Source: Lactiplantibacillus paraplantarum (lineage in GTDB: Bacteria; Bacillota; Bacilli; Lactobacillales; Lactobacillaceae). From it: a stretch of 64,000 bases of DNA. The notes beneath the pieces were generated by a model that worked only from the letters and a program-made list of their open reading frames with translations, did not search any database and was not told where the DNA came from. The DNA lies in NCBI RefSeq assembly GCF_003641145.1, contig NZ_CP032744.1:62001-126000 (forward strand), read 5' to 3'. Below, piece after piece: positions 1 through 64,000 of the stretch. A program made the translations under genes and the position numbers. Numbering within the stretch: position 1 is the stretch's first letter; every line of letters begins with the position of its first letter.

Positions 1-81
1 AGGCTAATGGCGATGATTGAGGTTGGGGAGCGTCAGCAAGTTGGGGTCCACCCGGTATTAGTTGGGCCAGAGAAAGGATGA
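1..81 (+). CDS. C-terminal tail of an upstream gene (partial)
   Basis: An open frame runs from the first base to a TGA at 79-81 and encodes about 26 residues, ending VLVGPEKG. The gene begins outside the window. It lies 6 bp before arsC and may share its transcript. The tail vaguely resembles the end of a LacI-type repressor, but it is too short to identify. Confidence 0.45.
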   Translation, partial: RLMAMIEVGERQQVGVHPVLVGPEKG

Positions 82-87
82 GCGATC

Positions 88-507
88 ATGCCTAAAATTT
101 ATTTTTTATGTACGGGCAATGCTTGCCGTAGTCAAATGGCCGAGGGTTTTGCGCGACAATTATTAGGGTCAGCCTGGGAAGTTGCGAGTGCGGGCGTGGA
201 AATTCACGGACTGAATCCGTTAGCTGTCCAGACAATGGCCGAAGTTGGCATTGATATTAGTGACCATACTTCTAAACTAATTGATGTGGCTTACCTTAAT
301 CAGTGTCAGGTTGTTGTCACACTCTGTGGTGATGCACGTGATCGCTGTCCGGTGACCCCGCCTACAGTGATTAAGTACCATTGGCCACTGCCTGATCCTG
401 CACGGGCTACTGGCGCGACTAATGAACGATTACAAGTCTTTCGGCAGGTACGTGATCAAATTAAGCTGAACGTGACGACCCTAGCGCAAACGTTAAGTCA
501 GAACTAA
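88..507 (+). CDS. arsC: Arsenate reductase, thioredoxin-coupled (low-molecular-weight phosphatase fold)
   Basis: The 139-residue product has the low-molecular-weight phosphatase P-loop C-x5-R at C8-R14 (CTGNACR). It also has two further cysteines, C80 and C87, placed as in the triple-cysteine relay of thioredoxin-dependent ArsC (C10/C82/C89 in the S. aureus family member), and a DPA motif near residue 105 for the general acid. Family knowledge: such enzymes reduce arsenate to arsenite in the cytosol, cycling a disulfide that thioredoxin re-reduces. The length is normal. It follows an incomplete gene by 6 bp and is closed by a strong hairpin at 595. No arsenite pump or arsenic repressor is visible here. 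A plain protein-tyrosine phosphatase is less likely because of the cysteine triad. Confidence 0.85.
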
Positions 508-594
508 GTTTCAAGTGCGGCCTCTGTTTATAAACAGGTGAGTTAGAGACGTTCAGTAATCGTTTGAAATTAAAATTGTGATATTTAAAATTCG

Positions 595-629
595 AAGCTT
601 CCAAGCTACTCAAGCTTGGAGGCTTTTTT
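595..629 (+). terminator. Rho-independent terminator after arsC
   Basis: Arms at 595-606 and 614-625 pair over 12 bp with one G-T wobble around a 7-nt loop, followed by a T run. Confidence 0.85.
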
Positions 630-728
630 GCTGTCTGGATACGCGCTACTAGTAGTTCAGTGACTGGAGTAGCCAAGTTAGTTATATTTGTGAACGAAGA
701 CACATGTATAAAACCTACATTTAATAGT

Positions 729-750
729 GGTAAAAAGTAGTGTTTTTACC
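729..750. promoter_or_regulatory. Dyad GGTAAAAA-N6-TTTTTACC upstream of the SDR operon
   Basis: Perfect 8-bp arms (729-736 and 743-750) flank 6 bp in the 247-bp stretch between the arsC terminator and the dehydrogenase gene. It could be a repressor operator. No T run follows, so it is not a terminator. Confidence 0.35.
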
Positions 751-780
751 CATTACCTCGAAGAGACTGACGCGTTAATA

Positions 781-794
781 TGAAAGCGTAGTCA
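781..794 (+). promoter_or_regulatory. cre-like site (TGAAAGCGTAGTCA)
   Basis: The site matches the CcpA consensus TGWNANCGNTNWCA at 13 of 14 positions. It lies 83 bp before the start of the dehydrogenase gene, which suggests carbon catabolite control of the three-gene operon. Confidence 0.5.
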
Positions 795-800
795 AGATGA

Positions 801-812
801 ATGACCGGTCAT
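801..812. promoter_or_regulatory. Perfect palindrome ATGACCGGTCAT
   Basis: A 12-bp perfect palindrome lies 7 bp after the cre-like site and 64 bp before the dehydrogenase start. It is a plausible operator for an unidentified regulator; the PucR-type protein downstream of the operon is a candidate. Confidence 0.35.
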
Positions 813-876
813 CAGTTCAATAGGACTGTTCAAGTTAAAAAAATCACAATTTAGTTGGAGGAGGAATCAACGAATC

Positions 877-1737
877 ATGAAAGATTTTAAAGATAAGGTC
901 ATGTTTATTACGGGTGCTGCACACGGATTTGGGCAAGTGATTGCTGAGGGTGCCGCCGATCGTGGTATGAAATTAGCCATGGTTGATATTGATGAACCGG
1001 CTTTGAAAGAGAGTTATCAGCACGTTCTCGACAAAGGTGCCGAGGCGTTGATGATTACAGCCGATGTTACTAAGGAAGCGAGTGTGGATGACGCTGTCGA
1101 ACAGGCAATGGAAAAATTTGGTCGCATTGACTTGCTGATCAATAATGCGGGAATCGCATTACCCGGCCGGATTTGGGAATTGCCGACTCGTGATTGGGAA
1201 TGGATCATGCATATCAATCTAATGAGTCAAGTCTATGCGATGAAGCGCATTATTCCCATTATGATTCAACAGAAAACCCACGCGGATATTCTTAACGTGG
1301 CTTCAATTGCCGGTTTGGTGGATACACCCGGAATGCCATCGTACCATGCCAGCAAGTTTGCTTCCGTAGGGATGACTGAGGCGACGGCTTATGATTTACA
1401 GCGTGCCGATATTGACATTGACATGCACGTGATGTGTCCAGGATTCGTGCAGACGGATCTCTATCACACTGAGAATCACCGACCAGCGCAATACAGTGAT
1501 CCAACGGACCCATATTATCAAAGTGAAGCGTACTTAAAGGGGCAACAGTTTGCGAAGTATGTTATTACCAATGGGAAACCGATTGATACGATTGCCGATA
1601 CCGTTTTTAAAGCCTTAGAGGATAACCGGTTTTATATTTTGACTCATCCCGAATATAACCCATTGATTGAAGATCGAGTTAAACGGATCGTCACGGATGG
1701 TGCACCAGACGTTCACATTATGGACGGGATTATGTAA
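877..1737 (+). CDS. SDR-family NAD(P)-dependent oxidoreductase
   Basis: The 286-residue product is a classical short-chain dehydrogenase. It has the cofactor-binding TGAAHGFG at residues 12-19, NNAG at 89-92, catalytic S143 and the YHASK motif with Y156 and K160. The start has a strong GGAGGAGG-type ribosome site. Family knowledge: cytosolic NAD(P)H-linked oxidation or reduction of an alcohol or ketone. It is the first gene of a tight same-strand set with an acetoacetate-decarboxylase-like protein and a nitroreductase, closed by one terminator. The upstream region carries a cre-like site and two dyads. The substrate cannot be read from the sequence. The C-terminal part (about 190-286) is longer than in minimal SDRs. 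Confidence 0.85.
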   Translation: MKDFKDKVMFITGAAHGFGQVIAEGAADRGMKLAMVDIDEPALKESYQHVLDKGAEALMITADVTKEASVDDAVEQAMEKFGRIDLLINNAGIALPGRIWELPTRDWEWIMHINLMSQVYAMKRIIPIMIQQKTHADILNVASIAGLVDTPGMPSYHASKFASVGMTEATAYDLQRADIDIDMHVMCPGFVQTDLYHTENHRPAQYSDPTDPYYQSEAYLKGQQFAKYVITNGKPIDTIADTVFKALEDNRFYILTHPEYNPLIEDRVKRIVTDGAPDVHIMDGIM

Positions 1738-1769
1738 CAATCGTCACGCAGACAAAGGAGTGTTTTACC

Positions 1770-2615
1770 ATGGCAAGTTTTATTGCAAGTGATCAGGATG
1801 TTAAGAACTTTTTGACGGCACCAAGCATGAATGACCAAGAAGGCATTGGGTTTGCTTATGCCACTGACGAAGCGGTGCTTAAGGCTTTAATTCCAGCTCC
1901 ATTAAAATTAATGGCACCGGTAGTTTGCGGCTATGTCGTTCATATGGGCAAACCAACCTTCAGTGCCCCATACCTTGAAGAAAGTCTATTTGCTCTCGTT
2001 AGCTATAAAGATAAGATGATGGGGGCCTATCCAATCAATTTACTGCTCCACGGACCCGGCGCGGAAAGTGGTGTGATTGCAGGGCGTGAAGGTGCTGGAA
2101 TTCCTAAGAAGCTGGCGGATGCCATCGAATTACGTCGGAATGACAACAGTGCGACGGCCACGGTCGAACGCCATGGCAAGACATTACTGAACGTTTCGTG
2201 GACGGCCGGTGAACTGAATGATCCGTCAATTATGAAACAATTTGCGGGGCAGCTCGCGTTAGGTAAGGAAGCCGAAATGAATAGTTTCTTCTACAAATAT
2301 GACATTGATCAACATGAAGATGGGACGAACCATTTCAGTAATGTCCAATTAGTTGCGACTCAATTACGGTCCTTAGCTGATCAAGTTGAACCTGGGAATC
2401 TAAGCATTCAGTTGGAGTCAACCGATGATGATCCGTTTGGCGAACTGAAGGTTTTGAAGCCACTTGGCGCTGCATGGTTCCATTTTGATACGTCAGTGAT
2501 GTTTAATACTTTGAAATTGGACGAAGTTGATGCCGCGACAACGATGCCTAAGCTTTTAACGGGCCGCTATGACCGGAGTTTCTTCAATCCAAAGGCAGCT
2601 ACCTATATTATTTAA
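1770..2615 (+). CDS. Acetoacetate decarboxylase family protein
   Basis: The 281-residue product resembles the acetoacetate decarboxylase family. A GRE-x4-IPKKLA segment at residues 105-116 contains adjacent lysines K113 and K114, matching the Schiff-base lysine and its neighbour in known decarboxylases. The gene starts with an AAAGGAG site 33 bp after the dehydrogenase stop, so the two are probably cotranscribed. Family members decarboxylate beta-keto acids, but many relatives act instead as aldolases, dehydratases or cyclases on other keto acids. With an SDR and a nitroreductase as partners, a small pathway on a keto acid or aromatic compound is an inference only. Confidence 0.75.
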   Translation: MASFIASDQDVKNFLTAPSMNDQEGIGFAYATDEAVLKALIPAPLKLMAPVVCGYVVHMGKPTFSAPYLEESLFALVSYKDKMMGAYPINLLLHGPGAESGVIAGREGAGIPKKLADAIELRRNDNSATATVERHGKTLLNVSWTAGELNDPSIMKQFAGQLALGKEAEMNSFFYKYDIDQHEDGTNHFSNVQLVATQLRSLADQVEPGNLSIQLESTDDDPFGELKVLKPLGAAWFHFDTSVMFNTLKLDEVDAATTMPKLLTGRYDRSFFNPKAATYII

Positions 2616-2642
2616 GCTGATTATGAAAGTGAGGAATAGCTG

Positions 2643-3296
2643 ATGTCAGAAGCAGTAAAAAGTCTAGTGAACAATGATTTAGCAGACGTGATGTTTAACC
2701 GCCATTCAGTGCGGCAGTTTGACCCGGATGTCAAAATTGAGCGTGCTGAGTTACAAAAGATGATTGCGGAAGCAGCCACTGCGCCATCGGCATGTAATTT
2801 ACAGTCATGGCACTTTGTAGTGATTGATACGCCCGAAGCAAAGGCTAAATTCAAACAGGCTGTGATGAAGTTCAATTATCCGCAAGTTGACAGTGCATCA
2901 GCCATCGTCTTTATTGCCGGTGATACTCAGTCGCACTATGTTTACCGCGATGTCTGGAACAAGGTTTATCAAGACGGTAATATTACGAAGGAGCGTTTGG
3001 ATCAAATTCTGGGAACTTTCTTACCACTATATGAAAATGCAACGCCAGATTTCTTGAAATTTGATGCGACGATTGACTGTTCCGTTGTTGGGATGCAGTT
3101 GCTACTAGTTGCACGGGCTCATGGGTATGACGCCAATGCCTTCTCCGGTATCGATTTTGAGAAGATGATTCCAACATTGGGTCTTGATCCTAAACGATAC
3201 GTGCCAGTAATGGGGATTGCGATTGGGAAAGCGGCACAGGAACCGCTGCATACCACCCGGTACGATGCTAAGACCCAGACCGATTTTCTCGGTTGA
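2643..3296 (+). CDS. Nitroreductase-family FMN oxidoreductase
   Basis: The 217-residue product has the hallmarks of the nitroreductase fold: RHSVRQF near residue 20 for FMN binding, AATAPSACNLQ at about 45-57, and a C-terminal GIAIGKA strand. Such homodimeric cytosolic flavoproteins use NAD(P)H to reduce quinones, nitro compounds or enones. It starts 27 bp after the decarboxylase-like gene with a GTGAGG site and is the last gene before the 3318 terminator, so it probably belongs to the same operon. The substrate is unknown. Confidence 0.85.
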   Translation: MSEAVKSLVNNDLADVMFNRHSVRQFDPDVKIERAELQKMIAEAATAPSACNLQSWHFVVIDTPEAKAKFKQAVMKFNYPQVDSASAIVFIAGDTQSHYVYRDVWNKVYQDGNITKERLDQILGTFLPLYENATPDFLKFDATIDCSVVGMQLLLVARAHGYDANAFSGIDFEKMIPTLGLDPKRYVPVMGIAIGKAAQEPLHTTRYDAKTQTDFLG

Positions 3297-3317
3297 AATT
3301 AACATAATAAGTTTGTG

Positions 3318-3346
3318 AAAAGAGCGGCTAACCCGCTCTTTTTTTG
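3318..3346 (+). terminator. Rho-independent terminator of the SDR operon
   Basis: Perfect 10-bp arms (3318-3327 and 3333-3342) enclose a 5-nt loop and are followed by T residues. Confidence 0.9.
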
Positions 3347-3404
3347 AACGGCTGATAAGTTAAAGCTTAAATAAGAGCCACTGGTCAGTCCATCAGTAAC
3401 CAGC

Positions 3405-3433
3405 TTTACAAAAGCGCTTACATTGCTTATGAT
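3405..3433 (+). promoter_or_regulatory. Promoter with embedded cre-like site for the PucR-type gene
   Basis: TTTACA at 3405-3410 and TATGAT at 3428-3433 are separated by 17 bp. A cre-like CAAAAGCGCTTACA (3409-3422, 12 of 14 to consensus) fills the spacer, suggesting CcpA repression. Confidence 0.6.
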
Positions 3434-3469
3434 GAAGGCGATAAGAGCGACTAAGGAGGCTAATCGATC

Positions 3470-5005
3470 ATGCAATTAAAACCGTTATTGCGGCAGTTAG
3501 CTGCAGCATTTGAGGTAAACATTGATACAAAATTTACACATAATCCTGAAGTGACACACGTTCAATTTGTTGATATGACAGAAGCTTTGATGGTGCATCG
3601 CCTGTATTTGCAACCCGAATCGAGCCAGATTGTTCGATTATCTTATAGTTGGCACGGCCACCGGCGAACGGTTGGTGTGGTTAATTTGGGTGTGAGATTA
3701 ACCACGGTGATTGCTGCTCAGAATCAGTTACTAAAATTGTTAATGACACTCGGTAAGTGTTTACATCATGATATTCAAATTCAAGCGGCCATCAATCAGC
3801 TAGCCATTAATGCGATTACGGCAGACTTTGATACAACATTGGCGCAAGCGGTCCGGCTGCTGAAAAATCCGCTGGCGATTATTGATTTAAATGGTGAGAT
3901 TCTGACTCGTTCACATACAACGCAACTGAATGGAACGAGTATCCATGCGGCAGTTGAAACGAACCGGGTTGGCCAGTGGTTGTTGGATCATGGGTTTGCG
4001 CCGGACACGCCTGATTTTTTGACGCAGGTCTATGTGGCGGAGGATCGTTTGTCAGCAGGGCCGATGTTAATTACGCCATTAGCGAATGGAACCGAGCCCA
4101 TTGGTTATTTAGTCATGCCGGCACTCAATCAACCGTTAAATGACCAGCAGGCACTCCTCATTAATGCGATTGGCCAGGTTATTGCTGGATCGTTAGTTAA
4201 AAATCAAATTATGCCGACTGCTGAGTCACAACGAGACCGATTATTGAATTTATTGTTAACTGAGCGGCAGGGAGGAACATTTGCTGATCAGTTTGCTGAA
4301 CAACATGTGCAACTACCAACTGCGATGGTTCTGATTCGCTGTGAGCCATTAGCTGATCAGGCGCCGATGATTTTACAACAACGGCTCCAATATTTAATGT
4401 TACCACGGTTTAAGCAAGTGTTAGTTTCCACCTATCATCAGCAATGTATGGCGTTGATTTCAATTGGTTTGGCCGCATACAATCAGAATCAATTCAAAAT
4501 AGCGCTCCAACAAATTACCAAGCAAGCAGATTGTCGCCTAATCGTTTCCCAACACTATGTTAATCCAGAAGATACGTTTGCGGCGTATACGGTTTGTGAA
4601 CGAACGGCGCAATTGAAGACTGGCCGGGGTCGGGTGATTTTTTGTGAAGACCAGTTTTATAATTTAGCATTAGCTCGGGTCAATCATCTCGAAATTTTAC
4701 CTTTCTTTATTAACCCGGCATTACGCTTGTTGCTGGCTTATGACCAGCAAAATCATGCTGAACTATTGCCGACGTTAGATGCATACTTACATGCGACTTG
4801 TAATTTGACCCGAACGGCTAAGCAATTATATGTTCATCCAAATACTCTGCGTAATCGACTACAACATATTAGTGAGTTAACGGGATGTGACTTACGGGAT
4901 GCTGAAACGTGTTTTAAATTAGCCGCTAGTTTTAAATTACAGCAATTTTTAGTACAACATCAGTACCAGTATCGACCGGATATTCCAATCCCAACCCAAG
5001 ACTAA
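3470..5005 (+). CDS. PucR-family transcriptional regulator
   Basis: The 511-residue product carries the CdaR/PucR-type C-terminal helix-turn-helix at about residues 445-475 (TAKQLYVHPNTLRNRL, then HISELTG). It follows a long sensory region, with GAF-like sequence around 110-245. Family knowledge: these proteins bind DNA through this C-terminal HTH_30 domain and control catabolic genes in response to metabolites. It has its own promoter with a cre-like site and an AAGGAGG ribosome site. The operon upstream (SDR, decarboxylase-like, nitroreductase) or pgmB downstream are possible targets. The effector is unknown. Confidence 0.75.
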   Translation: MQLKPLLRQLAAAFEVNIDTKFTHNPEVTHVQFVDMTEALMVHRLYLQPESSQIVRLSYSWHGHRRTVGVVNLGVRLTTVIAAQNQLLKLLMTLGKCLHHDIQIQAAINQLAINAITADFDTTLAQAVRLLKNPLAIIDLNGEILTRSHTTQLNGTSIHAAVETNRVGQWLLDHGFAPDTPDFLTQVYVAEDRLSAGPMLITPLANGTEPIGYLVMPALNQPLNDQQALLINAIGQVIAGSLVKNQIMPTAESQRDRLLNLLLTERQGGTFADQFAEQHVQLPTAMVLIRCEPLADQAPMILQQRLQYLMLPRFKQVLVSTYHQQCMALISIGLAAYNQNQFKIALQQITKQADCRLIVSQHYVNPEDTFAAYTVCERTAQLKTGRGRVIFCEDQFYNLALARVNHLEILPFFINPALRLLLAYDQQNHAELLPTLDAYLHATCNLTRTAKQLYVHPNTLRNRLQHISELTGCDLRDAETCFKLAASFKLQQFLVQHQYQYRPDIPIPTQD

Positions 5006-5022
5006 GCGAAGCTAAAAGTGTG

Positions 5023-5032
5023 CAACCGGTTG
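5023..5032. promoter_or_regulatory. LacI-type half-site pair CAACCGGTTG (upstream copy)
   Basis: A 10-bp perfect palindrome in the context TGCAACCGGTTGTG repeats the core of the site at 5163-5178, with centres 143 bp apart. Two copies at such spacing suit a LacI-family repressor that loops DNA. Confidence 0.5.
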
Positions 5033-5162
5033 TGAAAAGACGGCCGTGTCAGTAAAATTTAATAAATCGGTGAGTTGATAACTGTCAATAATAAACGCGT
5101 ATTTATTGAGCTAAGAGGCACTGGCTGAACTATTCAGCATGAGCTGTATCATTAAAATAGTT

Positions 5163-5178
5163 ATGCAACCGGTTGCAT
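5163..5178. promoter_or_regulatory. LacI-type operator ATGCAACCGGTTGCAT
   Basis: This perfect 16-bp palindrome has the central CG typical of LacI/GalR-family operators. It overlaps the -35 box (5173-5178) of the pgmB promoter, so binding would block transcription. Confidence 0.65.
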
Positions 5179-5201
5179 TGAGGCTGAAAGCGTTTTATAA
5201 T
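5173..5201 (+). promoter_or_regulatory. pgmB promoter with cre overlap
   Basis: TTGCAT at 5173-5178 and TATAAT at 5196-5201 are 17 bp apart. A cre-like TGAAAGCGTTTTAT (5185-5198, 12 of 14) overlaps the -10 box, giving a sugar-specific plus catabolite-repressed layout. Confidence 0.75.
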
Positions 5202-5333
5202 GTAAGTGAGTTATAACAATGTCTTTCAAGGGCGAATAGGCTAAATCAAGTTTTGCAGTGTCTATAGATAATGGCATAGTTGTTTAATCAGTATAAATTA
5301 ATTGTGTGGGTAATTCACAAGGAGGAAACATTA

Positions 5334-6005
5334 ATGAGTAAATTTACGGATATTAAAGGGTTTGTATTTGATTTGGATGGCGTGATTGCGGATACGTCCG
5401 TCTACCACTCACAAGCTTGGCATCAATTAGCTGATGAGTTGGGCGTGGCCTGGAGTGAAGAGCTCGCCGATAACTTGAAGGGTGTTAGCCGAATGGATTC
5501 GTTGAATCTGATCCTGAAAACAGGTGGTAAGGAAAACGATTATACAGAAGCTGAAAAAGAGGCTTACGCGACTAAGAAAAATACGAATTACTTGAACCTA
5601 TTGAAAGGTATGGATAAAACGGCAATTTTACCTGGTATTGAGGCCTTTTTAGCTGACTTAGCTAAGCATGGTTATCGCTTATCATTAGCCTCAGCTTCTA
5701 AGAATTCACCACTTGTTCTAGAACAATTAGGATTGGCACATTACTTTGAAGCACGGGTTGATCCAGCGACCTTAAAACACGGCAAGCCCGATCCAGAAAT
5801 TTTTGCGCGTGGTGCAGAAGTACTGGGGCTTAAACCGGAAGAATGTGCGGGTGTTGAAGACGCTAAGGTTGGAATTCAGTCGATTAATGGTGCTGGTGAG
5901 ACGTCGATTGGTATTGGGGATCCTGCCATTTTGACGGGGGCAGACGTTAACTTTAAGTCAACGAGTGAATTAACCTTAGCTAATTTGGAAGCAGCCTTAG
6001 CATAA
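5334..6005 (+). CDS. pgmB: Beta-phosphoglucomutase (HAD superfamily)
   Basis: The 223-residue product starts at the ATG at 5334, behind AAGGAGGAA; an upstream in-frame TTG at 5280 lacks a ribosome site. The HAD nucleophile motif DLDGV contains D13 and acid/base D15, followed by an ADTSVYHSQAW cap entry, SASKN, KPDPEIF and GVEDAKVGIQ, as in beta-phosphoglucomutases. The enzyme converts beta-glucose-1-phosphate to glucose-6-phosphate in maltose or trehalose phosphorolysis. No disaccharide phosphorylase or transporter is adjacent, so it is a stand-alone unit under a LacI-type operator and a cre. The length is typical. Confidence 0.88.
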   Translation: MSKFTDIKGFVFDLDGVIADTSVYHSQAWHQLADELGVAWSEELADNLKGVSRMDSLNLILKTGGKENDYTEAEKEAYATKKNTNYLNLLKGMDKTAILPGIEAFLADLAKHGYRLSLASASKNSPLVLEQLGLAHYFEARVDPATLKHGKPDPEIFARGAEVLGLKPEECAGVEDAKVGIQSINGAGETSIGIGDPAILTGADVNFKSTSELTLANLEAALA

Positions 6006-6032
6006 AATCTATATGATCTTAATATTTAGGAA

Positions 6033-6080
6033 CTATCTTGCAATCTCTAGTACTATTGAGATTAGCAAGGTAGTTTTTTT
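6033..6080 (+). terminator. Rho-independent terminator after pgmB
   Basis: Long arms (about 6033-6047 and 6058-6073, one bulged base) are followed by seven T residues. Confidence 0.85.
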
Positions 6081-6103
6081 GCAAGGTGACGATCAATAAG
6101 CAA

Positions 6104-6119
6104 TGTTTCACGTGAAACA
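6104..6119. promoter_or_regulatory. parS site 1
   Basis: The perfect 16-bp palindrome TGTTTCACGTGAAACA is identical to the ParB/Spo0J binding site known in Firmicutes. It is intergenic, between pgmB and the ThrE-like gene. Confidence 0.93.
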
Positions 6120-6220
6120 TTGCTTATTTAAATCTGTGAACAGCTATTCAAAATAGCAGAACTAGCCTAAAATAAAGAGGAGCTTGTTAATGATTGTTAC
6201 CAATTAATATGGAGGAAACT

Positions 6221-7564
6221 ATGAATAATGATCGTAAGTCTATGATGCCATTATCGCAACGACATCATATGACAATTCCGTGGAAGGACTTTATCCGTAA
6301 TGAAGATGTGCCGGCTAAGCACGCAAGTTTGCAGGAGCGGACTTCAATTGTCGGTCGAGTTGGTATTCTGATGTTGTCGTGTGGTACGGGGGCGTGGCGA
6401 GTTCGTGACGCGATGAATAAGATTGCCCGCAGTCTTAACTTGACGTGTTCGGCGGACATTGGCTTGATTTCGATTCAATACACGTGTTTTCATCACGAAC
6501 GTAGCTATACACAAGTATTATCTTTACCGAACACCGGCGTCAATACGGATAAGCTAAATATTTTAGAACAATTTGTCAAGGATTTCGATAAGCAGTATGC
6601 TCGATTAACGGTGGCGCAAGTACATGCGGCCATTGATGAGGTGCAAGTGCGCCCTAAACAGTATTCACCAGTGGTTTTAGGATTAGCAGCCGGATTAGCA
6701 TGTAGCGGATTCATCTTTTTACTCGGCGGCGGTATTCCAGAGATGATTTGCTCCTTTCTAGGGGCAGGACTCGGTAACTATGTTCGTGCATTGATGGGTA
6801 AACGATCAATGACGACGATTGCAGGCATCGCGGTCAGCGTTGCCGTAGCTTGTCTGGCTTATATGGTGAGCTTTAAAATTTTTGAATATAATTTTCAAAT
6901 TCTAGCGCAACATGAAGCTGGTTATATCGGGGCAATGTTATTCGTGATTCCGGGGTTCCCATTTATTACGAGCATGTTGGATATATCCAAGCTAGATATG
7001 CGTTCGGGTTTGGAACGGTTAGCTTATGCAATTATGATTACTTTGATTGCTACGCTGGTCGGATGGTTGGTCGCAACCTTAGTGAACTTTAAACCCGCTG
7101 ATTTTTTGCCATTAGGGTTGTCACCATTAGCGATTCTTTTATTACGTTTACCGGCTAGTTTCTGTGGGGTTTATGGTTTCTCAATTATGTTTAATAGTTC
7201 GCAAAAAATGGCCATTACAGCGGGTTTTATTGGCGCGATTGCCAACACATTACGGCTTGAACTAGTAGAATTAACAGCCATGCCACCGGCCGCTGCGGCT
7301 TTTTGCGGGGCGCTCGTTGCGGGCTTGATTGCTTCGATTGTTAATCGCTATAATGGTTATCCACGAATCTCATTGACTGTCCCATCGATTGTAATTATGG
7401 TACCAGGATTATATATTTACCGAGCGATTTATAGTATTGGTAATAATCAAATAAGTGTTGGTTCGTTGTGGTTGACCAAAGCGGTATTAATTATCATGTT
7501 TCTACCATTAGGGTTGTTTGTTGCGCGCGCACTGTTGGACCATGAATGGCGTCATTTTGATTAA
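6221..7564 (+). CDS. Threonine/serine exporter, ThrE-like fusion (ThrE plus ThrE_2 domains)
   Basis: The 447-residue product begins at the ATG at 6221, behind GGAGGAA at 6211. The first ~150 residues are soluble, with the ThrE-type motif LMLSCGTGAWRVRDAM and a second conserved segment SIQYTC. The remaining ~300 residues are hydrophobic, with about ten membrane segments. This is the one-chain arrangement of ThrE in Corynebacterium; many Firmicutes split the halves into two genes. The family exports threonine and serine by proton antiport. It is monocistronic between parS 1 and the terminator at 7607. Substrate is inferred from the family. Confidence 0.8.
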   Translation: MNNDRKSMMPLSQRHHMTIPWKDFIRNEDVPAKHASLQERTSIVGRVGILMLSCGTGAWRVRDAMNKIARSLNLTCSADIGLISIQYTCFHHERSYTQVLSLPNTGVNTDKLNILEQFVKDFDKQYARLTVAQVHAAIDEVQVRPKQYSPVVLGLAAGLACSGFIFLLGGGIPEMICSFLGAGLGNYVRALMGKRSMTTIAGIAVSVAVACLAYMVSFKIFEYNFQILAQHEAGYIGAMLFVIPGFPFITSMLDISKLDMRSGLERLAYAIMITLIATLVGWLVATLVNFKPADFLPLGLSPLAILLLRLPASFCGVYGFSIMFNSSQKMAITAGFIGAIANTLRLELVELTAMPPAAAAFCGALVAGLIASIVNRYNGYPRISLTVPSIVIMVPGLYIYRAIYSIGNNQISVGSLWLTKAVLIIMFLPLGLFVARALLDHEWRHFD

Positions 7565-7606
7565 TTAGACAGTATGGTATTGAAGATTGTTGAATGAATA
7601 TAGTTT

Positions 7607-7660
7607 AAAAAGTCGTTTAACCACTGGACAGGAGTGTCTAGCAGTTAAACGACTTTTTGA
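7607..7660 (+). terminator. Terminator after the ThrE-like gene
   Basis: Fifteen-base complementary arms (7607-7621 and 7644-7658) with A and T tracts at each end suggest a terminator that works in both directions. Confidence 0.8.
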
Positions 7661-7730
7661 ATGGCCTTTGACTGAAAATTATTCGACGGAAGTTTACAAT
7701 TAGAATAGCAACTTATTAAGGAGGCTGGTG

Positions 7731-8477
7731 ATGGTAGCGATTACTAATTTAAGGTCATTAGGCGGTTATCGGAATGTGCATCAACAGGTCGTTAAAGATG
7801 GATTGATTTATCGGTCAGGACAACTTAATCAGTTAACGCCGGCGCAAAAGCAATATTTGGCGACAACGTTAGGAATTACGCGGATCATTGATATGCGGAG
7901 TGCTGACGAGCGCCATCAATTTCCCGATGTCACGTGGCCACAAGTACAGTATCAAGTGTTAGATGTATTGGCCCAGGTCATGAACAATGATGCGAGTTTG
8001 CAATCGATGGTCAGTAGCACAGGGGCAGTTCATGAGCGAATGATTCAGTTATATGAACAATTGGCATTAGACCCAACTGCTCGTCAAAGTTATCGCCGAT
8101 TTATTCAATTATTACTAGTTCCAAACCAACCGCTAGTGTTTCATTGCTTTGCCGGCAAGGATCGGACTGGGGTCGGTGCGGCCCTGTTTTTGAAGATCAT
8201 GGCTGTTAGCGATGAGCAGATTATGGCTGATTACTTGTTAACGAATCAGGCACGTGAGCACGCTAATCAGCAAATTCTGGCGACGATGGCGTCTCAATTA
8301 ACGCCGGAACAGCAGCGGGCTGTTAGTCAGGCATTATTAGTAGATGCAGATTACTTGAGTCATTATTTTGAAGTTATCAGAGCCCATTACGGCACATTCT
8401 CAAATTATTTACAGGCTGGCTTAGAATTGACTACCAAGGAGTGTCAACAGCTGCGTCAATTATATTTGACTAGGTAG
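7731..8477 (+). CDS. Tyrosine-protein phosphatase, Y_phosphatase3 type
   Basis: The 248-residue product begins with NLRSLGGYRN, typical of LipA/MptpB-like phosphatases, and carries the P-loop HCFAGKDRTG (C-x5-R with Lys and Asp) in the middle. RSGQL near residue 30 and DMRSADE near 60 are also characteristic. These enzymes dephosphorylate phosphotyrosine and sometimes phosphoinositides. I chose ATG at 7731; a GTG directly before it at 7728 is also possible with the AAGGAGG at 7718. It is monocistronic. No signal peptide is evident, so it is cytosolic. Confidence 0.85.
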   Translation: MVAITNLRSLGGYRNVHQQVVKDGLIYRSGQLNQLTPAQKQYLATTLGITRIIDMRSADERHQFPDVTWPQVQYQVLDVLAQVMNNDASLQSMVSSTGAVHERMIQLYEQLALDPTARQSYRRFIQLLLVPNQPLVFHCFAGKDRTGVGAALFLKIMAVSDEQIMADYLLTNQAREHANQQILATMASQLTPEQQRAVSQALLVDADYLSHYFEVIRAHYGTFSNYLQAGLELTTKECQQLRQLYLTR

Positions 8478-8497
8478 TCAAGAATCGTAAAACTGTA

Positions 8498-8546
8498 AAA
8501 ATCACGTCAATGCTCAGTTGGAACTAGCCTGAGTACTGGCGTGATT
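8498..8546. terminator. Shared terminator between convergent genes
   Basis: Complementary arms 8498-8516 and 8528-8546, with a few mismatches, lie between a plus-strand gene and a minus-strand gene. The T run is better on the minus strand. Confidence 0.7.
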
Positions 8547-8554
8547 TATCATTA

Positions 8555-9985
8555 TTAGTGGTCAACGCTATCAGTTGACAATAGTTGGTCAAGCATGTGA
8601 TTACCAGCTTGCAAATCAGCGTGTTGATAATGTTGAGCGCGAATGCGCATTGGATCGCCACCATGGTAATATTCGTACATTAATTGACGTTGGCCGAACC
8701 CGGCGCTGGTCAAATCGAAGGCTAAGTTCAACAGGCGAGACCGTTCTTGGGCCGTTGCCCGATCGGTGGTCAGAGCCTGGTTTAAGATAGCGGCGTTATC
8801 ACCATTAAATTCTGCAAAGCTAGGTACGCCAACCATGGAACCGGCTGCTAAGTGTTGGGTTACCCTGAGCGCCTCATCATAGAATTCGGGAAGGTTTGAA
8901 CGGACGGCCTGTAATGCTTGTAGACTTGGTGTATAGATGCCAAATTTATCCAAATGACCATCGTCTTCTGAGCGAGTGATGGTGCCTTTGATGAGCTCAA
9001 GATTAGCCGTCAAACGACCAAGTTTTTCTTGGACCCCTAGGAACCCATCTAAACCTAGGATATGTGCGATACGAATTGCCAAACTAGTTGCTAATTCGAG
9101 TTTGGTAATGCCACGAACCTCGTCTTGATGGGACGTATGAATGAACATGCCAGAATCAATGAAGAAACGATTACTCATTTCGACGTTATTTTCGACAAAA
9201 ACCTTTGACCATGGAATAAAAGCGTGATCGAAAACAATGTAAGCATCGATTTCGTCAAGGGCGTTACTTAGAGGGTAGTCGTCGATTGAAGCAGCCGGAT
9301 GGTCCAATAATTTACGACAAATAATTTTGACGCCGGGGTTATTGAGTGGTGTGGCAAAGGCGACGGCGTAACTACTATCACCATTTGCTAGCAATAACTC
9401 TGGTGGATTGAAGATCAGTAAGTCATCGGCAATGGGGGCCATTGTATTGACCATTTTGGCACCCGAAACAAAGATGCCGTCTTGGTTACGTTCAACGGTA
9501 TGAACACCTGCGTACCCGGATGGAATATTATTAATGGCTTTTTGACGGTTGAGTTGTGGGTTTTGAAGGGCATGGCTAATGAAGATGTCGTTAGTTTTGA
9601 TCTCCTTAGCGTAATTACGAGCATTCGCTGCAAAATTGGTATATTGGTTGTGTCCGAGGAAGGCAGCGCGTTCTGCTAAGACGGCCATACCAGTATTAAG
9701 AAAATCTGGTGTGCGCCCTAACATACCACTGTTACTTTGTGCAATTTCCTGATAAGCCCGGTGTTTTTGCCGCAAATCCTCAACGGTACGTGGCACTTTA
9801 AAATCAATATCATAGCGCTGACCGTTTTCTTGATAAGTGTGTACTTCAGCATGAGTATGTTGAAGTGCGTAATATTGGTTATTCAGGGCTAAAGTTTTAC
9901 GAAAGATTGGGACGTCGGCGACATTGACGCGGTGTCCATTCAAATAGACCGCACGCCCATCATTGAGCTGTTCGATAGTATGCAT
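8555..9985 (-). CDS. 4-hydroxyphenylacetate 3-hydroxylase (HpaB) family flavin monooxygenase
   Basis: The 476-residue product matches the acyl-CoA-dehydrogenase-like HpaB/PvcC family along its whole length. It has an N-terminal segment with LNDGRAVYLNGHRV, a central segment HTVERNQDGIFVSGAKMV, and DEIDAYIVFDHAFIPWSKVF before the C-terminal helical domain. I start at the ATG at 9985, behind AGGGGG; upstream in-frame codons have no ribosome site. Family members use reduced flavin and oxygen to hydroxylate phenolic compounds. No partner flavin reductase (HpaC) lies beside it, although a nitroreductase and FMN reductases occur elsewhere in the window. The substrate is unknown. L. plantarum is known for metabolism of plant phenolics. 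Confidence 0.8.
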   Translation of the reverse strand: MHTIEQLNDGRAVYLNGHRVNVADVPIFRKTLALNNQYYALQHTHAEVHTYQENGQRYDIDFKVPRTVEDLRQKHRAYQEIAQSNSGMLGRTPDFLNTGMAVLAERAAFLGHNQYTNFAANARNYAKEIKTNDIFISHALQNPQLNRQKAINNIPSGYAGVHTVERNQDGIFVSGAKMVNTMAPIADDLLIFNPPELLLANGDSSYAVAFATPLNNPGVKIICRKLLDHPAASIDDYPLSNALDEIDAYIVFDHAFIPWSKVFVENNVEMSNRFFIDSGMFIHTSHQDEVRGITKLELATSLAIRIAHILGLDGFLGVQEKLGRLTANLELIKGTITRSEDDGHLDKFGIYTPSLQALQAVRSNLPEFYDEALRVTQHLAAGSMVGVPSFAEFNGDNAAILNQALTTDRATAQERSRLLNLAFDLTSAGFGQRQLMYEYYHGGDPMRIRAQHYQHADLQAGNHMLDQLLSTDSVDH

Positions 9986-10065
9986 GTGTATTTTCCCCCT
10001 AATGAAAGTTCTATTCCAATATACCACGAATGGAAGCGAATTCACTAGGTGCCCAATGTTTTAAT

Positions 10066-10515
10066 TTAGTGCGCAGGATAAACGACATGAAAGCGTTCTA
10101 GGACCATTTGTGCGGTTTGGGGGTCAAAGAGCTGGTGTGCACTTTGGTACTCCTGTTCAAAAAAGACGTCATGAACGTGGCGCCAATAGGCATAGGTGCG
10201 GTCGCCTTCACCTTCTAAATAAGCGTGTGTCGCAGTGATGTCAAGGTAGGGGGTAATCATGACTTGGTCAGTACGAGTCACACAGACCGGTTGATCGTGG
10301 GCGTCTAAGATGACATCGTAAGCCCCAACTTTTGGAAGTGGTTCATCAGCTTCGTATAGATCATAAGCGCTGGTGGTAGCCGTCTTTGTGCCAGTTAGTA
10401 CGAGTTGTGCGAGTTCATCGGCTTCGCTACCAAACTGATAGGCGCTCTGTAACGGGGTTGTTTTTGGCAGATTCAGTGTAGATTTAGCTTGTTCAAAAAA
10501 GGATTGGACATCCAT
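10066..10515 (-). CDS. ASCH domain protein
   Basis: The 149-residue product begins at the ATG at 10515, behind GGAGG on the minus strand. It shows the ASCH pattern: an FGSEADELAQLVLTGTKTATTS segment near residues 29-50, a beta-strand with VILDAHDQPVCVTRT, and a C-terminal aromatic-rich YAYWRHVHDVFF. ASCH domains resemble PUA domains and are thought to bind RNA; one member (YqfB) is an amidohydrolase for N4-acetylcytidine. Function here is unknown. It lies 80 bp upstream of the HpaB gene on the same strand and may be cotranscribed with it. Confidence 0.75.
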   Translation of the reverse strand: MDVQSFFEQAKSTLNLPKTTPLQSAYQFGSEADELAQLVLTGTKTATTSAYDLYEADEPLPKVGAYDVILDAHDQPVCVTRTDQVMITPYLDITATHAYLEGEGDRTYAYWRHVHDVFFEQEYQSAHQLFDPQTAQMVLERFHVVYPAH

Positions 10516-10564
10516 TGTGGGGCCTCCGATTGGTTTTAGTTTTAAGTTTAGCATAAACTGACCA

Positions 10565-10591
10565 TTGGCATTTTATTTAGCGTGGTATAAT
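10565..10591 (+). promoter_or_regulatory. Extended -10 promoter for the amidotransferase gene
   Basis: TGG-TATAAT (10583-10591) provides an extended -10. A TTGGCA 15 bp upstream is a weak -35 match. Confidence 0.5.
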
Positions 10592-10657
10592 GACCCTATC
10601 TTGGGTAATTGCAGGCGATACCCAGACCAAACATTGCCGTTGTGGAAAGGACGAACC

Positions 10658-11326
10658 ATGCGAATTAATGTGTTGCAACATACCCCAAATGAGGGGCCTG
10701 GCATGATTGCCGATTGGGCGCATGCCCATGGCCATACCATGTATGTCTATCATCCGTATCAATTCGGTGTTCTCCCAACGGCGGATGAGACGGAGATGCT
10801 TGTTATCCTCGGGGGACCGATGAGTCCCAATGATGATTTACCGTGGATCAAACAAGAGCGTCGCTTGATTCAACAACTATTAGACCGCAATGTGCCATTG
10901 TTTGGGGCGTGTTACGGCGCGCAACAGATTGTGAAGACCTTAGGCTATCCAGTCACTAAAGCTCCAGCTAAGGAGGTTGGTTGGGCGCCCGTTTATCGGC
11001 AGAGTACGGTGATCCCAGGAATTCCAGCCAGCTTGTCGGTACTACATTGGCATGAAGAAATGTTTGCCGTGCCAGACGAGGCGACTTTATTGTTTTCCAG
11101 TGACCGCGTGGCTAATCAAGGATTTGTATTCAATCATCGGGTCGTAGGCCTGCAATTTCACTTAGAACCAGCCGCGGATAATGTACGGGAAATGGTGGTT
11201 AATGATGGTCGTTATATTGCTGGTTCGGCTTTGAAACAAACGACAGCAGAAATCTTACAAACGCCGGTGCCAAGCCAGAATCAACAAGTTTTGAATACGA
11301 TTTTGGATTATATCACGACTGAATAA
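10658..11326 (+). CDS. Class I glutamine amidotransferase-like protein
   Basis: The 222-residue product has LVILGGPMSPNDD at about 48-60, a nucleophile elbow FGACYGAQQ with C85, and QFHLEP with H168 and E170, completing a Cys-His-Glu triad. It is a free-standing domain of the GMP-synthase amidotransferase type; relatives hydrolyse glutamine or gamma-glutamyl compounds. The start ATG at 10658 follows GGAAAGGAC; an upstream in-frame start near 10565 would overlap the promoter. It is divergent from the ASCH gene and ends at a bidirectional terminator. The substrate is not determinable from sequence. Confidence 0.75.
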   Translation: MRINVLQHTPNEGPGMIADWAHAHGHTMYVYHPYQFGVLPTADETEMLVILGGPMSPNDDLPWIKQERRLIQQLLDRNVPLFGACYGAQQIVKTLGYPVTKAPAKEVGWAPVYRQSTVIPGIPASLSVLHWHEEMFAVPDEATLLFSSDRVANQGFVFNHRVVGLQFHLEPAADNVREMVVNDGRYIAGSALKQTTAEILQTPVPSQNQQVLNTILDYITTE

Positions 11327-11356
11327 AACTGTTAAAAATAGTGCGAAGGTGTTATC

Positions 11357-11396
11357 AAAAATACCGTTAGACCTTGATAGGGTTAACGGTATTTTT
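11357..11396. terminator. Bidirectional terminator between convergent genes
   Basis: Perfect 13-bp arms (11357-11369 and 11384-11396) have an A tract on the left and a T tract on the right, so it can serve both the amidotransferase and the WYL regulator genes. Confidence 0.85.
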
Positions 11397-11413
11397 GTTC
11401 AGCAAACTGAACA

Positions 11414-12334
11414 TCAATAAAAAGCCTGAATTTGTTGTAATTCTTTGAGATAACCAGTTTTTAATGCTTCGGGGTAAATAATTTTAACGTTGCGGCCTAA
11501 TCCTAGTAAATAGTCGATCATATAAGCTAGTTCATCTTGATTATAGCCACCAACGAGGTAGTCTTGACCGTCCTGATGCTCTAAGCGCATATTAGGATAA
11601 TTATTTTTCTGGACGTGTTCACGGCCCAGCGGTGTTAGCACGCATTTGTATCGTATGTTGTGATGGTCACGATCATAAGCGTGTTGCCGTTCGGCGAGTT
11701 GTTCCCAAGTGTATTGCGCTGGTTGCTCGCTGACTTGAAAAGACTTAATGGTATCACAGCGGTAAATTCCCCAAACATTACTGTCGAGATCGTAGCCACT
11801 GAAGAACCAAATTCCATGTCGATATAATAAATCAAAAATTTGAAATTTAGCGGTCACAAGCGAGGTTGTCAACTGGACAACCGTTTCATCAAGTATCGCT
11901 GTTAATAAATCACTTAAATGTGTCGGCGCATCTAGGTTAGGAATTGAGTAGTAGTTAACGACGCGCTGTAACTTAGCGACTTGGCGCTGATTACTTAAGG
12001 ACAGCGTCGCCATGAGCTTTTTGTAAATTGTTTGGTAGGATTTTTCAAAAGGCGTCGCTGACAGTAAGCTGAGCGCTTTGAGTGCAAAAAAGAGCGCGTT
12101 GATTTCCTGACTATTCAATAGTATCGGGACCCATAGTTGTTGCTGCATGAGCTGGTAACCGCCATAACGACCGGGCTCAACGTAAAAAGATAAGCCAAGC
12201 TGTTCTAATGAGCTAATATCGCGCAGGGCCGTACGTTTGGAGATGTTAAATTCTTGCATTAGTTCTTTAACGTGAAATGTTTGTCGGTAGCTTAGAAAAA
12301 TCAACTCTTGATTAAGGCGTTCAGAACGATTCAT
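11414..12334 (-). CDS. WYL-domain transcriptional regulator (YafY type)
   Basis: The 306-residue product has an N-terminal winged helix-turn-helix (LNQELIFLSYRQTFHVKELM, then ISKRTALRDISSLEQLG, residues about 6-50). A wing with GRYGGYQL and a C-terminal WYL-like sensor domain follow. The family acts as repressor or activator, with the WYL module thought to bind nucleotides or other small ligands. It is divergent from an azoreductase gene, with 118 bp between the start codons, so it probably controls that gene and itself. The ligand is unknown. Confidence 0.8.
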   Translation of the reverse strand: MNRSERLNQELIFLSYRQTFHVKELMQEFNISKRTALRDISSLEQLGLSFYVEPGRYGGYQLMQQQLWVPILLNSQEINALFFALKALSLLSATPFEKSYQTIYKKLMATLSLSNQRQVAKLQRVVNYYSIPNLDAPTHLSDLLTAILDETVVQLTTSLVTAKFQIFDLLYRHGIWFFSGYDLDSNVWGIYRCDTIKSFQVSEQPAQYTWEQLAERQHAYDRDHHNIRYKCVLTPLGREHVQKNNYPNMRLEHQDGQDYLVGGYNQDELAYMIDYLLGLGRNVKIIYPEALKTGYLKELQQIQAFY

Positions 12335-12452
12335 ATAATTTCTCCTAAAAAACTATTTTAATGGTGACATAGACTGGCACCTTTTGACTGTAGTATATAA
12401 CTGTTGTCAATTACGACCAACGATTAATTTAATCATAAGGAGATTTTTAAAT

Positions 12453-13097
12453 ATGCAAACTTTGATCATTAATGCTCATCCAGACTTTCGGAACACGGCG
12501 CACTACTCTATTCAGTTAGAACAGGCCTTTTTGCAACATTTTCAGAGTCGTTTCTCTGAGGATACTGTTGATATCATCAATCTCTACGATATGGCTATGC
12601 CACAAGCAACGGTACCTGAATTATTAGGAATTTGGGAAAAACAGGCTCAGCATGTGACCTTATCGGCTCGGGAGCAACAACTATTTGCAATCAATCAACA
12701 ACTCTTACAGCAGTTTAAAGCTCATCATCGGATTGTGATCGCGATGCCGTTGCATAACTTCAACGTGCCAGCACGGTTAAAAGACTATATTGATAATATT
12801 TTAGTAGCTCGAGAGACTTTCCGTTACACTGAAAATGGGTCGGTGGGCTTGATGACTGATGACTATCGTGTCATGTTACTGCAGGCCAGTGGGTCAATTT
12901 ATACTCGCAATGACCGTTACACACCAATGGAATTTTCACGGCTATATCTTGATAAGATGTTCACGGAAATCATGGGTTTTGATCAGTTTGAGATAGTACG
13001 GGCACAAGGGTTACAAACGCAAGGTGTCGATGTACCACAAGCATTGAAGCAGGCCAAAGTAGATTTGGCGGCCGCTTTTGAACGGTTTTATCATTAA
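12453..13097 (+). CDS. FMN-dependent NADH-azoreductase / NAD(P)H quinone reductase
   Basis: The 214-residue product is a flavodoxin-fold reductase: an N-terminal IINAHPDFRNTAHYS phosphate-binding loop, a central IAMPLHNFNVPARLKDYIDNI segment and LLQASGSIY, typical of the AzoR/KefF family. It uses NADH and FMN to carry out two-electron reductions of quinones or azo compounds in the cytosol. The start ATG at 12453 has an AAGGAGA site; longer in-frame starts have none. It is divergent from the WYL regulator, its likely controller, and closed by the terminator at 13128. Confidence 0.85.
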   Translation: MQTLIINAHPDFRNTAHYSIQLEQAFLQHFQSRFSEDTVDIINLYDMAMPQATVPELLGIWEKQAQHVTLSAREQQLFAINQQLLQQFKAHHRIVIAMPLHNFNVPARLKDYIDNILVARETFRYTENGSVGLMTDDYRVMLLQASGSIYTRNDRYTPMEFSRLYLDKMFTEIMGFDQFEIVRAQGLQTQGVDVPQALKQAKVDLAAAFERFYH

Positions 13098-13127
13098 CGA
13101 CAGTCGTTGTAATGATTAAAATAATTG

Positions 13128-13172
13128 AAAGGGTATTAGTGGTCTGATATTGATGGCCACTAATACCTTTTT
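13128..13172 (+). terminator. Terminator after the azoreductase gene
   Basis: Arms at 13132-13142 and 13157-13168 pair over about 11 bp and are followed by TTTTT; an A tract precedes them. Confidence 0.8.
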
Positions 13173-13379
13173 CGACGTGCTGTGCAAAGTGACTGCGTAG
13201 TGCATGATTGGCCCAAAAGGATGTCTTGTTGTTAAAGCGGTTGGTTTTGAATTGAATGCCAGACTTACATGGGCGGGATTTGTCCCAATCTACGGTAGTG
13301 GCAGATCTTTACTAACCGTTTGGCGTTCAGAACCGGTATACTGGAAGCAGTAATTTAATAAGCGTGAAGGGAGCCCCAA

Positions 13380-15398
13380 ATGAAACAAATTGTAGCGGGA
13401 ATTATTGCGCATGTCGATGCGGGTAAAACAACGCTGTCCGAGGTGTTACTTTATCGGTCAGGTACATTGCGGCAATTAGGGCGTGTGGATAATGGCGATG
13501 CCTTTTTGGACACAGATACGCTTGAAAAACAGCGCGGCATTACGATTTTTTCACACCAAGCAAACTTACAATATAATGATATCAATTTAACGCTTTTGGA
13601 CACTCCGGGTCACGTGGATTTTGCAACGCAGACGGAGCAAGTGCTATCCGTCTTAGACTATGCGATTTTAGTTGTTTCAGCGACTGATGGTGTTCAGGGA
13701 TATACACGGACGCTATGGCGATTATTAGACCGGTATCACGTACCAACTATGTTATTTGTAAATAAGATGGATGCGCCGGGCACGGATGGCGAACAATTGC
13801 TCAAGCAAATCCAACAAACTTTATCGCCAGGTTGTGTGGCGTTTAATACGTTGGGGGCCACCACAGCTTGCGACAGCCAACCGATCCTCTCTGCAGCGAC
13901 AGTTGAAGAGATTGCGATGCAAAATGACGAGGTGTTGGCAGATTATTTAGAGACGGGAGCGCTGAGTGATGAGACGGTCCGGCAAATGATTCAACGCCGG
14001 GAAGTCTTTCCGTGTTATTTTGGTGCGGCGCTCAAGTTAGATGGGGTTGATGCCCTGATGGCCGGCCTTGACTATTGGACAAAACCGCAGTCGACGAGTA
14101 CCGATTTTGGTGCGCGAGTGTTTAAGATTACGCACGATGATCAGGGTGAACGGCTGACCTGGGTTCGAATGACCGGCGGAGAATTACATCCTAAAGATAT
14201 TGTACTAGATGATCAGAAAGTCAATCAGCTGCGGATTTATAATGGCACTAAATATGCGACAACGCCTGTGCTGACGGCTGGAGCAGTTGGCACCATTACC
14301 GGTCTGACGGGAACACGACCGGGACAGGGGCTGGGTAGCGCGGCATCTGGTTTATCGCCGGCCATGCAGCCGGTACTGACTTATGCGCTTGATTCTCAAG
14401 CCGAAGAACTACATGCATGTTTGACAGCCTTGCGTCAACTTGAAGATGAGGATCCGCAATTACACGTGACTTGGTCAGAACCACTCCAGGAATTGCGAGT
14501 ACAGGTCATGGGAACGATTCAGCTAGAAGTACTGCAACAAATCTTAAAAGATCGTTTTCAACTGTCCGTACAGTTCGGAACTGGGAGTATCTTGTATCAA
14601 GAAACGATTACCAAGGCGGTTGAAGGTGTCGGTCATTTTGAACCGTTGCGGCACTATGCGGAAGTACATTTGTTGCTGACGCCCGCACCGCGGGGAAGTG
14701 GGCTGCAATTTACGACCGATTGTTCATTGGAAGTACTTGGCCGCAATTGGCAACACCAAGTGGTATCAACGCTACAAGCCAAAACACAATTGGGTGTCCT
14801 GATTGGCGCACCTCTAACAGATGTTAAAGTAACACTGGTTAGTGGTCGGGCTAGCAATGTTCATTCAGTTGGTGGGGACTTTCGTGAAGCGACGTGGCGG
14901 GCGTTGCGCCAAGGCTTGATGATGCTAAAACAACGTGGTGATTGTCAGCTGTTGGAGCCGTGGTATCGGTTTCGTCTCGAAGTTGGTCAGGAACAAGTTG
15001 GCCGGGCGATGACTGATATTCAGCGGATGAATGGCCAATTCGATGCACCGGTCGCGAATACGAGCGTGGCCACGGATGGGACTGACTTAACGACAATTAC
15101 GGGAACGGCGCCAGTAGCAGCGATGCAGGACTATTCACAGACGGTTCGAGCTTATACGCATGGGCAGGGGCAATTGGAATGTATCGTGGATGGTTATCGG
15201 CCGTGTCATAACGAGATGGCTGTTGTCGCTAAGGCCGAATATGTCCCCACAGCAGATTTAGAAAATACACCGGACTCGGTCTTTTGTGCACATGGTGCCG
15301 GTTATCCGGTAGCTTGGGATCAAGTGCCAGAGATGGCGCACGTCCCGTATGTTTATTCGGATACGGAATTAGCACATTTTAAGGCGCCATCAAAATAG
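13380..15398 (+). CDS. Tet(M)/Tet(W)-type ribosomal protection GTPase (EF-G-like)
   Basis: The 672-residue product has translation-GTPase motifs HVDAGKTT (11-18), QRGITI (51-56), DTPGH (74-78) and NKMD (128-131). EF-G-like domains follow, then a C-terminal extension as in ribosome-protection proteins, which are about 640 residues. Family knowledge: such proteins bind the 70S ribosome and release tetracycline. Chromosomal relatives in lactobacilli are diverged, so resistance should not be assumed. Base composition matches the neighbours and there is no mobile element, which argues for a resident gene. A 206-bp leader follows the previous terminator, with a TATACT -10 near 13337 but no clear -35. 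The DUF1835 gene starts 12 bp downstream. Confidence 0.8.
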   Translation: MKQIVAGIIAHVDAGKTTLSEVLLYRSGTLRQLGRVDNGDAFLDTDTLEKQRGITIFSHQANLQYNDINLTLLDTPGHVDFATQTEQVLSVLDYAILVVSATDGVQGYTRTLWRLLDRYHVPTMLFVNKMDAPGTDGEQLLKQIQQTLSPGCVAFNTLGATTACDSQPILSAATVEEIAMQNDEVLADYLETGALSDETVRQMIQRREVFPCYFGAALKLDGVDALMAGLDYWTKPQSTSTDFGARVFKITHDDQGERLTWVRMTGGELHPKDIVLDDQKVNQLRIYNGTKYATTPVLTAGAVGTITGLTGTRPGQGLGSAASGLSPAMQPVLTYALDSQAEELHACLTALRQLEDEDPQLHVTWSEPLQELRVQVMGTIQLEVLQQILKDRFQLSVQFGTGSILYQETITKAVEGVGHFEPLRHYAEVHLLLTPAPRGSGLQFTTDCSLEVLGRNWQHQVVSTLQAKTQLGVLIGAPLTDVKVTLVSGRASNVHSVGGDFREATWRALRQGLMMLKQRGDCQLLEPWYRFRLEVGQEQVGRAMTDIQRMNGQFDAPVANTSVATDGTDLTTITGTAPVAAMQDYSQTVRAYTHGQGQLECIVDGYRPCHNEMAVVAKAEYVPTADLENTPDSVFCAHGAGYPVAWDQVPEMAHVPYVYSDTELAHFKAPSK

Positions 15399-15409
15399 AA
15401 ATTGAGGAA

Positions 15410-16093
15410 ATGCAGATGATGGATGTGACGTTTAATTCGACGTTTGCGGTAACCTTGCAACATGAGTTGCACCAGCCAGTATTGAGTTTGCCATTGTCGC
15501 TACAAATTGGTGATTTAACTCGGCTAACAACTGATGGTCCAGCACAGCTCGCCAACAGTGCCGATGACCCAATTGTTAAGCAAGCATTGGCAACATTAAA
15601 ATCTCAAGTTAAGCCGGGGGCGGTACTACGAGTGTGGTGGTCCACCATGCCGGATGATTGGTTAGGGTTTGACTGGCTATGTCAGCAGTTAGCAGACACA
15701 GACGCACAATTGAGACAAGTGGTGGTGCCGCTAAGTCAAGTGATAACTCAGCCAGGTCTAGCTTTGCAGACCTTGGCTGATTTATCAGAAATACTGCCAG
15801 AAGATATTGCGCATTACTTACAGTTGGCACAAGTCGTTTCTAAGAACGAACAGCGTGCTCATAGTTATGAATGGCAAGCGCTTGTGGCAGAAAATGCGCC
15901 GTTACGGGTCAATCTTAACGGGCACTTAGTTAGTGTCGCCGCTGACTTTTATGACAGCTTGTTAGAACGCCAAATACAACCGGGACGCCCAGTTGTGCAA
16001 ATTATTGGTGAGATGCTGATGCGCTACTCACTGGGCTTGCCAGACTGGTGGTATCGTGCACGCATCCAACATATCTTGTCGACGAGAGGATGA
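15410..16093 (+). CDS. DUF1835/DUF3658 domain protein
   Basis: The 227-residue product has an N-terminal DUF1835-like half with VLRVWWSTMPDDWLGFDWLC at about 65-85. Its C-terminal half matches DUF3658: EWQALVAENAPLRVNLNGHL at about 158-177, followed by a fYDS segment and DWWYRARI. Biochemical function is unknown. It sits 12 bp after the Tet(M)-like gene with a GAGGAAATG start context and joins the EamA gene downstream, so the three form one operon. A second start (the second ATG, 6 bp downstream) is equally possible. Confidence 0.65.
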   Translation: MQMMDVTFNSTFAVTLQHELHQPVLSLPLSLQIGDLTRLTTDGPAQLANSADDPIVKQALATLKSQVKPGAVLRVWWSTMPDDWLGFDWLCQQLADTDAQLRQVVVPLSQVITQPGLALQTLADLSEILPEDIAHYLQLAQVVSKNEQRAHSYEWQALVAENAPLRVNLNGHLVSVAADFYDSLLERQIQPGRPVVQIIGEMLMRYSLGLPDWWYRARIQHILSTRG

Positions 16094-16098
16094 TTAAT

Positions 16099-16983
16099 GT
16101 GAAGAAAATTGCGCCCCTGTTTGTTGGTTTGGGGGCCGTTAGTTTTGGAATTCCTGCATCACTATTTAAGATTGCACGCCAGCAAGGAGTCGTCAATGGC
16201 CCACTGCTATTTTGGTCCTTTCTGAGTGCGGTTGTGATTTTAGGTGTGATTCAAATTTTCCGCCGAGCGCGTTTGCGTAATCAACAAACGAATTGGAAGC
16301 AAATCGGACTGGTAATTGCGGCTGGAACGGCTTCGGGATTTACTAACACCTTTTACATACAGGCGTTAAAGCTTATCCCGGTTGCTGTGGCCGCGGTAAT
16401 GTTGATGCAGGCGGTCTGGTTATCAACATTACTAGGAGCAGTGATTCATCATCGGCGTCCTTCCCGACTGCAAGTGGTTAGCATTGTTTTGGTATTGATA
16501 GGCACGATTTTAGCTGCTGGTCTGTTTCCAATTACGCAGGCGCTCTCGCCGTGGGGCTTGATATTAAGTTTTTTAGCGGCATGCTCGTATGCTTGCACGA
16601 TGCAGTTTACGGCTAGCTTAGGCAATAACTTAGACCCGTTATCGAAAACATGGTTACTGTGTTTGGGCGCTTTCATACTCATTGCTATCGTGTGGTCACC
16701 GCAATTAGTTACGGCACCCACCACGCCAGCAACAGTCGGCTGGGGAGTACTGATTGCACTATTCTCAATGGTTTTCCCACTGGTTATGTATTCATTGTTT
16801 ATGCCGTACTTGGAGCTTGGCATTGGCCCAATCCTTTCTTCTTTAGAATTACCAGCCTCGATTGTTGTTGCATTTGTATTGCTTGATGAAACTATTGATT
16901 GGGTGCAGATGGTTGGCGTGGTCGTTATTATCACGGCCGTAATTCTGCCAAACGTGTTAAATATGCGACGAGTTCGGCTATAG
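16099..16983 (+). CDS. EamA/DMT-family transporter
   Basis: The 294-residue product has about ten hydrophobic segments arranged as two EamA repeats, beginning KKIAPLFVGLGAVSFGIPASLFK and ending in a basic tail. I prefer the GTG at 16099, which has GAGAGG nine bases upstream. The ATG at 16090 overlaps the previous stop as ATGA but sits directly against that ribosome site. Family members export metabolites, amino acids or drugs through the cytoplasmic membrane; the substrate is unknown. It is the last gene of the Tet(M)-like operon. Confidence 0.78.
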   Translation: MKKIAPLFVGLGAVSFGIPASLFKIARQQGVVNGPLLFWSFLSAVVILGVIQIFRRARLRNQQTNWKQIGLVIAAGTASGFTNTFYIQALKLIPVAVAAVMLMQAVWLSTLLGAVIHHRRPSRLQVVSIVLVLIGTILAAGLFPITQALSPWGLILSFLAACSYACTMQFTASLGNNLDPLSKTWLLCLGAFILIAIVWSPQLVTAPTTPATVGWGVLIALFSMVFPLVMYSLFMPYLELGIGPILSSLELPASIVVAFVLLDETIDWVQMVGVVVIITAVILPNVLNMRRVRL

Positions 16984-17058
16984 TTCAGGTCAATACCAAA
17001 CTCAAAATGAACATGTTGTACTGGATTCATTTTTAATTTTTGAGTGTACTGTGTTTTT

Positions 17059-17074
17059 TGTTTCACGTGAAACA
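17059..17074. promoter_or_regulatory. parS site 2
   Basis: Perfect TGTTTCACGTGAAACA, intergenic, between the EamA and GNAT genes and 10,955 bp from site 1. Confidence 0.93.
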
Positions 17075-17181
17075 TTCATCTAATTGATGCTCTTTATGAA
17101 TAGTTGGTGAATACCTTATTTATATCAATGATTAAATGCGCTTCACTTAAGGATAACTTGAATTGAAAGGTGGTCAGGCTG

Positions 17182-17673
17182 ATGGCGCTAACTTATCGGA
17201 TCGTCCGCGCTGAAGTAGACAGTGATTTTGGAAAAATTCGACAGTTATATTATGAGACCTGGCAATCAGCCTATCGTGATTTGATGCCCGCAAGTTATTT
17301 ACAGCAATTAACGCCGGCAACTTGGCACCCGGAACGACGATGGCAAAATATGTTGTTGGCCATGACGGCTACCGGTGAAGTGGTGGGGGTTTGCACATTT
17401 GGTCCGGCCAGACATGCGAACTATGAGGGGTGGGGCGAACTGTATTCGCTATATGTTCACCCGCACTATCATCAGCATGGCATTGGTCAGCAGTTAATGA
17501 TGCAAGCCCATCGCCGCTTGAAGGCAGACTATCCACGGAATTACCTACTTGTTCTGGCAAATAATGCCGTGGCCCAGCGTTTTTATCAACGTAATGGATT
17601 TCACGACACTGGTCAGATTTATGTCGATCATGCGCCGTTTGGTGTTTTGCATGAGCGGATTTTTGAAGATTAA
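17182..17673 (+). CDS. GNAT-family N-acetyltransferase
   Basis: The 163-residue product has the GNAT layout. It begins YRIVRAEVDSDFGKIRQLYYETW, has the central LYSLYVHPHYHQHGIGQQLM acetyl-CoA loop (Q-x2-G-x-G) near 90-110, and ends with LANNAVAQRFYQRNGF near 128-143. It transfers an acetyl group from acetyl-CoA to an amine; the target is not evident. I start at the ATG at 17182; a GTG at 17170 would overlap the GAAAGG ribosome site. It is monocistronic. Confidence 0.85.
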   Translation: MALTYRIVRAEVDSDFGKIRQLYYETWQSAYRDLMPASYLQQLTPATWHPERRWQNMLLAMTATGEVVGVCTFGPARHANYEGWGELYSLYVHPHYHQHGIGQQLMMQAHRRLKADYPRNYLLVLANNAVAQRFYQRNGFHDTGQIYVDHAPFGVLHERIFED

Positions 17674-17676
17674 CGC

Positions 17677-17706
17677 AAAAAAACGAGCCTTGTGCCCGTT
17701 TTTTTA
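17677..17706. terminator. Bidirectional terminator between convergent genes
   Basis: A run of A, a short GC stem around 17684-17698 and a run of T form a symmetric terminator between the GNAT and DJ-1 genes. The stop codon of the latter overlaps its end. Confidence 0.8.
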
Positions 17707-18378
17707 TAGTTTAGCAATCAATTGGCGTGCGACCGCGCGTGCTGAGAACGGGTTTTGACCAGTGATCAATTGGCCGTCAGTAATGGCATATTCGCGATAA
17801 AATCGATGCTGACTAAAGATAGCACCGTGAGCAGTGGCTCGTTCACGGTTAAGGAATGGGACAATCCGCTGCTTGCCGGCAATCAACTCTTCAGTTGCGG
17901 TAAAGCCCGTAATAGTTTTGCCAGCAATCAAGTATTGGCCCGTTTGGTCTTTGATATTTAGGAGGCCAGCAATTCCGTGACAAACGGAAGTCACATACCC
18001 ACCATGTTGATAAATGGCCAGTGCGATGGCTTGTAACTCAGGGTTGTCCGGAAAGTCCCACATCACACCGTGGCCCCCGGTATAGTAAATAGCAGTGTAA
18101 TCATCGGGATCGACTTGACTAGGTTTGAGCGTGTTCTTGAGGGCCCGATTAATGAAATCAGGATCTTCATACACGGCCATCGTGGCGGCATCGGTGTATT
18201 TCATACTACGCGGGTCAAGGGGTACGAAGCCACCATTAGGACTAACGTAGTCAACAGCAATTTGAGCTTGCTGCATTTCATCGACGAACTCAGCGGCTTC
18301 GCCTAACCAAAGACCAGTCGGATCGTTAGTTCCTTGGTAACGGGTGACGTTGGTTTCAACAATTAAAACTTTTTTCAT
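17704..18378 (-). CDS. DJ-1/PfpI-family protein (Hsp31/glyoxalase III-like)
   Basis: The 224-residue product has a nucleophile elbow SVCHGIAG with C133-H134, an upstream GGHGVMWDF at 101-109 and E27 in a GLWLGEAAEF segment. That is the Cys-His plus buried Glu arrangement of Hsp31-like class I amidotransferase relatives. Such proteins are reported to act as glutathione-independent methylglyoxal glyoxalases, deglycases or chaperones. It lies downstream of a quinone oxidoreductase gene on the same strand (45 bp), suggesting a shared transcript for electrophile stress. The exact activity is inferred. Confidence 0.8.
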   Translation of the reverse strand: MKKVLIVETNVTRYQGTNDPTGLWLGEAAEFVDEMQQAQIAVDYVSPNGGFVPLDPRSMKYTDAATMAVYEDPDFINRALKNTLKPSQVDPDDYTAIYYTGGHGVMWDFPDNPELQAIALAIYQHGGYVTSVCHGIAGLLNIKDQTGQYLIAGKTITGFTATEELIAGKQRIVPFLNRERATAHGAIFSQHRFYREYAITDGQLITGQNPFSARAVARQLIAKL

Positions 18379-18423
18379 TAAGCATGTCTCCTTAAAAAGA
18401 CTGATCTGAAGGCCAGTGGTTGG

Positions 18424-19428
18424 CTAATTAGGTTGAAGACTGATAATGATTTTACCGGTGGCGTGACCAGAATGCGAATATTCTAACGCCTTGTTGATGT
18501 CGGCGAGGGGGATAACCCGATCAATAACTGGGTTAATCACGCCCTGTTCAATTAGTTGTCGCAGGCGCACAAGTTGCTGGCTACTAGGTTGCATGAACAG
18601 AAACGAGTAGGTAGCCTGAGCTTGTTTTTCTAGTCGACTCAGTTTACGTGTTGCTAGTCCCAATAACCATTGCTTCCATAATGGTAGTCCGTAATCCTTC
18701 CCAAAACGCGCGTTGGGAAGGCCGGCAATGCTGACGATTTGACCGCCTGGCTTGATAATTTGAAAAGCGGCTTCGAGGGATCGCCCACCGCGAGTGTCTA
18801 ACACGGCATCGTAATTGGATAATACATCGGCAAAGTCTTGTTGATGATAGTCAATGATTTTATCAGCACCTAGTGATTGAACGAGGTCAAAATGTTTTGC
18901 ACTAGTGGTTGTTGCAACGTAAGCACCAAAATATTTGGCCAGTTGAATGGCAATAATCCCAATGCCACCCGAACCGCCGGGAATGAAAACTTTTTGTCCC
19001 GGTTGGATGTGCATTATATCGTGCAGTGCTTGGTAACTAGTTAAACCTACTAATGGAATTGCGGCAGCTTCTTCAAAATTAAGGTTGGCTGGTTTCAGTG
19101 CGATGGCTTGATGATCAATGGCGATAAATTCGGCAAAGGTTCCAATTCGATCTTTGGGTGCGCGACCGTAAACAGCATCTCCGACTTTAAAATCCGTCAC
19201 TTGGGCGCCAACAGCAGTAATCGTGCCAGCAAAGTCACTGCCCATAATTAGTGGCATGGGGTATTGCAGTAACAATCTTAGGTCGCCATCTTTGGTTTTT
19301 AAATCAATTGGGTTGACGCTGGCAGCAATAATCTTGACGAGAACATCAGTGGGGGCTACTGTCGGAATAGGAACTTCCGTAACCGTGGGGGTTGTTTGTT
19401 TATATTTAGTAATAATAGCAGCTTGCAT
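18424..19428 (-). CDS. NADP-dependent quinone oxidoreductase (zinc-free MDR family)
   Basis: The 334-residue product belongs to the medium-chain dehydrogenase/quinone reductase family. It has an N-terminal GroES-like domain with NPIDLKTKDGDLR, the nucleotide-binding IPGGSGGIGIIAIQLAK near 150-166, and a C-terminal HATGKIII. No catalytic zinc cysteine ligands are apparent. It reduces quinones or activated alkenes with NADPH. It is divergent from an ArsR-type regulator (166 bp between starts) and upstream of a DJ-1 gene, so the pair looks like an inducible detoxification unit. Confidence 0.83.
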   Translation of the reverse strand: MQAAIITKYKQTTPTVTEVPIPTVAPTDVLVKIIAASVNPIDLKTKDGDLRLLLQYPMPLIMGSDFAGTITAVGAQVTDFKVGDAVYGRAPKDRIGTFAEFIAIDHQAIALKPANLNFEEAAAIPLVGLTSYQALHDIMHIQPGQKVFIPGGSGGIGIIAIQLAKYFGAYVATTTSAKHFDLVQSLGADKIIDYHQQDFADVLSNYDAVLDTRGGRSLEAAFQIIKPGGQIVSIAGLPNARFGKDYGLPLWKQWLLGLATRKLSRLEKQAQATYSFLFMQPSSQQLVRLRQLIEQGVINPVIDRVIPLADINKALEYSHSGHATGKIIISLQPN

Positions 19429-19594
19429 AGTGGACTCCTAACGTATTGGTTTAAAGGTTTAACATCTTGAACAAAGCATGCTGTTGATTTTAGTCGCTCA
19501 CTTACAAAAAGTCAACGATTAATGCTTGACTTTCAAAATGGGCAAGCGTTAAATGGTTTAATAATACGAACGATATTTAGAGAGGTGTGTTTTC

Positions 19595-19918
19595 TTGGCA
19601 GAACGAACGATGGCAATCTTTAAGAAGGGCGTACCGATTTTTACGATTCTTCAAGACGAAAATCGGCAACGAATTTTGGTGATGCTGTGCCGAACTGACC
19701 AGATGACGGTTAACCAAATTACAGCGCAAATCGCCTTATCACGACCGGCTGTATCGCACCATTTAAAATTAATGCTGGATGCGGGTATTCTAGCAGTCAG
19801 CAAAACTGGGACGGAGCGTTATTATCGAGCTAATATGACGGCGACCTTAAAATTATTGAAGGACTTGACGGCATCATTAGAGACGGATTTGGCCCGGCCC
19901 AAGTCAATAGACAAATGA
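19595..19918 (+). CDS. ArsR-family winged-helix regulator
   Basis: The 107-residue product has the ArsR fold: ILQDENRQRILVML, then TVNQITAQIALSRPAVSHHLKLMLDAGIL, then a TGTERYYRA wing. No metal-binding cysteine pair is obvious; the single cysteine near residue 35 stands alone. It may therefore sense redox or a small ligand rather than metal. The TTG start at 19595 has a GAGAGGTG site; the ATG at 19610 is the alternative. It is divergent from the quinone oxidoreductase gene, its likely target. A TTGACT (19526) and TTAAAT (19549) pair may be its promoter. Confidence 0.8.
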   Translation: MAERTMAIFKKGVPIFTILQDENRQRILVMLCRTDQMTVNQITAQIALSRPAVSHHLKLMLDAGILAVSKTGTERYYRANMTATLKLLKDLTASLETDLARPKSIDK

Positions 19919-19942
19919 GCTGTGGCAAAAATAAATAAGGTT

Positions 19943-19994
19943 GAAAAAACAGGTATTACCAGAATAGAATTTATTCTGGTAATACCTGTTTTTA
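19943..19994. terminator. Strong bidirectional terminator
   Basis: Perfect arms of 22 bp (19945-19966 and 19972-19993) with a 5-nt loop separate the ArsR-type gene from the convergent MATE gene. Confidence 0.92.
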
Positions 19995-20070
19995 GTTCAC
20001 TTAATAGTGAGACTGAGGCGTGTCTGAATAACGCCTTCAAACTAATGGTTAGCCGCACCGCGACGTACTA

Positions 20071-21405
20071 TTAATTTGAGGATGGTACTTGAATATCTTT
20101 GAAAGTGTGCCGATAAAGTAGCCAGCCAAGTAGACATGTCAGGACATCGGCAACCGCTTGGGCCCAAATAATGCCAGTTAGTCCAAAGAACTGTGCCAGA
20201 ATAACAATGGCGATACCTAGTAAGATTGCTTGCCGCGAAAGCGCCATGGCTAGAGCACTCAAACCCGCACCGACTGATTGAAAGACGGTTGTGAACACGA
20301 GAATGAAGCCTACTAATGGTGTCGTAATCAGCATTGCTCGCAACATGTGTGTGCCCATAGTGACAATGGCGGGTTGATTCATAAATAATTTAATGAGTTG
20401 AGGCGCAAAAATCATTAGGATAATCGCACAAATGGTTGCATAGCCACCTTCGACTTTTAAATCGAAGCGCAACGTTGCCCGCAGTCGTGACCAATTTTTA
20501 GCACCGTATGTGTAACCAATTAAGGGCTGGGCTCCAAAAGCAAAGCCGACCATGACCATCATAACGACCATGTAAACTTTTTGAACGATTCCCATAGCAG
20601 CCACGGCTTGGGCGCCGTATGCAGCTAAGTAACTATTCAAAATCATCATGCCAAAACTCTGGGTTAGGTTAGTCAGTGAGGCAGGAATCCCAACAGCGAC
20701 GACGGCTTTCAGGGTTGGCCGTGAGATATGGGCTAACTTTGGTGCTAACGAGAGCGTTTTGGTTCGGCGCATAAAAAGGACTAACAGACTGGTGTTGACC
20801 GCGTACCCCAAAACGTTGGCAAAAGCGACGCCCGCAGCGCCCCAGTGAAAACCAAATAAGAATAGGGGATCGAGAATAATGGTCAGTACCGTTCCACTGA
20901 TGGTCGCAATCATAGAGAGCTGGGCCAGTCCTTCGGTTCGAATAATATTACCAGGAACCAATGAAACGACAATGAAGGTTGATCCTAATACCAGAATACG
21001 ATAAAAGTCGGCAATGTAGGGGCGGGTAGCTGCCGTGGCACCCAGTAATCCTAAAATCGGTTGCTCGAATAGTAATAATAAGGCTGTTAGTACTAAGCTA
21101 AGCGCAATCGCAATATAAAAACAGAAGCTACTGATCCGTGCACTCTGGTGATAATCATGACGACCAAGAACCCGTGAGATAACGGCGCTCCCACCAAGAC
21201 CAAAAATATCACCAACTGCTAACATAAACGAAAATAGCGGACTACCGAGGGCAATACCGGCAACTAAATCAGCATTACCAGTCTGAGCTACAAAAAAAGT
21301 ATCTGCTAGGTTGTAAATCATGCTGGCAACCATGCCAAGAACAACGGGAAAGGCTAAGTGAAAATAAGCTTTGGGAATCGGGGCCTTCTCAAATAAATCA
21401 TTCAT
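20071..21405 (-). CDS. MATE-family efflux transporter
   Basis: The 444-residue product has twelve predicted membrane segments in two homologous halves and MATE signatures: FHLAFPVVLGMVASMIYNLADTFFV at the N-terminus and GFAFGAQPLIGYTYGAKNW in the second half. These antiporters expel cationic drugs or metabolites in exchange for H+ or Na+. The start has an AAGGAG site on the minus strand. It is monocistronic; no local regulator is adjacent on its strand. The substrate is unknown. Confidence 0.88.
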   Translation of the reverse strand: MNDLFEKAPIPKAYFHLAFPVVLGMVASMIYNLADTFFVAQTGNADLVAGIALGSPLFSFMLAVGDIFGLGGSAVISRVLGRHDYHQSARISSFCFYIAIALSLVLTALLLLFEQPILGLLGATAATRPYIADFYRILVLGSTFIVVSLVPGNIIRTEGLAQLSMIATISGTVLTIILDPLFLFGFHWGAAGVAFANVLGYAVNTSLLVLFMRRTKTLSLAPKLAHISRPTLKAVVAVGIPASLTNLTQSFGMMILNSYLAAYGAQAVAAMGIVQKVYMVVMMVMVGFAFGAQPLIGYTYGAKNWSRLRATLRFDLKVEGGYATICAIILMIFAPQLIKLFMNQPAIVTMGTHMLRAMLITTPLVGFILVFTTVFQSVGAGLSALAMALSRQAILLGIAIVILAQFFGLTGIIWAQAVADVLTCLLGWLLYRHTFKDIQVPSSN

Positions 21406-21545
21406 AAAAATAAGTCACTCCTTCTCTGAACGGTCGGTCGAAGCGTGACTAGACGAACAGAAAGATAATATAAGTTAATGATACGCTTGACTGTCAAGCT
21501 GCTCAAGGTGACAACCTGGGAAGGTCAGTTAGCTGGAGGAACGAC

Positions 21546-21580
21546 AAAAAAGCATTGCCTAGTGTTATTAACAGCAATGC
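21546..21580 (-). terminator. Terminator of the small gene at 21608
   Basis: On the minus strand GCATTGC (21574-21580) pairs with GCAATGC (21552-21558) and is followed by six T residues. Confidence 0.75.
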
Positions 21581-21607
21581 GAAAAATTAACGTGAATTTT
21601 TAAGAGA

Positions 21608-21763
21608 TTAACGTAAGTCGATTTGGTGTAGGTTAGCCGGCATCTGACCAATATGATGGCCGACCGTTCCTGCGTGCATCGCTTGAGCACCACTGATAAA
21701 ATGTGCGCCAGTGGCTGCAATTAATCCCATTCCTAACACTGTAATAATACTTAATACCATCAT
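21608..21763 (-). CDS. Small membrane or secreted protein, unknown (51 residues)
   Basis: A 51-residue frame begins with two adjacent ATG codons at 21763/21760 and ends TAA at 21608-21610. The N-terminus is hydrophobic (VLSIITVLGMGLIAATGAHF), so it could be a membrane anchor or signal peptide. The rest is rich in His and Gly with no Cys (AMHAGTVGHHIGQMPANLHQ). It has its own promoter (ATGACA-16 bp-TACAAT on the minus strand) overlapped by a cre-like site, a moderate GCGGGTG ribosome site and a terminator. I do not recognise it. Gene status rests on this complete transcription unit; function is unknown. Confidence 0.55.
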   Translation of the reverse strand: MMVLSIITVLGMGLIAATGAHFISGAQAMHAGTVGHHIGQMPANLHQIDLR

Positions 21764-21796
21764 TATTCACCCGCTTCTGATTATTTCTGCACTTCT

Positions 21797-21824
21797 ATTG
21801 TAGCGCTTACATTGTCGTTGTCAT
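21797..21824 (-). promoter_or_regulatory. Promoter and cre-like site for the small gene
   Basis: On the minus strand ATGACA (21824-21819) and TACAAT (21802-21797) are 16 bp apart. A cre-like TTGTAGCGCTTACA (plus strand 21798-21811, 12 of 14) overlaps the -10 box. Confidence 0.5.
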
Positions 21825-21918
21825 TTGAGTTGTATTAGAATGGAATTAAGGTTTTCACTTTTTCGGGTGGACATCAATATTGGCATAGAGTTAAGTCTGC
21901 ACGGTGCTAGTTAATCTG

Positions 21919-22246
21919 CCATGAATCATGATTAAGACGTGCCATTTTTGTAAGTTCAAAAGCAGCCAGCTTAGGTCCGCTGGAAACAGTGCGAGTTAGC
22001 GTAAACTTGCTTAGTTAATGTGTCTTACGCCGACCTCCAGGCATTTCTGCCAATTGCCGGAACGTGGTGGGCACAGATTTGAGCCGAAAACCCACGTCTC
22101 AAATACTGGCCTTTCACTAACCAAGCACAGGACGCTTGCTAAGTGAAATTTCACCACTGGGCATTGTCAGAAACGCCTTCCAGTCGGGATAGCGTTCGAA
22201 TGGCTGACAAGGATATACCCAACTTTTGCTGAATTTGTCGTTGTTT
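21919..22246 (-). repeat. Structured ~300-bp element, copy A (minus orientation)
   Basis: This noncoding stretch is a diverged, inverted copy of 22395-22690. It can fold as a three-way junction. A long outer stem pairs 22030-22058 with 22159-22187. One hairpin pairs 22112-22126 with 22134-22148, and a second pairs ATTTGAG 22077-22083 with CTCAAAT 22098-22104. The hairpin arms differ in sequence from copy B but still pair, which points to selection on structure. Shared edges are AACGACAAATT at one end and TGGCACGT-TTAATCA at the other. It may be a structured RNA or a MITE-like mobile repeat. Confidence 0.65.
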
Positions 22247-22394
22247 TTCATAAACGTTAATTTTATCAATCAACTGTCAGATTGAAAAGGTCTTGTGATA
22301 ACTCACTATTTCTGAATTACCGTAGTAATAATTGAATATTTCGAAAAAGTGGAGAAGGCACTCTGATATTTAACTTAAAGGGTTCAGTATCAAA

Positions 22395-22690
22395 ATAGCC
22401 AACGACAAATTGTACTGAGTTCAGTGGCCGTTCATCAGCCATTCGAGCGGCTTCCCGACTGGAGGGGCTGGTGACAATGCTCAGTAGCCAAATTATTCTT
22501 AGCTGGAAGTGGGTTGCTTCCGGCTTAGAATAAGACTCGTATTTGAGACTGGGCGGGTTGTGCACGGGCTCAAATCGACGTCGGCTTACGTTCCAGCAAT
22601 TGTCACCCAGCCCCGGAGGTCGGAATCGGACGCGCATTGCTGACGAACAGGAATCCATCTGTTTGGCACGTTTTAATCAAGGTTAATGCT
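22395..22690 (+). repeat. Structured ~300-bp element, copy B (plus orientation)
   Basis: This is the inverted partner of copy A, about 150 bp away. The outer stem pairs 22454-22481 with 22595-22623. Hairpin 1 pairs 22493-22509 with 22517-22534, and hairpin 2 pairs ATTTGAG 22541-22547 with CTCAAAT 22569-22575. Sequence blocks shared with copy A include TCAGCCATTCGA, CCCGACTGGA, TGACAATG, TATTTGAGAC, GCTCAAATC, ACGTTCC, GGAGGTCGG and TGGCACGT-TTAATCA. The element lies just upstream of the iminopeptidase-like gene. Its nature is not established. Confidence 0.65.
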
Positions 22691-22733
22691 AAATAGCGGC
22701 TAGCATAACGCGTCAAAAGTATAAAATTTAGAA

Positions 22734-23636
22734 ATGAAAGTGAGTGGTATTTTGGACGTGCAAGAAGGTTACATGCCATTCCATGGCTATCAAACGTATT
22801 ACCGAATCGTGGGTGACCACTCTTCAACTAAAACACCACTAGTCTTATTACATGGTGGTCCAGGATCAACGCATAATTACTTTGAAGGTTTTGATGACCT
22901 GGCCGCTCAAACGAGACGACCGGTTGTGATGTATGATCAATTAGGTTGTGGACGCTCATCAATACCTGATGATGCGCAATTATGGCAAGCAACAACTTGG
23001 GTGGCAGAGTTACAGGCGTTACGTACGTATTTAGGTTTAGCCGAGATTCATTTGTTAGGGCAATCCTGGGGCGGCATGCTAGCTATTATTTATGCTTGTG
23101 ACTATCACCCCGAAGGTATTAAAAGCCTGATTTTAGCCAGTACCTTGTCCTCGGCCCAACTGTGGGCCCAAGAACAGCACCGAATGATTCGGCTAATGTC
23201 CCCGGTAGACCAGGTCGCTATTGCGGATGCGGAACGGCAGCAAAATTTTACGAGTGCCGCCTATCTGACTGCTAATCAACATTTCATGGAACAACATGCT
23301 TCGGGACCAGTCACTGATGCGGACCCCGAGTTTCTACGGCGATCGAAACATGCAGGAACTACAGCCTACCGTGTGGCATGGGGACCTAATGAATATAATC
23401 CAACGGGGACGTTAGCGGATTATGAATATACTGAGAAGTTACGCCAATTGCAGGTACCAACTTTAGTGACCAGTGGGACTGACGATTTGTGTACACCATT
23501 AGTTGCTAAGACGATGGTGGATCACTTACCCAATGCGACCTGGACATTATTTCCGCATAGCCGACACATGGCATTTATTGATGAGACGCCGGTCTATATG
23601 GCGCGCTTACAACGATGGCTGGTGGCGCATGACTAG
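22734..23636 (+). CDS. Proline iminopeptidase-family alpha/beta hydrolase
   Basis: The 300-residue product is a peptidase-family S33 hydrolase: oxyanion motif HGGPGS at 40-45, nucleophile elbow GQSWGG with S111, an acid in GTDDLC and the catalytic His in HSRHM near the C-terminus. A cap-domain region lies around 135-220. Such enzymes (PepI, PepR, PepL of lactobacilli) remove N-terminal proline from peptides in the cytosol. The start is uncertain: ATG at 22734 has no clear ribosome site, while an in-frame TTG at 22752 is preceded by AAAGTGAG. Copy B of the structured element ends about 45 bp upstream. Confidence 0.82.
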   Translation: MKVSGILDVQEGYMPFHGYQTYYRIVGDHSSTKTPLVLLHGGPGSTHNYFEGFDDLAAQTRRPVVMYDQLGCGRSSIPDDAQLWQATTWVAELQALRTYLGLAEIHLLGQSWGGMLAIIYACDYHPEGIKSLILASTLSSAQLWAQEQHRMIRLMSPVDQVAIADAERQQNFTSAAYLTANQHFMEQHASGPVTDADPEFLRRSKHAGTTAYRVAWGPNEYNPTGTLADYEYTEKLRQLQVPTLVTSGTDDLCTPLVAKTMVDHLPNATWTLFPHSRHMAFIDETPVYMARLQRWLVAHD

Positions 23637-23652
23637 AAAAATGGTGCAAATC

Positions 23653-23666
23653 ATTTCCCGGGAAAT
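23653..23666. repeat. Palindrome ATTTCCCGGGAAAT (copy 1)
   Basis: A perfect 14-bp palindrome just after the iminopeptidase-like gene. An identical copy occurs at 56368-56381. The role is unknown. Confidence 0.4.
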
Positions 23667-23692
23667 AAAAGTAAAAATTAGAGTTACTAAAA

Positions 23693-23728
23693 CAAACACG
23701 ATCACCAATCAGTCGATGATCGTGTTTG
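23693..23728. terminator. Bidirectional terminator between convergent genes
   Basis: Perfect 12-bp arms (23693-23704 and 23717-23728) sit between the iminopeptidase-like gene and yaaA. Confidence 0.75.
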
Positions 23729-23730
23729 CT

Positions 23731-24477
23731 TTAGTGTTGGTAAATAAAGACCAATTGATTGGCTGATGAGCGGGTGGCATCAAATTGATAATCAGGATGG
23801 TCAAATGTGCGAATGGTGGCTACATCGGTGATTTGATGTTCAGCCATAAAGCGCACCATCGCACCGCGTGCCATTTTAGCTAGGGTTGCTTTAGTTTTTA
23901 GCTTGCCGTCAACGAGACTTGCAAAGACAATATCAATCATCATTTGGTGCGGAGCCAGATAAGGTGTAATGGTCTTGGCATACTCTTGAGAAGCGAGATT
24001 GATAATTGGTTCTGGCTCGGGGGTCAAGGCCTGATAGAGTTGATTGCCCCAAAATTCATAGAGGTTCTTCGCCTGACCGATGGCTAACCGTGCTTGCATC
24101 TCTAGCCGATAGGGGACGATACCATCGAACGGCCGGAGAATACCATAAAATCCTGATAGTATTCGCAAATTTGCTTGAAGGTAATCAAGAGCTGATTGGG
24201 TAAAGACGTCTGGGGCCATGTAGCGGTACTGAATACCACTATAACTGAGAATAGCGGGAGTCCGATTGCGGGTTAAGTCAACTTTTTGAAGCCAATCATA
24301 GTTTGGCTGTGCCAGCTTATCGCTGCAATGCCATAAAGTCTTGGCCTCAGAATAGCTGAGGTGTTGTAATTGGGTTAACAATTGTTGCGTCTGATCAAGA
24401 TAGATTGGTTCAGTTAAGGTTGGAAAGGCATCTTGATCAATAATCATTTTTTTTGCAGGTGCAATGATAATTTTCAT
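23731..24477 (-). CDS. yaaA: YaaA peroxide-stress protein (UPF0246)
   Basis: The 248-residue product matches the YaaA family over its length. It begins MKIIIAPAKKM, has the conserved PAILSYSGIQYRYMAP near 73-88, LRILSGFYGILRPFDGIVPYRLEM near 104-125, and NLASQEYAKTI near 160. In E. coli YaaA limits intracellular free iron and oxidative damage under hydrogen peroxide, and it has a DNA-binding fold. It is monocistronic here. Confidence 0.88.
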   Translation of the reverse strand: MKIIIAPAKKMIIDQDAFPTLTEPIYLDQTQQLLTQLQHLSYSEAKTLWHCSDKLAQPNYDWLQKVDLTRNRTPAILSYSGIQYRYMAPDVFTQSALDYLQANLRILSGFYGILRPFDGIVPYRLEMQARLAIGQAKNLYEFWGNQLYQALTPEPEPIINLASQEYAKTITPYLAPHQMMIDIVFASLVDGKLKTKATLAKMARGAMVRFMAEHQITDVATIRTFDHPDYQFDATRSSANQLVFIYQH

Positions 24478-24639
24478 AAGGCCACTACTTTCGAAGAGTT
24501 GCTTTCATGATGATGAAGAGATTAAATCAAAAATTAATCTATAGAAATATGATAGCACATCAAACAAACATACGTTCCTTAAATTGTAAATTGCGGTATA
24601 ATAGAACTAATAATCTGATTATCGAAGGAGTCTATTAAT

Positions 24640-25074
24640 ATGGATATTTCACTACTAAAACAAGTGGTTCAATCGACCAATAAGATTGCGCTTAGTACGG
24701 CGGTCAATAATGAAGCCGATGTTAAAATTGTCAACTTTGTCTGGTACGAAGATCAACCAGATACGTTATATTTCTCATCAGTCAAGACGAGTCCCGCTTT
24801 GAAAGTCTATGAACAGAATCCTGATATTGCGTTTATTACGATTCCTAACGATGGAACGGCCGGTAATCCATATTTGCGGGCACAACACGTTAAGTTACAG
24901 CGGTCAACGAAGACAATGACGGACTTGCTACCCCAATATTTAAAAACGGTTCCGAATTATCAACAGGTTTGGGATGCTATCGGGTCAACGTTAGTCGTTT
25001 TTGAGTTAAAACTGACTGATCTTTTTGTTGACGCGGGTGTTGGTGGCGAGAAGCAAACATTGACTTTTAATTAA
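24640..25074 (+). CDS. Pyridoxamine 5'-phosphate oxidase-like FMN-binding protein
   Basis: The 144-residue product is a split-beta-barrel flavin-binding protein: NKIALSTAVNNEADVKIVNFVWYED at about 14-38, then TLYFSSVKTSPALKVYEQNPDIAFITIP. Relatives bind FMN, F420 or haem, and most have no known substrate. True pyridoxamine phosphate oxidases are longer, about 200 residues or more. A TATAAT at 24597 and an AAGGAG site precede the ATG. It is monocistronic, closed by the terminator at 25092. Confidence 0.75.
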   Translation: MDISLLKQVVQSTNKIALSTAVNNEADVKIVNFVWYEDQPDTLYFSSVKTSPALKVYEQNPDIAFITIPNDGTAGNPYLRAQHVKLQRSTKTMTDLLPQYLKTVPNYQQVWDAIGSTLVVFELKLTDLFVDAGVGGEKQTLTFN

Positions 25075-25091
25075 AACTAGATTTCTATATT

Positions 25092-25145
25092 AAAAAGCGT
25101 TTCAAGACCGGCTTGGGTTAAGCTATGGTCTTGAAACGCTTTTTG
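25092..25145. terminator. Bidirectional terminator
   Basis: Long complementary arms beginning AAAAAGCGTTTCAAGACC (25092-25109) and ending at about 25145 serve the PPOX gene and the convergent oppA-like gene. Confidence 0.88.
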
Positions 25146-25177
25146 GGTTGACAAAGTTAAAACTAGTTACGATGGCA

Positions 25178-26821
25178 TTACTTCACGTAAGCGGTTCGAT
25201 AATTGGCGGCACCGCTGAAATCATTGTAGCTGACGCCCCGTAAATGTGACTTAACGAGCAGGTGTGAACGGCCCTCATAGAGAGGGGTAACGGCCTGATC
25301 GGTTAGCGCTGTTTTAGCGGCTTGGACTAAGTCCTGATAGCGCTTGGTCGCGTTCAAAGCATCTGGACCATCGGCGGCTTGCATCGCCTGATCATAAGCC
25401 TTGCTTTGGTAGTGGCCCATGTTGGAGTTGCTGTCAGCAGTCAAAATCGATAATGATTGTGATGGGTCGGCAAAATCCATACTCCAGCTAGTTAGGTTAA
25501 GCTGGAAGGCCCCCTTAGAAACTTTTCCCAGCATTGCAGTAAATGGCATCGCCTTGATTGTTACCTTCAGTCCGGGGAGATGACTGGTCAATTGTCCCTG
25601 GATGAATTCAGCGACCTGATGTGAGTTGTCATCATCACCGCAAGTAATCGTCAGGGTTAACTGCTTTTGGCCTAGTTGTTGTTGCGCTTTACGATAGGCC
25701 GTCCTTGCCTGCTTTAGATTATAACTGACAGTACCGGCAACGGTCGCGTCATTGACAAAGTCGGCACCAGTTTTGGGATTCTTAGCCATATTGTGCACGC
25801 CAAAACTTTTGGCTGGAAGCGAACCATTTTCGAGAACTTTGTTGGTCAGTTGCGACCGGTTGATGGCTAAGGATAAAGCGGTGCGGAGTTCACGGTTGGC
25901 AGCCACGTGGTCATGGTGATTGTACTGAATAAAGCTGATTTGACCACCCGCAAGTGTTTTGAGTTCTTGATTGTTTTTATTTTGGACACTCTGTTCACCG
26001 TTAAGTGTCACACTATCTAAATGATTAGACTGATATAAGTTATAGGCAGTCGTATTGGACTTGATAACCTGATAATTAATTTGGTGCAGCTTTACCAGCT
26101 GGTGGTCGTAATAAGTTGGATTCTTTTTTAGCGTCCAAGTGTTATTAGTCCCGGTCCAGCCAGTAAGCGTAAACGGCCCGTTATATACGGTTGTCGCGGC
26201 GGAAGTCCCATACTTCTTCCCATATTTGTTAACCGCATTTTGATTGACTGGATAAAAGGTCGAAACGGCTAAAATCTTTTTAAAGTAGGCGACGGGTTTA
26301 CTTAACGTAATCGTTAATTGATAGTCACCATTAGCTTTGACACCGAGGGTTGATGGCTTTTTCTTGCCAGCTGCAATAGCGTCGGCATTTTTGATGTTCG
26401 TGAAGACATAGGTGAATTCAGATTTACTTTTAGGATCAAGGGTTCGTCTCCATGAATAGACAAAGTCGTGAGCGGTCACCTTGTTACCGTTACTCCAGCG
26501 CGCATCGTGGCGTAATTGAATGGTGTAGGTATGCCCATTATTGGTGACAGTCGTCTTAGTAGCCAAGGCGTTGACCGGTTGGCTCTGACTATTCAGCCGA
26601 TAGAGCCCTTCGTCAACTTGGGTGACTTGGCTATTAGAAACGCTGTCCGTCATTTTAGCAGGATCTAAGCTCATAATTTCTGAGCTAGCTGATAGATTGA
26701 TAACTTGTGATTGTTTAGTCGTAGCTGAGTGCGAGTGGGCGTTGACGGTAAACCCGATGCCGCCAATAATGGCCACGCTGCTGATTGTTAAAATTAATTT
26801 GTGTGTTCCGGATAAACTCAT
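25178..26821 (-). CDS. Oligopeptide ABC transporter substrate-binding protein (OppA-like), no lipobox
   Basis: The 547-residue product is a family 5 solute-binding protein: SSEIMSLDPAKMTDSVSN, then DEGLYRL, then LRHDARWSNGNKVTAHDFVYSWRRTLDP near 105-135, and ELRTALSLAINRSQLT. It starts at the ATG at 26821 behind TTGGAGGA. The N-terminus has a hydrophobic segment (LILTISSVAIIGGIGFTVNAHS) but no cysteine for lipid attachment, unlike most Gram-positive OppA proteins. It is therefore either released after VNA-H or held by the signal anchor. The gene is preceded by a T-box leader with a Trp specifier. No permease or ATPase genes are adjacent, so it would use a transporter encoded elsewhere. Confidence 0.85.
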   Translation of the reverse strand: MSLSGTHKLILTISSVAIIGGIGFTVNAHSHSATTKQSQVINLSASSEIMSLDPAKMTDSVSNSQVTQVDEGLYRLNSQSQPVNALATKTTVTNNGHTYTIQLRHDARWSNGNKVTAHDFVYSWRRTLDPKSKSEFTYVFTNIKNADAIAAGKKKPSTLGVKANGDYQLTITLSKPVAYFKKILAVSTFYPVNQNAVNKYGKKYGTSAATTVYNGPFTLTGWTGTNNTWTLKKNPTYYDHQLVKLHQINYQVIKSNTTAYNLYQSNHLDSVTLNGEQSVQNKNNQELKTLAGGQISFIQYNHHDHVAANRELRTALSLAINRSQLTNKVLENGSLPAKSFGVHNMAKNPKTGADFVNDATVAGTVSYNLKQARTAYRKAQQQLGQKQLTLTITCGDDDNSHQVAEFIQGQLTSHLPGLKVTIKAMPFTAMLGKVSKGAFQLNLTSWSMDFADPSQSLSILTADSNSNMGHYQSKAYDQAMQAADGPDALNATKRYQDLVQAAKTALTDQAVTPLYEGRSHLLVKSHLRGVSYNDFSGAANYRTAYVK

Positions 26822-26914
26822 GATTAGATCCTCCAAAAGAATAATTGTATTTGGTTAGTTTGATCCATGAGTTTTGCCATCGTTTTGTGACCATTGATTT
26901 CACCCCGTTTTTAT

Positions 26915-27215
26915 CGTCAAAAAAACCGTCCTTATTCAGCCAATGCTGCGTTAAGGACGGTTTGATAACCGCGGTGCCACCTTAATTGAGTGTTCGCCAA
27001 TTTAGCGATTAAATCACGCGTACACTCCTACTCCATAGGAAACTAACATTTCCCTGACAACTGACGTATGTCGCACGTCTTTCCGTACTCTTAACTGGCG
27101 TTAATTTCGGCAAAGCCCTCGGTGGTCCATTTAATTACCTGCGTTCGGCCATACTCTCAGCAACGATGACTCTCTGTGCGGGCACGATAATCTTGATCTC
27201 CACCTCATTGGTTTA
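26915..27215 (-). ncRNA. T-box leader (likely tRNA-Trp sensing)
   Basis: On the minus strand the canonical T-box GGTGGCACCGCGG lies at 26981-26969. It is followed by a terminator hairpin whose arms, AAACCGTCCTTA and TAAGGACGGTTT, end in a T run near 26920. Stem I carries AGAGAGTC and the specifier region AAATGGACCACC, where the triplet before ACC is TGG (27129-27127), the Trp codon. Uncharged tRNA-Trp would stabilise the antiterminator and turn on the OppA-like gene. The T-box call is firm; the specifier is read by pattern. Confidence 0.92.
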
Positions 27216-27239
27216 TAAGGACGATATTTTGTTGAAATG

Positions 27240-27269
27240 AGTATACCGCTTTAGAAAATCAGTTGTCAA
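27240..27269 (-). promoter_or_regulatory. Promoter of the T-box transcript
   Basis: On the minus strand TTGACA (27269-27264) and TATACT (27245-27240) are separated by 18 bp, just upstream of the T-box leader. Confidence 0.8.
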
Positions 27270-27402
27270 GAGCCGGAAAAATATTGTTAAGCTAAATTCA
27301 GCTAGATAGAAAAATAGGCATTAGTCAGGACGATCGGCTTGATAGAGTTGCCAAGATGATATTGAGTAGCAAGTTTAAATTTTCTTCGTACGCATTAATT
27401 GC

Positions 27403-27431
27403 TTTCATTGTGTGGTAATAAAAATTATAAT
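27403..27431 (+). promoter_or_regulatory. Promoter upstream of the unknown gene at 27489
   Basis: TATAAT at 27426-27431 has a weak TTTCAT -35 17 bp upstream. The rest of 27270-27480 shows nothing else. Confidence 0.45.
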
Positions 27432-27488
27432 GACATCAAAGATGAAAACGGATTCAAAAATGTTTAATAAAGTTTAGGAGGGCTAATC

Positions 27489-28238
27489 ATGAGTTTTAGA
27501 GTGGTTGCTGGTTATTTCGGTGAGTTTAGTGATGAGGCCAAACAGGCTAATCAAGACTTAGGCGTGATTGGGATGTCGTTTCAGTATCAATGTAATCTCG
27601 TTTATTCAGAAGGGGCGGGACCGAACTTTGGTTTTCGGACGGACACCCAGGCGATTGATGTGTTCGATGCGCTAAAAGTTGGCTACGATGGCTTTAAAGT
27701 GCAGGCCGGCCTAGTTAAAGCGATGGGATTAGTTGATTATCAATTGGTTGGTGGCCGTTACGAATTAGTTGGTCATGACTTTCGGGAATTGTCGTTGGCC
27801 GAAATCAATACGAACTTGGAGGCAATGCCCGGACTTTTGGCTCAGGGACCAATGCCGGTTCGTTATGTAACTTATCGTCGGACGGATGACCCCATCGATG
27901 TTGTTGGTTTTAGTGGTAACTGGGCGCTGGGGGACAGCGTTGGTTTTCGACAGTTAAGTGAGACATTAGCAGAACCACTGCAAGCACCATTGGCAGAACT
28001 GATTACAGCAATTGATCAGCTTGGCTTAACATTACAACAAATTGATCTGCCTACACCGCTAAATTCAACGTCACTTCCGCCGCATTTGAGTGCTGATGCT
28101 CATCAGGCAAACGTTGACGTGTGGGTGGCACTAACACAGCCACAGGGGGACGAGCAGCAGGCTTTGCAGGCTATTCGTGTCGCTCAGGAATGCAATCAAA
28201 AGTTGCGTGAAGCACTGACCCGTGTTTATTTGAAGTAG
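27489..28238 (+). CDS. Conserved hypothetical protein, unknown function
   Basis: I do not recognise this 249-residue protein. It begins SFRVVAGYFGEFSDEAKQAN, has no signal peptide or membrane segment, and is rich in Gly, Asp and Val in the first half. The C-terminal ~80 residues look helical, ending QALQAIRVAQECNQKLREALTRVYLK. The start has an AGGAGGG-type site and its own promoter, so expression is likely. parS site 3 begins 2 bp after the stop codon. A lactobacillus-restricted cytosolic protein is a guess. Confidence 0.7.
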   Translation: MSFRVVAGYFGEFSDEAKQANQDLGVIGMSFQYQCNLVYSEGAGPNFGFRTDTQAIDVFDALKVGYDGFKVQAGLVKAMGLVDYQLVGGRYELVGHDFRELSLAEINTNLEAMPGLLAQGPMPVRYVTYRRTDDPIDVVGFSGNWALGDSVGFRQLSETLAEPLQAPLAELITAIDQLGLTLQQIDLPTPLNSTSLPPHLSADAHQANVDVWVALTQPQGDEQQALQAIRVAQECNQKLREALTRVYLK

Positions 28239-28240
28239 GA

Positions 28241-28256
28241 TGTTTCACGTGAAACA
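28241..28256. promoter_or_regulatory. parS site 3
   Basis: Perfect TGTTTCACGTGAAACA, starting 2 bp after the stop codon of the unknown gene and 11,182 bp from site 2. Confidence 0.93.
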
Positions 28257-28342
28257 ATTGGTGATGTGCAATCCGTTATTTTCTTTAGTGTGTTGTATGA
28301 TATGATACGCACGAACCGTAGCACATCTTCACGGGAGAAAAT

Positions 28343-28852
28343 ATGTTATTAGAGACTTATCAGCATCGCTCATTTATTAAACAATCTGGCAATATTTTAA
28401 CGACGTCGCGATCGCGCGAAACACCTTTTGAGATTGGCTGGAACACTGAAATTCGAGCATATGAATGGTTGCGTCAGCAGTATCAGCAACACCGGGTGAG
28501 ATTAAACAGGCAACATGCGTTGATTTGGGCGTGGCCGCAATCAACGATTAGTTATCCAATTGTTCCGCATACCGATCGCCGGGTAGCCATTGTGCATCTC
28601 TGGCTCGACGTCCCTGATGAATTGGTATTATTAATGAACTTTGAGGCCTGGACGATACCGCTCATAGGTGCGCGATTTATGGAAGATGATAATATTCCCA
28701 TCGAACGTGATTGGGAAAAACTTTTCGATGAAGCGTGGCTGATTCAGCATGAATATGCAGCCAGCGATGATTGGCTGGATCATCAAGCGGTTTTTCCTTA
28801 CGTGGATCGTGCTTGGATCAAGCGCATTAAGTATCTTCGCGGTTACCGCTAA
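28343..28852 (+). CDS. DUF3841-type protein
   Basis: The 169-residue product resembles DUF3841 proteins: an N-terminal TYQHRSFIKQSGNIL, a central AYEWLRQQYQQHRVRLNRQHALIWAWP at about 43-69, then VIVHLWLDVPDELVLLMNFEAW-like and a DWEKLFDE segment. The many Trp and aromatic residues are characteristic. Function is unknown. It starts at ATG 28343 after a GGGAG site, 86 bp after parS site 3, and precedes a nucleotidyltransferase by 30 bp, so the two probably share a transcript. Confidence 0.6.
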   Translation: MLLETYQHRSFIKQSGNILTTSRSRETPFEIGWNTEIRAYEWLRQQYQQHRVRLNRQHALIWAWPQSTISYPIVPHTDRRVAIVHLWLDVPDELVLLMNFEAWTIPLIGARFMEDDNIPIERDWEKLFDEAWLIQHEYAASDDWLDHQAVFPYVDRAWIKRIKYLRGYR

Positions 28853-28882
28853 GTTTAAGTCATAGGGAGGCGTGGTCTTGCG

Positions 28883-29659
28883 ATGCTATCAACACCACAT
28901 TTATTACAAGCAATTCAACAAACGACCACCGCAATTTTAAAAACAAACCTAGTTGGTATTTACCTGCACGGGTCCTACGCCTTAGGCTCATATAACGAGC
29001 AAGTCAGTGATTTAGACTATCTGATCGTTGTTCGGCGACCGTTAACGTTAGCTGAAAAACAGCAGTTAATGACAGCTACCATAACGCAATTGTGGCCATT
29101 AGCGCCACACAAAGGTTTGGAGTTTCACGTGCTGTTACTTAGCGTGACTCAGCATTTTGTGCATCCTTGCCCGTTTGATTTCCACTTCTCAAAATATCAT
29201 TATGAACGTTATCAACAGGCACCACAGGCCTACCTAAAGGCAATGCACGGTACTGACCCTGATCTTGCCGCTCATTTAACGGTTGTGCGAGCAGCTGGAC
29301 AAGTCTTGCTTGGGCCAGCCATTACTACTGTCTTTGGTCCAGTTCCTGCGGCGGACTACTGGGACAGTATCAAATCTGATATTGCGAATGCAGAAACGGC
29401 GATCGTTCAGTTACCGATGTATACGGTATTGAACCTGTGTCGAGTTCGGGCTTACCAACAAGACCAGTTAATTGTTTCTAAGCAGGCCGGGGGTGAATGG
29501 GGGTTACAACAGCTGCCAACACAGTGGCATCCATTGATCAGGCAGGCGTTAGCAGCCTATGCTGGTCAACAGGACGAACAGGTTATACGATGGTCACGAC
29601 CAAACTTAGTGGCGTTTGCACGAATCATGTTGGCCGAGTTGGGTTTAAAATCAGAATAG
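28883..29659 (+). CDS. Nucleotidyltransferase with aminoglycoside-adenylyltransferase-like C-terminus
   Basis: The 258-residue product has the pol-beta nucleotidyltransferase signature HGSYALGSYNEQVSDLDYLIVV at about 29-50, with G30-S31 and metal-binding D43 and D45. The C-terminal helical region (about 150-258) resembles the DUF4111 domain of AadA/ANT(9) enzymes. Relatives adenylate aminoglycosides, but chromosomal copies in lactobacilli need not confer resistance. An AGGGAGG site lies 12 bp upstream of the ATG. It is the second gene of a two-gene unit ending at the 29674 terminator. Confidence 0.78.
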   Translation: MLSTPHLLQAIQQTTTAILKTNLVGIYLHGSYALGSYNEQVSDLDYLIVVRRPLTLAEKQQLMTATITQLWPLAPHKGLEFHVLLLSVTQHFVHPCPFDFHFSKYHYERYQQAPQAYLKAMHGTDPDLAAHLTVVRAAGQVLLGPAITTVFGPVPAADYWDSIKSDIANAETAIVQLPMYTVLNLCRVRAYQQDQLIVSKQAGGEWGLQQLPTQWHPLIRQALAAYAGQQDEQVIRWSRPNLVAFARIMLAELGLKSE

Positions 29660-29673
29660 TTTGTAAGTTTAAC

Positions 29674-29713
29674 AAAAATGCTTACTAGTGATTAATCACC
29701 AGTAAGCATTTTT
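29674..29713. terminator. Bidirectional terminator
   Basis: Perfect 13-bp arms (29674-29686 and 29701-29713) lie between the nucleotidyltransferase gene and the convergent small gene at 29726. Confidence 0.9.
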
Positions 29714-29725
29714 GTGTTCACCAAC

Positions 29726-29959
29726 TTAAAGTCGGCTGTTATAAATCAAGAAACTAATGTAGCAAGTATCGCCATCTGGTAAATCATAGCCGGTATTTGT
29801 ATTGCTACCGTCGTTTTCGTGTAAAACCACGAATTCACCTGAACCGTAATCTTGATCGTTTAAATATTTCACTAAACGTTCATCACATTCAGCTAAAGTC
29901 TTGCCGGTAACAACGCGCCGGTTCCAACCACGATGGATTTCAGTATTTGGATTAAGCAT
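29726..29959 (-). CDS. Small hypothetical protein at the end of the lar transporter operon
   Basis: The 77-residue product is acidic and has no membrane segment. It contains WNRRVVTGKTLAECDERLVKYLNDQD and a Gly/Asn/Asp-rich DGSNTNTGYDLPDGDTCYISF. I do not recognise a family. It has a GAGGAG site and follows larO by 18 bp on the same strand, so it is likely cotranscribed with larR-larMN-larQ-larO. Whether it serves nickel uptake or lactate racemization is unknown. Confidence 0.6.
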   Translation of the reverse strand: MLNPNTEIHRGWNRRVVTGKTLAECDERLVKYLNDQDYGSGEFVVLHENDGSNTNTGYDLPDGDTCYISFLIYNSRL

Positions 29960-29977
29960 TTTCTCAACTCCTCTTAG

Positions 29978-30709
29978 CTATAAAGTCATCAATTGCGCTT
30001 GCCGAGCGGGCTGCCGATCAAGATCGGTACGCGTTAGGTCAGCGTCGATTTGGTGGGTACTGTTAAAAATAATGAAACGTTCACCAACGGCTTGGACTTG
30101 CTGGTAGTTATGGCTTGCCATGATGATAGTTTTGCCGGCAGCTTGTAGCCGTTGCAGTAGGGTTAGCATTTGCTGCTGAGCGGCAATCGTCAGGCCGTTC
30201 AGCGGCTCATCTAACAATAAAATTTCGGGGTTCAAAGCGAGGACGCTAGCTAGTGCCACGCGCTTTTTTTCACCACCCGAAAGTTGGTAGGGAACCCGGT
30301 CTGCCAAGTTAGCACAGTCTGTTAATTGTAAACAATCAGTGACGCGTTGTGCAACCATGGCTGCTGACAAACCTAATTGTCGGGGGCCAAAAGCAACTTC
30401 TTCAGTAACCGACGTGTTAAATAATTGAACGTCAGTATTTTGAAAGACCATGCCAATCTGCTGGTGGAGTTGTTGCCGTTGCTGGGCATCAGCTAAATAA
30501 GTAGCGGTAATGGCCTGGTCATGGAGCTGATAAGTGCCACTAGTTGGACTAGCTAAGCCACTCAAAAGGCGTAAGAGTGTTGACTTTCCAGATCCATTAG
30601 GTCCCATTAAGCAGACGAAATCACCTGCATGGACCGTTAAGTTGAGATTTTTCAAGCCACACGTATCAGGATAATCATAGCAAATATTTACCAATTTAAT
30701 CAATACCAC
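29978..30709 (-). CDS. larO: Nickel ABC transporter ATPase LarO
   Basis: The 243-residue product is an ECF-type ABC ATPase: Walker A GPNGSGKST at 36-44, Q-loop around FQNTDVQLF, signature LSGGEKKR near 142, and Walker B EILLLDEP. It energises the nickel importer formed with LarMN and LarQ; nickel is needed for the LarA cofactor. The start is GTG at 30709, 1 nt after the larQ stop, so translation is coupled. Assignment rests on the complete lar gene order as well as the sequence. Confidence 0.92.
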   Translation of the reverse strand: MVLIKLVNICYDYPDTCGLKNLNLTVHAGDFVCLMGPNGSGKSTLLRLLSGLASPTSGTYQLHDQAITATYLADAQQRQQLHQQIGMVFQNTDVQLFNTSVTEEVAFGPRQLGLSAAMVAQRVTDCLQLTDCANLADRVPYQLSGGEKKRVALASVLALNPEILLLDEPLNGLTIAAQQQMLTLLQRLQAAGKTIIMASHNYQQVQAVGERFIIFNSTHQIDADLTRTDLDRQPARQAQLMTL

Positions 30710-30710
30710 G

Positions 30711-31532
30711 TTAATGCCCCCAAAAAATAAATAGTACCCAAACGATAATTGCTGGACTTAGCGCTAAATAATCGCGCCAATGAGTATGGCTAACAGCCGG
30801 ATGCGCGTAGTGACCATTGAAACCGCGTGCTTCCATGGCGGCGTACAGTTCTAGGGCGTAAGTGTAGCTTTTGAGATATAAGTTGCCAAATAATGCCCCA
30901 ATCAAACGGTATGGGTGAGCAGCTGGTGCAACTGTCCGCAATTCTAGTGCTTCCATCGTCAGCAATAGATGTTGGCCGAGCATTCGTAAGTACGTGATCG
31001 CAATGGCCAAAGTCATAATTAATAAATCAGGGCAATGGAGTGCCTTCAAGCCAGTCAATAAGTCTTGAAATGGTGTGGTTAGGCGGTAATACTGAGCGTT
31101 TGCCAGCATTAGACTAGTTTTAAGACCAAAGAATAATAGCGTGGTGGGACCGGCCAGCCAGTAACTCGGTAGCACGAATAGCAGGGCTGCACCGACACTG
31201 ATCAACCAACTACCCATAAAATGGCGTAGCTGATGCGGTGGTAACCATAGTAACTGGCACCCAACTAAGAGTGCTAGGCCCCACAACAGAAGGGGATTAT
31301 TAATCAGTGCAATTAAAATAACCAGTAGCAGTAATCGAATTAATTTGAATTGCGGTGCCACGTGCCAGCGGGAAGCCACTGCTACTGGCGCGGGTTGGGC
31401 GAGGCGGTGGAGTAATTGCCGCAAATGTTGTTGATTGCGGTGCCAGAACTTCGCTTTGGTTGGCGGAGTTGGGGTTGTCGTCGTTGTTTGCAACCAAGCT
31501 GGAATATCAGTGTTGGGACGTATCGGTTTCAT
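30711..31532 (-). CDS. larQ: Nickel ECF transporter transmembrane T component LarQ
   Basis: The 273-residue product has a polar, Thr/Pro-rich N-terminus of about 60 residues, then about five membrane segments and the coupling helix motif ALELYAAMEARGFNG (Ala-Arg-Gly) typical of CbiQ/EcfT proteins. It joins the LarO ATPase to LarMN in the cytoplasmic membrane for Ni uptake. The gene overlaps the larMN end by 26 bp and is followed by larO after 1 nt. Confidence 0.92.
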   Translation of the reverse strand: MKPIRPNTDIPAWLQTTTTTPTPPTKAKFWHRNQQHLRQLLHRLAQPAPVAVASRWHVAPQFKLIRLLLLVILIALINNPLLLWGLALLVGCQLLWLPPHQLRHFMGSWLISVGAALLFVLPSYWLAGPTTLLFFGLKTSLMLANAQYYRLTTPFQDLLTGLKALHCPDLLIMTLAIAITYLRMLGQHLLLTMEALELRTVAPAAHPYRLIGALFGNLYLKSYTYALELYAAMEARGFNGHYAHPAVSHTHWRDYLALSPAIIVWVLFIFWGH

Positions 31533-32493
31533 GTTGAAGGCCTCGAATCAAAAGTAGAAAAATCAAAACAGCGGTAATAGCCGATAAAATATAGCCGACA
31601 CTGACTGGTAAGCCCGCAATGGCGTAATCACTGAACAGCGCCTGAAAATGGAACCCGTGGACCATTCCTTGAGGCGCGTGAGTACTCATATGCTGTTGTG
31701 CCAGTCGTTGTTGCAATTCTTGGGGACTCCATTCGCCCCAGGCCGTATTGCTAGCCAACAAGCCTAATGGTGATAGCACGGCTAATCCTAGCAACAGGGC
31801 GATCCATGGGCGTTGGTTGCGGCGAGTGGGCGTCTGATAGAGGTTAGTTGGTGCGACCCGTTTTACAAATTGAAAGACGAGTAGCGTGAAAACAACTTCA
31901 ACCCAACCGGCCACTAATAAGTGGGCAGTCAGCATTGCAGGCACGGTAATATTGAGGCCGTACGGGCAGTATAAAGGTGCGCCACTTGCCGTATGAGCAA
32001 GTAGCGGTTGCAATCCTAGTTCAATACCAGCCACCAACGCAGCCATATTGATACCTAAATAAGCGCCAATTGCGAGCCCTAGTTTTTCGTGATGCCATTT
32101 TTGACCTAAGCGATAGCAGGCGTAGCCGACAAACGGCATGATGACCGCCATATTCAACGCATTGGCACCGAATGCTAAAATCCCGCCGTCACCGAATAAT
32201 AGGGCTTGTAGTAGTAATGTCACGGTCAGCGCAAGACACGCCGCCCATGGGCCAATTAAGACAGCTAGCAGGGTTCCCCCGACCGCATGAGCCGTGGTCC
32301 CACCTGGAATCGGCAAGTTGAACATCATAATTAAAAAAGCCAATGAAGCGGCGATGCCGAGCATTGGCAGGGTTTCATGATGTTTTTTGATTTGAACTTT
32401 AACTTTTAAAACGGCGACGGTCCAGACGGGAGCCATCGCGGTGACCAACGTTCCGCAAGTTGCGGGACTTAAATAATTATCCGGAATATGCAC
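31507..32493 (-). CDS. larMN: Nickel-binding membrane component LarMN (NikM/NikN fusion)
   Basis: The 328-residue product is a NikM/CbiM-type protein fused to a C-terminal NikN-like segment ending in a membrane helix. I start at the GTG at 32493, so the mature protein begins Met-His-Ile-Pro. In this family the free N-terminus with a His at position 2 is the metal-binding site, and a GAGGTG ribosome site lies about 7 bp upstream. Further family motifs are PIPGGTTAHAVGG, FGDGGILAFGANALNM and a loop at CPYGLN. With LarQ and LarO it imports nickel for LarA cofactor synthesis. The upstream in-frame ATG at 32508 would add five residues and spoil that site. Confidence 0.9.
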   Translation of the reverse strand: MHIPDNYLSPATCGTLVTAMAPVWTVAVLKVKVQIKKHHETLPMLGIAASLAFLIMMFNLPIPGGTTAHAVGGTLLAVLIGPWAACLALTVTLLLQALLFGDGGILAFGANALNMAVIMPFVGYACYRLGQKWHHEKLGLAIGAYLGINMAALVAGIELGLQPLLAHTASGAPLYCPYGLNITVPAMLTAHLLVAGWVEVVFTLLVFQFVKRVAPTNLYQTPTRRNQRPWIALLLGLAVLSPLGLLASNTAWGEWSPQELQQRLAQQHMSTHAPQGMVHGFHFQALFSDYAIAGLPVSVGYILSAITAVLIFLLLIRGLQHETDTSQH

Positions 32494-32507
32494 GGATGAG
32501 CACCTCA

Positions 32508-33173
32508 CTAATTTGCAATTTGATCTAAGAGGTAACTAACATCTTGAATAATAAATTTGTGATTTTTGACCGTAATGACGCCGTCTGTTCGTAATTCCTT
32601 GAGCATCCGGTTGACACTGCTCCGGGAGCTAATACCACAGAAACCGGCAATGTCGTCATTGGTGACCACAAAGTCAATCAGAATCCCTTCGTTAACTTTT
32701 CGTCCGAACAAATCAACAAGACTATAGATAAAGGCACAAATGGCTCCTTTTTTACCGTTCATGACCATCCGTTGCAGTCGAAGAATGTTTTCGGACAACT
32801 TTTTACGGTAATAATTTTTAACGTAGTTTTGCAGTTCGGGCGTGCTGTTGACGTACTTCCAAAAAGCGACCCGGTTGACTTGATAGAAAGTGGCGTATTC
32901 GGACTCAATACGGACGTTAAACGGTTGGTCCGTAGAACGAGAAACTTCATCACGCAGCAGGGAGATCACGTCGGGCTTGGCAATATAAGATAAATTATAT
33001 TCGCGACCGTCTTGTAAAATAATGCTGTTTTTGATGATGCCGTCCTTTAAGACGTACGTATAGTGTTCGGCTAAACCATGATAAGTCAGGTAAGTATGCC
33101 GCTTTTTCTTGATTGTCGGCACGTGATGGGCTTCCAAATAACTTAGTAAATATTCAATATCGGTTAATACCAT
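32508..33173 (-). CDS. larR: Crp/Fnr-family regulator LarR
   Basis: The 221-residue product has a cyclic-nucleotide-like beta-roll N-terminal domain and a C-terminal winged HTH (VTNDDIAGFCGISSRSSVNRMLKELRTDGVI, about 168-198). The Fnr iron-sulfur cysteine set is absent. In L. plantarum LarR activates the lar genes in response to an excess of L-lactate over D-lactate. It is divergent from larA, with 252 bp between the starts, and heads the transporter operon. Its ribosome site is weak. Confidence 0.92.
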   Translation of the reverse strand: MVLTDIEYLLSYLEAHHVPTIKKKRHTYLTYHGLAEHYTYVLKDGIIKNSIILQDGREYNLSYIAKPDVISLLRDEVSRSTDQPFNVRIESEYATFYQVNRVAFWKYVNSTPELQNYVKNYYRKKLSENILRLQRMVMNGKKGAICAFIYSLVDLFGRKVNEGILIDFVVTNDDIAGFCGISSRSSVNRMLKELRTDGVITVKNHKFIIQDVSYLLDQIAN

Positions 33174-33283
33174 CTTAGTTTTTCAGTTCTTTCGTGAATA
33201 ATTTTTAAGGTTGAGGTCAGTAAAAATAGCGATTCTCAACAGTAATCACGACGGTAACGCTACTTAAGCATAGCGGTTTTCAT

Positions 33284-33296
33284 GATTGTGACAATC
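33284..33296. promoter_or_regulatory. Dyad GATTGTGACAATC between larR and larA (candidate LarR box)
   Basis: A perfect 13-bp dyad lies in the shared control region, on the larR-distal side of the larA promoter. LarR binds a palindrome in this region, but I cannot tell from sequence whether this is the one. Confidence 0.35.
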
Positions 33297-33346
33297 GCAT
33301 TTAAAGTATACATTTGTTAACTATTTTTGAAAACTTAAAATGTAAC

Positions 33347-33374
33347 GGACAAGTTATCCGTCTTCTAGTATAAC
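33347..33374 (+). promoter_or_regulatory. Candidate larA promoter
   Basis: CGGACA (33347-33352) and TATAAC (33369-33374) are 16 bp apart. The poor -35 fits an activator-dependent promoter. A second pair, TTGTTA (33315) with TAAAAT (33337), is also possible. Confidence 0.5.
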
Positions 33375-33425
33375 AAAACGTGCATGTAAAAATTAGTTTT
33401 TAGAGAAAGAGGATGGCTAAAAGTC

Positions 33426-34700
33426 ATGGTTGCAATTGATTTACCATATGACAAGCGCACAATTACGGCTCAGATTGATGATGAAAATTACGCCGGTAAG
33501 TTAGTGTCGCAAGCTGCAACATATCATAACAAATTATCAGAACAGGAAACGGTCGAGAAGTCGCTGGATAATCCAATCGGCTCCGATAAGCTGGAGGAAC
33601 TTGCTCGTGGGAAGCACAATATTGTGATTATTAGTTCCGATCACACGCGCCCAGTTCCTTCACATATTATCACCCCGATCCTATTGCGGCGGTTACGGTC
33701 AGTGGCGCCCGATGCACGGATTCGGATCCTCGTAGCTACTGGTTTTCATCGGCCATCAACCCACGAAGAATTAGTGAATAAGTATGGTGAAGACATCGTC
33801 AATAACGAAGAAATCGTGATGCATGTCTCAACCGATGACAGTAGTATGGTCAAGATTGGCCAATTACCATCTGGCGGCGATTGCATTATTAACAAAGTCG
33901 CTGCTGAAGCCGATTTGTTAATCTCCGAAGGCTTTATCGAATCACATTTCTTTGCTGGCTTTTCAGGTGGTCGGAAGTCCGTTTTACCTGGGATTGCTTC
34001 ATACAAGACGATTATGGCGAACCATTCCGGCGAATTTATTAACTCACCGAAAGCCCGGACCGGTAATTTAATGCATAATCCGATTCATAAGGATATGGTG
34101 TACGCTGCTCGGACCGCTAAACTCGCCTTTATTATCAATGTTGTTTTAGATGAAGACAAAAAAATCATTGGGTCATTTGCCGGTGACATGGAAGCTGCTC
34201 ATAAAGTGGGCTGTGACTTTGTCAAAGAACTTTCTAGTGTGCCAGCCATTGATTGTGACATTGCGATTTCGACGAATGGTGGTTATCCGCTTGATCAAAA
34301 TATTTATCAGGCCGTTAAAGGAATGACCGCTGCTGAAGCAACGAACAAAGAAGGCGGCACGATTATTATGGTCGCGGGTGCTCGTGATGGTCACGGTGGC
34401 GAAGGGTTTTATCACAACTTAGCTGATGTTGATGATCCTAAGGAATTTTTGGACCAAGCAATCAATACGCCACGGCTTAAAACCATTCCTGACCAATGGA
34501 CGGCCCAAATCTTTGCTCGAATCTTAGTTCATCATCACGTGATTTTTGTGTCAGACCTCGTTGATCCTGATTTGATTACGAATATGCACATGGAACTGGC
34601 CAAGACGTTAGATGAAGCCATGGAAAAGGCCTATGCGCGCGAGGGTCAAGCCGCTAAAGTGACGGTTATTCCTGATGGTTTAGGCGTTATTGTGAAGTAG
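33426..34700 (+). CDS. larA: Nickel-dependent lactate racemase LarA
   Basis: The 424-residue product is LarA. Counting from this ATG, H108, H174, K184 and H200 fall at the described catalytic and cofactor positions: GFHRP, ESHFFAG, SGGRKS, MANHSG. K184 holds the pyridinium thioamide/thiocarboxylate mononucleotide, H200 ligates nickel, and H108/H174 act as acid/base. The enzyme interconverts D- and L-lactate by hydride transfer, supplying D-lactate for cell-wall precursors. An AGAAAGAGG site precedes the start. It is the first gene of larABCDE, activated by LarR. Confidence 0.97.
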
Positions 34701-34701
34701 T

Positions 34702-35442
34702 ATGGCAACCACAGCAGAAATATTGCAACAAGTGGCGGCAGGGCAATTAAGTCCGACGGCGGCTGCCCAACAGTTAGAAGCGGGCAAAACCGCGGCATTA
34801 GGTTTTGCCAATGTCGATTTAGATCGTCAACGCCGCAATGGCTTTCCTGAGGTCATCTACGGTGCTGGTAAGACGGCAACCCAAATTGTGGGTATCGTGC
34901 AAGCTTTGTCCCAACAGACGTTGCCGATTTTAACGACCCGGTTATCCGCGGAAAAATTCGCGGCACTCCAACCAGCGTTACCAACGGCTGTCTATCATGC
35001 CACTGCGCAGTGTATGACGGTCGGAGAACAACCCGCACCGAAAACACCAGGGTACATTGCCGTGGTGACGGCGGGGACCTCCGATCAACCGGTTGCTGAA
35101 GAAGCAGCGGTAACCGCGGAAACTTTTGGCAATCGTGTTGAACGGGTCTATGACGTGGGTGTTGCGGGAATCCACCGACTGTTTGCCAAGTTGGATGTGA
35201 TTCGTGGTGCCCGGGTGGTCATTGTGATTGCGGGCATGGAAGGTGCACTGGCCAGTGTCGTTGGTGGACTAGTTGATAAGCCCGTGATTGCAGTGCCGAC
35301 CAGCGTTGGTTATGGCACTAGTTTTCAAGGTATGACCGCGCTATTGACCATGCTCAATAGCTGTGCGTCGGGGATTACCGTTGTCAACATTGATAATGGC
35401 TTTGGTGCTGCCTACTCAGCTAGTATGATCAATCAAATGTAA
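34702..35442 (+). CDS. larB: LarB, pyridinium-3,5-biscarboxylic acid mononucleotide synthase
   Basis: The 246-residue product matches LarB/PurE-like proteins: an N-terminal helical part, then [19 protein letters not shown] near 48-66 and a C-terminal AIR-carboxylase-like domain with [18 protein letters not shown] and [28 protein letters not shown]. It carboxylates the pyridinium ring of nicotinic acid adenine dinucleotide and releases AMP, the first step of the nickel-pincer cofactor. It starts 1 nt after larA stops. Confidence 0.95.
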
Positions 35443-35472
35443 GATTCAGTTAACTGAACAAGGAGAAGATAA

Positions 35473-36264
35473 ATGCAAACACTTTATTTAGACGCTTTTT
35501 CGGGGATTAGCGGTGATATGTTTCTAGGTGCATTACTCGACTTAGGACTTGATTTTGAGCAATTAAAAACCGAATTGGCTAAGTTGCACGTGCACGGTTA
35601 TGAATTAACGCAGCAACGAGAAGCTCAGAGTAGCATCTATGGCACGAGCTTTGATGTTCAGGTTGCAGGTGGTAAGGACCATGGCTTTGTGGAACGTCAC
35701 CATCATCAGCATGAAGCTGGGCATCATCATGATCATGAAGCGCGTCATTTAGCTGATATTGAGGCGTTAATTGACGGCAGTGACTTATCAGATACCGTGA
35801 AACACCACGCGAAAGCGATCTTTATGGAAATTGCGCAAGCGGAAGCAACGGTTCATCACATGCCACTAGCTGAAGTTCATTTCCATGAAGTGGGTGCGTT
35901 GGATTCGATTGTTGATATTGTGGGTTGCTGTATTGGGTTGGAATTGATGCAGATTGATACCATCATGGCTTCACCGTTAAGTGATGGCAGTGGCTTTATT
36001 AACGTTGCCCATGGTCAGATGCCAGTTCCCGTACCAGCCGTGATGCAGATGCGAGTTGGTAGTGCCATTCCGATTCAACAACGGTTGGATGTGCATACTG
36101 AATTGATTACCCCCACTGGGATGGGCTTGGTCAAGACGCTCGTACGTGAATTCGGACCGCTACCGGAAAATGCCGTGCCAACTAAAGTTGGTTATGGGTT
36201 TGGTAAACGGGACACGGGTGGTTTCAATGCACTGCGAGCCGTATTATTCGAAAAAAAAAACTAA
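35473..36264 (+). CDS. larC1: LarC, N-terminal part (LarC1), nickel insertion
   Basis: The 263-residue frame encodes the first part of LarC, the CTP-dependent cyclometallase that inserts nickel into the sulfurated pincer ligand. It begins QTLYLDAFSGISGDMFLGALLDLG and has a His-rich stretch (HHHQHEAGHHHDH, about residues 76-88) that probably binds nickel. The frame ends at a TAA just after ten adenines. A -1 slip there joins it to larC2 to give about 420 residues. The short form may also be made. Confidence 0.93.
   Translation: MQTLYLDAFSGISGDMFLGALLDLGLDFEQLKTELAKLHVHGYELTQQREAQSSIYGTSFDVQVAGGKDHGFVERHHHQHEAGHHHDHEARHLADIEALIDGSDLSDTVKHHAKAIFMEIAQAEATVHHMPLAEVHFHEVGALDSIVDIVGCCIGLELMQIDTIMASPLSDGSGFINVAHGQMPVPVPAVMQMRVGSAIPIQQRLDVHTELITPTGMGLVKTLVREFGPLPENAVPTKVGYGFGKRDTGGFNALRAVLFEKKN
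36251..36260 (+). other. Programmed -1 frameshift site in larC
   Basis: A run of ten A residues lies immediately before the zero-frame stop (TAA 36262-36264), giving tandem AAA codons for slippage. The -1 frame is open from here to 36734 with no stop, through LSQQIVNRTTDAVLMIEANLDD. Frameshifting at larC has been described in L. plantarum. Confidence 0.88.
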
Positions 36265-36734
36265 GTCAGCAAATCGTTAACCGGACGACCGATGCTGTTT
36301 TAATGATTGAGGCTAATCTGGATGATCAGACGGGTGAAGGACTGGGGTACGTGATGAACCAGTTATTAACGGCGGGCGCATACGATGTGTTCTTCACGCC
36401 CATTCAGATGAAGAAAGATCGGCCGGCGACAAAGTTAACGGTTTTGGGAAACGTTAACGATAAGGACTTACTGACTAAGTTGATTTTACAAGAAACGACG
36501 ACGATTGGTGTGCGTTACCAGACATGGCAACGTACTATTATGCAACGGCACTTCCTGACGGTCGCAACGCCGTACGGTGACGTTCAAGTTAAAGTGGCGA
36601 CATATCAAGATATTGAGAAGAAGATGCCGGAATATGCGGATTGTGCCCAGCTGGCACAGCAATTTCATATTCCGTTTAGAACGGTCTACCAGGCAGCCTT
36701 AGTGGCGGTAGACCAATTAGATGAGGAGGCGTAA
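36258..36734 (+). CDS. larC2: LarC, C-terminal part (LarC2), read by -1 frameshift
   Basis: This frame continues LarC for 158 residues after the slip. It carries the conserved MIEANLDDQTGEGLGYVMNQLLTAGAYDVFFTPIQMKKDRP segment and RYQTWQR-x2-MQRHF that complete the CTP-dependent cyclometallase. The ATG at 36303 has no ribosome site and is an internal Met of the fusion, so independent translation is unlikely. Full-length LarC is needed to make the active cofactor. larD starts 4 bp after the stop. Confidence 0.88.
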   Translation, partial: KLSQQIVNRTTDAVLMIEANLDDQTGEGLGYVMNQLLTAGAYDVFFTPIQMKKDRPATKLTVLGNVNDKDLLTKLILQETTTIGVRYQTWQRTIMQRHFLTVATPYGDVQVKVATYQDIEKKMPEYADCAQLAQQFHIPFRTVYQAALVAVDQLDEEA

Positions 36735-36738
36735 TTTT

Positions 36739-37455
36739 TTGGTACATCAGTTGATTGCTGAATTTATGGGCACGGCCCTAATGATTATTTTTGGGGTGGG
36801 TGTTCATTGTAGTTCCGTATTAAAGGGAACCAAGTATCGCGGTTCCGGTCATATTTTTGCCATTACGACTTGGGGTTTTGGGATTAGCGTTGCCTTATTC
36901 ATTTTTGGCAATGTTTGCATTAACCCGGCCATGGTTTTGGCGCAGTGCCTATTAGGAAATATCGCATGGTCTTTATTTATTCCGTATTCCGTTGCGGAAG
37001 TGCTTGGTGGGGTCGTGGGCTCAGTGATTGTTTGGATCATGTATGCTGATCATTTTAAAGCCTCAACAGATGAGATTTCACCCATTACAATTCGGAACTT
37101 ATTCTGTACGGCACCAGCCGTTCGTAACTTACCGCGGAATTTCTTTGTGGAATTATTTGATACATTTATTTTTATTTCGGGTATTTTAGCGATTTCTGAG
37201 ATTAAAACGCCGGGGATCGTGCCGATTGGTGTTGGCCTACTTGTATGGGCCATTGGGATGGGACTTGGGGGTCCCACTGGATTCGCAATGAACTTAGCTC
37301 GAGATATGGGGCCCCGAATTGCGCACGCCATTTTACCAATTGCCAATAAGGCCGATAGTGATTGGCAATACGGTATCATTGTGCCAGGAATTGCGCCCTT
37401 TGTCGGGGCGGCAATTGCCGCTTGGTTTATGCATGGCTTTTTTGGAATTAACTAA
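36739..37455 (+). CDS. larD: LarD, aquaglyceroporin-like lactic acid channel
   Basis: The 238-residue product is a MIP-family channel with six membrane segments. The start is TTG at 36739, nine bases after AGGAGG; an ATG at 36721 would overlap that ribosome site. The first pore motif is canonical NPA (62-64), but the second is NLA (GFAMNLARDMGPR). In L. plantarum this channel (also called GlpF1) passes lactic acid, bringing substrate to the racemase. It lies between larC2 and larE in the same operon. Confidence 0.93.
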   Translation: MVHQLIAEFMGTALMIIFGVGVHCSSVLKGTKYRGSGHIFAITTWGFGISVALFIFGNVCINPAMVLAQCLLGNIAWSLFIPYSVAEVLGGVVGSVIVWIMYADHFKASTDEISPITIRNLFCTAPAVRNLPRNFFVELFDTFIFISGILAISEIKTPGIVPIGVGLLVWAIGMGLGGPTGFAMNLARDMGPRIAHAILPIANKADSDWQYGIIVPGIAPFVGAAIAAWFMHGFFGIN

Positions 37456-37479
37456 ATTAAATAGAAGAAGGGTTTTATT

Positions 37480-38310
37480 ATGGCAACATTAGCAACAAAA
37501 AAAGCAACGTTAGTAGCAGCATTAAAGGATTTACAACGGGTCACCGTGGCCTTTTCTGGTGGGATCGACAGTACCTTAGTTTTGAAGATGGCGCTTGACG
37601 TCTTAGGTCGTGACAATGTGACCGCCGTGGTTGCGAATTCCGAATTATTTACGGATGAAGAATTCGATAAAGCGATGAGTTTAGCTGAAGAGTTAGGTGC
37701 TAACGTTCAAGGAACTACGCTAGACTACTTGAGTGATGACCATATCAAGAACAACACCCCTGACAGCTGGTACTATGCCAAGAAGATGTTCTACAGCCGG
37801 TTGAATGACATTGCGGCTAATAATGGTAGTGCCGCTGTCTTAGACGGTATGATCAAGAATGATGAAAATGATTATCGTCCTGGTTTGAAGGCCCGTAGTG
37901 AAGCGGGGGCCCGGAGCTTGTTACAAGAAGCTGATTTCTTCAAGACTGACGTTCGGGCCTTGGCACAAGAGCTCGGTTTGACGAACTGGAACAAGGTCGC
38001 ATCATGTTCAGTATCATCACGATTCCCATACGGGACGACGTTGACGCATGACAATATTGCTCAAGTGATGGCCGCCGAAAAGTATTTGCGTCGTTTAGGT
38101 TTTCCAACGGTCCGGGTTCGTTTCCACGACGATATTGCGCGGATCGAATTACCAGAAGCACGGATCGGTGATTTCTTAGTCTTCAACGACCGCGTTAACC
38201 GTCAATTACAATCACTTGGATTCCGCTACGTTACCCTTGATTTAGGTGGCTTCCGTAGTGGTCGGATGAATGATACGTTGACGAAGGAACAATTGGCCAC
38301 TTTCGCTTAG
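37480..38310 (+). CDS. larE: LarE, ATP-dependent sacrificial sulfur transferase
   Basis: The 276-residue product has a PP-loop AFSGGIDST (24-32) for adenylation of the ligand carboxylate. C176 in VASCSVSSRFPYG matches the sulfur donor of the L. plantarum enzyme, which turns its own cysteine into dehydroalanine. Two rounds make the thioamide/thiocarboxylate precursor that LarC metalates. It is the last gene of the lar operon, followed by stacked hairpins. Confidence 0.97.
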   Translation: MATLATKKATLVAALKDLQRVTVAFSGGIDSTLVLKMALDVLGRDNVTAVVANSELFTDEEFDKAMSLAEELGANVQGTTLDYLSDDHIKNNTPDSWYYAKKMFYSRLNDIAANNGSAAVLDGMIKNDENDYRPGLKARSEAGARSLLQEADFFKTDVRALAQELGLTNWNKVASCSVSSRFPYGTTLTHDNIAQVMAAEKYLRRLGFPTVRVRFHDDIARIELPEARIGDFLVFNDRVNRQLQSLGFRYVTLDLGGFRSGRMNDTLTKEQLATFA

Positions 38311-38351
38311 ACTTACTAGAATTTACGATATTGGTGTCATGATTAATCAAA

Positions 38352-38438
38352 GATGGACGTCCGAGCGGCGGCGATTTTGACTCGCCCGTCCATCCGTTGA
38401 TAACCGTAGCCCCAGCTGATACACACGTTACGGTTATC
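38352..38438 (+). other. Two hairpins between larE and the terminator
   Basis: The first pairs GATGGACG (38352-38359) with CGTCCATC (38387-38394). The second pairs GATAACCGTA (38399-38408) with TACGGTTATC (38429-38438). Neither has a T run, so they may be 3'-end stabilisers, RNA-processing sites or a small RNA. Confidence 0.45.
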
Positions 38439-38450
38439 GTAAAACACCCC

Positions 38451-38489
38451 AAAAAACGCAGTCCAAGGCCGCCCTTGAACTGCGTTTTT
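38451..38489. terminator. Terminator of the lar operon
   Basis: Arms beginning AAAAAACGCAGT and ending ACTGCGTTTTT pair over about 16 bp with mismatches. It lies between larE and a convergent oxidoreductase gene and can act on both strands. Confidence 0.88.
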
Positions 38490-38507
38490 CGTGTCTTCGG
38501 TTTTAGA

Positions 38508-39485
38508 TCAACAGGCGTCAAAGGTCACGACGAGCTTACCAACGACTTGATCAGCTTGCAATTGTTGTAGGCCAGTCACAAGTTGATCACGGTGCAAGAC
38601 CTGAGTAATTAGTGGGTCGACCTTGCCAGCTTGGACCAAAGCTAATAAGGCGGCGGTCATTTGCCCCAAATCGGCAACTTGCGCTGGGTTACCGCTACGG
38701 TGGGCGCCACCGAGGTCCAATTTACTGATAGTTACAACTTGATTACTTGGAAAGTGTTCCGGAGTTGCTAATACACAGACAAGCTGGCCATTGTAAGCTA
38801 AGCGCGGTAAGTCCGCATCAGCATGACCAATGGTATTAATGATCAGATCAACACCGTGCTGCTGCGTTAGGGCTTGAATGCGTGTGGTCACATCTTCATG
38901 ATGGTAATCGATTTGGACATCGGGATGCAGCGGCGCCACGAAGGCTTGTTTGTGTTGTGAAACAGTTGTAAAGACCGTTTTACCAGCAGCTTTGGCGAGC
39001 TGGATGGCCATACTACCGACACCACCAGCACCCGCATGGATCAAAACTGTTTGCGCAGCAGTCAGGTTCGCTTTGCGTAAGAGGGCTTGATAAGCGGTCA
39101 ATCCGGCGCACAAGCTAGCGGCGGCCGTTTCAAAACTTACAGTCGTTGGAATTTTAGCTAACGCGGCCGCTGGCAAACTCACGTATTCGGCAAACGTCCC
39201 ATTATTGGCGAGATTAGCGTGCCCACAAACTCGTTCGCCAGGCCGAAAATTAGTGACTTCAGCGCCAACGGCTTCCACGATTCCGGCAGTGTCTAGCCCC
39301 AGCGTATGAGGAAATTGCCAGGCGGCGTTTCCACCCGTGACTAATTTAAAATCAACGGGGTTAAGCCCAACTGCTTGAGTCTTGATTAATACGTCGTCTA
39401 GCTCGAGGTCGGGCATGGGGCGTTCTTGCCATTGTAACTGTTCCATAGTTTGAGCGGATGGATCTGGCACAACCAGTGCTTGCAT
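38508..39485 (-). CDS. Zinc-free MDR quinone oxidoreductase-like protein
   Basis: The 325-residue product has a GroES-like N-terminal domain (VGLNPVDFKLVTGG) and the Rossmann motif HAGAGGVGSMAIQLAKAAG near 148-166. It is a second member of the same family as the 18424 gene. The start ATG at 39485 has an AAGAG site; an upstream TTG is less likely. NADPH-dependent reduction of quinones or enones is the family activity. It is monocistronic, convergent with lar and divergent from the thiamin operon. Confidence 0.8.
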   Translation of the reverse strand: MQALVVPDPSAQTMEQLQWQERPMPDLELDDVLIKTQAVGLNPVDFKLVTGGNAAWQFPHTLGLDTAGIVEAVGAEVTNFRPGERVCGHANLANNGTFAEYVSLPAAALAKIPTTVSFETAAASLCAGLTAYQALLRKANLTAAQTVLIHAGAGGVGSMAIQLAKAAGKTVFTTVSQHKQAFVAPLHPDVQIDYHHEDVTTRIQALTQQHGVDLIINTIGHADADLPRLAYNGQLVCVLATPEHFPSNQVVTISKLDLGGAHRSGNPAQVADLGQMTAALLALVQAGKVDPLITQVLHRDQLVTGLQQLQADQVVGKLVVTFDAC

Positions 39486-39607
39486 CTTCAATCACTCTTT
39501 TCTTAAAGACATATTTGCTTTTAATTATAACCGGTTAAGGCGCCAAAATTAAAATTTAATGCCTAATTGTTCAAAGGAAAATAGCGTTGATTCACTTAAC
39601 AGAAAGG

Positions 39608-39636
39608 TTGACGTTAGCGGTTACAATCGTTAGACT
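39608..39636 (+). promoter_or_regulatory. Promoter of the thiamin operon
   Basis: TTGACG (39608-39613) and TAGACT (39631-39636) are separated by 17 bp, shortly before the TPP riboswitch. Confidence 0.6.
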
Positions 39637-39661
39637 GAGGTTAGCAATTGAATATTTTTAA

Positions 39662-39749
39662 ACACTAGGGGTGTCCAAAAATGGGCTGAGATGGTGCTGT
39701 AAGTACCGATCCCTTTGAACCTGTAAGCTCAAACTTGCGTAGGAAAGTG
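39662..39749 (+). ncRNA. TPP riboswitch (THI element)
   Basis: The conserved cores are present: CTAGGGGTGTCC, GGGCTGAGATGG, TACCGATCCCTTTGAACCTG and the closing GCGTAGGAAAGTG, which pairs with CACT at the 5' side. Binding of thiamin pyrophosphate would stop expression of thiM-thiD-thiE and the transporter through the terminator at 39766. Confidence 0.95.
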
Positions 39750-39765
39750 TCACAGCTAATGTTAG

Positions 39766-39806
39766 CGGCCACTGGATCAATGCATGTTGATTGGTGGCCG
39801 TTTTTA
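39766..39806 (+). terminator. Riboswitch-controlled terminator
   Basis: CGGCCAC (39766-39772) pairs with GTGGCCG (39794-39800), with further pairing GATCAA/TTGATT, followed by TTTTT. It forms the expression platform of the TPP riboswitch. Confidence 0.88.
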
Positions 39807-39840
39807 ATTGGTGTGACGGTCAATGAGGAGGAGAATTGCT

Positions 39841-40632
39841 ATGGAATTACAATTATTGAATACTTTACGGGATCACAATCCGATTGTTTTTAACATTGCC
39901 AATTTTGTTACGGTTCAAGACGTTGCCAATGGGCTAAACGCGTTAGGGGCCTCGCCAATTATGTCAGCTGAAGTCCAAGAAGCGGAGACGATGGTCCAAA
40001 TTGCCGGGGCTGTTTGCATTAATTTAGGAACACTGACCACCACCCAGATTGATCAAATACGAGTGGTTGGTAAGCTGGCTAATCAGTATCATAAGCCGGT
40101 CGTTCTTGATCCAGTGGCCGTTGGGGCGGTCCCTTACCGAAAAAAAGTCGCGCTAGAGTTACTAGCTGATTTTCAAGTCGATGTTATTCGGGGCAATGCT
40201 GGTGAAATTGCGGCATTGGCTGGCATGGATTGGCAAGCGAAGGGCATTGATGCGGGGAGCGGTCAGGGCGATCTGGTTGAAATTGCTCAAGCTTGTGCAC
40301 AGCAATTCCAATGCTGTGTCATATTGTCGGGACCTACTGATGTTATTACGGATGGTCAGCGCGTGGTTAAAGTCGCTAATGGCACCCCGCTCTTCCAACG
40401 TCATGTGGGCTCGGGCGATTTACTTTCTAGTATCGTCGCGGCTTTTGCAGCCGTTAGTCCAACCGATGTTTACCAGGCGGCGCAAGTGGCTTGCTTAGTC
40501 TTAGCGGGAGCGGGGGAACTTGTCGCCAGTCAGCTGACGGCCGATCGTCCTGCCACATTTGCCATTGATTTGATTGACCGGCTGAGCTTAGTGACAGTGC
40601 CAGAAATTCAAACAATTGCTCAAATTAATTAA
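39841..40632 (+). CDS. thiM: Hydroxyethylthiazole kinase ThiM
   Basis: The 263-residue product is ThiM: NPIVFNIANFVTVQDVANGLNALGASPIM at about 13-42, DPVAVGA near 90, a VIRGNAGEIAAL segment near 118, and the ribokinase-like anion hole GSGDLLSS. It phosphorylates the thiazole moiety for thiamin salvage. The start ATG at 39841 has GAGGAGGAG; the upstream in-frame start at 39823 would overlap it. It is the first gene after the TPP riboswitch. Confidence 0.94.
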   Translation: MELQLLNTLRDHNPIVFNIANFVTVQDVANGLNALGASPIMSAEVQEAETMVQIAGAVCINLGTLTTTQIDQIRVVGKLANQYHKPVVLDPVAVGAVPYRKKVALELLADFQVDVIRGNAGEIAALAGMDWQAKGIDAGSGQGDLVEIAQACAQQFQCCVILSGPTDVITDGQRVVKVANGTPLFQRHVGSGDLLSSIVAAFAAVSPTDVYQAAQVACLVLAGAGELVASQLTADRPATFAIDLIDRLSLVTVPEIQTIAQIN

Positions 40633-40655
40633 AATAATGAAGGGTCGCGAAGTTA

Positions 40656-41480
40656 ATGAATGAATTTCCACAAGTGGCAACGATTGCTGGTACGGACAGT
40701 GGCGGCGGAGCCGGTGTCATGGCCGATTTAAAAACGATGCAGGCGCGTCACGTTTTTGGTACCGCGGTAGTCGTTGCCGTGACAGCTCAAAATACATTGG
40801 GGGTCCAAGATTTTATGGCAATGCCAACGAAGCTCATTGACGAACAATTTGCTTCGTTAGCAGCTGACTTAGACATTCGCGCTTGTAAAACGGGGATGCT
40901 TGCGGATGCTGAACACGTCCATGCCGTTGTTGAGAACTTGAAACGAGTTGATTTTGGGCCGCTGACAGTTGACCCAGTCATGATTGCGAAAGGCGGGGCG
41001 GCGTTATTAGCCGCGGATGCGATTAAAACGGTTCGCGACGAACTGATTCCGTTAGCGACCGTTGTGACACCGAATTTACCGGAAGCGGAACAATTGACCG
41101 GACAGTCTATCACTAGCAATCAAGCGATGGTTACAGCTGGACATGCGCTACAGGGGTTAGGTGCTGACAATGTCATTATTAAAGGTGGGCATGGTGATAA
41201 TCCTGATTTAGCTAATGACTTCGTACTGTTGGCTGACGGGACCGCCTTTTGGCTTTCGGCCCCACGGATTGATACGGTGCGGACCCACGGCACGGGAGAT
41301 ACCCTATCGGCATGTATTACCGCCGAATTAGCAAAAGGACGGTCAATGGCTGCGGCCATTAAAACGGCTAAGGCGTACGTTGCTGGGACGATTCAGGATG
41401 GTATTCAGGTCGGGCATGGTCATGGCCCGTTGAATCATTGGGCAACCCCAAGTGAGCAGGTGATCGTTCATGACGCTTAA
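40656..41480 (+). CDS. thiD: Hydroxymethylpyrimidine/phosphomethylpyrimidine kinase ThiD
   Basis: The 274-residue product has the ThiD motifs AGTDSGGGAGVMADLKT near the N-terminus, TAQNTLGVQ, VVTPNLPEAEQL and the catalytic THGTGDTLSACI. It phosphorylates the pyrimidine moiety twice to HMP-PP. It follows thiM by 23 bp and overlaps thiE by 11 bp, so the operon is compact and translation may be coupled. Confidence 0.94.
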   Translation: MNEFPQVATIAGTDSGGGAGVMADLKTMQARHVFGTAVVVAVTAQNTLGVQDFMAMPTKLIDEQFASLAADLDIRACKTGMLADAEHVHAVVENLKRVDFGPLTVDPVMIAKGGAALLAADAIKTVRDELIPLATVVTPNLPEAEQLTGQSITSNQAMVTAGHALQGLGADNVIIKGGHGDNPDLANDFVLLADGTAFWLSAPRIDTVRTHGTGDTLSACITAELAKGRSMAAAIKTAKAYVAGTIQDGIQVGHGHGPLNHWATPSEQVIVHDA

Positions 41481-42123
41481 ATTTGAACCCACACAATTAC
41501 GTGCTTATTTTGTGTGCGGGACACAAGACGTGCCGGGACAGGATCTGAATGTGGTCGTCCAAACGGCCTTGGATGCAGGCATCACGGCATTCCAATACCG
41601 AGATAAAGGCAATAGCCAGTTGACTACGACTGAGCGTTTTGCATTGGGGCAGCAGCTGCGGGAACGCTGTGCGCAAGCGCACGTTCCCTTTATCGTCGAT
41701 GATGATGTCGAGCTGGCACTCGCACTGCAAGCAGATGGAGTCCACGTTGGTCAAAAGGACGACCGGGTGACACAAGTTATTCAACGGGTCGCTAATCAAA
41801 TGTTTGTCGGTTTATCTTGTTCAACCTTAGCTGAAGTGCAGATTGCTAACCAATTAGAAGGCATTGCCTATCTTGGTAGTGGTCCCATCTTTCCAACGAC
41901 ATCTAAGGTCGATGCGGATCCAGTCGTCGGGTTAGCCGGATTACAACAATTGGTTGTTGCTGCCAAGTATCCCGTTGTCGCCATTGGCGGAATTACTGTC
42001 GCGCAACTGCCAGCTATTGCGGCTACTGGTGCGGCTGGCGCTGCGGTGATCTCAATGTTAACGCGTAGTCCCGATATGGCTGCCACGGTCAAGGCGATGC
42101 TAACGGCTACGGAGGTGCACTGA
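41470..42123 (+). CDS. thiE: Thiamin phosphate synthase ThiE
   Basis: The 217-residue TIM-barrel product has FQYRDKGNSQLTTTER, VPFIVDDDVELALALQADGVHVGQKD, YLGSGPIFPTTSK (the phosphate-binding loop) and AIGGITVAQLPAI. It joins HMP-PP and thiazole phosphate to thiamin phosphate. Its start overlaps thiD by 11 bp and its stop overlaps the transporter start by 1 nt. Confidence 0.94.
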   Translation: MTLKFEPTQLRAYFVCGTQDVPGQDLNVVVQTALDAGITAFQYRDKGNSQLTTTERFALGQQLRERCAQAHVPFIVDDDVELALALQADGVHVGQKDDRVTQVIQRVANQMFVGLSCSTLAEVQIANQLEGIAYLGSGPIFPTTSKVDADPVVGLAGLQQLVVAAKYPVVAIGGITVAQLPAIAATGAAGAAVISMLTRSPDMAATVKAMLTATEVH

Positions 42124-43322
42124 TGAAACATGGCGGGATTTTTCGGAGCCAATTTTTACTGTGGCTCGGTGCGGCTATCTCAATTGCCGAAATCTTAACA
42201 GGTACGCTGATGGCACCACTGGGGCTGACACGCGGATTGGCTGCGATTGTATTGGGGCACTTGATCGGCTGTGGTCTGTTCTTGGTTCCAGCCGGCTATT
42301 TGGGGGCTAAACTGCACCAGTCTGCGTTAGCGTCAGCCCAACTGGCTTTTGGTCGCGGCGGAGTGTTACTAGCGTCAGGGCTCAACGCCTTGCAACTCGT
42401 TGGCTGGACGGCGGTGATGATCGTCAATGCTCAGTTAGCCATGAATAGTATTAGTGGAAAGCTATTTGGCTTTCGAAGTCCGCTACTAATGGCAACGATC
42501 GTGGCGATTTTGATTATTGCGTGGTTGCTTATGGGCAGTCAGTTACTGTTCAAAATCAACAATGCCGTTGTAGGCTTGTTGGTGCTCGGGACGGTGTTAA
42601 TGCTCGTAATGGTATTTATGGCACCGACAACTAGTCAGTCGATATCAACGGCTAGTATGACGTTTGGGCAAGCAGTTGAATTGAACGTTACGATGGCACT
42701 CTCATGGTTGCCACTAATTGGTGATTATACCCAGCGTGTTGATCGTCCTTTACCGGTCGCACTAGTCAGCGCGGGTGGCTATATGCTAGGCAGCTTAGTG
42801 ATGTTTGTGACGGGACTACTAGTTGTGTTACGGACAGGTCAGACTGATATCACGGCATTGCTGACACGGTCCGGTTTAGGATTGGTTGCATTGCTGATTA
42901 TCGTTTTTTCAACGGTGACGACGACATTTTTAGATACTTATTCGGCCGCCACGAGTTTGGCTAATCTGACCGGTAGTCGCCATGTTAATCGATTAGCCGT
43001 TGGTGTGACGGTAGTTGGGCTATTGATTGCGCTGACGGTTGCCATGACTTATTATCAGAACTTCCTGTATTTGATTGGTTCGGTCTTCACGCCGCTATAT
43101 GCTATTATTTTCGTCACGTACTTTGTGCGGCACGCCACGTTACCATACTGGTTGAACTTTTGCTGGTGGGTTGTGGGAATTGTCGCCTATTATCAGTTAC
43201 AAACCATTGATTTCATTGGTGGCACGACGCTATTAGTATTGGTTGGGCTGAGCATCGCCGTCTGGTTGACGGGAATTATCGTCAAACCAACTGCACTCAG
43301 ATATCGCGAGCTTAGTCATTGA
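42123..43322 (+). CDS. cytX: CytX-like pyrimidine (HMP) transporter
   Basis: The 399-residue product has about twelve membrane segments and belongs to the cytosine/purine permease (NCS1) family: FLLWLGAAISIAEILTGTLMAPLG at the start and FSTVTTTFLDTYSAATSLANLTGS near 265-288. Overlap with thiE and control by the TPP riboswitch point to uptake of hydroxymethylpyrimidine. Together with ThiM, ThiD and ThiE this gives salvage but not de novo thiamin synthesis in this locus. Confidence 0.87.
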   Translation: MKHGGIFRSQFLLWLGAAISIAEILTGTLMAPLGLTRGLAAIVLGHLIGCGLFLVPAGYLGAKLHQSALASAQLAFGRGGVLLASGLNALQLVGWTAVMIVNAQLAMNSISGKLFGFRSPLLMATIVAILIIAWLLMGSQLLFKINNAVVGLLVLGTVLMLVMVFMAPTTSQSISTASMTFGQAVELNVTMALSWLPLIGDYTQRVDRPLPVALVSAGGYMLGSLVMFVTGLLVVLRTGQTDITALLTRSGLGLVALLIIVFSTVTTTFLDTYSAATSLANLTGSRHVNRLAVGVTVVGLLIALTVAMTYYQNFLYLIGSVFTPLYAIIFVTYFVRHATLPYWLNFCWWVVGIVAYYQLQTIDFIGGTTLLVLVGLSIAVWLTGIIVKPTALRYRELSH

Positions 43323-43346
43323 CAATTAGATGTAAAAAGTAAATGA

Positions 43347-43388
43347 TAATCCCATTGGTAATGCGCATGTTACCGTGGGATTTTTTTG
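43347..43388 (+). terminator. Terminator of the thiamin operon
   Basis: ATCCCATTGGTAA (43349-43361) pairs with TTACCGTGGGAT (43370-43381) and is followed by seven T residues. Confidence 0.9.
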
Positions 43389-43403
43389 AGAGAGGGCGAC
43401 AGA

Positions 43404-44144
43404 ATGGTTAAACCGATAATTGGAATCGCACCAGGCGTTGTGACAGTGAACAGCCAGATGTTCCCAGGGCGGGTCCGTGATTATGTGAATCGTGATTATT
43501 TGAAATCAGTAACGGATAATGGCGGTGTGCCATTGGTATTACCGGTAACGACCGACGCAACGACGATTGAACGATACGTTGGAATGATCGATGGTCTATT
43601 ACTTTGTGGTGGTGCAGATGTGGCCTCATTGACGTATGGGGAGGAACCCCAGCCTAAATTGGGTGGGGTAAATCCGGAACGGGATCAGTATGAAATTGCG
43701 CTGATTCGTGCCACCCACGCCGTTGGTAAACCGGTGTTCGGTATCTGTCGGGGCTTACAAATCTTAAACGTGTGTTATGGTGGCAATCTTTATCAGGATA
43801 TGAGTGAATTACCAGCTGGTCAGGGTACCTTAAAACATATGCAAGGACAATTGGCCGCTTACGGCATGCATCACGTGAAGGTCGTACCAGGTACGACCTT
43901 AGCTGAATATTTAGGCACCACTAGTGACGCAATCGCAGTCAATTCATTTCATCATCAGGCCGTGAAACAGGTGGCAACGGGCTTTCAAGTGGTGGCCCAA
44001 AGTGCGGATCAGGTTGTTGAAGCAATTGAGGCGACAGCTGGTGGTCTACAGTTGGGGGTTCAGTGGCATCCAGAAATGATGCAACAGGTAAACTCCGTGC
44101 AGGCGCGGTTGTTTGCGGCGTTTGTGCGAGCTTGTGTGGCGTAG
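43404..44144 (+). CDS. Gamma-glutamyl-gamma-aminobutyrate hydrolase family protein (PuuD-like)
   Basis: The 246-residue product is a class I amidotransferase-fold hydrolase with DGLLLCGGADVASLTYGEEP near 63-82, the nucleophile elbow FGICRGLQI with C115, and the late QWHPE containing His and Glu. It is typical of enzymes cleaving gamma-glutamyl-GABA and related gamma-glutamyl amides. The ATG at 43404 follows GAGAGGGCGAC. It is monocistronic. The actual gamma-glutamyl substrate is unknown. Confidence 0.82.
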   Translation: MVKPIIGIAPGVVTVNSQMFPGRVRDYVNRDYLKSVTDNGGVPLVLPVTTDATTIERYVGMIDGLLLCGGADVASLTYGEEPQPKLGGVNPERDQYEIALIRATHAVGKPVFGICRGLQILNVCYGGNLYQDMSELPAGQGTLKHMQGQLAAYGMHHVKVVPGTTLAEYLGTTSDAIAVNSFHHQAVKQVATGFQVVAQSADQVVEAIEATAGGLQLGVQWHPEMMQQVNSVQARLFAAFVRACVA

Positions 44145-44176
44145 ATAGCATTGACTAGCAAATTGATAAAATAGGG

Positions 44177-44212
44177 CGTGGTTATTCTGAATTGTAGGAT
44201 AACCACGTTTTT
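44177..44212 (+). terminator. Terminator after the PuuD-like gene
   Basis: CGTGGTTAT (44177-44185) pairs with ATAACCACG (44199-44207), followed by TTTTT. Confidence 0.88.
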
Positions 44213-44237
44213 AATGTGCAACCGCAAAACCAATGAA

Positions 44238-44253
44238 TGTTTCACGTGAAACA
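44238..44253. promoter_or_regulatory. parS site 4
   Basis: Perfect TGTTTCACGTGAAACA, intergenic, 15,997 bp from site 3. Confidence 0.93.
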
Positions 44254-44325
44254 TCTGAAATGGTGATGGCAACTAGATAACTAATTCAAGATATTGTAAG
44301 CTGACGTGTAAAACAATTCGTAAAG

Positions 44326-44355
44326 CTGTTAATACTGTCAGCGCTTTCGTATAAT
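44326..44355 (+). promoter_or_regulatory. Promoter with cre-like site for the HIRAN gene
   Basis: TATAAT at 44350-44355 lies 18 bp after a weak CTGTTA. A cre-like TGTCAGCGCTTTCG (44336-44349, 13 of 14) abuts the -10 box. Confidence 0.6.
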
Positions 44356-44387
44356 GGAATAAAGTTATTGCTAAGGGGGTGACCGCT

Positions 44388-45980
44388 ATGGAACGAATTG
44401 AAGCTGGCATGAGCGTAATGACGTTGAAGAAGCAGACCTATCGGGTTATCGCTGTGATTAATCAGGGGCAAGAACTGTTAGTTCGCGCCCACGAGCCAGA
44501 AACAGCTGACATTGAAATAATTCCAGCGACTACAGTTGTTCAAGTAACTGAACAAAATTCAACAGACGATGCAGCCGTCGCATTGGATACAGTCACGGTC
44601 GTTGGCGAACGGTATGTCGATGATATTGTGGCAACGTTAACGACGCTCAGAGTGGGTATGGCGGTGTTGCTCCAGCGAGAAAGTGGCAATCAATACGATG
44701 ATAATGCCATCTCAGTGTGGACGTTGCAACATGCTAAGTTAGGCTACATTGCCCGGTATCAGAACCAGCCGTACGCGGCACTGATAGATCAGGGGCAACG
44801 ATTGTATGGCGTTGTGACGGTATTGGATCAGCAAAAACAGCATCTTGAATTGATGCTATGGCGGACTACTGCAGTCCCAAGTCCGATTGAGGCCTTGCAA
44901 ATCCGCCAACGATTGGCTAAGCCGAGGACAAATTTAGGGGCAGTGCCAACGCATTCGTTACAGACACCGTTAGGAACAATTGTCATGATGTGTAATGGTC
45001 ACCCGATTAAGTATCAGCAGGTTCCGTTATCGCCATGGTTGACGCCCGCTGATGAATTACACGTTACCAAACGTTATCTATTAACGCCCGATTGGTCACA
45101 AGTACCGCCGGACAGCCTCATTACTTGTCAAGTGACGGCGAAGGCCGACGTGGTTCAGCGGTGGCAAAATGAACACATTTCAGCAGCGGTCTTAACGAAC
45201 GCCAGTAGCTTTTATGTGGTCGGTATCAGTGCTCAAACCAAGACGGGATTGAATGATAACTTGGTCGCTGATGCTGCGCAACCCACGGTTATTTACCGGG
45301 TTGGCCAGGTTAGTGCTCATATGCAGGCCGGCTTTATGGTCAGCTGGGCGCCGTTTGGTGATCCGCGCGTGCAACCAGCACTGAAATTAGCATTGCACTT
45401 CTCCTCGCAACCGCTAGTTCCTTACCATCCAGTAACACCTAGTCGCACCAACGCGACGTTTACGCAGCAAGAGTTGGCAGCCTTGTTAGTCTCCGCATTA
45501 CCAAATTATCAGGGTGGTCAACGCTTAGAACCAAGCGTGACAGCGATAACGGTAGAAAAATTGCGTCAGACGTTAGGTGATCAGACGTATCATGCGCTGG
45601 CGAATTATCAGCGTCATGTTCAGCTAGTTGCGGGTAGTACGGAAGGTGTCAACGAGACCTTGTTACAGGCGTTGATTCATGCAGTCACGTATCATGAGTT
45701 GACGACCATGCACTATTACCAGCCGACTGTAGGGATGGTCGACCAGGTTATTTATCCGATTCAATTATTTAGCACCACGACTAAGGATGAGGATGATGCA
45801 CAATTAGTGGGCTGCTTAGCGCTTTACAATTACGAAACGTTTGAAATCCAACAGGTGCCGCTGACGGCAATTGCTCGTATCGCGATTATTGCCGATCCGG
45901 AGCATCCCCAGACAACACCGGAGACGGAAAGTCCGGATTGGTTACGCATATTCTTACATGGGTGGAATGACGATTTTTGA
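44388..45980 (+). CDS. HIRAN-domain protein with uncharacterised C-terminal region
   Basis: The 530-residue product has a HIRAN domain at about residues 68-150 (VGERY near 73, LRVGMAVLLQRESGNQYDDNAISVW near 87-111, KLGYIARYQNQ near 117-127). In HIRAN proteins these residues bind DNA 3' ends or substrate. The other ~380 residues, including an AALLVSALPNYQGGQRLEPS segment, do not match anything I recognise, and there is no helicase or nuclease motif. The ATG at 44388 has AAGGGGG. The promoter has a cre-like site and is 73 bp after parS 4. Confidence 0.65.
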   Translation: MERIEAGMSVMTLKKQTYRVIAVINQGQELLVRAHEPETADIEIIPATTVVQVTEQNSTDDAAVALDTVTVVGERYVDDIVATLTTLRVGMAVLLQRESGNQYDDNAISVWTLQHAKLGYIARYQNQPYAALIDQGQRLYGVVTVLDQQKQHLELMLWRTTAVPSPIEALQIRQRLAKPRTNLGAVPTHSLQTPLGTIVMMCNGHPIKYQQVPLSPWLTPADELHVTKRYLLTPDWSQVPPDSLITCQVTAKADVVQRWQNEHISAAVLTNASSFYVVGISAQTKTGLNDNLVADAAQPTVIYRVGQVSAHMQAGFMVSWAPFGDPRVQPALKLALHFSSQPLVPYHPVTPSRTNATFTQQELAALLVSALPNYQGGQRLEPSVTAITVEKLRQTLGDQTYHALANYQRHVQLVAGSTEGVNETLLQALIHAVTYHELTTMHYYQPTVGMVDQVIYPIQLFSTTTKDEDDAQLVGCLALYNYETFEIQQVPLTAIARIAIIADPEHPQTTPETESPDWLRIFLHGWNDDF

Positions 45981-46021
45981 ACGAATAGTCAAAATTAATT
46001 TGCGTACGATTTTTGGTTAGG

Positions 46022-46492
46022 TTATTTGGTTGCCGAATGGGTCTGTAAATATTCCTGGGCGGCGTGAATCATATCTGCATTTTGTTGATTTAACAATGGC
46101 GGCAAGTTGTCGAAGTCAAAGTAGTCGAGTTTGAGTGTTTCGTCGGTGGCTTGGGTTAGAACATGGCCGCCAATGGGGTTTACAAGAAAGAGCGCACTGA
46201 TTGTTTGGGCCACATCGCCGTTGGGATAAGCTGTCTCGCCTTTGTCAAAGATGGCAATCCGATCAACAACTTCGACATCAATGCCACTATCTTCCTTATA
46301 CTCTCGTACGCAGGCCGTGGCATATGTTTCACCATATTCCAGATAGCCACCAGGTAAGCTCCAGTTGTGCGTATCGGTACGAAGATTCAGTAAGACTTGT
46401 TGCTGATCGTTGACTAAAATACCAGCGGCCGTATTCAAAATGATTGGTTTGTGACCAACCAAAGCCCGAATTTCTTTAATGTAATTTGCCAT
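46022..46492 (-). CDS. Nudix hydrolase
   Basis: The 156-residue product has a Nudix box at residues 49-71: G49-x5-E55-x7-RE(63-64)-x2-E67-D68-x-G70. The usual second Glu of the EE pair is Asp (E67-D68), a mild deviation that still offers a metal ligand. Such enzymes hydrolyse nucleoside diphosphates linked to another moiety, often housecleaning substrates. It is monocistronic on the minus strand. The substrate is unknown. Confidence 0.82.
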   Translation of the reverse strand: MANYIKEIRALVGHKPIILNTAAGILVNDQQQVLLNLRTDTHNWSLPGGYLEYGETYATACVREYKEDSGIDVEVVDRIAIFDKGETAYPNGDVAQTISALFLVNPIGGHVLTQATDETLKLDYFDFDNLPPLLNQQNADMIHAAQEYLQTHSATK

Positions 46493-46724
46493 GACGAAAC
46501 CTCGTTTCTAGTTTAATTACCCTTATTATACCGATAATTTCAGTCAAGTGTTGTTAGTTGATAAATTTATACCGAGTTAGCTTGAACCGCATTACAGCAA
46601 GTGTGTACTGACTATATGTCACTAAATGTGTTTGCGTCGATGCACTTTTTTAGCTAAGATAAAGGCTATATACTGTCAGCCGTGATAGTGTGAGTTCTTT
46701 GATTTTATGAAAAGAGAGTAATTT

Positions 46725-48089
46725 ATGCAGAGAAAATTAAGTACGGGCCAGATGCAAATGATTGCACTGGGCGGCACGATCGGAGTGGGTCTGTTTATGG
46801 GATCCAGCTCAACGATCAAGTGGACCGGGCCGTCAGTGCTAATTGCGTACATCGTATCAGGGGCCTTTCTATACCTGATTATGCGGGCACTAGGTGAGAT
46901 GTTGTATGTCGATCCGAATACCGGTTCGTTTGCCAAGTTTGCTTCTGAATATATTCACCCCGTTTTTGGATACTTGACGGCCTGGAGCAACATTTTTCAG
47001 TTCGTCGTCGTTGGGATGAGTGAAATGATTGCACTAGGCGGTTACTGCCGGTATTGGTGGCCGAACTTACCAGATTGGATTCCGGGTCTAATTGCCATTG
47101 TGTTCTTATGTGCGGCCAACCTGATCTCGGTTAAAATGTTTGGAACGCTGGAAACCTGGTTCTCACTTATTAAAGTGGTGACGATTATTCTGATGATTAT
47201 TGCCGGTTTAGGTCTGATTATTTTCGGATTTGGTAATGGTGGTCATCCAATTGGCATCAGTAATCTATGGACCCATGGTGGTTTCTTCACTGGTGGGGTG
47301 AAGGGCTTTGTCTTCGCGCTAGCAATCGTGTTGGCGTCGTATCAAGGGATTGAACTGATCGGGGTCACAGCTGGTGAAGCTGAAAATCCACAAAGCACGA
47401 TCGTTAAAGCGATTCGTTCAACGGTTGCCCGGATTTTAATCTTTTACGTCGGCGCCATCTTCGTAATTGTCAGCATTTACCCCTGGGATAAGTTAAGCCA
47501 GATCGGTTCACCATTTGTACAGACGTTTGCCAAGATTGGGATAACCGCCGCGGCTTCGATTATCAACTTCGTGGTTATTACGGCCTCCTTATCGGGAACA
47601 AATTCTGGAATTTATAGTGCGAGCCGAATGACTTACACGTTGGCGGAAAGTCATCAGTTACCAAAGAAGATGACGCTGTTAAACCGACACGGTGTTCCGT
47701 TTTATGCTGTGATTGCGATTGCGACCGGGATTCTAATTGGGGTCGTCTTGAACGTTGTGTTACCAATGTTTTTCAAGGACGCTGGTGAGATATTCGTGAT
47801 GGTTTACAGTTCGAGTGTCTTGCCCGGTATGGTACCGTGGTTTGTTATTCTAGTGAGTCAAATTGCGTTTCGTAAGCAAAACGCAGCCAAGATGGCGAAC
47901 CATCCTTTTAAAATGCCATTATCACCCTATTCAAATTATTTAACGTTGGCCTTCCTCGCGTTAACACTGGTCTTCATGTTTATTAATCCAGAAACGCGCT
48001 ACTCAATTTTAGTCGGTGTTGTATTTCTGGTCATCATGACATTGATTTATTTCCATAAATACGCCGGTAACAAGGAAGAAACGTTGTAA
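46725..48089 (+). CDS. Amino acid permease, APC family (AroP/GabP/ProY-like)
   Basis: The 454-residue product has twelve membrane segments and the N-terminal AAT-family signature MIALGGTIGVGLFMGSSSTIKWTGPS, followed by a conserved GEMLYVDPNTGSFAKFASEYI and YQGIELIGVTAGEAENP in segments 6-7. It is a proton-coupled amino acid importer in the cytoplasmic membrane. The family covers aromatic amino acids, proline, GABA and D-Ala/D-Ser; the sequence does not settle the substrate. An AAGAGAG site precedes the ATG. It is monocistronic. Confidence 0.85.
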   Translation: MQRKLSTGQMQMIALGGTIGVGLFMGSSSTIKWTGPSVLIAYIVSGAFLYLIMRALGEMLYVDPNTGSFAKFASEYIHPVFGYLTAWSNIFQFVVVGMSEMIALGGYCRYWWPNLPDWIPGLIAIVFLCAANLISVKMFGTLETWFSLIKVVTIILMIIAGLGLIIFGFGNGGHPIGISNLWTHGGFFTGGVKGFVFALAIVLASYQGIELIGVTAGEAENPQSTIVKAIRSTVARILIFYVGAIFVIVSIYPWDKLSQIGSPFVQTFAKIGITAAASIINFVVITASLSGTNSGIYSASRMTYTLAESHQLPKKMTLLNRHGVPFYAVIAIATGILIGVVLNVVLPMFFKDAGEIFVMVYSSSVLPGMVPWFVILVSQIAFRKQNAAKMANHPFKMPLSPYSNYLTLAFLALTLVFMFINPETRYSILVGVVFLVIMTLIYFHKYAGNKEETL

Positions 48090-48154
48090 TCAAGAGTACT
48101 TGCCAGTAAATGGTGAGTGCTTTTATTTTGGGCTTTTATTGCGTTAAAATTAGG

Positions 48155-48178
48155 TATCAATATCAATATCAATATCAA
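48155..48178 (+). repeat. Hexanucleotide tandem repeat (TATCAA)x4 next to a TATAAT
   Basis: Four perfect TATCAA units (48155-48178) run directly into TATAAT (48179-48184), 23 bp before the start of the gene at 48207. Loss or gain of units would change promoter spacing by 6 bp. Confidence 0.6.
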
Positions 48179-48206
48179 TATAATTATCAGGAAAAGTGGT
48201 GGCACG

Positions 48207-48914
48207 ATGGTCAAGCAAGGACATTATGCAAAAGTCAGCAAACAGAAACGGTTACGACAATTAAAGCAACGACGTCAGGCCCAGGAGAAGCGGGCGATTA
48301 TGCCAGAAATGGTTAGCGAATTTTTGCAAGTGCGTTACCACCTGACGCAAGCGGCAAAACAGCGGCCGGCGATGCGACAGATGATGCAACGTTTTATGGC
48401 ACAGTGGTTAGCCGCCGGGCAAGCAGAATTGAGCGACAATGGTCAGACAACGTGGTCAGTAGTGGCATTGACGAAGCAAACGTTACAGACCTTTAATCGG
48501 CAGTTACCGTGGCAGGGGTATGCCTTAGTTGACCAGGAAATGGCGCGCTGGACGGCCTTTCTGAACAAGGAAGTGCCGGCTGTGCCGTTAAGTGAGCGGA
48601 TTACGTTAACTGAGGCACTAACCCCAGCGACATGGCAGGCCTGCCTATCAGAGCAATTAGCTGTCAACGCTTTATTAGCATTAACGGGTGATTCACGACA
48701 ATTGGGCCAAATAACGACTGAGCAAGTACGACAGCTACAAACCAGTATTCAAACAGCGACGGGGATTGATTGGGAAAAGGTTGCTCAGTTGCTTGATTCG
48801 ACAGTAATTGCCCAGAATACACTTTCCGAAGCTGAGCTGGATGACAAAACGCGCCAATGGCTAGAAAAATTACAGAAGCTAACGCCACGAGATTTCAACA
48901 ACCATGTTGAATGA
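48207..48914 (+). CDS. Hypothetical basic protein, helical
   Basis: I do not recognise this 235-residue protein. It starts MVKQGHYAKVSKQKRLRQLKQRRQAQEKRA, a strongly basic, helical head, followed by Gln-rich helices with many Thr and Trp and no membrane segment. I start at ATG 48207; an upstream ATG at 48117 would translate through the tandem repeat and looks unlikely. The ribosome site is weak. It is followed at 25 bp by an alpha/beta hydrolase gene. Binding to nucleic acid is suggested only by the charge. Confidence 0.5.
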   Translation: MVKQGHYAKVSKQKRLRQLKQRRQAQEKRAIMPEMVSEFLQVRYHLTQAAKQRPAMRQMMQRFMAQWLAAGQAELSDNGQTTWSVVALTKQTLQTFNRQLPWQGYALVDQEMARWTAFLNKEVPAVPLSERITLTEALTPATWQACLSEQLAVNALLALTGDSRQLGQITTEQVRQLQTSIQTATGIDWEKVAQLLDSTVIAQNTLSEAELDDKTRQWLEKLQKLTPRDFNNHVE

Positions 48915-48939
48915 ATAGTCAAAAAAGGAGAATGATAAA

Positions 48940-49722
48940 ATGCATTTTATCACGTCAGATCACGTTCAGTTAGATTATACGGATGAAGGCCAGGGGCAGC
49001 CAATCGTTATTTTGACGGGATTTGGTGGCGCTAAGGATATTTGGCGCGCTCAAATCCCGGTACTGATTCAGGCGGGCTACCGGGTCATTAATTTAGATGG
49101 GCGGTGCCAAGGTTTATCTGAGCACACGGCGAAAGGCTTACGTATGAGTCGTCGCGCGGTGGATGCGCATGAATTGATTGAAAAATTACAACTCGAACAA
49201 CCAATTTTACTCGGTAATTCGATGGGGGCCGCGACTTGGTTTGCGTACGTGTCATTGTATGGTGATATGGGAATTAAGGCCCTGATCGACGTGGATCAGA
49301 CGCCGAAGATGATCAATACACCCCACTGGCAATATGGGTTCAAGCAGGTTCAATGGCAGGATATTCCGGACTACTTTAGAATGCCGCTGGGACACTCGAC
49401 ATTCAAGCACATTGATGATGCGACGTATACGCGCGTCAAGGCAGTGGAAGCGCAGGCACCGTTCGATGCGAAATTAATGTTTCCGTTGTTGGTCAACCAT
49501 GCGGTTCAGGATTGGCGGGATGTGATTCGCCAATTGACCGTACCGTTCTTGATCATTGCGGGTGCCAAGTCACCGTTCTTCAATCCCGACTTTGCGGCAG
49601 TGACTGCTCAAATGGCACTACGAGGACAGAGTGTGGTCATTCCGGAAGCTGGTCATATCGTGATGGCGGAACAGTCGGCAGCATTTAATAAGGCGTTGTT
49701 GGAATTTTTGGCGACGTTCTAA
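48940..49722 (+). CDS. Alpha/beta hydrolase
   Basis: The 260-residue product is an alpha/beta hydrolase: VILTGFGGAKDIWR near 23-36 (oxyanion region), nucleophile elbow LLGNSMGAATW near 88-98, an Asp in the late strand and a catalytic His in EAGHIVM near 235. It acts on an ester or related substrate in the cytosol; specificity is unknown. The start has an AAAGGAG site and follows the hypothetical protein gene by 25 bp. Behind it lies a CRISPR remnant. Confidence 0.8.
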   Translation: MHFITSDHVQLDYTDEGQGQPIVILTGFGGAKDIWRAQIPVLIQAGYRVINLDGRCQGLSEHTAKGLRMSRRAVDAHELIEKLQLEQPILLGNSMGAATWFAYVSLYGDMGIKALIDVDQTPKMINTPHWQYGFKQVQWQDIPDYFRMPLGHSTFKHIDDATYTRVKAVEAQAPFDAKLMFPLLVNHAVQDWRDVIRQLTVPFLIIAGAKSPFFNPDFAAVTAQMALRGQSVVIPEAGHIVMAEQSAAFNKALLEFLATF

Positions 49723-49764
49723 ACGAAAAGCACTTTTAACACCTGTATTAAAGGTGATATTATG

Positions 49765-49866
49765 GTCTTGAATAGTAGTCCCATCAAACAGGTTTAGAAT
49801 TGCATAATGTATTATGTAACATATTATGTTGTCTTGAATAGCAGCCCCATCAAAAACAGTTTCACG
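49765..49866. CRISPR. Remnant CRISPR: two degenerate 36-bp repeats around one 30-bp spacer
   Basis: Repeat 1 (49765-49800, GTCTTGAATAGTAGTC... to TTTAGAAT) and repeat 2 (49831-49866, GTCTTGAATAGCAGCC...) are both 36 bp. They share their first 11 bases and most of the middle. Between them lies a 30-bp spacer (49801-49830), the usual spacer size of type II-A systems. Repeat 1 is very close to the type II repeat known from L. plantarum; repeat 2 is more decayed at its 3' end. No cas gene or tracrRNA is visible nearby, so this looks like a relic. Confidence 0.75.
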
Positions 49867-49875
49867 ATACTAAAA

Positions 49876-49913
49876 AAATGGCTCACCAACTAAAACAGGT
49901 TGGTGAGCCATTT
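49876..49913 (-). terminator. Terminator of the P-type ATPase gene
   Basis: Perfect 15-bp arms (49876-49890 and 49899-49913) with a T run on the minus strand lie after the ATPase stop codon. Confidence 0.88.
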
Positions 49914-49931
49914 CAATTTGTTAACTAATTA

Positions 49932-52670
49932 CTAATCAATCACGCCATCTTTGCCCATCCATCGGAACCGAATAAACTTTCCAATCTCGGTCACAATCAA
50001 GACGACGATCCCGCAAACAATCGGGATGCCCCAACCATACCAGAAGTTGATGCTAGTCGTATGGAAGACGGATTGCATGAATGGTAGGTAAATGATTCCC
50101 AATTGTAAGAGAATCAGAATACCAATGATGTAGAACGCCATCTTATTTTGGAAGAAGTACTTGGAAATGACAGGGTGGTCATTCCGCAAGTTGAAGAGGT
50201 AGAAAATCTTACCAAAGATGATGATGTTCAGTGACATGGTACTGCCGACGACGTTTGGTAGCCCAAGTGCAGTCAAGTAGTTGTAGGCGAAGATCCCCAA
50301 TCCAGAAATTAAGAAGGAGACATAGCCGATTTCAAAGTAATCCAGTTTTGACAACAACCCAGACTTAACATTTCGGGGACCCCGGGCCATGATGCCGGCC
50401 TCGGGTGGCTCAAAGATGAACGCGAACTGAATGGTTAACGCGGACACCATGTTGATCCACAGTAATTGCGTCGGGTACAGTGGGAGCTCGTGGCCCATTA
50501 GAATGCTAATGATGACAACGAGACCTTCCGCGAAACTAGTTGGGAGTAAGAAGCGAATCGTCTTACGAATGTTATCGAAGACGTGGCGCCCTTCACGAAC
50601 GGCGGCGACGATATCAGCAAAGTCATCGTCGGCCAGAACCATATCGGCGGATTCCTTAGCAACTTCGGTCCCCTTGATTCCCATGGCAACCCCAATATCG
50701 GCTTGCTTGAGGGCCGGGGCGTCGTTGACCCCATCACCAGTCATCGAAACGACGTGATTATTGGCCTGTTGGGCACGAACAATCCGTAATTTGTTATTCG
50801 GTGTTGCCCGCGCGAAGACATTATAATCATCGATGCGTGCTTGCAACTGCTGATCATCCATTGCGTCAATTTCAGGACCAGTAATCGCGTTGACGTTGGC
50901 GGCCAAGTTTAACTTGTTGGCAATTGCCATCGCCGTATCAGGGTGGTCCCCCGTGATCATTTTAACTTGCACGCCTGCTTGCCGTAATTCGGCGATCGCG
51001 GTCGCCGCTTCTTCACGAGGTGGGTCAATGATTCCAACTAAGCCGGCTAAATGCAGCCCACCAATGGCTTGTGCATCAATGGTGGTCACGTCATCGTCCA
51101 CAACTTGGTAAGCTAACGCCACCACGCGTAAGCCATCAGCGGTTAAGTCGTCCATAGCGTTATCCCAGTATGCCGTTTGGTTAGCTTGGTCAGTTAAACG
51201 CAGGACGGTCGCGGGTGAGCCCTTGACCATCAGTAAGCGTTGACCATCTAAGTCGGCTAGGCGAGCAGAAAAACGGAAGGCGGAGTCGAATGGTAATGAT
51301 TCGATTTCTTCAACCTCAGGATCATGACCAGTCATTTTACGATACAGCGTTGTCAAGGCACCATCAGTTGGTTCACCGGTCAGTTCCCAGCGATTGTTTT
51401 CAAAATGCAACTCAGCGTCGGTCGTTTGCCCGGCAATCTTCACGAGCCATTCCATCGCGCTATCTTGGTGCCAGTCGACCTGCTTACCGTTGAGCTTAAG
51501 ATGACCATCGAAGTTAACACCACCGTTGTCATCATAGCCGACCCCGGTCACGTCAAACGTGTGCTCGGGTGTCACGACCTTAGTGACTGTCATTTCATTC
51601 TTGGTCAACGTCCCAGTCTTATCGGTGTTAACGATATCTACGGCACCTAAAGTTTCCACGGCGGGCAGTGACTTGACGATAACGTTTTTCTTTGTCATCT
51701 GTCGGGTCCCCATGGCTAAGACCACCGAAGTACTAGCCGGCAATCCTTCTGGCATCGAGCCAACCACCATCGTAATGACTGCGATTAGTAAAGTTGGCAA
51801 ACTATAGGTGTCCATGACCATTCCTAACAGGAATAACAAGACAGCTGCTACCACAATGGCGATGGATAAGCCCACCCCTAATGAATTCAAGTTACGCATC
51901 AGCGGGGTAGTTGTTTGTTTAACGTCACTAACAGATTGCTGGATGTGGCCAATTTCGGTATCTTCGGCGGTAGCCGTGACAATTCCGAACGCTGAACCAC
52001 TAGTAACTGCAGTTGATGCGTAGACCATGTTTTTGCGGTCAGCTAAAGCTAGGGCATCTTCTGACATGGGCTCTTCCTGTTTTTCAACGGGATTAGTTTC
52101 CCCAGTTAGAACGGATTCCTGCACGTTAAAGTTATCCGCAGAAATAAGACGCATATCTGCAGGCACGGCATCGCCAGCTTCCAAATTAACTAAATCACCA
52201 ACGACTAGCTCACGAGCGTCAATTTCTAACTTTTTACCATCACGGATGACGAAGTTTTTAGAAATCAACATTTCTCGAATTCGTTCTAGCGCATTACCAG
52301 CTTGACGTTCTTGAACATAGCCAATAATCGCGTTAGCAATAATGACGAGCCCGATAACGATGGAATCAGAATAGTGGTGCATGAAGAACGTTAAGACCGC
52401 CGCTGCGGCCAAAATGTAGATAATACTATTATTAAACTGCTTGATGAATTGGACGAACCGGGATGTACGCTTAGTTTCCAGTTCGTTGCGACCGTCATGT
52501 TGTAAACGGTCGGCAGCTTCAGCAGTGCTCAATCCATTTTCAGGATCAGTCGCGTACTTAGTGGCTAAGGCTGATTCATCAAGCTGCCATAAGTTATCTG
52601 CATCGGGAGGGTTCTGGGTGTCGTTTTGCTCCTCGTTAGGATTCAACGACTGGTTGTTATCATTTATCAT
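49932..52670 (-). CDS. P-type cation-transporting ATPase
   Basis: The 912-residue product has the P-type ATPase domains in order: cation_ATPase_N (NGLSTAEAADRLQHDGRNEL, about 44-63), actuator motif LTGETNPV, membrane motif PEGLPAS, phosphorylation site DKTGTLT, GDGVNDAPALKQADIG hinge, and ten membrane segments with a C-terminal domain. It most resembles type II (Ca2+ or monovalent-cation) pumps; PEGLPAS in place of PEGLPAV means the ion is uncertain. The start at 52670 has AAGGAG. It is monocistronic. Confidence 0.85.
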   Translation of the reverse strand: MINDNNQSLNPNEEQNDTQNPPDADNLWQLDESALATKYATDPENGLSTAEAADRLQHDGRNELETKRTSRFVQFIKQFNNSIIYILAAAAVLTFFMHHYSDSIVIGLVIIANAIIGYVQERQAGNALERIREMLISKNFVIRDGKKLEIDARELVVGDLVNLEAGDAVPADMRLISADNFNVQESVLTGETNPVEKQEEPMSEDALALADRKNMVYASTAVTSGSAFGIVTATAEDTEIGHIQQSVSDVKQTTTPLMRNLNSLGVGLSIAIVVAAVLLFLLGMVMDTYSLPTLLIAVITMVVGSMPEGLPASTSVVLAMGTRQMTKKNVIVKSLPAVETLGAVDIVNTDKTGTLTKNEMTVTKVVTPEHTFDVTGVGYDDNGGVNFDGHLKLNGKQVDWHQDSAMEWLVKIAGQTTDAELHFENNRWELTGEPTDGALTTLYRKMTGHDPEVEEIESLPFDSAFRFSARLADLDGQRLLMVKGSPATVLRLTDQANQTAYWDNAMDDLTADGLRVVALAYQVVDDDVTTIDAQAIGGLHLAGLVGIIDPPREEAATAIAELRQAGVQVKMITGDHPDTAMAIANKLNLAANVNAITGPEIDAMDDQQLQARIDDYNVFARATPNNKLRIVRAQQANNHVVSMTGDGVNDAPALKQADIGVAMGIKGTEVAKESADMVLADDDFADIVAAVREGRHVFDNIRKTIRFLLPTSFAEGLVVIISILMGHELPLYPTQLLWINMVSALTIQFAFIFEPPEAGIMARGPRNVKSGLLSKLDYFEIGYVSFLISGLGIFAYNYLTALGLPNVVGSTMSLNIIIFGKIFYLFNLRNDHPVISKYFFQNKMAFYIIGILILLQLGIIYLPFMQSVFHTTSINFWYGWGIPIVCGIVVLIVTEIGKFIRFRWMGKDGVID

Positions 52671-52953
52671 TCAATTCGCTCCTTGAAAATTAAATTATTA
52701 CCGGTGAGGTTCTGTAAAATCACGACGTTTATTACGTGTTAAGTAGGCCAATTTCGCCACATCCTTTCTTAATTAGCGTTATTATAAATAATATTATATA
52801 CGAACAATCCGGGTAATTACCATTAAAATATTTGACAAATTCATGACTAATTATTACGTTGGTTGCAATAATATATCAGATTTTTACTAGTTTGTCGCTG
52901 AAAAAGACTGGTTTTGCTCGGATTATCTTGAAAAGCGAATAGGGGGATTCAGG

Positions 52954-53712
52954 ATGACTACTAAGTTAGCACTATTACAATATGATCCAGAGCCGGCAGC
53001 GGTGGTTGCACCAGACATGGATGGCCGCTTTACTGTTCCAGACAAACTACTCTACATATTTACTGGTGACGATTATTTTCAAAAATTTGTCACTCAGTAT
53101 CACGGGTGCCGGTTAGGGCACTTCGATACGGTCACTAAAATCAGCTGGGTTTATCAAATCATTTACCATGGTCAAAAGTTAGCGGTAGCGCAAGCTCCCT
53201 TGGGTGCCCCGGCCGCAACGATGTACTTAGAAATGTTGATTGATTTTGGTGCTCAAACTGTTATTGCGGTTGGTAGTTGTGGTGCATTGACTGCATTACC
53301 GGAGTGTCAATTATTAGTGCCAACGGTGGCTTTACGGGATGAGGGCACCTCTTTTCACTATCTGCCAGCAGCTAATTGGGTGCCGCTTGATCCAAGAGCC
53401 ATGCGAGCAATTGGGGTAACTTTGACTAAAGCCCAAGTCTCGTGGCAAATGGTCAAAACGTGGACGACGGATGCTTTCTTTCGTGAGACCGTGACTAAAG
53501 TCCAAGCCGTCCGCCAGCAAGGTTGCCAAGTTGTTGAAATGGAATGTTCGGCCCTAGCCGCTTGTACCGCGTTTCGGCAAGTTGCCTTTGGACAGTTATT
53601 ATATACGGCGGACACCTTAGCACAATTAGATCACTATGATCCGCGAGATTGGGGTAAGGGGGGCGTCTTTACCGCTATTGAATTGGCAGCACAGAGTTTA
53701 TTGAATTATTGA
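52954..53712 (+). CDS. Nucleoside phosphorylase (uridine phosphorylase-like)
   Basis: The 252-residue product belongs to the PNP/UDP phosphorylase family: AQAPLGAPAATMYLEMLIDFGAQTVIAVGSCGAL near 74-107 and a C-terminal GCQVVEMECSALAAC near 189-203, the base- and ribose-binding Met-Glu motif. It cleaves a nucleoside with phosphate to base and ribose-1-phosphate. Purine versus pyrimidine specificity is not settled. Start ATG at 52954 follows AGGGGGA. It is monocistronic. Confidence 0.8.
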   Translation: MTTKLALLQYDPEPAAVVAPDMDGRFTVPDKLLYIFTGDDYFQKFVTQYHGCRLGHFDTVTKISWVYQIIYHGQKLAVAQAPLGAPAATMYLEMLIDFGAQTVIAVGSCGALTALPECQLLVPTVALRDEGTSFHYLPAANWVPLDPRAMRAIGVTLTKAQVSWQMVKTWTTDAFFRETVTKVQAVRQQGCQVVEMECSALAACTAFRQVAFGQLLYTADTLAQLDHYDPRDWGKGGVFTAIELAAQSLLNY

Positions 53713-53717
53713 GCGGA

Positions 53718-53747
53718 TAAAAAAGCGAGCAGTCTGGGACTGTTCGC
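53718..53747. terminator. Terminator between convergent genes
   Basis: GCGAGCAGTC (53725-53734) pairs with GACTGTTCGC (53738-53747), with a T run on the minus strand, serving the PspC gene. Confidence 0.8.
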
Positions 53748-53756
53748 TGATAGTAG

Positions 53757-53951
53757 TTAGTCTTCAGTAGGGTCCTTCATCAATAACCAGAGAACCAGGT
53801 AGGCAATAATGCCGGGAAACATTGGGGTGATGGCTAAAATGACAAACAGTAAACGTGTCACGTTAGTATTCCAATTAAAATGTTCGGCAATCCCACCGAT
53901 CACTCCAGCAATCACTCGATTGTTTGCTGAACGATGAATATTGATTTTCAT
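53757..53951 (-). CDS. PspC-domain membrane protein
   Basis: The 64-residue product is a single PspC domain: INIHRSANNRVIAGVIGGIAEHFNWNTNVTRLLFV followed by one membrane segment ending LWLLMKDPTED. Such proteins take part in the phage-shock or LiaF-like envelope stress response. It is a stand-alone gene with a GGGGGAT site on the minus strand. No PspA or LiaRS genes are adjacent. Confidence 0.85.
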   Translation of the reverse strand: MKINIHRSANNRVIAGVIGGIAEHFNWNTNVTRLLFVILAITPMFPGIIAYLVLWLLMKDPTED

Positions 53952-54017
53952 AAGTTAAATCCCCCTCGTATTAATCTAACTATAATGTAGCAGGTTTGGT
54001 TCGATAACGCTACTAAT

Positions 54018-54620
54018 TTAATTGGTTGGAAACGGCGTAGTGGTAAGAACCGTGGTATAGTAGGTGATTTCAGTCAAAGCTTGGTGAAGTGCATGATCGT
54101 AGCGTTTGCTCAGGGGCGCGTTATCGATAAAATGACCGTTACTTTGTAGGGTTTGCGGTACGTTACCGATCGGTGTTGGCTTAGGTAATACGACCATTCC
54201 TAATCGTTGTAAAACTGGAACTAGTGCGGCTGCCCCAAATTGACCGCCCCGCATATTGTCAGAATATGAGATAATCTTAGCTGGTTTACGGGCGCCTTCG
54301 AATGCCAAAAAATCGAAGGCGTTTTTCAATCCAGCTGGCATCGCGTGATTGTATTCGGGTGTCAGGATAATGTAACCGTCCGCACTAGCCATATCGGTTA
54401 GCCATTGCTGCTGGTTAGCAGGTAGCTCGCGGTGCGGGTTCGCCATCGGTGGCTCGGGTTCATCGAAAAAGGGAAGCTGATAGTTGGCCAAATCTAAAAA
54501 TTGGTAGTGAATCGTAGAATGAGTCGGTAATTGGTCAATGATTAATTTTAGATGGTTAAATAAAGCGCGGCCGTTAGCTTGTGACCGAGTACTCCCTAAG
54601 ATGATTGCAATTTTAAACAT
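54018..54620 (-). CDS. NADPH-dependent FMN reductase
   Basis: The 200-residue product begins FKIAIILGSTRSQANGRAL, the flavodoxin-like phosphate loop, and has TPEYNHAMPAGLKNAFDFL near 105-122, typical of FMN_red (azobenzene reductase) proteins. The start ATG at 54620 has GGAGGT; the longer frame starting MYSLES has none. It reduces FMN, quinones or azo dyes with NADPH. It is divergent from a MarR-type gene, which probably controls it. Confidence 0.83.
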   Translation of the reverse strand: MFKIAIILGSTRSQANGRALFNHLKLIIDQLPTHSTIHYQFLDLANYQLPFFDEPEPPMANPHRELPANQQQWLTDMASADGYIILTPEYNHAMPAGLKNAFDFLAFEGARKPAKIISYSDNMRGGQFGAAALVPVLQRLGMVVLPKPTPIGNVPQTLQSNGHFIDNAPLSKRYDHALHQALTEITYYTTVLTTTPFPTN

Positions 54621-54703
54621 AGTGGGACCTCCAGATGTTTTTATTGATTCTAATGAATACAAAATGATAGTATAGACTTAATAATATTAGTATGCAAGTA
54701 TTT

Positions 54704-54715
54704 ATTCATATGAAT
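54704..54715. promoter_or_regulatory. Palindrome ATTCATATGAAT, candidate MarR operator
   Basis: A perfect 12-bp palindrome lies between the divergent FMN reductase and MarR genes, just before the MarR ribosome site. Confidence 0.45.
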
Positions 54716-54732
54716 TAAAAGGAGCTATTTAA

Positions 54733-55206
54733 ATGACAACACCATTAGTTAGTCAGTTGATGACGGAACTAAATCAATTTTTGACGCAGGATAGCGTTGA
54801 TGATCAAGAAAAACGCTGGGCCATGCAACAAACGACTGATCCGCAATTACAAGCGGCATTAAAACAACTATCGACGACGGATATTAAAATTATGGCGTAT
54901 CTGGGACAGCACGGGCCAAGTCGAGCTAAGTCGCTACCAGCACCAACGGGTCTTTCACAAGCAACGATTTCTCGTGGCTTGACCAAATTAGCTCGGTTAG
55001 AATTGGCCACTAAGTATCGTGATTTGACCAATAATAAAGAAATTCTCGTACGATTGACGGCGCTGGGTGAAGCGGGTGCCGAGCTGCATACTCAGTTGGA
55101 TGCGGCGATTGCAGCCAAGGCACAAGCGATTGCTGATGACTACTCTGACGCGGAATTGACACGTTTTGTTAGCCTGATGCGCCGGATTCGCGAAATCAAA
55201 ATTTAG
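54733..55206 (+). CDS. MarR-family transcriptional regulator
   Basis: The 157-residue product has the MarR winged helix: LSTTDIKIMAYLGQHGPSRAKSLPAPTGLSQATISRGLTKLARLELATKYRDLTNNKEILVRLT, with a long C-terminal helix. It probably represses the divergent FMN reductase and itself through the palindrome at 54704. The inducer is unknown. Its stop codon lies inside the CIRCE element of the next gene. Confidence 0.85.
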   Translation: MTTPLVSQLMTELNQFLTQDSVDDQEKRWAMQQTTDPQLQAALKQLSTTDIKIMAYLGQHGPSRAKSLPAPTGLSQATISRGLTKLARLELATKYRDLTNNKEILVRLTALGEAGAELHTQLDAAIAAKAQAIADDYSDAELTRFVSLMRRIREIKI

Positions 55207-55229
55207 CACTTGATGTTACCGAGTGCTAA
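55203..55229. promoter_or_regulatory. CIRCE element (HrcA operator)
   Basis: TTAGCACTT-N9-GAGTGCTAA matches the CIRCE consensus TTAGCACTC-N9-GAGTGCTAA with one change. It lies upstream of the hsp20 promoter and overlaps the stop codon of the MarR gene. Confidence 0.88.
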
Positions 55230-55233
55230 ATTG

Positions 55234-55262
55234 TTGCATTCCCACAAAATGGTGTTAGTATA
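55234..55262 (+). promoter_or_regulatory. hsp20 promoter
   Basis: TTGCAT (55234-55239) and TAGTAT (55257-55262) are 17 bp apart, between the CIRCE and the CtsR box. Confidence 0.6.
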
Positions 55263-55271
55263 TATATCGAA

Positions 55272-55288
55272 GGTCAGGAAAGGTCAAA
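55272..55288 (+). promoter_or_regulatory. CtsR box
   Basis: GGTCAGG-AAA-GGTCAAA matches the heptad direct repeat GGTCAAA-N3-GGTCAAA bound by CtsR, with one change, 10 bp downstream of the -10 box. Confidence 0.8.
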
Positions 55289-55351
55289 CAAAGATTTGAA
55301 TTACTGACCAGTATTAATAGCCAAGTGAAATTTTGAAAGGGGATTGTTAGT

Positions 55352-55774
55352 ATGGCTAATACTTTAATGAATCGGAACGATTTCGGTATGTTGGATCCGT
55401 TCGAACGGATGGCACGCTCTTTCTGGGCACCATTAGAGAACATGGATCAAGTATTGAAGACCGACATTAACGAAACTGATGATCAGTATCAAGTGAAGGT
55501 TGATGTCCCTGGTATTGATAAGCAAGATGTGAAGTTGGATTATCGTGACAATGTGTTGTCTATCAAGGTTCAAAAAGATAGCTTTGTGGATCATGAAGAT
55601 CAAGATCAAAACATTGTGATGAATGAGCGTCATACTGGCACCTTGCAACGGCAGTATATGTTACCAAACGTTGCGGCGGATAAAATTACGGCAACCCAAG
55701 CTGACGGTGTCTTAACGATTACGTTACCTAAGACCCAGCCGAGCGCGAATGACGGTCAAATTGAAATTCAATAA
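55352..55774 (+). CDS. Small heat shock protein, Hsp20 family
   Basis: The 140-residue product is an alpha-crystallin-type small heat shock protein: KTDINETDDQYQVKVDVPGIDKQDVKLDYRDNVLSIKV at about 35-72 and the terminal GVLTITLPK. It binds unfolding proteins without ATP. The start has a GAAAGGGGA site. Both HrcA (CIRCE) and CtsR operators lie upstream, so it should be induced by heat and protein-folding stress. It is closed by a strong terminator. Confidence 0.93.
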   Translation: MANTLMNRNDFGMLDPFERMARSFWAPLENMDQVLKTDINETDDQYQVKVDVPGIDKQDVKLDYRDNVLSIKVQKDSFVDHEDQDQNIVMNERHTGTLQRQYMLPNVAADKITATQADGVLTITLPKTQPSANDGQIEIQ

Positions 55775-55794
55775 TTAAAGCACCAGTAACAAGT

Positions 55795-55834
55795 AAGCGG
55801 CCCACCGATAATCAAATCGGTGGGCCGCTTTTTG
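55795..55834 (+). terminator. Terminator of hsp20
   Basis: Perfect 15-bp GC-rich arms (55795-55809 and 55816-55830) with a 6-nt loop and T run. The end of the convergent LytTR gene lies inside it. Confidence 0.92.
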
Positions 55835-56243
55835 ACATCAACAATCGGTATGAACGATGACCGGTGGTTAGGTTGACTTGAAAGCTACCCCATTTGGTTA
55901 AGGTAAAATTTTTAACACAGACGATTCGCACAATTTCACTACTAGAAATACGTAGAAATTGGTGGGGTGGCAGTTGGTCCATTAAAGTGTGTAAGTGGCT
56001 ATGAATAAGATAAGTACTAGTAGTTGTTTCACAATAAAGTCGTTTGTTGGCAGTGTAAAAACGTGACACCGATTGAAGTGGCAGCTTAATGAGTAAGCAA
56101 TCTTGAAAAGTGTTAATGAATTGCTGATTGGTCAAGGCTTCAATATTTTGTTGCAGTTTTTTGATTGCCGAAGTTAACTGCGGGCCGTGAATAGTCACGA
56201 AGACCTGACGAATCGTTGCAGAGATGGCTAACTGGACTTGCAT
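55812..56243 (-). CDS. LytTR-domain DNA-binding protein
   Basis: The 143-residue product has a C-terminal LytTR domain: HQFLRISSSEIVRIVCVKNFTLTKWGSFQVNLTTGHRSYRLLMSK (about 90-135). This is preceded by about 85 residues with no recognised domain. I start at the ATG at 56243, behind AAGGGAAAA; an upstream in-frame ATG/GTG (MSLSKS/MVSTT) has no ribosome site. Family members bind two direct repeats. The target is unknown. Its stop at 55812-55814 lies in the loop of the hsp20 terminator, so the genes overlap at their 3' ends. Confidence 0.75.
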   Translation of the reverse strand: MQVQLAISATIRQVFVTIHGPQLTSAIKKLQQNIEALTNQQFINTFQDCLLIKLPLQSVSRFYTANKRLYCETTTSTYLIHSHLHTLMDQLPPHQFLRISSSEIVRIVCVKNFTLTKWGSFQVNLTTGHRSYRLLMSKSGPPI

Positions 56244-56367
56244 CGTTGATTTTCCCTTAAATGACGATTTTGATAAGCTCATTGTAGTGGAGACCACAGA
56301 TTGACACTAGTGTTTATCGTTACTTGGTCAACTAAGCGGGCTAACTGGTCAGGAAATATGACAAAAA

Positions 56368-56381
56368 ATTTCCCGGGAAAT
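56368..56381. repeat. Palindrome ATTTCCCGGGAAAT (copy 2)
   Basis: Second perfect copy of the 14-bp palindrome seen at 23653. It lies between the divergent LytTR and MFS genes and could be an operator there. Confidence 0.4.
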
Positions 56382-56473
56382 AATTGTCACTGGTGGTCGC
56401 TAAGTATGATAAGCTAATTAACGGTATAATACTTACTGAAAATTAGTGTCAGTTAGATATGGAGATGACGAGC

Positions 56474-57706
56474 ATGGATGACGCAGAACGTGAACGCGGA
56501 CCATGGCATCGTAATTTGATTGTTTTATGGTTTTGTACGTTCGTTGCGGGAATGGCATTTAGCGAAATTATGCCATTTCTTTCATTATTTGTTAGTCAGT
56601 TGGGTGATTTCACGAAGGCCCAGATTACATTTTATAGCGGGTTAGCTTTTGCAGCTGATTACGCGATTTCAGCAATTTCGGCACCACTGTGGGGCATCAT
56701 TGCTGATAAAAAAGGTCGTAAGATCATGCTATTGCGCGCGTCCCTAGGGATGGCAGTTGCGATGGGGTTAATGGGTTTTGTCACGAATGTCTGGCAACTA
56801 GTTGTCTTGCGCGCGTTACAAGGTGTGTTTGCGGGCTTTATTTCTAATGCCCAAGCCTTAGTCGCGTCCCAAACGCCACGTAAATATAGTGGACGGGCGT
56901 TGAGCACTTTGATCACTGGTGCCGTTAGTGGTCAATTGTTTGGCCCAGTAATTGGGGGCTTGCTAGCCCAATTGTTTTCGATTCGAAACACGTTTTTTAT
57001 CACGGCCGGATTATTAATGGTGGCGTTCTTATTGAGTCTGTTCTTTGTACAGGAACACTTCAAACCAGTCGCACATCATCGTGAACCAGGTGACAGTCGC
57101 AATCCTTTAGCAGCGTTTCAAAATCCGCGCTTGATTATTGTGATGTTATGTTCGACGGCCATCGTCCAATTTGGAAACGCCTCGATTGCACCAATCATTA
57201 GTTTATACGTGCGTGAATTGATGCATTACCGTGGCCCGATTACGGTTGTGGCCGGAATTATCGCAGCTTTACCGGGTATTTCAAACATCTTTTCAGCACC
57301 GCGCCTTGGACGTTATGGTGATCAGCACGGTTCTGGTAAGGTATTGTTATTTGGCTATATTTTTGCGGTGATTATGTATTTCCCACAAGGCATTGTTACG
57401 AGCGTCGTGGCCCTCGGAATTTTGCGGTTTGCCATTGGGATTTCAGATGGTGCGCTGTATCCAGAGATTCAAACGGTTTTGACTAAGAACACGCCAGTAC
57501 ACCTTACTTCAACGATTTTTAGCTATAATCAATCTTTTCAAGCTATTGGTAATATGTTCGGTGCCTTGCTCGGCGGCTTAGTGGCTGGTTGGTTCAATTA
57601 CAACGCGGTATTCATTATGACGGCGTTGCTTTTGTTAATTAACCTCGGTTTAATTTTGTGGTTAGTTCCTGATATTTGGAAGAACGGCAAACGGACAGTT
57701 TCCTAG
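56474..57706 (+). CDS. MFS multidrug efflux transporter
   Basis: The 410-residue product has twelve membrane segments and the MFS motif A in loop 2-3 (GIIADKKGRKIMLLRASLGMA, about 70-90) plus the motif LVVLRALQGVFAGFISNAQAL. It is a drug:proton antiporter of the PmrA/NorA kind. I start at ATG 56474, after GGAGAT; an upstream ATG at 56459 overlaps that site. It is divergent from the LytTR gene. The substrate is unknown. Confidence 0.85.
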   Translation: MDDAERERGPWHRNLIVLWFCTFVAGMAFSEIMPFLSLFVSQLGDFTKAQITFYSGLAFAADYAISAISAPLWGIIADKKGRKIMLLRASLGMAVAMGLMGFVTNVWQLVVLRALQGVFAGFISNAQALVASQTPRKYSGRALSTLITGAVSGQLFGPVIGGLLAQLFSIRNTFFITAGLLMVAFLLSLFFVQEHFKPVAHHREPGDSRNPLAAFQNPRLIIVMLCSTAIVQFGNASIAPIISLYVRELMHYRGPITVVAGIIAALPGISNIFSAPRLGRYGDQHGSGKVLLFGYIFAVIMYFPQGIVTSVVALGILRFAIGISDGALYPEIQTVLTKNTPVHLTSTIFSYNQSFQAIGNMFGALLGGLVAGWFNYNAVFIMTALLLLINLGLILWLVPDIWKNGKRTVS

Positions 57707-57710
57707 GTGT

Positions 57711-57749
57711 TTGGCAGTTAGTCTATTAAATCGGCTAGCTGCCTTTTTT
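57711..57749 (+). terminator. Terminator after the MFS gene
   Basis: GGCAGTTAG (57713-57721) pairs with CTAGCTGCC (57735-57743), one wobble, followed by six T residues. Confidence 0.85.
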
Positions 57750-57796
57750 GTGACTTGTCCTTGCACATGATATTAATTCGGTGTATCGTTAGTTTT

Positions 57797-58096
57797 ATGA
57801 ATATCGAAATAAGCAAACAAGAGCAAGCTGACCAGCAACGAGTCGCAATTTTTAAAGCACTGGCCGACGCTAACCGATTACGGATTATCCGGGTGCTCTA
57901 TCAAGCACAACGGGAAATGACTTGCAGCGAAGTGGGGGCGCAATTAAATATTAGCAAGTCAACCGTCTCTTATCACTTTAAGGCCTTACGGTTAGTGGGT
58001 CTCACCAATACGCGACGAGAAGCACAGACGAAGTATCTATCCTTACAATTAGCGACCTTTAACCGGTTTTTACCGGGATTTTTAGCAACACTTTAG
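57797..58096 (+). CDS. ArsR-family winged-helix regulator
   Basis: The 99-residue product has the ArsR helix-turn-helix: RVAIFKALADANRLRIIRVLYQ, then MTCSEVGAQLNISKSTVSYHFKALRLVGL. Only one cysteine (in MTCSEV) is present, so a metal site is not obvious. ATG at 57797 lacks a clear ribosome site; longer in-frame starts are less likely. It precedes a CynX-type transporter by 63 bp. The dyad at 58109 between them is a likely operator. Confidence 0.82.
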   Translation: MNIEISKQEQADQQRVAIFKALADANRLRIIRVLYQAQREMTCSEVGAQLNISKSTVSYHFKALRLVGLTNTRREAQTKYLSLQLATFNRFLPGFLATL

Positions 58097-58108
58097 TTTT
58101 TTGCTTTT

Positions 58109-58130
58109 TAGTTCGACGATTATCGAACTA
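58109..58130. promoter_or_regulatory. ArsR-type operator dyad TAGTTCGA-N6-TCGAACTA
   Basis: Perfect 8-bp arms (58109-58116 and 58123-58130) around 6 bp lie between the ArsR gene and the CynX-type gene. A related half (TTCGG-TGTATCGTTAG) precedes the ArsR start. Confidence 0.6.
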
Positions 58131-58159
58131 AAATTTTAGAAAGAAGATGTTAACTACTT

Positions 58160-59353
58160 ATGACCACAACCCATCAACATAGCCGCTACTTAACACTTGG
58201 AATGATGTTAGCGGCAACGAATATGCGCTTACCAATTACAATGATGCCGGGATTAATCAGTTCTTTGAAGCGGACACTGGGTTTGCCGAGCTCGATGGCG
58301 GGCTTGCTGACCACGATTCCGTTATTGACGTTTGCCATTATGTCCCCATTGATTGCACATTGGGGGCGGCGCTTTGGCAACGAACTGACAATTTATATCA
58401 TGTTGATCTTTTTGGCCGTTGGGAGTTATCTGCGGGTCATCCCAACGATTGCGGCCCTTTTCATTGGGACGTTATTAGTTGGGATTGGCGCGGACGGTGG
58501 CAACGTCTTGATCCCGGCGATTATTAAAGATAATTTTCCGACGAAGATTCCAATCGCAACTAGTCAATACACGCTGTCAATGCTATTAGTCGGTTCACTG
58601 GGGACGGGACTTTCGGGAGTGTTGGCGGCGCACTGGTCGTTACCACTAACGATGGCGGTGCTATCCGTGATTGGACTAATTAATTTGGTCGTCTGGTTGC
58701 CAAACTTGAAATATAATCATCGTGCACCAGCAGTTGCGATGACCGCAAGTGATGGGCAGTCAACGGTGACTCACGGGAGTGTTTGGCGACGGCCGCTAGC
58801 GTGGGTCGTTACTGCCTTTTTCGGCTTGCAAGCCCTGGTTTACTATTCATTACTGACTTGGTTACCAACGGTATTTGTTGCCCACGGTTTCTCCTTGATT
58901 GTGGCTGGTAATTTAGTTACGATCATGCAATTGAGCGGTCTACCGATGTCGTATTTAGTGCCAGCGACTTCTGGTCATCGGCGAGGCGTTTTAGCAATGA
59001 TTATGGTGGTAGGTGTCGGTTTTATTGCCGGTATCGGTGGTATTTTATTTTGCGGAACGAGCTTTTGGGTGGCAGCACTGTCCTGCGTCTTGCTAGGATT
59101 AGGATCTGGGGCAGCCTTCAGCTTGGCGGTCGTCTTCTTTACGCAGAAAACGACTAATGGGTTTGAAACGGCTGACCTATCTGGTATGGCCCAATCCGCG
59201 GGTTATTTGTTAGCTGCCGTGGGGCCCGTCCTATTCGGCTGGTTAGGTGGTCAATTAGGTTGGGGGCCAGTACTCTGGTTGGCTATCATTTTTTCCGCGT
59301 TATTAGCATTATCTGGCAGCGTCATTTTCCAGCATGCGACGATTTATGAGTAA
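58160..59353 (+). CDS. MFS transporter, CynX/NimT-like
   Basis: The 397-residue product has twelve membrane segments and matches the CynX/YeaN group: TLGMMLAATNMRLPITMMPGLISSLKRTLGLPSSMAGLLTTIPLLTFA at the start, then APLIAHWGRRFGNE-like and IGADGGNVLIPAIIKDNFP. The group moves small anions or nitro-compounds, but specificity is uncertain. The start has AAAGAAGA. It lies after the ArsR gene and its dyad. Confidence 0.82.
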   Translation: MTTTHQHSRYLTLGMMLAATNMRLPITMMPGLISSLKRTLGLPSSMAGLLTTIPLLTFAIMSPLIAHWGRRFGNELTIYIMLIFLAVGSYLRVIPTIAALFIGTLLVGIGADGGNVLIPAIIKDNFPTKIPIATSQYTLSMLLVGSLGTGLSGVLAAHWSLPLTMAVLSVIGLINLVVWLPNLKYNHRAPAVAMTASDGQSTVTHGSVWRRPLAWVVTAFFGLQALVYYSLLTWLPTVFVAHGFSLIVAGNLVTIMQLSGLPMSYLVPATSGHRRGVLAMIMVVGVGFIAGIGGILFCGTSFWVAALSCVLLGLGSGAAFSLAVVFFTQKTTNGFETADLSGMAQSAGYLLAAVGPVLFGWLGGQLGWGPVLWLAIIFSALLALSGSVIFQHATIYE

Positions 59354-59371
59354 TTGATATCACAATAATGC

Positions 59372-59411
59372 AGAACGAGATTGGCCAAAGTCAATTTCGT
59401 TCTTTTTTTTG
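59372..59411 (+). terminator. Terminator of the CynX-type gene
   Basis: AGAACGAGATTG (59372-59383) pairs with CAATTTCGTTCT (59392-59403) and is followed by eight T residues. Confidence 0.9.
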
Positions 59412-59422
59412 GAACTTTATCT

Positions 59423-59453
59423 TTGCCTTAGAGCTACTCTAAGGGACTACACT
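59423..59453 (+). promoter_or_regulatory. MerR-type promoter with dyad CCTTAGAG-CTA-CTCTAAGG
   Basis: TTGCCT (59423-59428) and TACACT (59448-59453) are 19 bp apart, the over-long spacing used by MerR-family activators. A perfect 8+3+8 dyad (59426-59444) fills the spacer. No MerR gene is in this window, so the activator would be encoded elsewhere. Confidence 0.85.
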
Positions 59454-59485
59454 AAGCATTATTCAATTAAGGAGGCCACAGTAAT

Positions 59486-59596
59486 ATGGCGATTATTCAA
59501 ATTTTAACGGTCGTCGGTGTGGCGATCATTGGGGCAACCCTTGTAGGTGACCCAACCAAACAACGACAATCAAAATCAGTAAAGGGGCAAAAATAA
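59486..59596 (+). CDS. Small membrane protein, 36 residues, unknown
   Basis: A 36-residue frame begins at ATG 59486, 10 bp after a strong AAGGAGG, and ends TAA 59594-59596, 1 nt before the aldo/keto reductase start. The first ~20 residues are hydrophobic (MAIIQILTVVGVAIIGATLV), the rest polar and basic (DPTKQRQSKSVKGQK), as in a single-span membrane peptide with a basic tail inside. The MerR-type promoter drives both genes. I do not recognise it. It is more probable as a real gene than as leader because of the ribosome site. Confidence 0.65.
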   Translation: MAIIQILTVVGVAIIGATLVGDPTKQRQSKSVKGQK

Positions 59597-59597
59597 A

Positions 59598-60446
59598 ATG
59601 ACAGTTTTAACGACAACGTACCAATTAACTAATGGCGTCACAATTCCGAAAGTTGCATTTGGCACATGGCAGATACCTGGTGGCGATGCAACGTATCAAG
59701 CCGTTCGTGCGGCCTTAACAGCGGGATACCGGCATATTGATACCGCGTTGGCCTATCACAATGAAGCTAGTGTTGGTCAGGCGATTCGTGATTCCGGTAT
59801 TCCACGTGAGCAAATCTTCGTAACGACTAAATTACCGGCTGAAACGAAGTCGTATCAAGGGACATTGGGTGATTTTAATCGCTCACTGAAAAACTTGGGC
59901 TTAGACTACGTTGATCTTTACCTGGTGCATGCACCGTGGCCATGGGGACAGGTTGGTCGGGCTTACGATGAAGCTAACCTTGATGTTTGGCAAGCGATGG
60001 AAGCTATTTATCAAAGCGGTCGGGCGAAAGCGATTGGCGTCTCTAACTTTGCTGTCCGGGATTTGAAAAACATTCTCAATCAGGCGACGATACCGCCAAT
60101 GGTCAACCAAATTCAATATTACCTTGGGTTCACAGAACCTAAAATTACCCGTTTTTCTGAAGAACATAAGATGCTTGTCGAAGCATACTCGCCATTAGCA
60201 ACGGGCGGTGTCCTTGATAATCCCCAAGTGCAAGCTTATGCCGATAAATATGGCGTCAGTGTGGCGCAGTTAGCGTTGCGCTTCGTTTTGCAAAATGGGG
60301 TCTTGCCATTGCCTAAGGCGGTTAATCCGGCTCATATTGAAGCGAATACGCAATTGGACTTTACGATTAGTGCGGCCGATATGCAAGCTTTAAACGATTT
60401 GCCAGATGCGGCTGGTTCTTACATGCACAACCCAACGCAAGGTTAA
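59598..60446 (+). CDS. Aldo/keto reductase (2,5-diketo-D-gluconate reductase type)
   Basis: The 282-residue product has the complete AKR tetrad D48, Y53, K78 and H111 (HIDTALAYHNEASVG, TTKLP, LVHAPW) and the C-terminal NADPH motif PLPKAVNPAHIEAN. It reduces aldehydes or ketones with NADPH in the cytosol. It starts 1 nt after the 36-residue gene and shares its MerR-type promoter. MerR-controlled reductases of this sort often answer to reactive aldehydes; that is an inference here. Confidence 0.9.
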   Translation: MTVLTTTYQLTNGVTIPKVAFGTWQIPGGDATYQAVRAALTAGYRHIDTALAYHNEASVGQAIRDSGIPREQIFVTTKLPAETKSYQGTLGDFNRSLKNLGLDYVDLYLVHAPWPWGQVGRAYDEANLDVWQAMEAIYQSGRAKAIGVSNFAVRDLKNILNQATIPPMVNQIQYYLGFTEPKITRFSEEHKMLVEAYSPLATGGVLDNPQVQAYADKYGVSVAQLALRFVLQNGVLPLPKAVNPAHIEANTQLDFTISAADMQALNDLPDAAGSYMHNPTQG

Positions 60447-60522
60447 CGAACAAAATGTTTGACCGCACTTGGGTCGATAGGAGTAAACTGAACATAATTA
60501 ATGAACGATAAGGAGCGATTTG

Positions 60523-61395
60523 ATGACAACGATTAATGCAGCTAACGCGGGTACTTACGCGTTTGATGATCAATTTAAAGTTAACCGAATGGGTTATGGT
60601 GTTATGCAATTAACAGGTCCTGGGACGTGGGGCCCATACGCTGATTCTGAAAATGGGATCAAGGTGGTTAAGCAAGCACTGGAATATGGCGTTAACTTCT
60701 TTGATACCGCCGATTCATACGGTCCATGGTTTGCTGACCGGTACTTAGCGGCGGGCTTGAAGGATGCCGCTAATCGTGATCAGATCTTTATTTCTGATAA
60801 GGTCGGTCAAACGCGGCAGGGACCGAATGTGTGGACGCCACTTGGTGAGCCACGGTATCTGCGCCAGCAAGTAGAAGTTTCAATGATGACACTGGGGATT
60901 GACCATGAAGACCTAGTCTTCTTACATCGAATTGACCCTCATTACTCGATTGCGGATCAAGTCGGTGAACTCAAAAAGCTTCAGGATGAAGGCAAAATCA
61001 AGCATATTGGTTTGAGCCAAGTAACTGTTGATCAAATCAAAGAAGCCCAAAAGGTAGCCAAAATTGATGCTATCGAAAACCTTTATAATGTTGCCAATCA
61101 CGGTGATGATGACGTTGTTGACTACGCGGCTTCACAAAAAATGGCTTTCCTCCCATGGTTCCCATTAGCAACGGGTGAACTGGCTCAGACTGGGAGTGTC
61201 CTCAGTACGATGGCTCAAAAGTATCAGGTGAGCCCAGCGCAAATTGCCCTAGCTTGGCTATTGAAGCGGTCCGATAATATCATCCCAATTCCAGGAACGA
61301 GTTCCATTGAACATTTACGGGACAATGTGGCAGCGGCCAACGTTGATTTATCAACGGCCGATTTTAATGGTTTGAGCCAATTAAGTGTTAAATAA
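60523..61395 (+). CDS. Aldo/keto reductase, second copy (different subfamily)
   Basis: The 290-residue product has the AKR tetrad D61, Y66, K93 and H135 (FFDTADSYGPW, ISDKVG, LVFLHRIDP) and PIPGTSSIEHLRDNVAA for NADPH. It belongs to a different AKR group from the 59598 gene and is not its recent duplicate. ATG at 60523 has an AAGGAGCG site. A TTGACC at 60459 with TAAACT at 60484 are 19 bp apart, so it may have its own promoter. Closed by the terminator at 61403. Confidence 0.87.
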   Translation: MTTINAANAGTYAFDDQFKVNRMGYGVMQLTGPGTWGPYADSENGIKVVKQALEYGVNFFDTADSYGPWFADRYLAAGLKDAANRDQIFISDKVGQTRQGPNVWTPLGEPRYLRQQVEVSMMTLGIDHEDLVFLHRIDPHYSIADQVGELKKLQDEGKIKHIGLSQVTVDQIKEAQKVAKIDAIENLYNVANHGDDDVVDYAASQKMAFLPWFPLATGELAQTGSVLSTMAQKYQVSPAQIALAWLLKRSDNIIPIPGTSSIEHLRDNVAAANVDLSTADFNGLSQLSVK

Positions 61396-61402
61396 GTATT
61401 TA

Positions 61403-61426
61403 GGTCGGGAGTTCCCGGCCTTTTTG
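61403..61426 (+). terminator. Terminator after the second aldo/keto reductase
   Basis: GGTCGGGA (61403-61410) pairs with TCCCGGCC, followed by TTTTTG. Confidence 0.82.
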
Positions 61427-61514
61427 TTTACCCAGCGCGAGTTAAACGGGCTTGAAATTCGTGGAATTGACAGTTAGAATGAATAAACATTGAATGAGAA
61501 AGAGGATTGAGCAG

Positions 61515-61970
61515 ATGAGTACGCGTTTGATTAGTGATGAGCCAACAATTTATTTAGCAGGACCTTGGTTTACTGAGGGCCAACCAGAACGATTAGCTAA
61601 AATCGAAAAAATAATGGACGAATTAGGATTGGCTTATTATAGCCCACGGCTAGATGGCATCGATTTGACTCCGGATGCGACCGAAGCTGATCGAAACGCA
61701 GTATTTGCGGACAATGTTGACCATTTAAAGCGGGCCAAGTTAGTTGTGGCCGTGGTTGATGGCTTTGATACCGGGACCATCTGGGAAACCGGGACGGCAT
61801 ATGGCTTAAACATTCCCGTTGCCTATTATGGGGAAACGTTAGCTGACGGCACATTTAACGTCATGCTGGCTAAGTCCGGTAAAGCAGTTATTGAAAACAT
61901 GACTGATTTAAAGGCTTTTCTACAAGATCCGACTACTGATAATTTTCAATATACGGGAACCATTCGCTAA
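61515..61970 (+). CDS. Nucleoside 2-deoxyribosyltransferase
   Basis: The 151-residue product matches the Ndt family: TIYLAGPWF near 11-19, then SPRLDGIDL, NAVFADNVDHLKRAKLVVAVVDGFDTGTIWETGTAYG with D82, D85 and catalytic E91. It swaps deoxyribose between bases for nucleotide salvage. I start at ATG 61515, behind GAGG; an ATG at 61494 would precede that site. Length is close to the usual 157. Confidence 0.87.
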   Translation: MSTRLISDEPTIYLAGPWFTEGQPERLAKIEKIMDELGLAYYSPRLDGIDLTPDATEADRNAVFADNVDHLKRAKLVVAVVDGFDTGTIWETGTAYGLNIPVAYYGETLADGTFNVMLAKSGKAVIENMTDLKAFLQDPTTDNFQYTGTIR

Positions 61971-61997
61971 TTTGAACGATTAGTCAAAAATAAAAAG

Positions 61998-62034
61998 ACG
62001 GACCACTTGAATTTAATGAGTGGCCCGTTTTTTT
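61998..62034 (+). terminator. Terminator after the deoxyribosyltransferase gene
   Basis: ACGGACCACT (61998-62007) pairs with AGTGGCCCGT (62019-62028) with one mismatch, followed by TTTTTTT. Confidence 0.87.
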
Positions 62035-62147
62035 GTGCGACGAAAAGAAGAATAACTGTTACCCAGTGGCCAGCTATTTTAAAAATTGTAATATTTCTTA
62101 AAAACAATGTATTTAATTGGAGAAAAGTCAGCAAAAGGTGTTACGCT

Positions 62148-62273
62148 ATGGGCAGAAATTGGTTGACTAGCACAAATATTAAGAAAGCACCAAACCGTAA
62201 AAAAAGTTTGGTTCAAACTGGACAATCACTATCCAAGTTGTATAATGTACCTGTAAGCGTTATCAGAATCTAA
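62148..62273 (+). CDS. Possible 41-residue basic peptide (doubtful)
   Basis: A 41-residue frame starts ATG 62148 after AAAGGTG seven bases upstream and ends TAA 62271-62273. It is basic and polar (GRNWLTSTNIKKAPNRKKSLVQ). The oleate hydratase promoter and cre lie inside it, so it may be only chance. No family is recognised. Confidence 0.25.
   Translation: MGRNWLTSTNIKKAPNRKKSLVQTGQSLSKLYNVPVSVIRI
62219..62246 (+). promoter_or_regulatory. Promoter of the oleate hydratase gene
   Basis: TGGACA (62219-62224) and TATAAT (62241-62246) are 16 bp apart. Confidence 0.75.
62252..62265 (+). promoter_or_regulatory. Perfect cre site TGTAAGCGTTATCA
   Basis: All 14 positions match TGWNANCGNTNWCA. It lies just downstream of the -10 box, where CcpA would block transcription of the oleate hydratase gene in the presence of preferred sugars. 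Confidence 0.8.
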
Positions 62274-62296
62274 TTCCTATTTTGGGGGCGTTATTT

Positions 62297-63991
62297 ATGG
62301 TTAAAAGTAAAGCAATTATGATTGGTGCCGGGCTATCGAACATGGCTGCGGCGGTCTATTTGATTCAAGATGGTCATTGGGACGGTAAGGACATCACGTT
62401 CTACGGTGTGGATATGCACGGCGCGAACGATGGTGGTGCCACGACTGATTTTACCAATGAGTATTGGAATAAGAATCATCCGATGGCCAACACGACTGGG
62501 TATGTTGCCCGGGGTGGTCGGATGCTGAATTACCGGACGTACGTTGACTTAATGGATTTATTGGACCGGATTCCATCGGTAACTGAACCGGGGATGACGG
62601 CGGCCGAAGATACGCGTGATTTTGATGCGAAACATCGGACGTATGATATTGCCCGCTTGATGCAGGGTGGTAAAGGCATCATTAATGCTGGTAAGTTAGG
62701 ATTCAACAATAAGGATCGGACCTTACTGACTAAGTTGATTATGATGCCAGATAAAGAAGAAACGAAGCTCGACAACGTTTCGATTGCAGAATACTTCAAA
62801 GATGATCCACATATGTTCCAGACGAATTTCTGGTATATGTGGGAAACGACCTTTGCTTTTAGAACCCAAAGTTCGGCGCAAGAACTACGGCGTTACATGC
62901 ATCAAATGATTTATGAATTTACACAAATTGAACACTTAGTTGGTGTCAACCGGACGCGTTACAACCAATTCGAAAGCATGATTTTGCCATTGATCAAGTA
63001 CTTGCAAGGGCAAGGTGTGACCTTCATTGATAATAAGATCGTTAAGGATTGGCAATTTAAAGACACGCCAATGCAAGACGAAATTACGGTGACGGGCTTA
63101 GTCATTGAGGATGCGCAGACTGGCGAAACGGAAGAAGTCGAAGTTGATGAGGACACTGCGGTGATCTTCACTAACGGTTCGATTACCGATTCTGCAACGA
63201 TGGGTGATTACAACACACCTGCTCCCGAAAATATGGGTTATGGTGTCAGTGCTAGCCTGTGGAAGAAAGCGACTGAACGGTTCTATAACTTAGGGACGCC
63301 AGACAAGTTCTTCAACGATCGGAATGCTAGTGAATGGGTTAGCTTCACGTTGACGACTAAGAACCACTTATTCTTAAATGAAATCGTTCGGATTACCACT
63401 CAGGAACCCGGAAATGCGTTGAACTCCTTCTTATCAACCACGCCAATTACGCCGTTGAATCAAAAGGATGTGAACATGTCGATCGTGGTGCACCACCAAC
63501 CACACTTTACGACACAGCAACCAAACGAAACCGTTCTGTGGGGCTACTTCTTGTATCCACGGCGCCAAGGTGAGTTCGTTAACAAGCCGTATATTAAGAT
63601 GACGGGTAAGGAAATGGCTCAAGAATTAATTGGTCAACTTTCCAAAGTTGATCCGGGTCCGGGTAATATTAAGGATAAAGAAAAGGAAATCTTGGACAGT
63701 ATCGTGAACAATATTCCGGTATACATGCCATATGCTTCGGCGCTCTTCAATAACCGGGCGAAGTCTGACCGGCCAGAAGTCTTACCAAAGCACTCAACGA
63801 ACTTAGCCTTTACGGGTGAATTTGCGGAACAACCATACCAGATGATCTTCACGGAACAGAGTGCGGTTCGTTCTGGTGAGATTGCTGCTTATCACTTTGC
63901 GGGCGTTCCAATGGATAACTTGGTTAAGACACCACGGTACGATAAGGATCCAAAGACCTTGCTCAAGGCAACTAAAAAGATGTTTGATTAA
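62297..63991 (+). CDS. ohyA: Oleate hydratase (myosin-cross-reactive antigen family)
   Basis: The 564-residue product is a full-length FAD-dependent fatty acid hydratase: GAGLSNMAAAVYLIQDG near 10-26, then YGVDMHGANDGG, GYVARGGRMLNYRTYVDLMDLL and late EQSAVRSGEIAAYHFAGVP. It adds water across the cis-9 double bond of oleic or linoleic acid to give 10-hydroxy acids, detoxifying free fatty acids. ATG 62297 has a GGGGGCG site. The promoter has a perfect cre. The stop lies 9 bp before the window end. Confidence 0.95.
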   Translation: MVKSKAIMIGAGLSNMAAAVYLIQDGHWDGKDITFYGVDMHGANDGGATTDFTNEYWNKNHPMANTTGYVARGGRMLNYRTYVDLMDLLDRIPSVTEPGMTAAEDTRDFDAKHRTYDIARLMQGGKGIINAGKLGFNNKDRTLLTKLIMMPDKEETKLDNVSIAEYFKDDPHMFQTNFWYMWETTFAFRTQSSAQELRRYMHQMIYEFTQIEHLVGVNRTRYNQFESMILPLIKYLQGQGVTFIDNKIVKDWQFKDTPMQDEITVTGLVIEDAQTGETEEVEVDEDTAVIFTNGSITDSATMGDYNTPAPENMGYGVSASLWKKATERFYNLGTPDKFFNDRNASEWVSFTLTTKNHLFLNEIVRITTQEPGNALNSFLSTTPITPLNQKDVNMSIVVHHQPHFTTQQPNETVLWGYFLYPRRQGEFVNKPYIKMTGKEMAQELIGQLSKVDPGPGNIKDKEKEILDSIVNNIPVYMPYASALFNNRAKSDRPEVLPKHSTNLAFTGEFAEQPYQMIFTEQSAVRSGEIAAYHFAGVPMDNLVKTPRYDKDPKTLLKATKKMFD

Positions 63992-64000
63992 TTAAATGCT

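Follow-up and report, generated by a model that had tools for sequence, protein, structure and literature searches.

Introduction

MITEs in bacteria are for the most part regarded as junk bounded by simple ends. REP/BIME and BOX-type repeats are, like the element described here, intergenic, composed of inverted or mosaic units and present in tens of copies; by contrast, the present element is much longer, is associated with target duplications and contains a three-way junction. GOLLD, the name of which comes from Lactobacillales, and ROOL resemble it in being large structured RNAs, but the element is without a match to any Rfam family. Compared with MITEs of the IS982 family, the ends and target-duplication length of the element match those of the IS982 elements of the genus, and there is no long reading frame inside; the element differs in that it is long (up to ~1 kb) and is built on two conserved RNA-like modules, which occur also where IS982-type ends are not seen.

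MRSC-65-2, one of a set of 'mobile/repeat sequence candidates', is a structured motif often present in dozens of copies per genome, which its authors consider probably selfish (PMC11109978, main text). In being structured and in copy number it is similar to the module described here, but it occurs in diverse phyla and has a UYCCGG repeat, whereas in the samples searched the present module was confined to Lactobacillaceae; the string 'Lactobacill' is absent from the main text of PMC11109978. No description of the repeat was found in the literature searched, which covered few subscription papers and included parts of PMC2267715 and PMC11109978.

Here we consider a pair of inverted, diverged repeats in the window, i.e. 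the whole 64-kb stretch of Lactiplantibacillus paraplantarum DNA that was analysed. The reading that we favour, to which we give a probability of roughly two in three, is that the pair constitutes one IS982-type MITE, with two divergent, outward-facing copies (M and P) of a Lactobacillaceae structured-RNA module without a match in Rfam. A first-pass annotation of the window had proposed a new structured RNA class or a structured MITE as alternatives; both appear to hold, the RNA-like module being the cargo of the MITE.

Results

The element occupies 21897-22713 of the window (817 bp, no strand assigned), with its two modules facing outwards, M on the left and P on the right; its limits were set against 42 M-ends and 42 P-ends. 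The left terminal inverted repeat (21897-21913, minus strand) is a degenerate copy of ACGCRTTGTGCTAGTTA and the right one (22697-22713, plus strand) of TAACTAGCACAAYGCGT, both being located by the aligned ends of sister copies. The M module, a three-way junction for which outward is leftward, lies at 22030-22189 on the minus strand, where the stretch is identical in the orthologous copy in genome G258; the P module, a three-way junction for which outward is rightward, lies at 22454-22623 on the plus strand. The spacer separating them (22208-22434, no strand assigned) has 64 substitutions in 233 aligned bases compared with the G258 ortholog, and no conserved promoter was seen in it.

The first-pass annotation held that 21919-22246 (minus) and 22395-22690 (plus) are related and inverted, which is borne out, in that the M and P halves are inverted homologues, with repeat arms (I1-I4) that are 73-84% complementary and a blastn identity of ~67-68%. 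The pair taken there as the unit, 21919-22690, is present, but the true unit is larger, running from 21897 to 22713 between terminal inverted repeats, and is one of 48 such sites in the genome. The outer stems proposed there, 22030-22058/22159-22187 and 22454-22481/22595-22623, are part of the outer stem of the module, the inner part of which is in the covariance model. When the whole element is folded as a single strand, the M and P halves also pair with one another; our guess is that the divergence of the halves to about two-thirds identity would also avoid a perfect 300-bp palindrome. There is no long open reading frame and no transposase gene within 21897-22713, the longest listed frame being of 113 codons, antisense to P.

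Searches of the window's own genome (G000) with either half as nucleotide query gave 59 and 63 matches, resolving to 48 sites, of which 43 have traces of both halves and five a single half. In sites oriented with P forward, M is on the left, on the minus strand, and P on the right, on the plus strand; the two-sided copies span 291 to 1031 bp, as measured by matched ends. Terminal inverted repeats of the form ACGCRTTGTGCTAGTTA...TAACTAGCACAAYGCGT are present in the aligned ends (42 of each kind). Target-duplication counts rest on the 24 of the 43 two-sided copies in which both ends are readable: an exact 7-mer is present at the ends in 8 of the 24, compared with 0.04 expected from flanks of different elements, and an exact 8-base direct repeat in 5 of the 24, compared with 0 from mismatched flanks. 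A target duplication of 7-9 bp, as for an IS982-type MITE, is thus found for the family, but neither for the window copy, which has no clear target duplication, nor for the insertion-sequence copy L116 (see below).

When the joined flanks of the window copy were used as the query against relatives (21 genomes), they matched as one contiguous piece in G323, G243 and G287, in which the site is empty, and in two pieces <200 bp apart in G332, G273, G352 and G038; in G258, 841 bp, corresponding to the orthologous element, lie between the flank pieces. In the rest of the 21 genomes there was a single piece, no match at all, or pieces that lay far apart or on separate contigs. The terminal repeats, target duplications and empty sites together argue that the element family is mobile and, judged from these sequence features, the window element is a non-autonomous transposable element (MITE) of a family that has moved. 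With respect to neighbouring genes, 24 insertions are tandem, 13 convergent and 9 divergent, with 1 unread, i.e. there is no clear preferred gene context.

Derivatives with ~55, 211, 506 and 177 bp between the same end types (L119, L121, L122 and L247) contain little or no module and have 6-8 matching flanking bases; those of 55, 211 and 506 bp gave no match to covariance model R1 at E up to 0.01, although the 506-bp derivative does match the profile in part. A gene for a proline-iminopeptidase-like hydrolase (named as in the L251 record) is near a module three times, i.e. at 22734-23636 in the window, 5008-5892 in L139 and 4851-5756 in L251; the L139 and L251 products are 58% and 31% identical to that of the window. 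Because this hydrolase family is widespread, the recurrence may be due to chance.

A search of the genome for the terminal repeats gave ends outside the known copies, one pair of which, on contig C4, bounds a 964-bp insertion sequence (L116). Its 287-codon open frame encodes an IS982-family transposase (NF033520, 235.6 bits, cut-off 130; Pfam DDE_Tnp_1_3), and its ends differ from the MITE consensus by one base, close to the tip. The MITE thus has IS982-like terminal inverted repeats (ACCCGTTGTGCTAGTT in L116, ACGCRTTGTGCTAGTT in the MITE and ACGCTTGGTGCTAGTT in L236), and an IS982 element in G125 has the same type of ends. L116 itself is without a clear target duplication, but an 8-bp repeat flanks a copy in G360 that is 99% identical to it. 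We infer that the MITE is likely moved in trans by the IS982 transposase.

Each half of the element contains a three-way-junction module of ~140 nt, consisting of an outer stem P1 (inner part P1b) and hairpins P2 and P3. In the P module, the alignment and covariance model place P2, TTATTCTTAGC...GCTTAGAATAA, with a T.T mismatch, at 22493-22533 (plus strand) and P3, GACTCGTATTTGAG...CTCAAATCGACGTC, with bulges, at 22534-22582 (plus strand). Conservation extends to unpaired parts: CTCAG before P1b, AAA before P2, the T.T mismatch in P2, the P3 bulges, and CGTTCCA after P1b.

Alignment A1 comprises 76 of the 77 sequences left after near-duplicate removal from 162 of 199 profile matches (L140 was omitted as short), and in most of its rows, across five genera, the AAA before P2, the CGTTCCA and the T.T mismatch are retained. 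Alignment A2 consists of the 44 A1 sequences from genera other than that of the window, and covariance model R2 was built from these 44 sequences with a structure computed from those alone. A scan of the 64-kb window with R2 (default filters, E up to 5) found two places only, 22464-22616 (plus strand, E 4e-26) and 22040-22177 (minus strand, E 9.6e-21), corresponding to P and M. The first-pass annotation did not recognise the family, and no Rfam family matches the element at the gathering score. When seven loci were searched at E up to 5, the only match to overlap an element was below threshold (snoU25, 24.1 bits against a gathering score of 50, E 0.43) and lay in the L085 spacer. An ordinary TPP riboswitch is present elsewhere in the window (39657-39762), and an ordinary purine riboswitch is next to another copy of the element, outside the window (L084, 1176-1274, minus strand).

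In A1 (42 pairs), 96.6% of 3144 pair cells pair, compared with 72.9% in shuffled and 32-43% in slid controls, the shuffle test being inflated by relatedness and the slid controls, which keep relatedness, favouring a structure derived from the same sequences. Double changes are present at 35 of the 42 pairs (755 such cells); the number of further pair types, 91 against a shuffle mean of 88.8, is reached by 129 of 500 shuffles and so is not above them. In A2, 97.2% of cells pair, with slid controls likewise at 32-43%, and double changes occur at 33 of 40 pairs (434 cells); here too, further pair types are not above shuffles (218/500). Covariation beyond chance, as for a structured RNA, is thus present in both A1 and A2. 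The compensatory change that the first-pass annotation saw between the two window copies is far better supported by the whole family, with its double changes at 35 of 42 pairs, and a lack of significant covariation, which would have counted against that annotation, did not occur.

The non-Watson-Crick cells are informative as to strand. In P2 and P3, read on the outward strand, G.U is present in 114 cells versus A.C in 3; P1a and P1b have no G.U excess (G.U 17 versus A.C 21, 12 of the A.C cells being in a single column pair). The P2/P3 bias implies that the outward-reading strand is the one on which the fold is under selection, RNA being the simplest form for it to take. If the fold were instead a double-stranded palindrome maintained by repair, symmetry would be expected, which argues that selection in P2 and P3 acts on one single strand, the outward one; we infer that this strand is probably RNA.

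An iterated profile search from a three-sequence seed found the module in loci of six genera, and an exact pattern scan of GTDB species genomes gave 46 stretches, only in Lactiplantibacillus, Companilactobacillus and Lapidilactobacillus. Covariance model R1 matched in 117 of 397 sampled Lactobacillaceae genomes, representing 15 of 40 genera and including 17 of 21 genomes of the window's genus, in a survey using stricter filters with at most seven places scored per genome; the worry that no further homologues might exist was thus not realised. In an order-wide sample R1 matched in 12 of 295 genomes, all 12 being Lactobacillaceae, and in a phylum-wide sample in 1 of 299, the window's own. In the single genome G258 there are 57 module matches. 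The module is on all five plasmid records examined (from L. plantarum, L. pentosus and Ligilactobacillus salivarius); DNA matches had been found in 26 and 9 plasmid records, from which the five were drawn. Neither the element DNA nor the pattern was matched in phage records or viral contigs. On two Ligilactobacillus salivarius plasmids (L249 and L250), a gene for an ABC transporter permease/substrate-binding protein follows the module at a distance of ~200 bp, though the two regions may simply be homologous.

In L. modestisalitolerans a single module is present in a smaller element with the ends GGGTCTATGATATTTGGTGTTGA, both of which were found in 6 of 12 loci (263-382 bp). Target duplications there are exact and of 8 bp in L157, L167, L169 and L246, exact and of 7 bp in L154, and match at 7 of 8 positions in L166; there is none in L150. 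An identical or near-identical end adjoins ISL3-family transposase genes in L277 (L. modestisalitolerans genome) and in L269 and L280 (G227). The smaller element thus has the ends of an ISL3 transposase element together with an 8-bp duplication, as for an ISL3-type MITE. Like ISL3-family MITEs, it has the end GGGTCTATGATATTTGGTGTTGA in common with ISL3 transposase loci and 7-8 bp duplications; by contrast with the window element, it has one module rather than an outward pair. One type of module therefore rides two unrelated transposon types, IS982 and ISL3. In L243 (208-2708), two MITE-type ends of the L. modestisalitolerans kind face each other around a 399-codon frame in a composite-like arrangement; the frame is unrelated, and L243 was rejected as an autonomous ISL3-type element.

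Modules that neighbour one another at <1 kb are arranged outward in 44 cases, inward in none and in tandem in nine, in 105 loci drawn from two locus sets that overlap in part, L106 and L162, for example, coming from the same genome (the rows of L090, which duplicates L186, were omitted). Outward pairs are bounded by IS982 ends here and were also found in other genera at loci in which no such ends were seen, so the arrangement either predates this MITE or arose more than once. Tandem modules include three minus and one plus at G080:C4:201751-202473, two minus and one plus in L208, and several on the same strand in G134 loci (L098, L105).

In Companilactobacillus zhongbaensis, modules are single or paired, and some have no other module within 1 kb; a leader that is conserved in part and a C-rich tail accompany them. 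In 140-base windows examined for the unit ends, some exact direct repeat of 8-11 bases is present in 9 of 23 units (the longest are 11 in L139 and 10 in L158), at no common position and without a control. The larger inter-module intervals (L131, L133, L135 and L139) were rejected as candidates, their frames looking by eye like ordinary metabolic or transport genes.

Within genomes, copies were typed by blastn and duplicates removed; the broken-pair counts that follow come from related copies without a tree, and so do not represent independent events. In G000, the 43 P copies have 156 helix substitutions compared with the consensus, giving 9 broken pairs versus 96 by random placement (lowest of 200 trials, 75), and the 18 M copies have 1 versus 58. 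In G258, the values are 18 versus 59 random for 27 P copies, and 2 versus 72 for 24 M copies. Changes private to one copy fall in G000 at 7 of 76 helix and 13 of 44 loop sites in P and at 6 of 72 helix and 3 of 36 loop sites in M; in G258 the corresponding numbers are 11/76 and 11/44 for P, and 7/72 and 2/36 for M. A pair is broken by 14 of the 31 private helix changes. Private changes show no clear depletion in helices compared with loops, being rarer there for P but equally frequent for M, so it is doubtful that each resident copy is under constraint, while structure is retained along the lineages that spread.

Comparison of the window copy with its G258 ortholog gives 0 substitutions in 117 positions of the M core and 3 in 128 of the P core, compared with 64/233 in the spacer and 65/381 and 29/380 in the flanks. 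Partners were found for 15 of 30 G258 loci, corresponding to 14 sites common to G000 and G258, as L328 repeats L308; at these, 21 of 26 comparisons show the ortholog to be less similar than the best other copy in G000. The window copy gives a striking picture of purifying selection at a single locus, but this does not hold generally over the 14 shared sites and was rejected as a rule. At 5 of the 14 (L310/L074, L311/L075, L316/L070, L319/L062 and L323/L047), the interior of the element is flipped, with M and P exchanged; where readable (L310/L074 and the left end of L311/L075), the flank junction is the same, so the interior seems to invert between its arms.

Discussion

On the sequence evidence, the module probably acts as RNA. 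The mechanism that we rank highest, though only tentatively, is that the module acts in cis in any transcript running through, or starting in, the element. A transcript reading through from either side would contain a single module in the sense orientation, at the element's far end; because the copies point outward, the element would behave alike in either insertion orientation. The folded RNA may set a point of processing, stability or protein binding, so tagging the transcript for recognition by a protein or nuclease, and an intergenic insertion would thereby become tolerable. There is no fixed relation of insertions to genes, which fits no particular cis role.

The next most likely proposal, which we nonetheless regard as rather unlikely, is that the modules are independent small RNAs with their own promoters, acting in trans on mRNAs or proteins and merely multiplied by the transposon. 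The C. zhongbaensis modules that are >1 kb from others, with their partly conserved leader and C-rich tail, are consistent with this, but the spacer of the copies in the window's genome has no conserved sigma-70-type promoter: promoter-like hexamer pairs are present towards P in 11 of 35 copies and towards M in 10 of 35, counts that are without a shuffle control. The spacer also varies: of the nine sites that G258 shares in the same orientation, six have spacers of 60-76% identity, the other three of 93-99%.

Subterminal hairpins serve as single-stranded DNA in systems of the IS200/IS605 or attC type, and it is conceivable, though somewhat less likely again, that the fold matters as single-stranded DNA in the transposition or replication of the element rather than as RNA. 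The module does reside in mobile elements, and a substrate formed from one strand would also give a strand bias. However, it is carried by elements with two unrelated types of transposase, IS982 and ISL3, neither of which is known to need such hairpins. The derivatives with 55, 211, 506 and 177 bp between terminal repeats, with their 6-8 matching bases on both sides, also argue against such a need, although deletion after insertion is possible in these cases.

It is very improbable that the element is simply a decaying, functionless quasi-palindromic MITE, the 'compensatory' changes of which arose by hairpin-templated correction or gene conversion, since, although inter-copy exchange and arm flips seem to occur and about half of the private helix changes break a pair, correction acting alike on both DNA strands would not yield the G.U over A.C excess in P2 and P3, nor would it account for the unpaired AAA, CGTTCCA and T.T mismatch kept in most rows across five genera.

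Returning to the reading of the pair as a MITE with two outward copies of an RNA module, a broader proposal, which is possible but held with less confidence than not, is that the module represents a structured-RNA class of the Lactobacillaceae that unrelated DNA transposons have repeatedly acquired, that has multiplied to tens of copies in a genome and that is paired outward so as to work in any orientation, under RNA-level selection for a benefit to the element or the cell. If true, this would be a bacterial analogue of a SINE with a functional RNA. A module with strong covariation and no Rfam match, on two unrelated carriers and in 117 of 397 sampled genomes of a bacterial family associated with food and the gut, poses a well-defined problem, i.e. 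which protein or process sees the module RNA, and why transposons keep the module. It also provides a large natural set of copies with which selection on RNA structure inside mobile DNA may be tested.
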